A DNA stretch of 26,653 bases. Origin: an uncultured Bacillota bacterium. Lineage in GTDB: Bacteria > Bacillota_I > Bacilli_A > RF39 > UBA660. Below the pieces are notes generated by a model. That model was not told the DNA's origin, did no database searches, and was given only the letters and a program-made list of their open reading frames with translations. The stretch lies in the NCBI GenBank assembly GCA_947168865.1, contig CAMVNN010000009.1, forward strand, positions 1-26,653, given 5' to 3'. This document shows, one piece after another, positions 1 to 26,653 of the stretch (positions within the stretch are counted from its first letter, which is position 1; every line of letters starts with the position of its first letter). The translations under genes were made by a program, and so were the position numbers.

Positions 1-28
1 TTTTTAATCAACTGTTTTTTTTATTTAA

Positions 29-50
29 TGTCTACCAATTGGGGTTCACA
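29..50 (-). repeat. possible IS3/IS150-type terminal inverted repeat at the window edge
   Basis: Read on the minus strand, this stretch contains ACCCCAATTGGTAGACA. It matches 15 of 17 positions of ACCCCAATTAGTTGACA at the left end of the complete IS element at 3292-3312. The minus-strand sequence begins TGTGAACCCC, a TG start usual for IS3-family ends. If real, the element extends leftward out of the window, so only its tip is seen here. No transposase is visible in the 28 bases left of it, so this is inference from end similarity. Confidence 0.45.
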
Positions 51-65
51 TCATTAACCGTTTTT

Positions 66-548
66 TTAATTTACTTTAACCGACTTTGCATATTTAAGAA
101 ATTCTTTTTCTAATGACTTACGATCATCATATTTACCAAAGAAATTCAATAACCAGAAACCATTTTCACCTTTATAAAGTGCAGACATATCATAATATCT
201 ATCATCTTCAGTTGTCGAATCATAAGTAAAATAGTAGAAATCATTTTCCTTATTTATTTTGACGTTTTTATTGTTAGCAACTAAAACAGCATTAGCATAA
301 TCATCTAAAGTTGATTCATCGCTTAAATTTATCTTTGCTAAATCATCAAAACTTTCTTCTAAGACAGTTAAACCAGATTTTTTAGATATAAAATAATAAT
401 TAACACCTTCATAAGTATTTTCTTTAAAACTATCGTTTAAAGTTATTTTGAAGTCATCCTTCTTGAATAATTTATCTTTAGTATTGCAACCTGTAAGAGT
501 AAGTAAAGATAAAAATATGAATGCTAAAAGTAGTATGTTTTTTTTCAT
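66..548 (-). CDS. small lipoprotein of unknown function
   Basis: This encodes a 160-aa secreted lipoprotein. The ATG at 546-548 is chosen because AAGGAGG lies just upstream (about 554-560) and the protein then begins with a proper signal peptide: MKK, a hydrophobic stretch at residues 5-18, and a lipobox L18-T19-G20-C21. Cys21 should be lipidated and anchor the protein to the outer face of the membrane. A longer reading from 593 would put 15 extra residues before the signal and has no ribosome site. The mature part is charged and rich in Lys, Asp and Tyr, with no domain I recognise. It is divergent from the HExxH gene at 652. Confidence 0.85.
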   Translation of the reverse strand: MKKNILLLAFIFLSLLTLTGCNTKDKLFKKDDFKITLNDSFKENTYEGVNYYFISKKSGLTVLEESFDDLAKINLSDESTLDDYANAVLVANNKNVKINKENDFYYFTYDSTTEDDRYYDMSALYKGENGFWLLNFFGKYDDRKSLEKEFLKYAKSVKVN

Positions 549-566
549 AGTTCCTCCTTGGCGTTT

Positions 567-590
567 ATTATAACATAATTGTATAAAAAT
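567..590 (-). promoter_or_regulatory. promoter of the lipoprotein gene
   Basis: The minus strand shows a -10 TATAAT (567-572) with an AT-rich upstream region and a weak -35 (TTTGAT/TTGATT) 15-16 bases away. It lies back to back with the promoter at 602-630. Confidence 0.55.
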
Positions 591-601
591 CAAAGAAAAT
601 A

Positions 602-630
602 TTGCTTGATTTTTTAAAAATAAGTATAAT
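602..630 (+). promoter_or_regulatory. promoter of the HExxH gene
   Basis: TTGCTT at 602-607 and TATAAT at 625-630 are separated by 17 bases. The ATG at 652 follows a GGGTGG ribosome site. Confidence 0.65.
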
Positions 631-651
631 AATTGTAATTCGGGTGGTTTA

Positions 652-1524
652 ATGACTTTAAGAAATATAAATAAAAAAAATGTTGCTGCGTTTATTGATG
701 AATTATTTGATTATTATTGTCTTATTGATTCCAATTATGAGAAAGTAATTTATACTAAAAATTCACCACGTAATAATGCGGGATGGTATCACTACTATCA
801 AGGAAAACACTTAATTAATATCAATATACCAAACATTATGACATTAACTTCACTTATTAACAATAAAAGTTTTAATAATATTGATTTTTATACTTTTGTA
901 GCATTTATAGTAGGCCATGAATATCGTCATTTTTTGCAAACTAGATATGCTAAAGAAGGGGTATATTATGAAGGATGCCATGAATCTGATATTCTTGCTG
1001 ATGAACTTGTTATTTATATTAAAATGTTTTTTGATCAATATTATTTATTAAATAAGGGTTTTATTAGATTTGAAGAAGATGCTGAGGCTTTTGCAATTAA
1101 AAATACGCTTTCATTTTTTAAAGATAATTATTCAAATATAGATTCTGAAAAAGCTCTTATTAATGTTCTAAACTATTATGCTCGCATGCAAGAAAGAGCA
1201 GGTATTATTTCGACAATTCCTTTATTTTTTAATGGTATTGATGATGTTTTAAATAGAATTGATGAACGTATTAAAAATAGCCGAAGAATACCTTCTCTTA
1301 ATGCTACTTTAGATGTTAAAAATCCTATATGTTATGAAGTTCAAAAAATGTTTGATTTAGATAAAGAAAAAATGCTTTCAAAATTAATGATAGCAAGATA
1401 TGAATCTTTAGATGATGGATATATGCAAGATTTATTGGTTGCTAAAAAAATATTATCTTTAATTAGTTATCCTGAAAAGAGTTTAGAAGCATTTCCAGCT
1501 TTAAAAAAAATTTATAAAAAGTAA
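652..1524 (+). CDS. HExxH-containing protein, putative zinc metallopeptidase
   Basis: The 290-aa protein has no signal peptide or membrane segment, so it is probably cytoplasmic. It contains VGHEYRHF with H89-E90-Y91-R92-H93, the HExxH signature of zincin metallopeptidases. About 50 residues downstream is an acidic stretch, FEEDAEAFA (140-148), that could supply the third zinc ligand, as Glu does in ImmA/IrrE-like proteins. I do not recognise the rest, and the substrate is unknown. The gene has its own promoter and a weak AT-only terminator (1522-1546), so it looks monocistronic. It could instead be a structural zinc protein or an inactive relative. The motif is seen directly; the peptidase role is inference. 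Confidence 0.75.
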   Translation: MTLRNINKKNVAAFIDELFDYYCLIDSNYEKVIYTKNSPRNNAGWYHYYQGKHLININIPNIMTLTSLINNKSFNNIDFYTFVAFIVGHEYRHFLQTRYAKEGVYYEGCHESDILADELVIYIKMFFDQYYLLNKGFIRFEEDAEAFAIKNTLSFFKDNYSNIDSEKALINVLNYYARMQERAGIISTIPLFFNGIDDVLNRIDERIKNSRRIPSLNATLDVKNPICYEVQKMFDLDKEKMLSKLMIARYESLDDGYMQDLLVAKKILSLISYPEKSLEAFPALKKIYKK

Positions 1525-1546
1525 ATATTATTATATTTATTTTTTT
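1522..1546 (+). terminator. weak AT-only terminator
   Basis: TAAATAT (1522-1528), loop tatt, ATATTTA (1533-1539), then a T run to 1546. The stem begins at the stop codon of the HExxH gene. It has no G or C, so it is weak. Confidence 0.45.
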
Positions 1547-1577
1547 ATGCTATAATTCATATAGTAGGGTGATAGTC

Positions 1578-3287
1578 ATGAGAGAAAAACTTATGAATTT
1601 AGATAAGAAAACATATATAATAGCAGGAGCTATAGTCTTAGTTTTGGTTCTAGTATTAGTTATTAATTATTTATCTTTAAGCAATATAGATTTAACATTA
1701 CGCAGTCAGAATGTCGTTTTAAATATTGGAGATGATTGGGAAGATCCTGGAGTAGTTTGCTATAAAAATGGTGAGAATTTGACTTCTTCAGTTAAAACTG
1801 ATAGTAATGTAAATCTATCAAAAACGGGAATTTATACTGTAAAATACAAGATTAGATCAGGACTGTTATCTAAAAGTGTAAAACGTGAAGTTGTTGTTTT
1901 AGATACTAATGCTTCAAGTGATATATCTTTTAAATTAAATGGTGGAAGCTATGCCTATTTGCTTAAAGGAAATAAGTATAATGAAGCAGGTTATACGGCT
2001 TTTGATAAAATTGACGGTGATATTTCAAACAGGGTTCAAATAATCGGGAATATTAATAGTAATCTTGATGGAATGTATGAACTTAAATATATTGTGAAAA
2101 ATAGTCGAGGAGTTGTAAAAAAACTTATACGTCGTGTTGAAGTTTATACATTTGAGTTTAACGCTTCACTTAAATACTCTAATTATGTTAAAGAAAACGA
2201 AATAATTATTAATATTACTGATAAAAATTATCGATATACTATTTTACCAAATGGTGAAACAACTTATGAAAAAATTATTCATTATCTAGTTCATGAAAAT
2301 GATTTATATTCATTTAAATTTTATGATGAAAACAATAATGCATTTAACTATCATTTAGAAGTAAATAATATCGATTTAGAAAGCCCAACAGGAAGTTGTA
2401 CATATACTTTATATGATAAAAGTGGCGATATAACTGTTGAGGCTACTGATGATGGAAATATTAAGGGATATATATATAAATACGGAAGTAATGAAAGCAA
2501 AATGGTAAGTGATACAACTTATCACGTTGATACTTTAGATAGTCAAGCTTCAGTTTTAGTTTATGATGATGCTTCAAATTATGCAAATCTTAAATGCGAA
2601 GTAGTTGATAAATCCACGAAAATAGGGCGCAGTTATGTCCTTAAAGAAATTGTAAATTCTAAAGGTAAGAAGCACTATTATTGGTTTTATACACCTGCTA
2701 ATAGTGTACGCCAAAATTTGCCCCTTCTTATTTATTTACATGGTGATGGCGGTAGGAAAAATACGGCAGCTGTAAATAATTATGCGTATCCAAACTTTGT
2801 AAGTACGGGAATGGATTTCCCATTTTACATGATTGCTCCTTATGTCAATAATGAAAGTGATTTTAGACTTGATAGTGAGCAAGAAACAATTCTTGAAATA
2901 ATAAGAAGTTTATCATCTACTCATAACATAGATTCTAATCGAATCATGATATCAGGCGGTTCTTCAGGAGCTAGGGGAGCTTATATGATGGCGGCCAAAT
3001 ATAAGACTTTATTCTCATGTTTAGTTATTGGCTCAGGAATTACTAATGGAATGGATCCTGAAAATCTTACTCATTTGCCAATTTGGATTTTTCATGGAAA
3101 ATCAGATACTGTTATTTCATATGGCGATGTTGAAAAAAGAGTTGAACGTATTAATGCAGCCGGAGGTAATGCTAAATTTACATTAGTCGATGGTGGTCAT
3201 GGTATAACAGAAACAGTATTCAAATATCCAGAATTGATTGAGTGGATGGTTAATCAAAGATTAGACAACAATAAAAAGAACAATTAG
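1578..3287 (+). CDS. membrane-anchored Ig-like (DUF5011) and alpha/beta-hydrolase protein
   Basis: The 569-aa protein starts at ATG 1578, preceded by AGGGTGAT; a GTG at 1569 lies inside that ribosome site. Residues 13-31 form one transmembrane helix, and the rest should lie outside the cell. Two DUF5011/HYR-type Ig-like modules follow (about 36-108 and 109-190; the first has VLNIGDDWEDPG). A divergent linker leads to an alpha/beta hydrolase from about 380. It has the oxyanion segment LHGDGG (H388) and a GGSSG elbow with S462. D510 in GKSDTVI and H541 in GGHGITE complete the triad. The layout matches prolyl-oligopeptidase/esterase (PHB-depolymerase-like) folds. A surface esterase or peptidase is likely; the substrate is unknown. 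An IS element follows directly and supplies the last base of the stop codon. Confidence 0.85.
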   Translation: MREKLMNLDKKTYIIAGAIVLVLVLVLVINYLSLSNIDLTLRSQNVVLNIGDDWEDPGVVCYKNGENLTSSVKTDSNVNLSKTGIYTVKYKIRSGLLSKSVKREVVVLDTNASSDISFKLNGGSYAYLLKGNKYNEAGYTAFDKIDGDISNRVQIIGNINSNLDGMYELKYIVKNSRGVVKKLIRRVEVYTFEFNASLKYSNYVKENEIIINITDKNYRYTILPNGETTYEKIIHYLVHENDLYSFKFYDENNNAFNYHLEVNNIDLESPTGSCTYTLYDKSGDITVEATDDGNIKGYIYKYGSNESKMVSDTTYHVDTLDSQASVLVYDDASNYANLKCEVVDKSTKIGRSYVLKEIVNSKGKKHYYWFYTPANSVRQNLPLLIYLHGDGGRKNTAAVNNYAYPNFVSTGMDFPFYMIAPYVNNESDFRLDSEQETILEIIRSLSSTHNIDSNRIMISGGSSGARGAYMMAAKYKTLFSCLVIGSGITNGMDPENLTHLPIWIFHGKSDTVISYGDVEKRVERINAAGGNAKFTLVDGGHGITETVFKYPELIEWMVNQRLDNNKKNN

Positions 3288-3291
3288 ATAA

Positions 3292-3312
3292 AGTACCCCA
3301 ATTAGTTGACAC
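3292..3312 (+). repeat. IS left terminal inverted repeat
   Basis: AGTACCCCAATTAGTTGACA. It pairs with the right end at 4477-4497 (16/20) and contains the TTGACA at 3306-3311. Confidence 0.75.
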
Positions 3313-3351
3313 ATAAAAAAAAGAAATATGTGATAAAATTAAGTCAACTAA
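3302..3351 (+). promoter_or_regulatory. IS promoter and nested 9-bp inverted repeat before orfA
   Basis: TTAGTTGAC (3302-3310) is exactly inverted as GTCAACTAA (3343-3351). The second arm abuts the orfA ribosome site AAGGAGG (3350-3356). Inside lies an extended -10, TGaTAAAAT (3331-3339). RNA started there would lack the first arm, while RNA coming from the upstream gene would contain both and could fold over the ribosome site. Confidence 0.6.
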
Positions 3352-3366
3352 GGAGGTACTTTTTCT

Positions 3367-3657
3367 ATGGCAAAAAAAGGTCAAAAACAAAACAGAATTG
3401 ATGAGGAATTGATTCTGAAAATAGTTAAAGAAAAGAAGAAAGGAAAAACATATTCATATTTAGCTAATAAATATGGTGTATCAGATGGAAGCATAGCTAC
3501 TTGGGTAAGGAAATATACCTATAAAGGATATATAACAAGAGAAAAACAAGGTGTTAAGAAAAATCCATCAAATATGACAATTGAGGAATTAAGAATTGAG
3601 GTGGATATATTAAAAAAATTCCAAGCCTTCCTCAAACAACAACAAGAAAGAAAATAG
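3367..3657 (+). CDS. IS3-family transposase OrfA
   Basis: The 96-aa basic protein carries a helix-turn-helix (about residues 10-50, with YLANKYGVSDGSIATWVRKY). A coiled coil follows (about 70-95, MTIEELRIEVDILKKFQAFL). It is the DNA-binding half of an IS150-type transposase and binds the element's ends. Seven A's at 3612-3618 (tta aaa aaa ttc in the orfA frame) form an A_AAA_AAA slippery site. From there the -1 frame stays open into orfB. OrfA alone normally acts as an inhibitor, and the OrfAB fusion made by frameshifting is the active transposase; this is family knowledge. The ribosome site AAGGAGGT is strong and well spaced. Confidence 0.92.
   Translation: MAKKGQKQNRIDEELILKIVKEKKKGKTYSYLANKYGVSDGSIATWVRKYTYKGYITREKQGVKKNPSNMTIEELRIEVDILKKFQAFLKQQQERK
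3612..3618 (+). other. probable programmed -1 frameshift site (A7)
   Basis: The heptamer A AAA AAA sits near the end of orfA. After a -1 slip the reading continues as IPSLPQTTTRKKIEFVEL and then, without a stop, through the ATG at 3699 into orfB. This is the usual way IS150-type elements make OrfAB. Confidence 0.7.
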
Positions 3658-3698
3658 AATTTGTAGAATTAAATAAGAACAAATATAAAATATCAACT

Positions 3699-4451
3699 AT
3701 GTGTAGAGTATTAAATATAACGAGACAAAATTATTATAAATATAGAAAAACAGTTGATAAAGATTATAATGATTATTTGGTAATTAAGAAGGTATTTGAG
3801 GAAGGCAAAGAATTATATGGAGCTAGAAGGTTAAAAAAAGCTATATTAAATGAAATAGGATGGATTGTTAATTTAAAGAAAATAAGAAGAATAATGAAAA
3901 AATATGATATGAAAGTTAAGTATCATAAAGTATTTAGAAAAAATATGATAGCTAAAGTAATAGAAGAGAATGTTAAACCAAATTTATTAAAAAGAAATTT
4001 TAATTGTGAACATATTAATCAAAAATGGTCAACAGATATAACATACATTATTCATAATGGTAAGAGAGCTTATTTATCATCAATAATGGATTTATATACA
4101 AGAAATATTATTGCCTATAAGATAAGTTATCATATGGATAATACACTCGTTATGGATACATTAAATGAAGCTATTCGTAAACAAAAAGATGTGCATGGAG
4201 TAATCTTGCATTCAGATCAAGGTTTCCAATACACATCTAACGAATACAAAGCTATCTGCGAGTCAAATGGAATAATAATTTCCATGAGCCATAAAGGTTC
4301 TCCCGTAGATAACTCACCTATAGAGAGTTTCCATTCCAATCTTAAAAGAGAAACTCTCCGTAGTTATAATATCACATCTTTGAAAGAATATATACAACTT
4401 GTTAAAGATTGGATATTATTTTATAATACAAATAGAATTAGACTTAAATAG
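3699..4451 (+). CDS. IS3-family transposase OrfB (DDE integrase core)
   Basis: This 250-aa catalytic half has an HTH_21-like N-terminus (ITRQNYYKYRK, GARRLKKAI) and an rve integrase core. The catalytic triad is intact: D113 (WSTDITY), D173 (HSDQGFQ) and E209 (SPIESFHSNLKRE), with exactly 35 residues between the last two. It is probably translated mainly as the OrfAB fusion, because the frame is open from the A7 slip site at 3612 and the ATG at 3699 has no good ribosome site. It ends at FYNTNRIRLK. Relatives usually continue about 15 residues (a G-x-SP-x-EYR segment), so the tail may be shortened by a TAG. Confidence 0.9.
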   Translation: MCRVLNITRQNYYKYRKTVDKDYNDYLVIKKVFEEGKELYGARRLKKAILNEIGWIVNLKKIRRIMKKYDMKVKYHKVFRKNMIAKVIEENVKPNLLKRNFNCEHINQKWSTDITYIIHNGKRAYLSSIMDLYTRNIIAYKISYHMDNTLVMDTLNEAIRKQKDVHGVILHSDQGFQYTSNEYKAICESNGIIISMSHKGSPVDNSPIESFHSNLKRETLRSYNITSLKEYIQLVKDWILFYNTNRIRLK

Positions 4452-4476
4452 AAAACACGTATCTCTTTTTTAATAC

Positions 4477-4497
4477 GTGTCAACTATATAGGTTACA
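4477..4497 (+). repeat. IS right terminal inverted repeat
   Basis: Reverse complement TGTAACCTATATAGTTGACA matches the left end at 16 of 20 positions, with AGTTGACAC fully conserved. Confidence 0.7.
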
Positions 4498-4502
4498 TTA
4501 TC

Positions 4503-5453
4503 TTAATGTTCTTTTTTTATTGTCACTGTATGAAGGATAGCCATATATTTGTTAACGTTGAATTCATCATAATTATCAATTGATTTGGCCCCATTTATTT
4601 GATATTCTATGATTCCATATAAATTATCATAGAATTTAATCTCAGCATTAAATATAATATCTCCATTTGAAAATCCCGTAAATCCTGTTTTGACTTCACG
4701 ATTTAGAAAAACATATTCTTTAGTTTCACCAATTCTTGAAGAAGCTGAATTATAAAAATTACTTTGATTAATAAACTTAAATGATATAAAAGATGGCCCA
4801 GAATCATCCACTAAAGTAAAATATTCATTGCTACCACCAACAACCTTTAAGTTGTTTGGAACAATAAAAGTTATGAGATATGGAATATTATCTAAAGTAA
4901 CTTTGAAAGTCATATCTTTAAAATAATCTGGATAATCATTTCCAATATGAACACCACAATTTTTACATATAATATCGTATGGATTAATCATATTATGGCA
5001 ATTTTTACATTCGACTGTTGGATTCATTAAAATACTAATTGGAACTTGATAAGCAGCACGATTAGTATCACGATCATTGATTCTTTGAGATTTGATTACA
5101 TCATTAAATGCTTTTTCATACATTTCTTTCCCTTCAGGTTTAAGAAATTGCAAACTTGAATTAACATAATTGAAGAATATTTCACGAGTTGCCGTATTTA
5201 TTCTAAAAGCTGCTGAAATACTTCCATCACTTTTTGAACTAATAATGTAATAAAAATTAGCAATAGCATTTTCAATTTGATCATCATTAGTTATTAAATT
5301 GTTGTTTTTTAAAAACGAAATTGCAGTATCTAAAAGCCTTTTTTTAATTTCTAAATTATCAATTATGTTATTACACATAATTAAGCCACATCCTGGGCAT
5401 TCAATTCCTTGAAACTGTGTTCCACATCTTCCACAGACATTAAATTCATTCAT
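4503..5453 (-). CDS. double zinc-ribbon protein of unknown function
   Basis: The 316-aa protein is read from the ATG at 5451-5453. Further upstream, the strand is occupied by this gene's -10 and a tRNA terminator, which rules out a longer N-terminus. Two four-cysteine zinc ribbons are evident: C7, C10, C19, C22 and C149, C152, C163, C166, both of the CxxC...CxxC type. An alpha-rich segment lies between them and a beta-rich C-terminal domain follows (about 170-316). There is no signal peptide or membrane helix. Such ribbons bind nucleic acid or hold domains together; I do not recognise the C-terminal domain. The stop codon is in the TTA next to the IS element, so the gene was convergent and stop-overlapping with the hydrolase gene before insertion. 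Confidence 0.8.
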   Translation of the reverse strand: MNEFNVCGRCGTQFQGIECPGCGLIMCNNIIDNLEIKKRLLDTAISFLKNNNLITNDDQIENAIANFYYIISSKSDGSISAAFRINTATREIFFNYVNSSLQFLKPEGKEMYEKAFNDVIKSQRINDRDTNRAAYQVPISILMNPTVECKNCHNMINPYDIICKNCGVHIGNDYPDYFKDMTFKVTLDNIPYLITFIVPNNLKVVGGSNEYFTLVDDSGPSFISFKFINQSNFYNSASSRIGETKEYVFLNREVKTGFTGFSNGDIIFNAEIKFYDNLYGIIEYQINGAKSIDNYDEFNVNKYMAILHTVTIKKEH

Positions 5454-5475
5454 ATTTTTCCTACTTTCTGAAATA

Positions 5476-5504
5476 ATTATATAATAGTATGCTTTTTTTG
5501 ACAA
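5476..5504 (-). promoter_or_regulatory. promoter of the zinc-ribbon gene
   Basis: The minus strand has TTGTCA (5499-5504) and TATAAT (5476-5481) with a 17-base spacer. Its -35 touches the T-tract of the tRNA terminator. Confidence 0.8.
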
Positions 5505-5505
5505 C

Positions 5506-5532
5506 AAAAAAAACTAATTCAAAACGAATTAG
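5506..5532 (-). terminator. terminator of the tRNA operon
   Basis: On the minus strand: CTAATTC (5526-5532), loop, GAATTAG (5514-5520), then eight T's (5506-5513). It is downstream of the tRNA-Leu gene. Confidence 0.85.
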
Positions 5533-5546
5533 CTTTAAATTCTAGA

Positions 5547-5630
5547 TGGTGCAGGTGAAGGGACTTGAACCCCCATGGATAAACCGCTAGATCCTAAGTC
5601 TAGTGCGTCTGCCAATTTCGCCACACCTGC
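5547..5630 (-). tRNA. tRNA-Leu (anticodon UAG)
   Basis: An 84-nt class II tRNA with encoded CCA (5547-5549). Acceptor stem GCAGGTG pairs with CACCTGC. The anticodon stem CTAGA/TCTAG encloses the loop CTTAGGA, giving UAG, which reads CUN leucine codons. The long variable arm and the GTTCAAGTC T-arm are clear. It is second in a two-tRNA minus-strand operon. Confidence 0.95.
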
Positions 5631-5634
5631 ATAG

Positions 5635-5710
5635 TGGTGGACCCTGTAGGATTCGAACCTACAACCCCCCGGTTATGAGCCGGATGCACTAACCGTTGTG
5701 CTAAGGGTCC
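5635..5710 (-). tRNA. tRNA with CAT anticodon, probably tRNA-Ile2 (lysidine type)
   Basis: A 76-nt tRNA with encoded CCA. Acceptor stem GGACCCT pairs with AGGGTCC, the T-arm is GTAGGTTCGAATCCTAC, and the loop CTCATAA gives a CAT anticodon. CAT is used by initiator Met, elongator Met and the AUA-decoding Ile tRNA modified by TilS. The GGACC acceptor start and CCGG anticodon stem resemble Bacillus-type tRNA-Ile2 more than Met tRNAs, from memory. It is the first gene of the operon and separated from tRNA-Leu by 4 bases. Confidence 0.85.
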
Positions 5711-5726
5711 CTCTTGCTACTGCTAT

Positions 5727-5755
5727 ATAATAACACAATCCCAAATAATTTGCAA
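5727..5755 (-). promoter_or_regulatory. promoter of the tRNA operon
   Basis: The minus strand has TTGCAA (5750-5755), a 17-base spacer and TATTAT (5727-5732), about 16 bases before the first tRNA. Confidence 0.75.
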
Positions 5756-5829
5756 GAATTTTAATAAACTTTTTTATTTCTCGACAGGAAATGACAGAGA
5801 AAAAAAGTATATTATTCTTGGGTGATGTT

Positions 5830-6267
5830 ATGAAGAAACTAATTGGAGTTGTTATTCTTGCAATTATTTCTGGTGTCCTTTTTTCTTTATTTGTTTTTAG
5901 TAAATATGAAGAGAGCGAAGTATCAAAAGAAATTAATAAAATCTATTTTATTCAACAAGGAGTTTATTCTAATTATAGTAATATGATTAAAAATACAGAT
6001 AAATTAGAAGCTTATACTTATGAAAAAAGTAACAATAAATACTATGTTTATGTTTGTTTTACTACTAAAAAAGATAATATTAGTTTGATTGAGAAGTATT
6101 TTAAATCCTTAAACTATAGTGTTTCTATTAAAGAAGTAGAATCAAATAATATCAATTTTTTTAGTATTTTAACCGAATATGATTATTTAATGTCAGCTAT
6201 AACAAAGGAAGAAACTGTTAAAAATATATGTAAACAGTTGGTAAAAAAGTATGAAGAGATTAAATAG
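5830..6267 (+). CDS. small membrane-anchored protein, first gene of the radC operon
   Basis: This is a 145-aa protein of unknown function. The ATG at 5830 is chosen for GGGTGATG upstream and because it starts directly with MKK and one transmembrane helix (about 4-25). An upstream ATG at 5791 would only add a charged leader and has its AGGA too close. The remainder should be extracytoplasmic. It contains a Tyr-rich beta/alpha segment (KYYVYVCFTT...IEKYFKSLNYSVSIKEV) that loosely recalls a SPOR fold; this is a weak impression. Its last 17 bases overlap the radC start, implying coupled translation. It sits where maf lies in Bacillus but is unrelated to it. Confidence 0.75.
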   Translation: MKKLIGVVILAIISGVLFSLFVFSKYEESEVSKEINKIYFIQQGVYSNYSNMIKNTDKLEAYTYEKSNNKYYVYVCFTTKKDNISLIEKYFKSLNYSVSIKEVESNNINFFSILTEYDYLMSAITKEETVKNICKQLVKKYEEIK

Positions 6268-6934
6268 TGTGAAGGAATTACCTAGAAATGACAGACCGAG
6301 TGAAAAATTAAAAAAATATGGAGTTGAAAGCTTAAATAATGAAGAACTTTTAACAATTTTAATTGGTAGTGGTAATAAATATAGTACGGTAAGAGAATTG
6401 AGTTTAAAGATATTAACAAATATTAAAGACATAAGTAATCTTACTAGCATTAATTATGAAATGTTAGCTAGTATTAAGGGACTTGGTCCATCTAAAATAT
6501 CAATTATACTTGCAGCTGTAGAATTATCAAGGAGGATTAAGAAAATAGAATTAATCGATGTTAAAATAGATAGCTCAGAAAAAGTATTTAATTACTTCAA
6601 AAATTTATTTTTAGATGAAATGCAAGAATGCTTTTATGCTGTTTATTTAGATGCAAGTAAAAAAGTCATAAAGATAAAACTCTTATTTAAAGGAACTTTA
6701 GATCATAGCTTAGTTCATCCAAGGGAACTCTTTAAAGAAGCCTATCTTATAAGTGCTTCTTCAATAATATGTGTTCATAATCATCCAAGTGGAAATATTG
6801 TGCCATCTAAAGAAGATAAAATGTTGACTGATAATTTAGTCAGGATAGGCTTAATACATGGAATACCAGTTATAGATCACTTAATAATTGGAAAAAATAC
6901 TTACTATAGTTTCTTTGAAAGTGGTGATATATGA
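6251..6934 (+). CDS. radC: RadC/YeeS-family JAMM protein
   Basis: The 227-aa protein has the full RadC layout. The N-terminal SVKELPRNDRPSEKLKKYG leads to a helix-hairpin-helix region with IKGLGPSK (75-82). A MPN/JAMM metalloprotease-like domain follows, with H176-x-H178, S186 and D189 in VHNHPSGNIVPSKED. The cellular role of RadC is unsettled; the old assignment to DNA repair is not well supported, though the family is linked to DNA processing. The ATG at 6251 overlaps the preceding gene. A GTG at 6269, just before the conserved VKELP, is an alternative start. In Bacillus radC also sits directly before mreBCD, as here before an MreC-like gene, with which it shares an ATGA overlap. Confidence 0.93.
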   Translation: MKRLNSVKELPRNDRPSEKLKKYGVESLNNEELLTILIGSGNKYSTVRELSLKILTNIKDISNLTSINYEMLASIKGLGPSKISIILAAVELSRRIKKIELIDVKIDSSEKVFNYFKNLFLDEMQECFYAVYLDASKKVIKIKLLFKGTLDHSLVHPRELFKEAYLISASSIICVHNHPSGNIVPSKEDKMLTDNLVRIGLIHGIPVIDHLIIGKNTYYSFFESGDI

Positions 6935-7464
6935 TAAAAAAAATCGTTGTTGCATTGATTATTCCATATATATTATTTATGTATTCATTTAATATATATG
7001 ATGATGTAGTAGAAGTTTCTAAGAATTCTAGTGCCAAAGTAATATCAAGAGAAAATTCATATATATTGATTAATAAAGGCAAGAAATATGGAATTGAAGA
7101 GGGGGATATGGTAAGTTCAAATGGAACCTTAATAGGTCTAGTTTTAGAAGTAAATGATAATGATAGCTTAGTTAGACTTATAATTGATAGTGAAAATAAA
7201 GTTTCGGTTAAAATAATTGATGAAGAAGTATCATATGGATTAGTTGACAATTATAAGAGTTCTTATTTAATAATTAATGGTATCAAGAATAAAAATATTA
7301 AGATTGGAAGTAAAGTATATACAACAGGTATTAGTTATATATATAATCCTGATATTTATATTGGTGAAGTATCTAAAATAGTAGATGATGAAGATTACTT
7401 AGTTTATGTTAAAACTTCAGTTGACTTTGATAATATATGGGAAGTAAATATACTTAAAAAGTGA
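6931..7464 (+). CDS. shortened MreC-like cell-shape protein
   Basis: The 177-aa protein has an N-terminal membrane anchor (about 3-20) and then the beta-domain of MreC: NKGKKYGIEEGDMV, SNGTLIGLVLEVND, SLVRLIIDSENKVSVKI. MreC organises the lateral-wall synthesis complex on the outside of the membrane together with MreB, MreD and RodA/PBP2. Typical MreC is about 280 aa with a long periplasmic coiled coil; this copy lacks the coiled coil, so it is reduced. It overlaps radC by 4 bases. The mreB and mreD genes that normally flank it are absent here, so it may act alone or with genes elsewhere. Identity rests on domain pattern plus position between radC and spoIVF-like genes. Confidence 0.8.
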   Translation: MIKKIVVALIIPYILFMYSFNIYDDVVEVSKNSSAKVISRENSYILINKGKKYGIEEGDMVSSNGTLIGLVLEVNDNDSLVRLIIDSENKVSVKIIDEEVSYGLVDNYKSSYLIINGIKNKNIKIGSKVYTTGISYIYNPDIYIGEVSKIVDDEDYLVYVKTSVDFDNIWEVNILKK

Positions 7465-7504
7465 TTAATAAAATTTATCTGCATAAGATTATGTGGTGAT
7501 ACAA

Positions 7505-8014
7505 GTGTCAAGAAAACTTTCCAATTTATTAGTAGTGATAGTCTTATTTTTAATAACTATTATCCTTTTAAAAAGTAGTCCAACATTTAATAAATGGTTT
7601 GCTAAAAACATTTTGAATAATAATATTTCTTTTGTTAAAATTGCTAAAAAATATGAAACACTAGTTGGTAAACCACTACCATTTAAGAAATTTTATGAAG
7701 AGCCTGTTTTTGATGAAAAATTGAAATATTTATCTAAAGAAGATCATAATGAAGGAGTATTACTAAAACTAGAAAATAATTTGGTACCAAGTATTAATAA
7801 AGGACTTGTTATTTTTGTTGGAACAAAAGATAATGAAAAATGTCTAACTATTGAAGGAAATGATTATGATGTTACTTATTGTGGACTTACTAATATTGGA
7901 GTTAAATTATATGATCATGTTGAAATTGGTGAATATATAGGCGAAGTAAAAGGTGAATTAATCTTGTATTTTATCAAAGATGGAGAATACTTAAACTATG
8001 AAGAATTTATTTGA
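7505..8014 (+). CDS. SpoIVFA-like membrane protein
   Basis: The 169-aa protein is read from GTG 7505, which has GGTGAT at 7495-7500. A GTG at 7493 overlaps that ribosome site. It has one membrane helix (about 7-25) and an outer domain ending in a beta-rich, M23/LytM-like fold (KGLVIFVGTKD, YCGLTNIGVKLYDHVEIGEYIGEV) without the zinc-binding histidines. In Bacillus SpoIVFA holds and inhibits the site-2 protease SpoIVFB. Here the next gene is exactly such a protease and the two overlap by 17 bases. Similarity is structural and positional, so the name is tentative. Confidence 0.75.
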   Translation: MSRKLSNLLVVIVLFLITIILLKSSPTFNKWFAKNILNNNISFVKIAKKYETLVGKPLPFKKFYEEPVFDEKLKYLSKEDHNEGVLLKLENNLVPSINKGLVIFVGTKDNEKCLTIEGNDYDVTYCGLTNIGVKLYDHVEIGEYIGEVKGELILYFIKDGEYLNYEEFI

Positions 8015-8750
8015 GATTCATCCTCTAACATATATTTCTTTAATGATAGCATTTTTAACAGGATATTTTAAAGATGCTATTTTCTTTTGTACTCTTATAT
8101 TTATTCATGAATTTGGTCATATTTTAACTGGATTTATTTTCAAATGGAAACTAGAAAAAACAATTTTTTTTCCATTTGGGGGAGTTACTATTTTTAATGA
8201 ATTAATTAATAAACCATTAATTGAAGAATTTTTAATTACAATTATGGGACCTTTATTTCAAATAATATTTATGGTTTTAATAAATAATTCGCTTATTACA
8301 TTTTATGGTAAAGTAATATTAATCTTTAATTTAATACCAATTTATCCATTAGATGGGTCAAAATTACTAAATAATTTTTTAAATAGAATTATGGCTTTTA
8401 AGATAAGTCATTTATTAACTATATATGTTTCTTATTTTCTTGGAGTGTTTTTTTTAATTATGATGTTTATAGAAAAAGAAATAGTTTATTTTTTTTCAAT
8501 TTTATTGTTATTAATAAAACTAAAAGAAGAATTAGAAAATCACAATTTCATTTTTAACAAATTTTTATATGAAAGATATTTATATAATCTAAGATTTAGA
8601 AAAGTTAAAATTGTTTCTAAAATAGAGAATTTTAAGAAAGATTATTATCATTATATAGAATCTAATAATAAAATTCTTGAAGAAAAAGAATACTTAAAAT
8701 GTAAATATTGTAATAATGATACTTTAGCTTTTTTCTTTAAAAATAAGTAA
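7998..8750 (+). CDS. site-2 protease, M50 family (SpoIVFB-like)
   Basis: The 250-aa polytopic membrane protein has both signatures of intramembrane zinc metalloproteases: H37-E38-F39-G40-H41 and N111-x-x-P-x-x-P-L-D119-G. SpoIVFB cleaves pro-sigmaK in the mother cell; non-sporulating relatives cleave other membrane proteins. Position between a SpoIVFA-like gene and rplU matches the Bacillus locus. The C-terminus (about 185-250) is cytoplasmic, basic and ends with a CKYC pair rather than a clear CBS domain. Whether the organism sporulates cannot be judged from this window. Confidence 0.9.
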   Translation: MKNLFEIHPLTYISLMIAFLTGYFKDAIFFCTLIFIHEFGHILTGFIFKWKLEKTIFFPFGGVTIFNELINKPLIEEFLITIMGPLFQIIFMVLINNSLITFYGKVILIFNLIPIYPLDGSKLLNNFLNRIMAFKISHLLTIYVSYFLGVFFLIMMFIEKEIVYFFSILLLLIKLKEELENHNFIFNKFLYERYLYNLRFRKVKIVSKIENFKKDYYHYIESNNKILEEKEYLKCKYCNNDTLAFFFKNK

Positions 8751-8768
8751 AAAAATGCCAAAAAGAGT

Positions 8769-8797
8769 TTGACATTAATATATAATTATGCTAAAAT
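8769..8797 (+). promoter_or_regulatory. rplU operon promoter
   Basis: A near-consensus promoter: TTGACA (8769-8774), 17-base spacer, TAAAAT (8792-8797). Confidence 0.85.
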
Positions 8798-8802
8798 TAT
8801 TT

Positions 8803-8894
8803 ATCGTGTAGAGCCTCACTCTACAACCGCTCTAAAAAGGTTTAAAAACAATAGTTACCTTAAAGGCGAGTCTTAGAACGTTAGGAGGTTAAAA
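8803..8894 (+). ncRNA. probable L21 ribosomal-protein leader
   Basis: The roughly 90-nt leader of rplU folds into GTAGAG (8808-8813) cctca CTCTAC (8819-8824), followed by an unpaired purine-rich stretch and AAGGT/ACCTT pairing. Low-GC Gram-positive bacteria carry a conserved L21 leader at this exact place. Assignment is by position and the first hairpin; I cannot run the covariance model. Confidence 0.6.
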
Positions 8895-9194
8895 ATGAAA
8901 GCAATTATCGAAACAGGTGGAAAACAATACTATGTTGAAGAAGGTACAGTTCTATATATTGAAAAATTAGATGCTGAAGCTGGATCAAAAGTAAAGTTTG
9001 ATAAAGTTTTAATGGTTAACGGTAATGTTGGTTTCCCTTATCTTGAAGGAGCAACAGTTGAAGGCGAAGTTATTAAACATGGAAAAAATAAGAAAATTAA
9101 AGTTTTCAAATACAACCAAAAGAAAAACTATCGTCGTACTCAAGGACATCGTCAACCATATACAAAGGTTGAAATTAAGTCAATCAAAGGTTAA
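8895..9194 (+). CDS. rplU: 50S ribosomal protein L21
   Basis: The 99-aa protein is of typical length. It has the conserved start [19 protein letters not shown] and the C-terminal [24 protein letters not shown] segment that contacts 23S rRNA. It binds 23S rRNA domain I during 50S assembly. TTAGGAGG lies 7-8 bases before the ATG. It opens the rplU-prp-rpmA operon, with only 2 bases between its stop and prp. Confidence 0.98.
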
Positions 9195-9196
9195 TT

Positions 9197-9496
9197 ATGA
9201 TTAAAATTGATGTTAAAAAAAACCAAATTACGATTAAAGGCCATGCAGGCTATGAAGAATTTGGTAAAGATATTGTTTGTGCAAGTGTAACAAGTATTGC
9301 AACGACAACAATAAATGCAATCATTAGACTAGATAAAGAAGCTATTGAATATAAAGCTGATGATGGTTTAATAGATATTGTTATTAAAAAACATAGTGAT
9401 TTAGTTGATACACTTATACTTAATATGACTGAATTACTAAAAGAATTAGAAAAAGATTATAAAAAATATATTAAAATAAATGAGGAGGTGCTTTAG
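9197..9496 (+). CDS. prp: ribosomal-processing cysteine protease Prp
   Basis: The 99-aa Prp (YsxB) protease removes the N-terminal extension of ribosomal protein L27. The catalytic dyad is visible: H16 in KGHAGYEEFG and C28 in DIVCASVT. It lies between rplU and rpmA, the standard place in Firmicutes with extended L27. Its stop codon (9494-9496) directly abuts the rpmA start, and the rpmA ribosome site lies inside its 3' end. Confidence 0.95.
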   Translation: MIKIDVKKNQITIKGHAGYEEFGKDIVCASVTSIATTTINAIIRLDKEAIEYKADDGLIDIVIKKHSDLVDTLILNMTELLKELEKDYKKYIKINEEVL

Positions 9497-9784
9497 ATGA
9501 CTTTAATGGAATTGAAAATTCAATTATTGGCTCATAAAAAAGGACAAGGTTCTACTAAGAACGGCCGTGACTCTGAATCAAAGAGATTAGGTGCAAAAGC
9601 TGCTGATGGCGAATTCGTTACAGGTGGCTCTATATTATATCGTCAACGTGGTACTAAGATTTATCCTGGTAAAAACGTTGGCATCGGTAGTGATGACACT
9701 GTTTATGCTAAAGTTCCTGGCGTTGTTAAATTTGAACGCTTAGGCAAAGATCGTAAGCAAGTAAGTGTATATCCTGAAAATTAA
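9497..9784 (+). CDS. rpmA: 50S ribosomal protein L27 with cleavable N-terminal extension
   Basis: The 95-aa L27 starts at ATG 9497, with AGGAGGTG at 9483-9490. It begins [20 protein letters not shown]. The segment before HKKG is the Firmicutes extension that Prp removes; cleavage would fall after LLA, exposing HKKGQGS. The mature N-terminus reaches into the peptidyl-transferase centre, so the extension must be removed for function. The rest ([38 protein letters not shown]) is standard. The terminator at 9783-9811 follows at once. Confidence 0.98.
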
Positions 9785-9811
9785 TACTTTAGAAATAAAG
9801 TATTTTTTTTT
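9783..9811 (+). terminator. terminator of the rplU-prp-rpmA operon
   Basis: AATACTTTA (9783-9791), loop gaaa, TAAAGTATT (9796-9804), then a T tract to 9811. The stem starts within the stop codon. Confidence 0.9.
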
Positions 9812-9837
9812 GACTTATTTTCTAAATATTATATAAT
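9810..9837 (+). promoter_or_regulatory. promoter of the acidic-protein gene
   Basis: TTGACT (9810-9815), 16-base spacer, TATAAT (9832-9837). The -35 starts in the last T's of the previous terminator. Confidence 0.75.
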
Positions 9838-9857
9838 TATAGTAGGAGGTAGATAAA

Positions 9858-10250
9858 ATGCAGTGGAACTTTTTTAGAAGAAATAAGGATAAAGGATTAG
9901 GTGGACACCCAGCAGAATCTAAGGAAACAGAATTAGTACAAAATGAAAAATGGCATACTGCTCCAGGTGGCGAAATTAAAGATGAAGATCAACTAGAAAC
10001 AATCAAAGGTGGTTATAGTTCAGAAAATCCTTCAGAAAGAGAATGGTTTCAAGGTGAACAAGAAAAAGCTGTTGATGCGTTGGAAACAAAACCAGAAGCT
10101 GATGAATTAACAGAAGGACAATTAGAACAAGTTCAGACATATGGTGGAACTAAATTAGATGGTTCTCGCAGTGATTTTACTGATGATCATATAGAAAGCC
10201 AAAAAGAAATAATTAAATCATTTTCTGATGGAAATGGAAAGAGCAGATAA
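9858..10250 (+). CDS. acidic, probably disordered small protein
   Basis: The 130-aa soluble protein is very rich in Glu, Gln, Asp and Gly, with no membrane segment and no cysteines. It starts MQWNFFRRNKDKG, a basic/aromatic head that could touch the membrane or RNA. An acidic body follows with two imperfect copies of an E-(D/G)-Q-L-E unit (about residues 43-51 and 86-94), each ending in a GG. I do not recognise the family. It has a strong ribosome site (AGGAGGT), its own promoter and its own terminator, so it is a deliberate single-gene unit, probably well expressed. Confidence 0.8.
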   Translation: MQWNFFRRNKDKGLGGHPAESKETELVQNEKWHTAPGGEIKDEDQLETIKGGYSSENPSEREWFQGEQEKAVDALETKPEADELTEGQLEQVQTYGGTKLDGSRSDFTDDHIESQKEIIKSFSDGNGKSR

Positions 10251-10271
10251 AAACACTTAAAAAGTGTTTTT
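10251..10271 (+). terminator. terminator of the acidic-protein gene
   Basis: AAACACTT (10251-10258), loop aaa, AAGTGTTT (10262-10269), then T's. Confidence 0.85.
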
Positions 10272-10297
10272 TTGTGGAAAAAAAACTATATTTATTA

Positions 10298-10303
10298 TAT
10301 AAT
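10298..10303 (+). promoter_or_regulatory. -10 element of fhs
   Basis: TATAAT at 10298-10303, 22 bases before the fhs ATG. No convincing -35 is visible upstream. Confidence 0.55.
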
Positions 10304-10324
10304 AGAAATAATTGGAGGTGTCTT

Positions 10325-11983
10325 ATGACAGATATAGAAATTAGTGATAAAGCTAAGAAATTAGATATTAGAAAAATTGCCAAAAAATTAGATATTGGAA
10401 GTCGTTATTTAGAGTGCTATGGCAAAACTAAAGCTAAAATCAGCCTTGATATAATGAAGAAACTTGAGGATAAACCTAATGGCAAGCTAATTTTAGTAAC
10501 TAGTACCAATCCAACTCCTTATGGAGAAGGTAAAACTACTATGAGTATTGGTATTAATGATGCGATGAATAAAATAGGAAAAAAGAGTGTAGTTGTTTTA
10601 AGAGAACCATCTTTGGGTCCAGTATTTGGAATAAAAGGTGGGGCTACCGGTGGTGGTTATGCCCAAGTAGTACCAATGGAAGACATTAATTTGCATTTTA
10701 CAGGTGATATTCATGCTATCGAAACATGTAATAATCTCCTTTGTGCAATTATAGATAATCATATTTATCAAGGTAATAAATTAAATTTAGATTTAAATCG
10801 TATTACTTTTCAAAGATGTGTTGACTTAAATGATCGTGCTGTTCGTAATGTAGTCTTAAAGTATGATAATAAAGGCTTAGAAAGAAATGACAAATATAAT
10901 ATAACAGTTGCAAGTGAAATCATGGCTATTCTATGTTTAGCAACTGATATCGTCGATTTAAAGAAAAGACTAGGCAATATTTTAGTTGGTTATACAAAAA
11001 GAGGAAAAATGATATTTGCTCGTGACTTGAAATGTGTTGATGCTTTGGCTCTTATTTTGAAAGATGCGATTAAACCTAATTTAGTTCAAACACTAGAGAA
11101 TAATCCAGCTATTATTCATGGTGGTCCATTTGCAAATATAGCTCATGGATGTAATAGTATTATTGCAACTAAAATGGGTTTAAAATTAGCAGACTATGTT
11201 ATTACAGAAGCTGGATTCGGAGCTGACTTAGGGGCTGAAAAGTTCCTAGATATTAAATGCCCAACAGCTGGATTAAAACCAAATGCTATCGTTGTTAATG
11301 CGACAATTCGTAGTATGAAATATAATGGTGGAGTAGCTAAAGATGAAATAAATAAAGAAAATTTAGAAGCTATTGAAAAAGGTATAGGAAACTTAAGGAC
11401 TCATATTTTAAATATGCAAAAATATACTAAGAATATATTGGTTTGTTTAAATCGTTTTGGATTTGACACTGAAAAAGAAATTGCTTATGTTAAAAAATAT
11501 GTTGAAGATATGGGATGTCAATTTGATATTTCAGAATGCTTTGCCAAAGGATCTGAAGGAGGAATTGGTTTAGCTAAAAAGTTAGTTGAGCTTTGTAATC
11601 AAGGAATTGATTATAAACCACTTTACGATTATAATAAACCAATAGTAGAAAAGATTGAAACTATTTGTCATGAAATATATCATGCAGGTGAAGTAGTTAT
11701 CTCTGAACAAGCGATGTCTAAAATAAAAGATTATGAGAAAAATGGATTCAATAATACTCCAATTTGCATTGCTAAGACTCAGTATTCACTAACAGATGAT
11801 CAAAAAGTACTTGGTAATCCAGAAGGATTCACAATGACAGTAACAGATGTTAGGTTATCATCTGGAGCAGGATTTATTGTTTGCTTGATGGGAAATATTA
11901 TGACAATGCCAGGCCTTTCTAAGGCACCAGCATATATGAATATGAAATTTAGTAAGAATGGCAAGATAAGAGGTCTTTACTAA
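10325..11983 (+). CDS. fhs: formate-tetrahydrofolate ligase
   Basis: The 552-aa enzyme makes 10-formyl-THF from formate, THF and ATP, feeding purine synthesis and formyl-Met-tRNA. The start ATG 10325 has GGAGGTG 6-8 bases upstream; a reading from 10274 would run through the promoter. The ATP-binding PYGEGKTT P-loop and REPSLGPVFGIKGGATGGGYAQ are intact. So are EDINLHFTGD and the IDNHIYQG and NDRAVRN segments. The C-terminal KAPAYMNM-type ending is also present. Length matches the usual 555-560 aa. It is a single-gene unit here, with no folD beside it. Confidence 0.98.
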   Translation: MTDIEISDKAKKLDIRKIAKKLDIGSRYLECYGKTKAKISLDIMKKLEDKPNGKLILVTSTNPTPYGEGKTTMSIGINDAMNKIGKKSVVVLREPSLGPVFGIKGGATGGGYAQVVPMEDINLHFTGDIHAIETCNNLLCAIIDNHIYQGNKLNLDLNRITFQRCVDLNDRAVRNVVLKYDNKGLERNDKYNITVASEIMAILCLATDIVDLKKRLGNILVGYTKRGKMIFARDLKCVDALALILKDAIKPNLVQTLENNPAIIHGGPFANIAHGCNSIIATKMGLKLADYVITEAGFGADLGAEKFLDIKCPTAGLKPNAIVVNATIRSMKYNGGVAKDEINKENLEAIEKGIGNLRTHILNMQKYTKNILVCLNRFGFDTEKEIAYVKKYVEDMGCQFDISECFAKGSEGGIGLAKKLVELCNQGIDYKPLYDYNKPIVEKIETICHEIYHAGEVVISEQAMSKIKDYEKNGFNNTPICIAKTQYSLTDDQKVLGNPEGFTMTVTDVRLSSGAGFIVCLMGNIMTMPGLSKAPAYMNMKFSKNGKIRGLY

Positions 11984-11987
11984 ATTG

Positions 11988-12008
11988 AACTTTACATTCA
12001 AAGTTTTT
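11988..12008 (+). terminator. weak terminator after fhs
   Basis: AACTTT (11988-11993), loop acattc, AAAGTT (12000-12005), followed by a short T run. Confidence 0.45.
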
Positions 12009-12023
12009 ATTTCCGACTTACTA

Positions 12024-12032
12024 TGATATAAT
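12024..12032 (+). promoter_or_regulatory. extended -10 promoter of the short transcript
   Basis: TGaTATAAT: TG at 12024-12025 and TATAAT at 12027-12032. No -35 is clear, but an extended -10 does not need one. Transcription should start near 12039. Confidence 0.65.
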
Positions 12033-12067
12033 ATATGTGTAAAGTAGTTGCGGAAGGAGGAATGCGG

Positions 12068-12103
12068 ATGAGCTGGCTAAGAAGATTATTTCCATGGCTA
12101 TAG
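12068..12103 (+). CDS. 11-codon ORF encoding MSWLRRLFPWL
   Basis: The ORF starts at ATG 12068, 7 bases after a perfect AGGAGG (12055-12060), and ends at TAG 12101. Another ATG at 12062 is in frame but only one base from the ribosome site. The product would be a hydrophobic, cationic peptide with two Trp, two Arg and a Pro. It lies in its own transcript: extended -10 promoter, ORF, an AT-rich hairpin (GTTATT/AATAAC at about 12112-12130) and a strong terminator (12136-12161). It may be a leader peptide, a membrane-active or signalling peptide, or incidental to a small RNA. I do not recognise it. No gene is cotranscribed before the terminator. Confidence 0.5.
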   Translation: MSWLRRLFPWL

Positions 12104-12135
12104 CTATGAATAGTTATTAGAAATAATAACGATGT

Positions 12136-12164
12136 AAAGTCATGTCTTTTAGACATGGCTTTTT
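12136..12164 (+). terminator. strong terminator of the short transcript
   Basis: AAGTCATGTC (about 12136-12145) pairs over a 10-bp stem with GACATGGCTT after a tttta loop, with one G-U, then TTTT. It lies 32 bases after the stop of the 11-codon ORF. Confidence 0.85.
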
Positions 12165-12165
12165 A

Positions 12166-12194
12166 TTGTTAATTTTATTTTAGTTTGATATACT
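12166..12194 (+). promoter_or_regulatory. promoter of the CPBP-like gene
   Basis: TTGTTA (12166-12171), 17-base spacer, TATACT (12189-12194). Confidence 0.6.
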
Positions 12195-12213
12195 AATAAT
12201 AGAGGTGATGTCG

Positions 12214-12903
12214 ATGTCAAAAAGAAAGAAAGTTAAAGAAGAAGGAATTAAAACAAATAAACTTTTGGTAAGTTTATTAGTCATTGTTTTTTATTTCTTG
12301 TGGCCTGTAATTGTAGGTGTTTTTAAAGATGTCTTGGGCATTACTTCAGGAAATGATTTTGTATTTGGTATTTTTTGCAATATTTTACTTGCAGTAATTT
12401 TAATATCTATATACTTTAAAGACTTGAAAATATATGCTTCCGATTTCAAAAAGAAAAAGGGAAAATTTATTAAAACGATTTTAATATATTTCCTTATTAC
12501 AATTGTTGGTATTGCTATAACTAATGTATTTGTAATGGATATTTTAAAAGTTGATCAGATTGCTGGAAACGATAGTATTCTATTTGAATCTTTTAAATCT
12601 TATCCATTATTAGTAGCATTCTTAACAGTTGTTTATTACCCATTAGTTGAGGAAATCATCTTTGAAAAAACTCTCAAGGATGTTATTAAAAATAAGTGGT
12701 TATTCATTGTTTTAAGTGCAATGTTCTTCTGGTATTACAATATTGCTTATTTAGGCGAAATAACTTATCTTAGTATCGTAAGTTCACTTTGTTATTTTGT
12801 TGGAGGCTTTATAAGAGCAATTGCATTTTATAAGACTGATAACTTATATGTTCCGATTGGAATCAAAGCTTTATATAATTTATTCGTAACTATTATTTCA
12901 TAA
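12214..12903 (+). CDS. CPBP-like (CAAX protease/Abi) membrane protein lacking catalytic histidines
   Basis: The 229-aa protein is read from ATG 12214, placed by GAGGTGAT at 12202-12209. It has a basic N-terminus and about six membrane helices. The glutamate pair of CPBP intramembrane proteases is present (E146-E147 in YYPLVEEIIFEK), although the usual Arg four residues on is Glu. The second motif (FxxxH) reads SAMFFWYYN, with Asn176 where His is expected. The third (HxxxN) reads IKALYNLF, with Lys for His. So the fold is probably CPBP but zinc-free catalysis by the usual residues looks lost. Typical roles are CAAX processing or bacteriocin immunity; neither is shown here. A 55-aa membrane peptide follows 15 bases later. 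Confidence 0.75.
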   Translation: MSKRKKVKEEGIKTNKLLVSLLVIVFYFLWPVIVGVFKDVLGITSGNDFVFGIFCNILLAVILISIYFKDLKIYASDFKKKKGKFIKTILIYFLITIVGIAITNVFVMDILKVDQIAGNDSILFESFKSYPLLVAFLTVVYYPLVEEIIFEKTLKDVIKNKWLFIVLSAMFFWYYNIAYLGEITYLSIVSSLCYFVGGFIRAIAFYKTDNLYVPIGIKALYNLFVTIIS

Positions 12904-12918
12904 AAGGATGTGATTTAC

Positions 12919-13086
12919 ATGAATTTAAATATATTTGAAATTTTAGACATGAATTTAAGTTCATGTATTAATATGCTAGCAATAGCTAATAATCAGACAA
13001 CTTCTGGTAATTTAAACTATGTCGTTATTGGATTAATTGTTATTGTTATAATATTAGTAGTAGTTACACTCAAGAATAATAAATAA
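12919..13086 (+). CDS. 55-aa single-pass membrane peptide
   Basis: This small gene encodes a polar N-terminal half (MNLNIFEILDMNLSS, a Cys at 16) and a strong C-terminal membrane helix (about 34-50, YVVIGLIVIVIILVVVT). It ends in LKNNK. AAGGATGTGAT provides a ribosome site before ATG 12919. It is 15 bases after the CPBP-like gene, is probably cotranscribed with it, and ends in the terminator at 13086-13111. Two proteins this close may work together; that is inference. No family is recognised. Confidence 0.75.
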   Translation: MNLNIFEILDMNLSSCINMLAIANNQTTSGNLNYVVIGLIVIVIILVVVTLKNNK

Positions 13087-13111
13087 GATATTGAAACAAA
13101 TATCTTTTTTT
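13086..13111 (+). terminator. terminator after the 55-aa peptide gene
   Basis: AGATATT (13086-13092), loop gaaaca, AATATCT (13099-13105), then seven T's. Confidence 0.85.
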
Positions 13112-13113
13112 AT

Positions 13114-13142
13114 TTTACATTTAATATAAAATAAGATATAAT
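13114..13142 (+). promoter_or_regulatory. obgE promoter
   Basis: TTTACA (13114-13119), 17-base spacer, TATAAT (13137-13142). Confidence 0.8.
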
Positions 13143-13160
13143 TTTGAAAGAGGTGAGACT

Positions 13161-14432
13161 ATGTTTCTTGATGAAGTAACTGTTGAATTAATTGCCGGAA
13201 GCGGTGGTAATGGATGCATGGCATATCGTCGTGAAAAATATGTTGAGATGGGTGGACCATATGGTGGTAATGGAGGCTGTGGCAGCAGTATTATTTTTAA
13301 AGCAGATGAAGGTTTAAATACTTTAATTGATTTAAGATATCGTCGTGTAATAAAAGGTGATAAAGGGGAGAATGGTCTTGGTAAAGGAATGACTGGAGCT
13401 TCGGCAAAAGATATTGTTGTTAAAGTACCAGTCGGAACTGTTATCACTGATCAGGAAACAGGTCTAATTTTAGGAGATTTAACTAAAAATGGTGAGGAAG
13501 TAGTAGTCGCGACTGGAGGTCGTGGTGGAAGAGGCAATATGGCTTTAGCAACACGTTCTAACTTGTGTCCTAGTTATGCTGAAAATGGTGAACCAGGTGA
13601 AGAAAGAAAAGTTCGTGTTGAATTGAAACTACTTGCTGATGTTGGATTAGTAGGGATGCCTAGTGTTGGGAAGTCAACATTTATATCAGATGTTTCAGCT
13701 GCTAAACCAAAAATAGCTGCATATCATTTCACGACTCTTTCACCAAACTTGGGCGTCGTTAAAACAAAAGATAATCGCTCGTTTGTAATAGCTGATTTAC
13801 CTGGTCTTATAGAAGGAGCTTCATTAGGAGAAGGGCTTGGAGACGAATTTTTAAAGCATATTGAGAGGACTAGAATAATTGCCCATATAATTGATATGGG
13901 AGCTTCTGAAGGACGAGATCCGTATGAAGATTATCAAATTATCAATAAGGAACTTGCTAATTTTAAGACTAATTTACTTTCTAAAAAGCAGATAGTAATC
14001 GCGAATAAAATGGATCTTCCAGGAGCTTTAGAAAACTTAAAAAAATTCAAGTCAAAAGTAGATGTTGAAGTTTATCCAATCTCAGCAGTTACCAAAGAGG
14101 GAATAGATAAAGTTTTATATCGCATGGCAGATTTGCTTGACGAAATAAAAAGTGCGCCACTTTATGATGAAGAAAAATTTGAAAGTCATATTTTATATAA
14201 ATTTGAAGAGGAAAAACCATTTGAAATTAACAAAGAAGGTAATACTTGGGTAATAAGTGGTGAAAAAGTTGAGAAAATTTTAAAAATGACAAAATTTCAA
14301 ACTGATGAATCTATCTTGAGATTCGCGAATAAACTTAGAAAATTAGGTATTGATGATAAACTTCGTGAATTGGGTGCCAAAGATGGTGACAATGTTAGAA
14401 TATTAGACTTAGAGTTTGAATATAAAGAATGA
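13161..14432 (+). CDS. obgE: GTPase Obg
   Basis: The 423-aa Obg GTPase acts in late 50S assembly and the stringent and stress response. The Gly-rich Obg fold spans about 1-157 (GGPYGGNGGCG). The GTPase domain follows, with the P-loop GMPSVGKST near residue 165, the DLPGLIEGAS switch II and NKMDLPG. A C-terminal OCT domain (about 345-423, GNTWVISGEKVEKILKMT) is present, as in Bacillus and Staphylococcus. AGAGGTGA precedes the ATG. In Bacillus obg follows rpmA-spo0B; here about 3.3 kb of other genes intervene and spo0B is not seen. Confidence 0.98.
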   Translation: MFLDEVTVELIAGSGGNGCMAYRREKYVEMGGPYGGNGGCGSSIIFKADEGLNTLIDLRYRRVIKGDKGENGLGKGMTGASAKDIVVKVPVGTVITDQETGLILGDLTKNGEEVVVATGGRGGRGNMALATRSNLCPSYAENGEPGEERKVRVELKLLADVGLVGMPSVGKSTFISDVSAAKPKIAAYHFTTLSPNLGVVKTKDNRSFVIADLPGLIEGASLGEGLGDEFLKHIERTRIIAHIIDMGASEGRDPYEDYQIINKELANFKTNLLSKKQIVIANKMDLPGALENLKKFKSKVDVEVYPISAVTKEGIDKVLYRMADLLDEIKSAPLYDEEKFESHILYKFEEEKPFEINKEGNTWVISGEKVEKILKMTKFQTDESILRFANKLRKLGIDDKLRELGAKDGDNVRILDLEFEYKE

Positions 14433-14433
14433 T

Positions 14434-14463
14434 TTGATAAATAAAAAAATATGTTATTATAAT
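14434..14463 (+). promoter_or_regulatory. promoter of the 107-aa membrane protein gene
   Basis: TTGATA (14434-14439), 18-base spacer, TATAAT (14458-14463). Confidence 0.65.
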
Positions 14464-14483
14464 TTCATTGTGAGGGGTTGATT

Positions 14484-14807
14484 ATGGATAAAGATAACAA
14501 AGAAAGATTGGTATTAGGGGCTGGTTTAATTCTAACAATCGGCTTGGGTTTAACTTTAGAACTTGTGAAAGTTCCAATGAAAACTGTTGAAGTCAAGATT
14601 GAAAAAGTGCCAGCCTATAATATGACTATGGATATTGAAAATCAAGAGACAAGATATGAATTTTATTTACCATCAAAGTATAAGTTAGCTGTTGATGCAG
14701 ATGGTAATCCATATGGTTATAAAAAGACTGAAATCGAGAAAATCGAAGATGTTAAACTAGGAGATTATTTGGGTAGTTTTATACCAATCAAGAAAAAATC
14801 AAAATAA
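14484..14807 (+). CDS. small membrane-anchored protein of unknown function
   Basis: The 107-aa protein starts at ATG 14484 with GAGGGG upstream; a TTG at 14478 overlaps that region. It has a short charged head (MDKDNKERL), one membrane helix (about 10-28, VLGAGLILTIGLGLTLEL) and a charged outer or inner tail with KVEKVPAYNM-like and YGYKKTEIEKIEDV segments. No known domain is recognised. It has its own promoter and ends in a terminator shared with the convergent DUF192-like gene. Confidence 0.7.
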   Translation: MDKDNKERLVLGAGLILTIGLGLTLELVKVPMKTVEVKIEKVPAYNMTMDIENQETRYEFYLPSKYKLAVDADGNPYGYKKTEIEKIEDVKLGDYLGSFIPIKKKSK

Positions 14808-14827
14808 AAAGAGTTTTTAACTCTTTT
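14808..14827. terminator. bidirectional terminator
   Basis: AAAGAGTT (14808-14815), loop ttt, AACTCTTT (14819-14826), with A's on the left and T's on the right. It serves both the gene ending at 14807 and the convergent one ending at 14817. Confidence 0.8.
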
Positions 14828-15101
14828 TTTCTTTGAATAGATCATTAATATTAAAATTATACTTATCAATACTAGTTTCATATGTATAGTATACATTCTT
14901 TTTGGGAAGAATAATTTTATATGGTTTAAAACACTTGTAAATATATAATATCTTATTATTTTTATCCGTCATATAAATATCAATTGGTTTTAACATAAAG
15001 AAAGTATGAACACTGTTGCATTTGGGAAAACACATGTCAACTATGTTTTTTTTAAACATATTTCCAATTAAACGATCTTTAAAGCTAGTACATATCTTCA
15101 T
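14817..15101 (-). CDS. DUF192-family protein
   Basis: The 94-aa protein is read from the ATG at 15099-15101, preceded on the minus strand by GGTGAC; an ATG at 15119 would overlap the -10 box. It shows the DUF192 pattern: CFPKCNSVHTFFMLKPIDIYMTD, then KILYIYKCFKPYKIILP. This corresponds to the family's HTFFM-PIDvvf and lxPwr motifs. DUF192 proteins are small beta-barrels of uncertain function, often near envelope genes. There is no signal peptide. It is divergent from the Flp-like pilin gene, and their -35 boxes overlap. Confidence 0.75.
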   Translation of the reverse strand: MKICTSFKDRLIGNMFKKNIVDMCFPKCNSVHTFFMLKPIDIYMTDKNNKILYIYKCFKPYKIILPKKNVYYTYETSIDKYNFNINDLFKEKKS

Positions 15102-15117
15102 GTTAGTCACCAAATAC

Positions 15118-15145
15118 ATTTTAACATAAAAATATCGTTTGACAA
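15118..15145 (-). promoter_or_regulatory. promoter of the DUF192-like gene
   Basis: The minus strand has TTGTCA (15140-15145), 16-base spacer, TAAAAT (15118-15123). Its -35 overlaps the plus-strand TTGACA at 15139-15144. Confidence 0.75.
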
Positions 15146-15165
15146 AATAGCAAAAAAAGTATAAA
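15139..15165 (+). promoter_or_regulatory. promoter of the Flp-like pilin gene
   Basis: TTGACA (15139-15144) and TATAAA (15160-15165) with a 15-base spacer. The -35 is shared with the divergent promoter. Confidence 0.6.
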
Positions 15166-15197
15166 CTTATATTAGATATGATAGCGGAGGTTTAGAT

Positions 15198-15395
15198 ATG
15201 AAATTAAATAAAAAAGGTCAGGCTTTAGTTGAATATTTGCTTATTATTGCTGTTATTAGTGTAATTGTAGTAAGTCTTGTTAAAATGCTAGGTGGATACT
15301 TACAAGATTCCATAACTAAATCATCATGTGCTATGTTTGATAAAGTATATGTCGAAGGAGCTAATCCTGGAGAAGGTATTTGTACTGATAAATAA
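15198..15395 (+). CDS. Flp-type (type IVc) pilin-like protein
   Basis: The 65-aa protein starts with MKLNKKGQALVEYLLIIAV, the prepilin signature. A basic leader ends at Gly7, followed by the hydrophobic N-helix with Glu at mature position 5, as in Flp pilins (QALVEY). TadV/CpaA-type prepilin peptidase would cut after Gly7, leaving a mature peptide of about 58 aa. The tail has two Cys (SSC, GIC) that could form a disulfide. GCGGAGG is the ribosome site. No tad/cpa assembly genes are nearby, so it is an orphan here. It has its own promoter and terminator. Confidence 0.85.
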   Translation: MKLNKKGQALVEYLLIIAVISVIVVSLVKMLGGYLQDSITKSSCAMFDKVYVEGANPGEGICTDK

Positions 15396-15421
15396 AAAAT
15401 TGGTTTTAAAACCAATTTTTT
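15395..15421. terminator. bidirectional terminator
   Basis: AAAAATTGGTTT pairs with AAACCAATTTTT around a short TTAA centre, with T's on both strands. It separates the convergent pilin and InlB-repeat genes. Confidence 0.88.
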
Positions 15422-16662
15422 TATTTTAATGTTGCATCAATTGTTTTAACGCATTTGTTATTTAATAAATTGTACTCGCTGTCGCAGTATTTTATTTTGT
15501 CACTAAGCGGGAAACAACCACCATTCATACCATTGACACCGCTGTATTGATTTGGATTGCTAATATAAGCGTAGTTATCAGAACATGTGTAAGTAATGTT
15601 TACATTAGCATCATCACGATCATAATAACATTTACTATTCCTGCTATTCCATTTATGGCTTCTTGATGTACAGTTAGATGAATTTTGTTGTTCATAGCTA
15701 TCTTCAACAATACCATAGAAACAATAATATGTACCAATTTGGAATAAATCTCCTTTTACTGTTTCAGTATGACCATAAGGTTTTATTATTGTTTTTGTCC
15801 CACATTCTTTATTAGAATCTTTTCTAGCAGCAACTGTTATTGTTACACATTTGCCGTTGTAATCAAATCCTCTTTCACCACACTTGGTTTTTACACTAGC
15901 TTCAATGGTACATTTAGTTTCATCTAATTTGTATCCACTTGGACAACTATAAGTTTTCCATTTAGCATATAAAGTCATATTTCCTTTAATAGTTGTTCCA
16001 TTCTTAACTTCACTGCCTTGTTTAGTAAACCAACCATTGAAAACTGAATTTTCTTTAGTTGGATTTTTTGGTAATGATAATTTTTCACCATCATTTAAAG
16101 TTATGCTGTTTACTTTAGAACCGCCATTAGAATTAAAGCTTACTGTGTATTTTGTGGTTTCTTTTTGTTCCCATTTAGCATAAAGGGTAATATCTTCTGC
16201 CAAAAGAGCACCCGTTTTAATTGGCATTTCATTGCCATCATACCAACCGTAGAAAGTATACCCATCTTTTGTTGGGACTGTTGGTTCTACAAATTGTTCA
16301 TTGCTTTCTAAATAAATTGGTTCAATTGAAGAACCACCATTAGTTTCAAAAGTAACTTTGATTTTTTTAGTTCCATCACTAATCCAATGAGCTTTTAAGG
16401 TAACGTCTTCTTTAAAAACAGATTTTTCATTTGCTTTTAAATCTTTGTAATACCAACCATCAAATGTATTTCCTTCTTTGGTTGGAGTAGGAAGTTTGGC
16501 TGTTTCACCCTTAACAACTTTAATACTTTCGACTTTAGATCCACCATTAGAATCAAAGGTTATCGTAACTTTGTTATTTCCAAGTGTAAGAAAAATAACA
16601 ATGCCTATGATAGCTAATACCCCAATTATGCAACATATAATAATAGTTGTTTTACTTTTCAT
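15421..16662 (-). CDS. membrane-anchored InlB B-repeat (Listeria-Bacteroides repeat) surface protein
   Basis: The 413-aa protein has one N-terminal membrane helix (about 5-27) and three tandem InlB B-repeats (about 31-93, 101-164, 172-235). Each repeat has the pattern VxFxxNGGS...F.GWY...TLYAKW. The C-terminal part (236-413) is Cys-rich: I count 12 cysteines, with CPSGYKLDETKC- and CGERGFDYNGKC-like pairs resembling small disulfide-linked modules. The domain faces outward, probably binding host or matrix material; the ligand is unknown. The ATG at 16660-16662 follows GGAGGGAG. It is monocistronic with a clear promoter. Confidence 0.88.
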   Translation of the reverse strand: MKSKTTIIICCIIGVLAIIGIVIFLTLGNNKVTITFDSNGGSKVESIKVVKGETAKLPTPTKEGNTFDGWYYKDLKANEKSVFKEDVTLKAHWISDGTKKIKVTFETNGGSSIEPIYLESNEQFVEPTVPTKDGYTFYGWYDGNEMPIKTGALLAEDITLYAKWEQKETTKYTVSFNSNGGSKVNSITLNDGEKLSLPKNPTKENSVFNGWFTKQGSEVKNGTTIKGNMTLYAKWKTYSCPSGYKLDETKCTIEASVKTKCGERGFDYNGKCVTITVAARKDSNKECGTKTIIKPYGHTETVKGDLFQIGTYYCFYGIVEDSYEQQNSSNCTSRSHKWNSRNSKCYYDRDDANVNITYTCSDNYAYISNPNQYSGVNGMNGGCFPLSDKIKYCDSEYNLLNNKCVKTIDATLK

Positions 16663-16698
16663 TTATTCTCCCTCCTTATAAAAAGTAATTACAATATC

Positions 16699-16727
16699 AT
16701 AGTAGCACTTATAAAATTTTAATTCAA
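16699..16727 (-). promoter_or_regulatory. promoter of the InlB-repeat gene
   Basis: The minus strand has TTGAAT (16722-16727), 17-base spacer, TACTAT (16699-16704). Confidence 0.65.
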
Positions 16728-16729
16728 GA

Positions 16730-16752
16730 AAAAAGGAGAATTTATTCTCCTT
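16730..16752 (-). terminator. rnhC terminator
   Basis: On the minus strand: AAGGAGAA (16745-16752), loop taaa, TTCTCCTT (16733-16740), then T's. The stem overlaps the last codons of rnhC. Confidence 0.85.
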
Positions 16753-17695
16753 TGTGTTCCATTAATGCTTTAACTTTATCAGTATTTTTAAAGTTTAATT
16801 TAGCAATTTCTTTTAATTTATCAAATCCTTGTTCTTTAGCAATCTTATATGCACATTCATCTACTGCAGTAGATGCACCTTTTGGAATTAAGAAACCAAC
16901 TTGACTACTTATTTTTCCCATTTCTTTAATAAATACATAACGGCTTATAATTGAAGCACAAGCTACTGATAATACTTGATCCTCAGCCTTAGTTAAGAAA
17001 GTGATGTTTTTAAAAATGTTGTTGTTATTTTTTAAATAACCAAAATATGCATTAGGATATGTAAATTGATCAACAACTGCATAATCATAATCTTTATTTT
17101 CTTTAGTAATGTTGTTTAAAACTTTATTATGCATAATTGCTTTAATCGCGTTCATATTAATGTTAGAACTATATCTTTCATTGTATTCAATATTACTTAA
17201 TATAACCGTATTATAAGGAATTACTTTTATAATTTTAGGTACTATTTCTAATATTTTATCATCTGTTAATTTTTTAGAATCTTTAACACCTAATTCTTCT
17301 AAGAAAGGAATATTTTCTTTATTAACATAACAAGCTGTAACAACTATTGGACCAAAATAGTCACCAGTTCCAACTTCATCAGATCCGACAGTTGAAGAAG
17401 AGTAGAGATTATAGTCTCTTTTTATTTCTTTCTTTTCTTTCTTGCCTTTATCATCACTATTGGTAAAATGAACTGAACCAGCATTAATTTTTTCAGTTTC
17501 AATCCAATATTGACTTGCTAAATCGGCATCTTTTCCTTGGAAAACAGCTTTTCCAGATTCATATAAAGTAACGACAGTGTCACCATCTTGTGCTTGAAAA
17601 ATGGCATATTGTGGTGTTTTAGGCCTTATCATTTCCTTATAGAATTCATTCATCATTTCTTTTGTTTTATCGGTTATTTTAACAGTTATGGTCAT
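16742..17695 (-). CDS. rnhC: ribonuclease HIII
   Basis: The 317-aa enzyme cuts RNA in RNA:DNA hybrids. The N-terminal TBP-like substrate-binding domain is at about 1-90. The catalytic domain carries D106-E107 in GSDEVGTGDYFGPIVV, D209 in YAVVDQFTYP, and an acidic E238/D239 before VLSVACASIISRY. The SDEVGTGDYFGP signature separates HIII from HII. AGGGAG precedes the ATG, and the promoter has an extended -10 (TGgTAAAAT, 17720-17728). It is divergent from cvpA-trxA; in Bacillus rnhC lies next to zapA-cvpA-polX-mutS2 and trxA. Confidence 0.97.
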   Translation of the reverse strand: MTITVKITDKTKEMMNEFYKEMIRPKTPQYAIFQAQDGDTVVTLYESGKAVFQGKDADLASQYWIETEKINAGSVHFTNSDDKGKKEKKEIKRDYNLYSSSTVGSDEVGTGDYFGPIVVTACYVNKENIPFLEELGVKDSKKLTDDKILEIVPKIIKVIPYNTVILSNIEYNERYSSNINMNAIKAIMHNKVLNNITKENKDYDYAVVDQFTYPNAYFGYLKNNNNIFKNITFLTKAEDQVLSVACASIISRYVFIKEMGKISSQVGFLIPKGASTAVDECAYKIAKEQGFDKLKEIAKLNFKNTDKVKALMEHKGE

Positions 17696-17719
17696 TATAA
17701 CACGCTCCCTATCATAATC

Positions 17720-17728
17720 ATTTTACCA
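17720..17728 (-). promoter_or_regulatory. extended -10 promoter of rnhC
   Basis: The minus strand reads TGgTAAAAT across 17728-17720. Confidence 0.55.
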
Positions 17729-17741
17729 TACTTTTTGGCTT

Positions 17742-17770
17742 TTGGCTTTATTTTCTGAAAAATTTATAAT
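17742..17770 (+). promoter_or_regulatory. cvpA-trxA promoter
   Basis: TTGGCT (17742-17747), 17-base spacer, TATAAT (17765-17770). A second TATAAT overlaps at 17770-17775. Confidence 0.6.
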
Positions 17771-17795
17771 ATAATTTTAATAGGAGGTAAAAGAT

Positions 17796-18560
17796 ATGAG
17801 TATAGTTGATATTTTAATCATTGCAATAATTGTTATTGCAGCAATAATAGGTTTTAAACGTGGATTTATTTATACTGGTGTTGCAATAGCAGGAACCATA
17901 TTAGTAGTTGTTTTATCGTTTATATTTAAAAATTATGTTTCAATTATTTTATATGAGAATTTACCTTTCTTAAAGTTCAGTGGATTTTTTAAAAATGTTT
18001 CAGTTGTAAATATTTTATTTTATGAATTACTTGCTTTTATTATAGTGGCAATAGTTTTAACAATATTATTAAGCATTATTCTTAAAGTTACAAGATTAAT
18101 TGAAAAAATATTAAAGATGACTATTATTTTAAGTATTCCTTCTAAAATTGCTGGAGCTTTACTAGGACTTGTAGAAGGATATGTTATTTGTTTTGTAATT
18201 TTATATATTTTGTCACTTTCAATTTTTAATGTTCCGGAACTTGCTAATTCAAAATATAAGCCTATTATCTTAGAAGAAACACCAATACTTACTTCTTTAA
18301 ATGAGAATACAACTTCAATGATAAAGGACTTTGAAACATTGAAAACATCTTATAAAGGCGAAAATGCTGAAGAATTTAATTTAAAGAGTTTGGATTTATT
18401 CTTAAAATATGATATTATATCAATTGAATCAGTTGATAAATTAGTTGAGAACAAAAAACTTCAGATAAATAATATTGAAAGTGTTTTGCAAAAATATCGT
18501 GAATCTGAAAAAGTAGTAAATGAGGAGGTAGAAGATGCTCAAGATAATGAACAAGAATGA
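17796..18560 (+). CDS. CvpA-family membrane protein
   Basis: The 254-aa protein has four membrane helices in the first 150 residues with the CvpA pattern: VDILIIAIIVIAAIIGFKRGFIYTGVAIAGTI, then SKIAGALLGLVEGYVICFVILYIL. A charged cytoplasmic or outer tail of about 90 residues follows and ends in a very acidic EEVEDAQDNEQE. CvpA proteins are linked to colicin V export in E. coli and to envelope homeostasis; the exact role is open. AGGAGGT precedes the ATG. The trxA start lies inside its last 26 bases, so translation is coupled. The tail is longer than in most relatives. Confidence 0.88.
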   Translation: MSIVDILIIAIIVIAAIIGFKRGFIYTGVAIAGTILVVVLSFIFKNYVSIILYENLPFLKFSGFFKNVSVVNILFYELLAFIIVAIVLTILLSIILKVTRLIEKILKMTIILSIPSKIAGALLGLVEGYVICFVILYILSLSIFNVPELANSKYKPIILEETPILTSLNENTTSMIKDFETLKTSYKGENAEEFNLKSLDLFLKYDIISIESVDKLVENKKLQINNIESVLQKYRESEKVVNEEVEDAQDNEQE

Positions 18561-18837
18561 TAATTTTGATGAATTAATTAATAATGATTTGGTATTAGTT
18601 GATTTCTTTGCCGAGTGGTGTGGACCATGTAAGATGTTAATACCAAATTTAGAAAAATTAAGCGATGAATATAATGTTGTTAAGGTAAATGTTGATGAAT
18701 TTGAAGACATTGCAAGAAAATATTCAATAATGAGTATTCCAGCGTTATATGTTTTTAAAAATGGTGAAGTTGTTGATAAAAAAATTGGTTATCAAGAACT
18801 AGATGAATTAAAAAAATGGTTAGAGAGTCTAAAATAA
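18535..18837 (+). CDS. trxA: thioredoxin
   Basis: The 100-aa thioredoxin has the active site W28-C29-G30-P31-C32 in DFFAEWCGPCKM and the cis-Pro loop SIPALYVF. It reduces cytoplasmic disulfides using NADPH via thioredoxin reductase. ATG 18535 has GAGGAGGT upstream, inside cvpA. Length is slightly short of the usual 104-108. It ends in a clear terminator. It may not be the only thioredoxin in the genome, so the symbol marks family and position. Confidence 0.93.
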   Translation: MLKIMNKNDNFDELINNDLVLVDFFAEWCGPCKMLIPNLEKLSDEYNVVKVNVDEFEDIARKYSIMSIPALYVFKNGEVVDKKIGYQELDELKKWLESLK

Positions 18838-18856
18838 AAATTTTAGGCTTTTTTTT
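18826..18856 (+). terminator. terminator of cvpA-trxA
   Basis: AGTCTAAAAT (18826-18835), loop aaaa, ATTTTAGGCT (18840-18849), with one G-U, then eight T's. Confidence 0.9.
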
Positions 18857-18871
18857 GTGTTTAAAAAATAG

Positions 18872-18903
18872 CTAATTGTTCATAATATTCATAGAATAAT
18901 TAG
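18872..18903 (+). promoter_or_regulatory. 10-bp inverted repeat before the clpC-like gene
   Basis: CTAATTGTTC (18872-18881) and GAATAATTAG (18894-18903) are inverted with 9 of 10 matches and a 12-base gap containing TAATAT. The right arm abuts GGGAGG, the ribosome site. It may be an operator or an RNA hairpin. It is not the HrcA CIRCE or CtsR consensus as I know them. Confidence 0.5.
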
Positions 18904-18914
18904 GGAGGAAAAAA

Positions 18915-21161
18915 ATGTTTACAAACTTTAGTGCAGAAGCTCATGAATTAATTATTAAAGCTCATGAGGAAATGATGAAGTTAAAGCATTCTTTTATTGG
19001 AACAGAACATATTTTATTAGCTTTTTTGAGTTTCTCAAATAGTATTTCTAAAAAACTAAATCAAGAAAAAATAACATATGAGAAAGTAAGAAAAGAAATA
19101 ATTGAAACAATAGGATATGGAGAAACTAAAACTAAATTATTTATTTATACACCATTATTAAAAAAAATAATTGAAGATTCTATTTTAGAAGCAAATGTTA
19201 ATAATTCTAAAGTTACCATTGAAACAATATTTAATCATCTCATATCTGAAGGTGATGGTATAGCATGTAGAATTATGATAGAACTAGGTTTTGAGTTTAG
19301 TAAAGTTGAGACATTTAATAAAATTAAAAAAACTAAAAAATTACTATTAAATGAAATAGGAACAGATTTAAATAAAAAAGCCAAAGCATTAGAGTTAGAT
19401 CCTGCTATAGGCCGTGATTTTGAAATTAAAAGAGTTATTGAAATACTTTCTAGACGTACTAAAAATAATCCAATTTTAGTTGGTAAAGCAGGTGTTGGTA
19501 AAACGGCTATAGTTGAGGAATTGGCTAGAAAAATTGTTTTTGATGAAGTCCCTCAAAACTTGAAAAATAAAAGGATAATTAGTTTAGACATGGCTAGTAC
19601 AGTAGCTGGAACTAAATATCGTGGAGAATTTGAAGAAAGAATGAAAAAAATTATCAAAGAAGTTGAAGAAAATGATGATATTATTCTTTTCATCGATGAA
19701 ATTCACACTATTGTTGGAGCAGGGGGAGCAGAGGGGGCAATCGATGCTTCAAACATTTTAAAACCAGCTTTAGCTCGAAATAAGGTTCGTATAATTGGAG
19801 CAACAACTCTTGAGGAATATAAAAAATTTATTGAGGATGATCATGCTTTAGATAGGAGATTTCAACAGATATTAGTTGAACCTACTAATCGCGATGAAAC
19901 AGTTAATATTTTGAAAAAAATAAAAAATATATATTCCAACTATCATAATGTTATTATAAGTGATGAAATGATTGAAAAATTGGTTGATTTAACTGATAAA
20001 TATATATATGATCGTAATGAACCAGATGCTTCTATAGATGTATTAGATGAAGTTTTAGCAAATGTTTCTATAAGAGAAAATGAAAGCAGTAAAAAGCATA
20101 AAAGTTTGACTAAAGAGTTGTTAGAATTAAAACATTTATCACTTAGTAAATTAAAAAATGGTATTATAGCTTCTGAAAATATAAAAGAGAAAAAAATAAT
20201 GAGTGAAATCAATAAATTAGAATTAGAAAATATACAAACAATCAAAGAAGTTACATTAGTAGATATCGCGAATGTGATTTCGGTTAAAACAAAAACACCT
20301 ATATATGAAATAATGTCTGATAATTTAAAAATTTTAAACAATATTGAGAAAACTTTAAAAGATAAAATAATAGGTCAAGATGAAGCTTTAAATAGTGTTA
20401 TTAACTTATCTAAAAGATTGAAGTTAGGATTCAAAGATGACAACAAATGTTACTCGTTATTGTTTGTTGGTCCCACTGGAGTTGGAAAGACATATTTGGC
20501 TTTAGAAACTGGAAAACTTTTAAGTAATAATGTCATTAAACTAGATATGAGTGAATATGGAGAAGCACATTCTATAAGTAAAATAATTGGAGCACCTCCA
20601 GGATATGTTGGCTATGAAGATAATCATAACATATTAGACGAAATAAGAAATTATAATAGTGGGGTAATTATTTTAGATGAAATTGAGAAAGCTCATCCTG
20701 ATATTTTAAACTTATTTTTGCAGATTTTAGATCAAAGTTTTATAAAAGATTCTAAAGGTAGAATAGTTCATTTGAACAATTATATTATTATTATGACTTC
20801 TAATGCTGGATATGAGAATAATAAAGTTGGATTTAAAAGTAAAAATGGCATTAACGATTTAAAAGATTATTATTCACTTTCATTTTTAAATAGAATAGAT
20901 AATATAGTTAGATTTGATTATTTAGATGAGGAAAATGTAATAAAAATAATAAATAGAAAAATGCATGCAATGATAAAAAAATATGAAAATAGGGGAATTA
21001 AATTTAAATATAATGTTAAAGTACGAACCGATATTTTAAATAATATTGAATATAATATATTTGGAGCTAGAAAAATAGATAAATATATCAAAGATAACAT
21101 TGAATCAAAATTAATAGATGAAATAATATCTAAAAATAATTTGGTCCTTTTAAATAATTAA
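18915..21161 (+). CDS. clpC: ClpC-type AAA+ unfoldase
   Basis: The 748-aa Hsp100 protein unfolds substrates for the ClpP peptidase. The N-domain holds two Clp-N repeats (about 3-140). D1 has Walker A GKAGVGKT near 190, Walker B ILFIDEIH near 258, and DHALDRRF. A short middle region (about 385-440) is next. D2 has GPTGVGKT near 519 and [13 protein letters not shown] near 585. A VGF loop near residue 638 matches the IGF/VGF tripeptide that docks on ClpP, so it is ClpC/ClpA-like rather than ClpB. It is shorter than usual ClpC (810-850 aa). The mcsA, mcsB and ctsR genes that accompany Bacillus clpC are absent. It has its own terminator. Confidence 0.93.
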
Positions 21162-21169
21162 GTAATTTA

Positions 21170-21201
21170 TAGAAATGCGAGAAAATTGCATTTCTATTTT
21201 T
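21170..21201 (+). terminator. terminator of the clpC-like gene
   Basis: TAGAAATGC (21170-21178), loop of nine, GCATTTCTA (21188-21196), then T's. Confidence 0.85.
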
Positions 21202-21210
21202 ATTAATTCC

Positions 21211-21239
21211 TTGAAAAAATTTAAAAATTGTCATATAAT
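21211..21239 (+). promoter_or_regulatory. promoter of the NrtR-like gene
   Basis: TTGAAA (21211-21216), 17-base spacer, TATAAT (21234-21239). Confidence 0.8.
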
Positions 21240-21242
21240 AAG

Positions 21243-21261
21243 TTGTGTAATAATAACACAA
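21243..21261 (+). promoter_or_regulatory. palindromic candidate operator
   Basis: TTGTGT (21243-21248) aataata ACACAA (21256-21261) is a perfect 6-bp inverted repeat. It starts 4 bases after the -10 and covers the expected start of transcription, a place where a bound repressor would block the gene. Confidence 0.6.
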
Positions 21262-21271
21262 AGGAGATTAT

Positions 21272-21907
21272 ATGATAGAGTGTCAGATTGAGGTCTTTTT
21301 AAATATATTTACAATGGATCAAGATAAACTCAAAATCTTGCTTTTGAAAAAAGAGGGCAGTACAATATGGAGACTTCCGAGTAGACTTCTTAAAATAGAT
21401 GAGTCTCTTGAAGCATCTGCAGGTAAGATTTGCAATAAATTTAAGCTTAATCCAGAAATACTTAAAGAATGTCATACTTTTAGTAATGTTAATCGTAATA
21501 AAGAAAGAAGAACGATTGCAGTTAGTTATATGACAATAATCAATAAGTATAGTTTGAAAAATTATGATTTTGAATATGAGTTATTCGATATTAATGATAT
21601 TCCAAAGATGGCTTTTGATCATGGAGATATTATTAATAATGCAATTTATTGTTTAAAAAAAGAACTGCTTAATTTAGACAATTTAAAAATTATTTTTCCT
21701 GCTGATTTTACTCTTCCAGAACTTCAGAAAGTATATGAGGAAGTCCTAGAAGAAGAAATTGATCGTAGGAATTTCCGCAAGAAGTTTTTACCATTAGTTG
21801 TCGAAACAGGCGAGAAAAATGAAATTTCAACAGGAGGGAGGCCTGCTAAACTTTATCGTTTTTTAGATAAAGATTTAGACAGGAATTTGTTTAATGTTAT
21901 CAAGTAA
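21272..21907 (+). CDS. NrtR-family transcriptional regulator (degenerate Nudix plus winged helix)
   Basis: The 211-aa protein is built like NrtR. A Nudix-fold N-domain (about 5-135) has a degenerate Nudix box (SLEASAGKICNKFKL lacks the REUXEE glutamates), so it senses rather than hydrolyses. A winged-helix C-domain (about 150-205) carries the family signature FTLPELQKVYEEVL...DRRNFRKKFLPL...GRPAKLYRF. NrtR proteins control NAD salvage or other nucleotide-related pathways and respond to ADP-ribose. No NAD genes are in this window. A palindrome at its own promoter suggests autoregulation. It overlaps the next gene by 14 bases. AAGGAG precedes the ATG. Confidence 0.9.
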   Translation: MIECQIEVFLNIFTMDQDKLKILLLKKEGSTIWRLPSRLLKIDESLEASAGKICNKFKLNPEILKECHTFSNVNRNKERRTIAVSYMTIINKYSLKNYDFEYELFDINDIPKMAFDHGDIINNAIYCLKKELLNLDNLKIIFPADFTLPELQKVYEEVLEEEIDRRNFRKKFLPLVVETGEKNEISTGGRPAKLYRFLDKDLDRNLFNVIK

Positions 21908-22271
21908 TGGATCAGTAAGATCAAGTTTTATTCTTTTATTTTTGGCAGTAGTTGTAATCTGCATAATATATTTTGTTGGTATGTCAAAAGGTAATTTGCT
22001 TACTAGAGTTTTTGGTAGTAGTTCAGATAATAACAATTATGAAAAAGAGTTAAGTGATGCAACTGCCAATTATATTAATTATTATTACAATGATTTAAAA
22101 TCTGGTGATAGATTAATTATAAAATTAACCACATTAAGAGAATACGGTTATGCTAAGATGACTGATTGTAGTGGATATTCTATAGTTGAAGTTAAGGGCG
22201 AAAATGTTATTACACCATATGTAAAATGTAGTAATTATAAAAGTCGTAATTATGCTGTAGATTATGAATAG
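21894..22271 (+). CDS. single-pass secreted-domain protein
   Basis: The 125-aa protein has one membrane helix (about 11-29, SFILLFLAVVVICIIYFVGM) and an outer domain. The outer domain contains LREYGYAKMTDCSGYSIVEV and a second Cys in PYVKCSNYKSRNY. The pattern GY...C-GY-V...Y-C-Y recalls small pilin-like or disulfide modules in uncultured gut Firmicutes, a weak similarity from memory. It starts inside the end of the NrtR-like gene (14-base overlap, AGGA upstream), so the two are probably cotranscribed. Function unknown. Confidence 0.7.
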   Translation: MLSSNGSVRSSFILLFLAVVVICIIYFVGMSKGNLLTRVFGSSSDNNNYEKELSDATANYINYYYNDLKSGDRLIIKLTTLREYGYAKMTDCSGYSIVEVKGENVITPYVKCSNYKSRNYAVDYE

Positions 22272-22280
22272 GAGTTTTAT

Positions 22281-23273
22281 ATGAACGAGAATAATGGAAA
22301 TAATAATCAGAATGGTTATCCTGATTATAATCATGACTATAATTCTGATAATTTTCTAGAGAATCAAGGAAATCAAGTTGATTTAAATAATAATTATACA
22401 AGTATGAATGACTTCCCTGGATATAATCAAAATAACAATACTTATAACAGCAATATTCAAAATTATAATGAAGCTGCTATAAATAATTATAATAGTCAAA
22501 GTAATGTTGGATACCAACAATATGGAGAAACTAATAATCAAAGCAATTATCAAGACACTAATCAATATACTCAAAATGGAAATGGATATGAGAAGTATGA
22601 TGAAGCTAACAACCAGATGTATGGTCCAAACAATGTAATTAGTCCTACTAAGGCTGATGCTGCGAAGATTGAAGAAATATTCAATAAAAAGAGTAAAAAT
22701 GAAAAGCTTGGTTTATATGGCATCATAGCTATGGCTCTCATAATCTTGGGTGGAGTAGTTTATGGAATTATCTCCGGAGATGAATTTTATATAATTGGCT
22801 TTCCTTTGTTGTTTGGCTTGGTTTTAATAATATTTTTAGTTATTTATCTTATTGCTTTATCAAAAAGAAAAAAAATGGTTAAAAGACCTGATATAAATGT
22901 CGTTAAGAGTGAACTTTTAAGTGACAATGTATTTGTATTTGACAGTGCAGGTGTATATATGACTCAGAATTATATTGTTTCCCATGGAGTTTTTTCAAAT
23001 ATCCTAAAATATTCTGAAATTGCTTTAATATATAATGAGAGAGTAATAACTAATGCTCGTGGGGCTAGAATTGATAATGGAATATTTATGATAGCTTTCT
23101 TAGTTAGTGGTAAAAGAGTTAATATTTTGAGAACATATGATGAAGATGAATTACAAATGATTGGGCGAGTTTTAAAAGAGAGAAACCCTAATATTTTGTT
23201 TGGTTTAAATAAAGAAAATAAAGAGAAATTAAAGCAAATTAAGAAAAATTATAAAAGTACAAAAAATGCATAA
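22281..23273 (+). CDS. membrane protein with Asn/Gln/Tyr-rich N-terminal tail
   Basis: The 330-aa protein has a long low-complexity head: I count 38 Asn in the first 120 residues, plus many Gln, Tyr, Gly and Asp. Two membrane helices follow (about 144-163 and 170-192). The C-terminal domain (about 200-330) has beta-strand segments (VFVFDSAGVYMTQNYIVSHG, ILKYSEIALIYNERV, KRVNILRTYDEDEL) resembling bacterial PH/YcxB-like domains; that is inference. The two helices place both tails on the same side, probably the cytoplasm. AGGAG precedes the ATG. It follows the previous gene by 9 bases and has no clear terminator. Confidence 0.8.
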   Translation: MNENNGNNNQNGYPDYNHDYNSDNFLENQGNQVDLNNNYTSMNDFPGYNQNNNTYNSNIQNYNEAAINNYNSQSNVGYQQYGETNNQSNYQDTNQYTQNGNGYEKYDEANNQMYGPNNVISPTKADAAKIEEIFNKKSKNEKLGLYGIIAMALIILGGVVYGIISGDEFYIIGFPLLFGLVLIIFLVIYLIALSKRKKMVKRPDINVVKSELLSDNVFVFDSAGVYMTQNYIVSHGVFSNILKYSEIALIYNERVITNARGARIDNGIFMIAFLVSGKRVNILRTYDEDELQMIGRVLKERNPNILFGLNKENKEKLKQIKKNYKSTKNA

Positions 23274-23281
23274 AAAAATGA

Positions 23282-23310
23282 TTGACAACAAATATTAAAA
23301 ATGTTATATT
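23282..23310 (+). promoter_or_regulatory. str operon promoter
   Basis: TTGACA (23282-23287), 17-base spacer, TATATT (23305-23310). Confidence 0.88.
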
Positions 23311-23321
23311 ATTGTTGCATT

Positions 23322-23357
23322 TTAATTGGGGATTTACTTCGGTAAATCTTTAATTAA
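23322..23357 (+). promoter_or_regulatory. 16-bp hairpin with C(UUCG)G loop in the str operon leader
   Basis: Bases 23322-23337 pair with 23342-23357 over 16 bp, including three G-U pairs. They are closed by the very stable C(UUCG)G tetraloop (23337-23342). It begins about 12 bases after the -10 box, so it is at the 5' end of the rpsL mRNA. It lacks a T tract and is not a standard terminator. It may stabilise the mRNA or regulate the operon. Confidence 0.75.
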
Positions 23358-23404
23358 GTAAGAATATGAAACACCTGGATGTGTGTAGTGGAAAGGAGAT
23401 TATT

Positions 23405-23818
23405 ATGCCAACTATTAATCAATTAGTTAGAAAAGGTCGTGGAGAGAAAACACGTAAGAGAAAATCACCTGTTTTAGGTATTGGATATAACAGTAGAGAA
23501 AAGAAGACTACTAAGTTAGATTCACCACAAAAAAGAGGAGTTTGTACTCGTGTTGGAACATTAACTCCAAAGAAACCAAACTCAGCTTTGCGTAAGTATG
23601 CTCGTGTTCGTTTAAGTAATGGTATGGAAGTTACAGCTTACATTCCTGGAGAAGGACACAACTTACAAGAACACAGTGTAGTAATGATTCGTGGTGGACG
23701 TGTTAAGGACTTAATCGGTGTTAGATATCACATTATTCGTGGTACACTTGATACTGCTGGAGTTGAAAAACGTCGTCAAGGTCGTTCAAAATATGGTGCT
23801 AAAAAACCAAAAAAGTAA
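23405..23818 (+). CDS. rpsL: 30S ribosomal protein S12
   Basis: The 137-aa decoding-centre protein is read from ATG 23405 (AAAGGAG upstream; [13 protein letters not shown] start as in Bacillus). A reading from 23366 would run into the leader. The [11 protein letters not shown] loop (K56, the K43 of E. coli counted with Met) is wild type, as is the RGGRVKDL lysine K101. The next position is unusual: KDLIGVRYH has Ile104 where nearly all bacteria have Pro (E. coli P91 with Met, P90 in older numbering). D102, the methylthiolation site, is kept. It opens the rpsL-rpsG-fusA operon. Confidence 0.98.
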
Positions 23819-23835
23819 AATAAAGGAGGATAAAT

Positions 23836-24303
23836 ATGCGTAAAAGACGTGCAGTAAAAAGAGACGTTTTAGCAGATCCAATATATAATTCAAAATTAGT
23901 TACTAAACTTATTAATAGTTTAATGATTGATGGTAAAAAAGGACAAGCTCAAACAATTCTTTATAAAGCATTTGATATAGTAAAAGAAAAAACAGGCGAT
24001 GATCCAATGACTGTTTTTGAAAAAGCTATGGAAAACATTAAACCAGCTCTAGAAGTTAAATCTCGTAGAGTTGGTGGTGCTAACTATCAAGTTCCAATTG
24101 AAGTTAAGGCTGATCGTAGTCAAGCATTAGGACTTCGTTGGTTAGTACAATATAGTCGTTTAAGAGGTGGACACTCAATGAGTGAAAAGCTTGCAAGCGA
24201 AATAATTGATGCTTCTAATGGTGTAGGAGGATCAGTTAAAAAACGTGAAGATACACATCGTATGGCAGAAGCTAATAAGGCATTTGCTCATTATCGTTGG
24301 TAG
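23836..24303 (+). CDS. rpsG: 30S ribosomal protein S7
   Basis: The 155-aa protein starts 30S head assembly by binding 16S rRNA and contacts the E site. It has the standard segments [52 protein letters not shown] and the C-terminal [24 protein letters not shown] lies upstream of the ATG. The spacing is 17 bases after rpsL and 14 before fusA. Nothing unusual is seen. Confidence 0.98.
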
Positions 24304-24317
24304 AAAGGTGATTAAGT

Positions 24318-26390
24318 ATGGCTCGTGAATATAGTTTAGAACATACACGTAATTTCGGTATCATGGCTCACATCGATGCTGGAAAAACGACTACCACTGA
24401 AAGAATCTTATTCCATACAGGAAAAATTCACAAAATCGGAGAAACTCACGATGGTGAATCTCAAATGGACTGGATGGAACAAGAACAAGAACGTGGTATT
24501 ACTATTACATCAGCTGCAACTACAGCTTTCTGGAAAGGTTATAGACTTAATATAATTGATACTCCAGGACATGTAGATTTTACAGTTGAAGTATCAAGAT
24601 CACTTCGTGTACTAGATGGTGCAGTTGCACTTTTAGACTCTCAAGCTGGAGTTGAACCTCAAACAGAAACTGTTTGGAGACAAGCAACTGAATTTAAAGT
24701 ACCTCGTTTGATCTGCTGCAACAAAATGGGAAAAATGGGTGCAGACTTTGAATATAGTTTAAAATCTATTAAAGATCGTTTAGGCGTTTTAGCTAAACCA
24801 CTTGTTTGGCCAATCGGATCAGGCGATGAATTTAATGGAATTATTGACTTATTAACAAGAACTACTTATCAATATGATAGGGCTCAAGAAGAAAATCCAA
24901 AAATCATTGAAATTCCTGCTGAACTTAAGGATTTAGTTGAAGAAAAACGTAATGATTTAATTGAAACAGTTGTTGAATTCGATGAAGAAATGATGGAAAA
25001 ATATCTTGAGGGTGAAGAATTAACTGTTGATGAAATTAAAAGATGTATTCGTAAGGGTACACTTGCTGCTGAATTCTTCCCAGTATTATGCTCAGATGCA
25101 TTAGGAAATACTGGTGTTAAATTACTTCTAGATGCTGTAATTGATTACTTACCAGCTCCAACTGATGTAGAATCAATTAAAGGTGTTGATGAAAGAGGAA
25201 ATGAAGTAGCTCGTCATCCATCTGATTCTGAACCATTTGCTGCATTAGCATTCAAAATCATGACAGATCCATTTGTTGGACGTTTAACATTCTTCAGAGT
25301 TTACTCTGGACATTTATCAAGCGGTTCATATGTTATGAATGCAACTAAGCAAGTTAAAGAAAGAATCGGACGTATTCTATTAATGCATGCAAATAATAGA
25401 ACTGAAATATCTGATGTATATGCTGGAGATATTGCTGCTGCAGTAGGACTTAAAAATACAACAACTGGAGATACTCTTTGTGAAGAAAAACATGAAGTTA
25501 TTTTAGAATCAATGGTATTCCCAGAACCAGTAATTCAACTTGCTGTTGAACCAAAATCAAAAGCTGATCAAGATAAAATGGCAGTTGCATTACAAAAACT
25601 TTCTGAAGAAGATCCAACATTTAGAGCATCAACTGATCAAGAAACTGGTCAAACTATCATCGCAGGTATGGGTGAACTTCACCTAGATATCATCGTTGAC
25701 AGAATGAGAAGAGAATTCAATGTTGAAGCTAATGTTGGTAAACCACAAGTATCTTATCGTGAAACAATTACTCAAGCAGGGGACTGCGAAGGTAAATATA
25801 TTAAACAATCCGGTGGTCGTGGACAATATGGTCACGTTTGGATTAAATTTGAACCAAATCCAGATAAGGGATATGAGTTCGTTGATGAAGTTGTTGGTGG
25901 TACAGTTCCAAGAGAATATATCCCAGTAACTGATAAGGGACTTCAAGATGCTATGAAAACTGGTATTTTAGCAGGTTATCCAATGATTGATGTTAAAGCA
26001 ACACTACATGATGGATCTTACCATGAAGTAGACTCAAGTGAAATGGCATTCAAGATTGCGGCTTCTATGGCTTTAAAAGAAGCTAAGAATAAATGTAAAC
26101 CAGTTATTTTAGAACCAATCATGAAAGTTCAAGTAGTTGTTCCAGAAGAATATTTAGGAACAGTTATGGGTGATATTACATCAAGAAGAGGACGTCCACT
26201 TGGACAAGAATCTCGTGGTAATGCCCTTGCAATCAATGCAATGGTTCCACTTGCTGAAATGTTTGGATATGCAACTTCTTTGCGTTCAAATACACAAGGT
26301 CGTGGTACATTTGTAATGGAATTTGATCACTATGAAGAAGTTCCAAAAAATATCGCTGAAGAAATAATTAAGAAAAATAGTGGTAACTAG
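24318..26390 (+). CDS. fusA: elongation factor G with altered G4 and G5 motifs
   Basis: The 690-aa translocase has all five EF-G domains. The P-loop [11 protein letters not shown], effector [17 protein letters not shown] and domain IV tip region ([13 protein letters not shown]) are normal. The guanine-specificity motif NKxD, however, reads N135-K136-M137-G138 (aac aaa atg gga). The G5 motif, usually C-G-S-A, reads C-S259-D260-A261, adding an Asp. In Ras-like GTPases the G5 Ser side chain contacts the G4 Asp, so the new Asp may replace the lost one; that is inference. It is the only EF-G in view and sits in the str operon, so it is presumably the main translocase. The usual tufA does not follow. 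Confidence 0.97.
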
Positions 26391-26398
26391 GAGTTAAA

Positions 26399-26653
26399 AT
26401 GAAAATCATAACTAAAAAAGGTGGTTCAAAAGCCTATTTGGGCATTGTTGTTTTGAATAGAAAAAATCAAGGAATTACATTAAAAAAAGCACTTGAATCT
26501 ATGAAAGAGATTAAAATCGAGCCACCTGTAGTTATTGATGAACCTGTATTCATTGATGAATATAATTTTCCAAAATCAAAAATACAAATGATTCGTTCAA
26601 TTAAATTTGAAAATATGAGTAATCAAACTCAAAATAGTTTTCAAAAAACATTA
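26399..26653 (+). CDS. unrecognised protein, cut by the window end
   Basis: The 5' end of a gene: 85 codons are open to the last base. ATG 26399 has CTAGGAG upstream, 8 bases after the fusA stop, so it is probably in the same operon. The protein begins MKIITKKGGSKAYLGIVVLN and is basic, then has EPPVVIDEPVFIDEY. No membrane segment is seen. It is not EF-Tu, which usually follows fusA. Confidence 0.7.
   Translation, partial: MKIITKKGGSKAYLGIVVLNRKNQGITLKKALESMKEIKIEPPVVIDEPVFIDEYNFPKSKIQMIRSIKFENMSNQTQNSFQKTL

Follow-up and report, generated by a model that had tools for sequence, protein, structure and literature searches.

The elongation factor G (EF-G) encoded in the 26,653-nucleotide stretch of DNA analysed here, referred to as the window, has lost the aspartate of its G4 motif NKxD and carries an aspartate in its G5 motif. 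Among relatives these two changes went together without exception. We consider it very probable that the protein is an ordinary EF-G with a rewired pocket, in which Asp260 takes over guanine recognition from Asp138, GTP specificity is kept, neighbouring residues are repacked, and the swapped state has more than one origin and was also passed on by recombination.

The gene is an EF-G gene by family score, length and operon. Its product scored 1174.7 bits against the NCBIfam model TIGR00484 (cut-off 659.4, residues 1-687), and the best solved relative was the EF-G of S. aureus (1035 bits, aligned over 1-689). The reading frame is intact, as are G1 (AHIDAGKT), G2 (RGITI) and G3 (DTPGH), and the gene order rpsL-rpsG-fusA, spanning 23408-26390, is that of the str operon. 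The relevant features, given with their positions in the window, are:

23408..23818, plus strand: rpsL (S12), str operon neighbour; TIGR00981, start chosen inside the ORF 23366-23818
23836..24303, plus strand: rpsG (S7), str operon neighbour; TIGR01029
24318..26390, plus strand: fusA, elongation factor G, 690 aa; from the ORF, TIGR00484 and the best solved relative, S. aureus EF-G
24678..25172, plus strand: residues 121-285, the G4-to-G5 block with the G' subdomain, domain limits which we take to be approximate; excess difference between swapped and unswapped relatives
24714..24719, plus strand: Cys133-Cys134 directly before G4; from sequence and alignment
24720..24731, plus strand: G4 codons N135 K136 M137 G138 (aac aaa atg gga), NKMG instead of NKxD; from sequence and alignment columns
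25089..25100, plus strand: G5 codons C258 S259 D260 A261 (tgc tca gat gca), usually C-G-[ST]-A; from sequence and alignment columns

Several other features of the window were recorded. The ORF following fusA (26399-26653) had no NCBIfam match and runs off the window end. At 3367-4451 two adjacent ORFs resemble, from reading only, an insertion-sequence transposase pair with a helix-turn-helix part and an integrase-like part. A protein with List_Bact_rpt repeats (TIGR02543), a repeat that also occurs in surface proteins, is encoded on the minus strand at 15421-16662. The Clp-family ATPase at 18915-21161 (748 aa) reached the cut-off of none of the Clp families listed, and the protein at 21272-21907 bears a weak resemblance to the ADPR-responsive repressor NtrR (71 bits, cut-off 400).

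The window EF-G is not a canonical NKxD GTPase. Residue 138, the fourth of G4, is a glycine (gga at 24729-24731), and the first residue of the G5 [ST]A pair is neither serine nor threonine but Asp260 (gat at 25095-25097). Both motifs, NKMG at 135-138 and CSDA at 258-261, thus read codon by codon as described in the initial annotation, which had also pointed out correctly that GGA lies two base changes from GAT or GAC. Its further argument, that a single sequencing error would not give this codon, was strengthened by the nearest relatives, which make any sequencing error very unlikely: among the best 120 of 7999 database proteins, 11 besides the window's own were 95-98% identical to it, and all had the same 138/260 pair. 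The same pair was found in the EF-G of locus L001, which is 98% identical and belongs to a metagenome-assembled genome of the uncultured Erysipelotrichaceae bacterium RUG11241, whose prefix presumably denotes the rumen series.

The strongest evidence for a coupled change comes from the wider set of relatives. From 641 EF-G sequences, 618 distinct strings were obtained, of which 613 cover both sites and 5 are fragments without residue 138. Asp138 was present in 332 strings, and these carried Thr260 (273) or Ser260 (59) but never Asp260. The remaining 281 strings, here called swapped, had Gly (254), Ala (12), Thr (10) or Cys (5) at position 138, and every one of them had Asp260. Mixed combinations were found in none of the 613 strings. 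Collapsing contained fragments left 598 rows, again none mixed: 329 rows with Asp138 (Thr260 in 270, Ser260 in 59, Asp260 in 0) and 269 rows without it (Gly 244, Ala 12, Thr 9, Cys 4), all 269 with Asp260. The expectation that Gly138 and Asp260 always occur together is therefore borne out, and a relative with Gly138 but without Asp260, which would have spoken against it, was looked for among the 613 strings and not found. Asn135 and Lys136 were invariant throughout (613/613), and the swapped rows had G1 as AHIDAGKT in 279 of 281, G2 as ERGITIT in 279 of 281 and G3 as IDTPGH in all 281. The swapped EF-G of L171 has AHIDAVKT as its G1 segment, and P0158 and P0206, also swapped, each deviate by one residue at G2.

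The set was composed of several parts. The window query with the best 120 of 7999 proteins, a list that includes the window's own protein, gave 85 rows with Gly138/Asp260 and 36 rows with Asp138 and Ser or Thr260. Added to these were 80 loci retained after scanning species genomes, in which at least 592 stretches matched, the EF-Gs from a 385-genome sample of the order of L001, and 240 proteins from searches seeded with NKMT and NKMA sequences (each the best 120 of about 8000). Swapped sequences served as search seeds, and the patterns required NKM plus a non-Asp codon, which means that the share of swapped EF-Gs here does not reflect how often they occur in nature; as the patterns ignore G5, this non-random gathering leaves the coupling untouched. 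In the order sample, an EF-G match at E 1e-180 was obtained in 324 of the 385 genomes, and G5 was read at about 150 EF-G places among the matches listed. The NKMG pattern occurred in 35 of the 385 genomes and a wider pattern, NKM plus a codon whose middle base is C, G or T (thus not the A-middle codons of Asn, Lys, Glu and others), in 53; in all 53 the G5 residue was Asp. In a sample confined to the class, the wider pattern matched 7 of 395 genomes, all 7 of which are also in the order sample, and it had no match in the class genomes outside the order sample (341 by handle number). The swapped EF-Gs belong to a single bacterial group that includes members from animal guts.

Each of the swapped genomes L001, L017, L018 and L024 contained exactly one match above the EF-G family cut-off (search threshold 1e-10), the remaining matches being partial and located within other translational GTPases. 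Where the motif was read, these other GTPases keep the G4 Asp, with NKCD in EF-Tu and NKID in LepA- and TypA-like proteins; the names EF-Tu, LepA-like and TypA-like derive from motif and length, and the G4 reading covers these three and not the IF-2-like frames. A second standard EF-G was thus searched for in four swapped relatives without any being found. The initial proposal that the window gene encodes the main EF-G is supported by its str operon position and by the finding that the genome carrying the 98% identical EF-G has one EF-G above the cut-off. Of the 324 order-sample genomes that gave an EF-G match at E 1e-180, 323 had a single one. The sole genome with two such matches was G024.

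The exchange of residues 138 and 260 was accompanied by further changes around the pocket. In a comparison of 22 independent pairs differing in state (Asp138 versus swapped) with 53 same-state pairs, column 260 was changed in 22/22 cross pairs versus 0/53 same-state pairs, column 138 in 22/22 (by construction) versus 3/53, column 133 (Phe to Cys or Met) in 17/22 versus 0/53, column 259 (Gly to Ser, Ala or Thr) in 13/22 versus 5/53, column 263 in 11/22 versus 3/53, and column 134 in 13/22 versus 7/53. These most enriched columns all lie within or beside the G4 and G5 loops. Residue 133 is Phe in 330 of the 332 Asp138 strings, and in the 281 swapped strings it is Phe (131), Cys (121) or Met (29). 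Similarly, residue 259 is Gly in 332/332 Asp138 strings versus 146/281 swapped strings, the latter having four residues at this position (Gly, Ser, Ala or Thr). Since part of the swapped lineages lack the changes at 133 and 259, the minimal form of the swap consists of 138 and 260. Residue 26, just after the P-loop, was Thr in 273 of the 281 swapped strings, and in the 332 unswapped strings it was Cys (167), Thr (114), Phe (26) or others; it was changed in 12/22 cross and 12/53 same-state pairs.

Beyond the pocket, residues 121-285 as a whole differed more across states. With the pocket columns left out, cross pairs showed 0.231 differences per site in this block versus 0.175 in same-state pairs, the corresponding values for residues 286-690 being 0.072 and 0.083. 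The ratio of the two regions, again without pocket columns, had a median of 3.38 in cross pairs versus 2.09 in same-state pairs (Mann-Whitney p 5e-6). At the DNA level, L279 and L021 differ at 48 of 240 amino-acid sites in the G domain versus 10 of 354 in the rest, with a synonymous divergence of 0.36 and 0.35, respectively. Synonymous divergence of G domain and rest was also similar in L143/L175 (0.28/0.25) and L283/L014 (0.29/0.28), and was higher in the G domain in L127/L248 (0.20 versus 0.12) and L114/L148 (0.43 versus 0.30). When pairs were binned by synonymous divergence, the large cross-pair excess was confined to values below 0.20 and was small or absent from 0.20-0.25 upward; in the bin 0.25-0.30 the ratio was 1.34 in all three pair classes.

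For the phylogenetic analysis, 606 distinct strings were reduced to 597 nearly full-length ones, 188 clusters (93% identity within state) and finally 155 rows, 42 distant outgroup rows being thinned to 9; 13 later loci are included in the counts given above but absent from the trees. G4 and G5 motif columns were removed from the whole-gene and G-domain trees. The whole-gene tree (IQ-TREE) had 23 state changes, and 13 of 13 well-supported independent pairs shifted both sites together and in the same direction (sign test, p 0.00024). Both sites also shifted together, again in the same direction, in 7 of 7 well-supported independent pairs on the G-domain tree, which had 11 state changes, and in 18 of 18 such pairs on the tree of residues 286-690 (domains II-V), which had 32. 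The 14 changes of a first FastTree and the 23 of the IQ-TREE analysis were discarded as counts of origins, since they are overstatements; the cautious figure is the 7 pairs of the G-domain tree.

The trees disagree, which indicates an at least partly separate history of the G domain. Between P0264 and P0320, 31 sites differ within residues 1-295 and none within 296-690; for P0013 and P0119 the count is 50 within residues 1-284 and 3 beyond, and for P0293 and L014 it is 26 up to residue 263 and 1 beyond. Such mosaic fusA genes suggest that the G-domain half was exchanged through recombination, with chimeric assembly as another possible cause in individual cases. On the whole-gene and 286-690 trees the window EF-G was nearest to the unswapped P0021, whereas on the G-domain tree it was nearest to the swapped P0013. 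Judging from this placement and the mosaic profiles, the swapped G domain has probably moved from lineage to lineage through recombination in the 5' part of fusA, although convergent repacking could alternatively draw swapped G domains together on the trees. A burst of point changes is not the whole explanation of the G-domain excess, since these three protein pairs show sharp breakpoints. Recombination therefore explains at least part of the excess, and accelerated change and imported segments are both possible sources of it. Several independent origins of the swap are likely, because four residues are found at 138 and the companions at 133 and 259 differ, but evident recombination within fusA blurs how many there were.

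The G4 Asp of Ras-type GTPases is the acceptor for hydrogen bonds donated by guanine N1 and N2, and the G5 Ser side chain lies beside it. In the swapped EF-Gs, the carboxylate reading N1 and N2 would have moved from residue 138 of G4 to residue 260 of the G5 [ST]A pair. With Gly, Ala, Thr or Cys in place of Asp138 there would be room for Asp260 as the acceptor, and Lys136 would be kept for the wall of the base pocket. Residues 133, 134, 257, 259, 262 and 263 would have repacked in part of the lineages, GTP specificity would be kept, and the swapped state would have arisen more than once and also been passed on as the 5' part of fusA recombined. The all-or-none pattern may be due to crowding and repulsion between two aspartates in the one mixed state and to an unread guanine in the other, where neither is present. 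We infer the Asp260-guanine contact, the repacking and the retained specificity from sequence comparison. A structure prediction from the single sequence had a mean pLDDT of 35; with 47 sequences the mean was 59.6, rising to 91-94 over residues 131-270 when averaged in blocks of ten, and strands were modelled at 130-135 and 254-258, before the two loops. The 50 PDB matches listed for this model were, by their titles, EF-Gs or EF-G ribosome complexes, with poor overall superposition (TM about 0.4).

A precedent for such a pocket is the HypB protein of Archaeoglobus fulgidus, which has NKVA at G4 and, in the alignment, an Asp in place of the G5 Ser of the HypB proteins of E. coli and M. jannaschii. 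The D of IIEMDLK was aligned with the S of IILISAT of E. coli HypB and is position 194, counting from the alignment end. The window EF-G shows the same pattern, the G4 Asp being absent, Asn and Lys kept, and an Asp standing at the G5 Ser position. MANT-GDP was reported to be displaced from this protein by GDP and GTP but not by ADP (PMC3262836). The same report describes the Asp-194 contact as inferred by superposing the apo structure on a relative, and as a single hydrogen bond, to N1, versus two from a G4 Asp (PMC3262836). We infer by analogy that the swapped EF-G pocket works like that of A. fulgidus HypB; its affinity may be lower, because of the one hydrogen bond instead of two. The swap may also tune nucleotide exchange, since G5 residues are reported to affect the rate of GDP release in FeoB (PMC4266920). 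Taken together, the coupling in 613/613 strings, the 13, 7 and 18 tree pairs and the HypB precedent lend support to the compensatory swap suggested by the initial annotation.

Other explanations have to be weighed against this reading. There is next to no chance that the swap is a sequencing or assembly artefact or that the gene is a decayed second copy: many of the sequences do come from metagenome assemblies, and chimeric assembly can also yield mosaic genes, but the same pair stands in 281 distinct strings, nearly all genomes have one match, and frame, motifs and operon position in the window are intact. A sequencing error or second copy was accordingly set aside as very unlikely, given the same pair in relatives and the single EF-G per genome. 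It is improbable that nucleotide preference has changed, so that the Gly138/Asp260 pocket reads ATP, XTP or ITP or is promiscuous, as SpoIVA might suggest. SpoIVA is reported to have become an ATPase; it also lacks the G4 Lys, the position of the G4 Asp is poorly constrained, and the G5 Ser position usually holds N, D or S (PMC7952092). The swapped EF-Gs depart from this pattern, since Asn135 and Lys136 are invariant and, though residue 138 varies, the Asp reappears at one fixed position in all 281 swapped strings. Moreover, a new energy currency would presumably be a large change for the factor that drives every translocation step. A single ancient swap, or very few, copied by homologous recombination, with the many apparent events going back largely to the same one, seems rather unlikely to us. 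The variation of state changes with the tree (32, 23 and 11) and the mosaic pairs P0264/P0320 and P0013/P0119, whose differences are confined almost wholly to the 5' part, would fit it. On the other hand, seven well-supported independent pairs persist on the G-domain tree, the swapped sequences have reached distinct solutions at 138, 259 and 133, and descent with recombination leaves the coupling itself unexplained.

A further proposal, to which we give a modest chance, addresses why the swap arose and is compatible with guanine recognition by Asp260. It holds that some agent binding the G4-G'-G5 segment exerts selection there and that the swap is a side effect, altering recognition by this agent, GTP being kept; candidate agents are an inhibitor, a toxin, a regulatory nucleotide such as ppGpp, or a changed ribosomal stalk partner. 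The excess of residues 121-285 in cross pairs even without pocket columns is in line with this, as are pairs such as L279/L021, with many amino-acid changes in the G domain but no extra synonymous change, and replacement of the 5' part of fusA would fit a benefit. The excess may equally stem from repacking after the swap or from divergent donors of recombined segments, however, and the agent is hypothetical. The high ratios of 6.5 and 9.3 at low synonymous divergence rest on 6 pairs, all apparently involving L248 against its swapped relatives and thus one event; once synonymous divergence reaches 0.25, cross and same-state pairs have nearly equal ratios, and G' is variable in same-state pairs as well (0.21 per site).

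With guanine recognition by Asp260 as the preferred reading, the repeated loss of one Asp, in every case seen with gain of a second, amounts to a double-mutant experiment done by nature. Such a pattern points to strong epistasis in the core of a GTPase and lets one examine how a highly conserved contact in GTP-binding proteins can be rewired, with many related pairs differing in state that can be used for direct biochemistry. Loss of NKxD alone is a poor ground for calling a GTPase dead or re-specified. More speculatively, and in our view doubtfully, the swap of a G4 Asp for a G5 Asp might be a general two-state design of P-loop GTPases, with EF-G and HypB as examples from two GTPase classes, and in these bacteria it would be under selection: swapped G domains would arise repeatedly and be exchanged as recombining modules, altering the response to a ligand of the pocket or of G' (a regulatory nucleotide or inhibitor) while translation stays on GTP.

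Among known systems, canonical EF-G as solved from S. aureus (2xex) shares family, length and G1-G3 with the window EF-G and was among the best fold matches, but has NKMD and CGTA where the window EF-G has NKMG and CSDA. The EFG II proteins are divergent EF-G paralogues, whereas the window gene is the str-operon EF-G; their G4 NKxD and G5 gSAx are reported as conserved (PMC3150367). SpoIVA, an ATPase derived from a TRAFAC GTPase, resembles the window EF-G in the loss of the G4 Asp; it differs, as reported, in that the G4 Lys is also lost, ATP is used, and it is not an elongation factor (PMC7952092). A survey of guanine-binding structures notes that NKxD is missing from many proteins, which often rely on Asp or Glu (PMC11594714). 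In the open-licence PMC literature, covered by titles and abstract starts and with most subscription papers outside it, no report of EF-Gs with this swap was found. The matching precedent is HypB of A. fulgidus (PDB 2wsm, SIMIBI class), in which likewise the G4 Asp is replaced and an Asp stands for the G5 Ser. It differs in GTPase class and function, in being one reported protein with an apo structure only, and in its G5, which continues D-L-K instead of D-A. Recurrence and coupling are not described in the part of the HypB report available (PMC3262836), whereas the swapped EF-Gs show both, and a recurrent all-or-none swap in a universal essential GTPase appears to be new.
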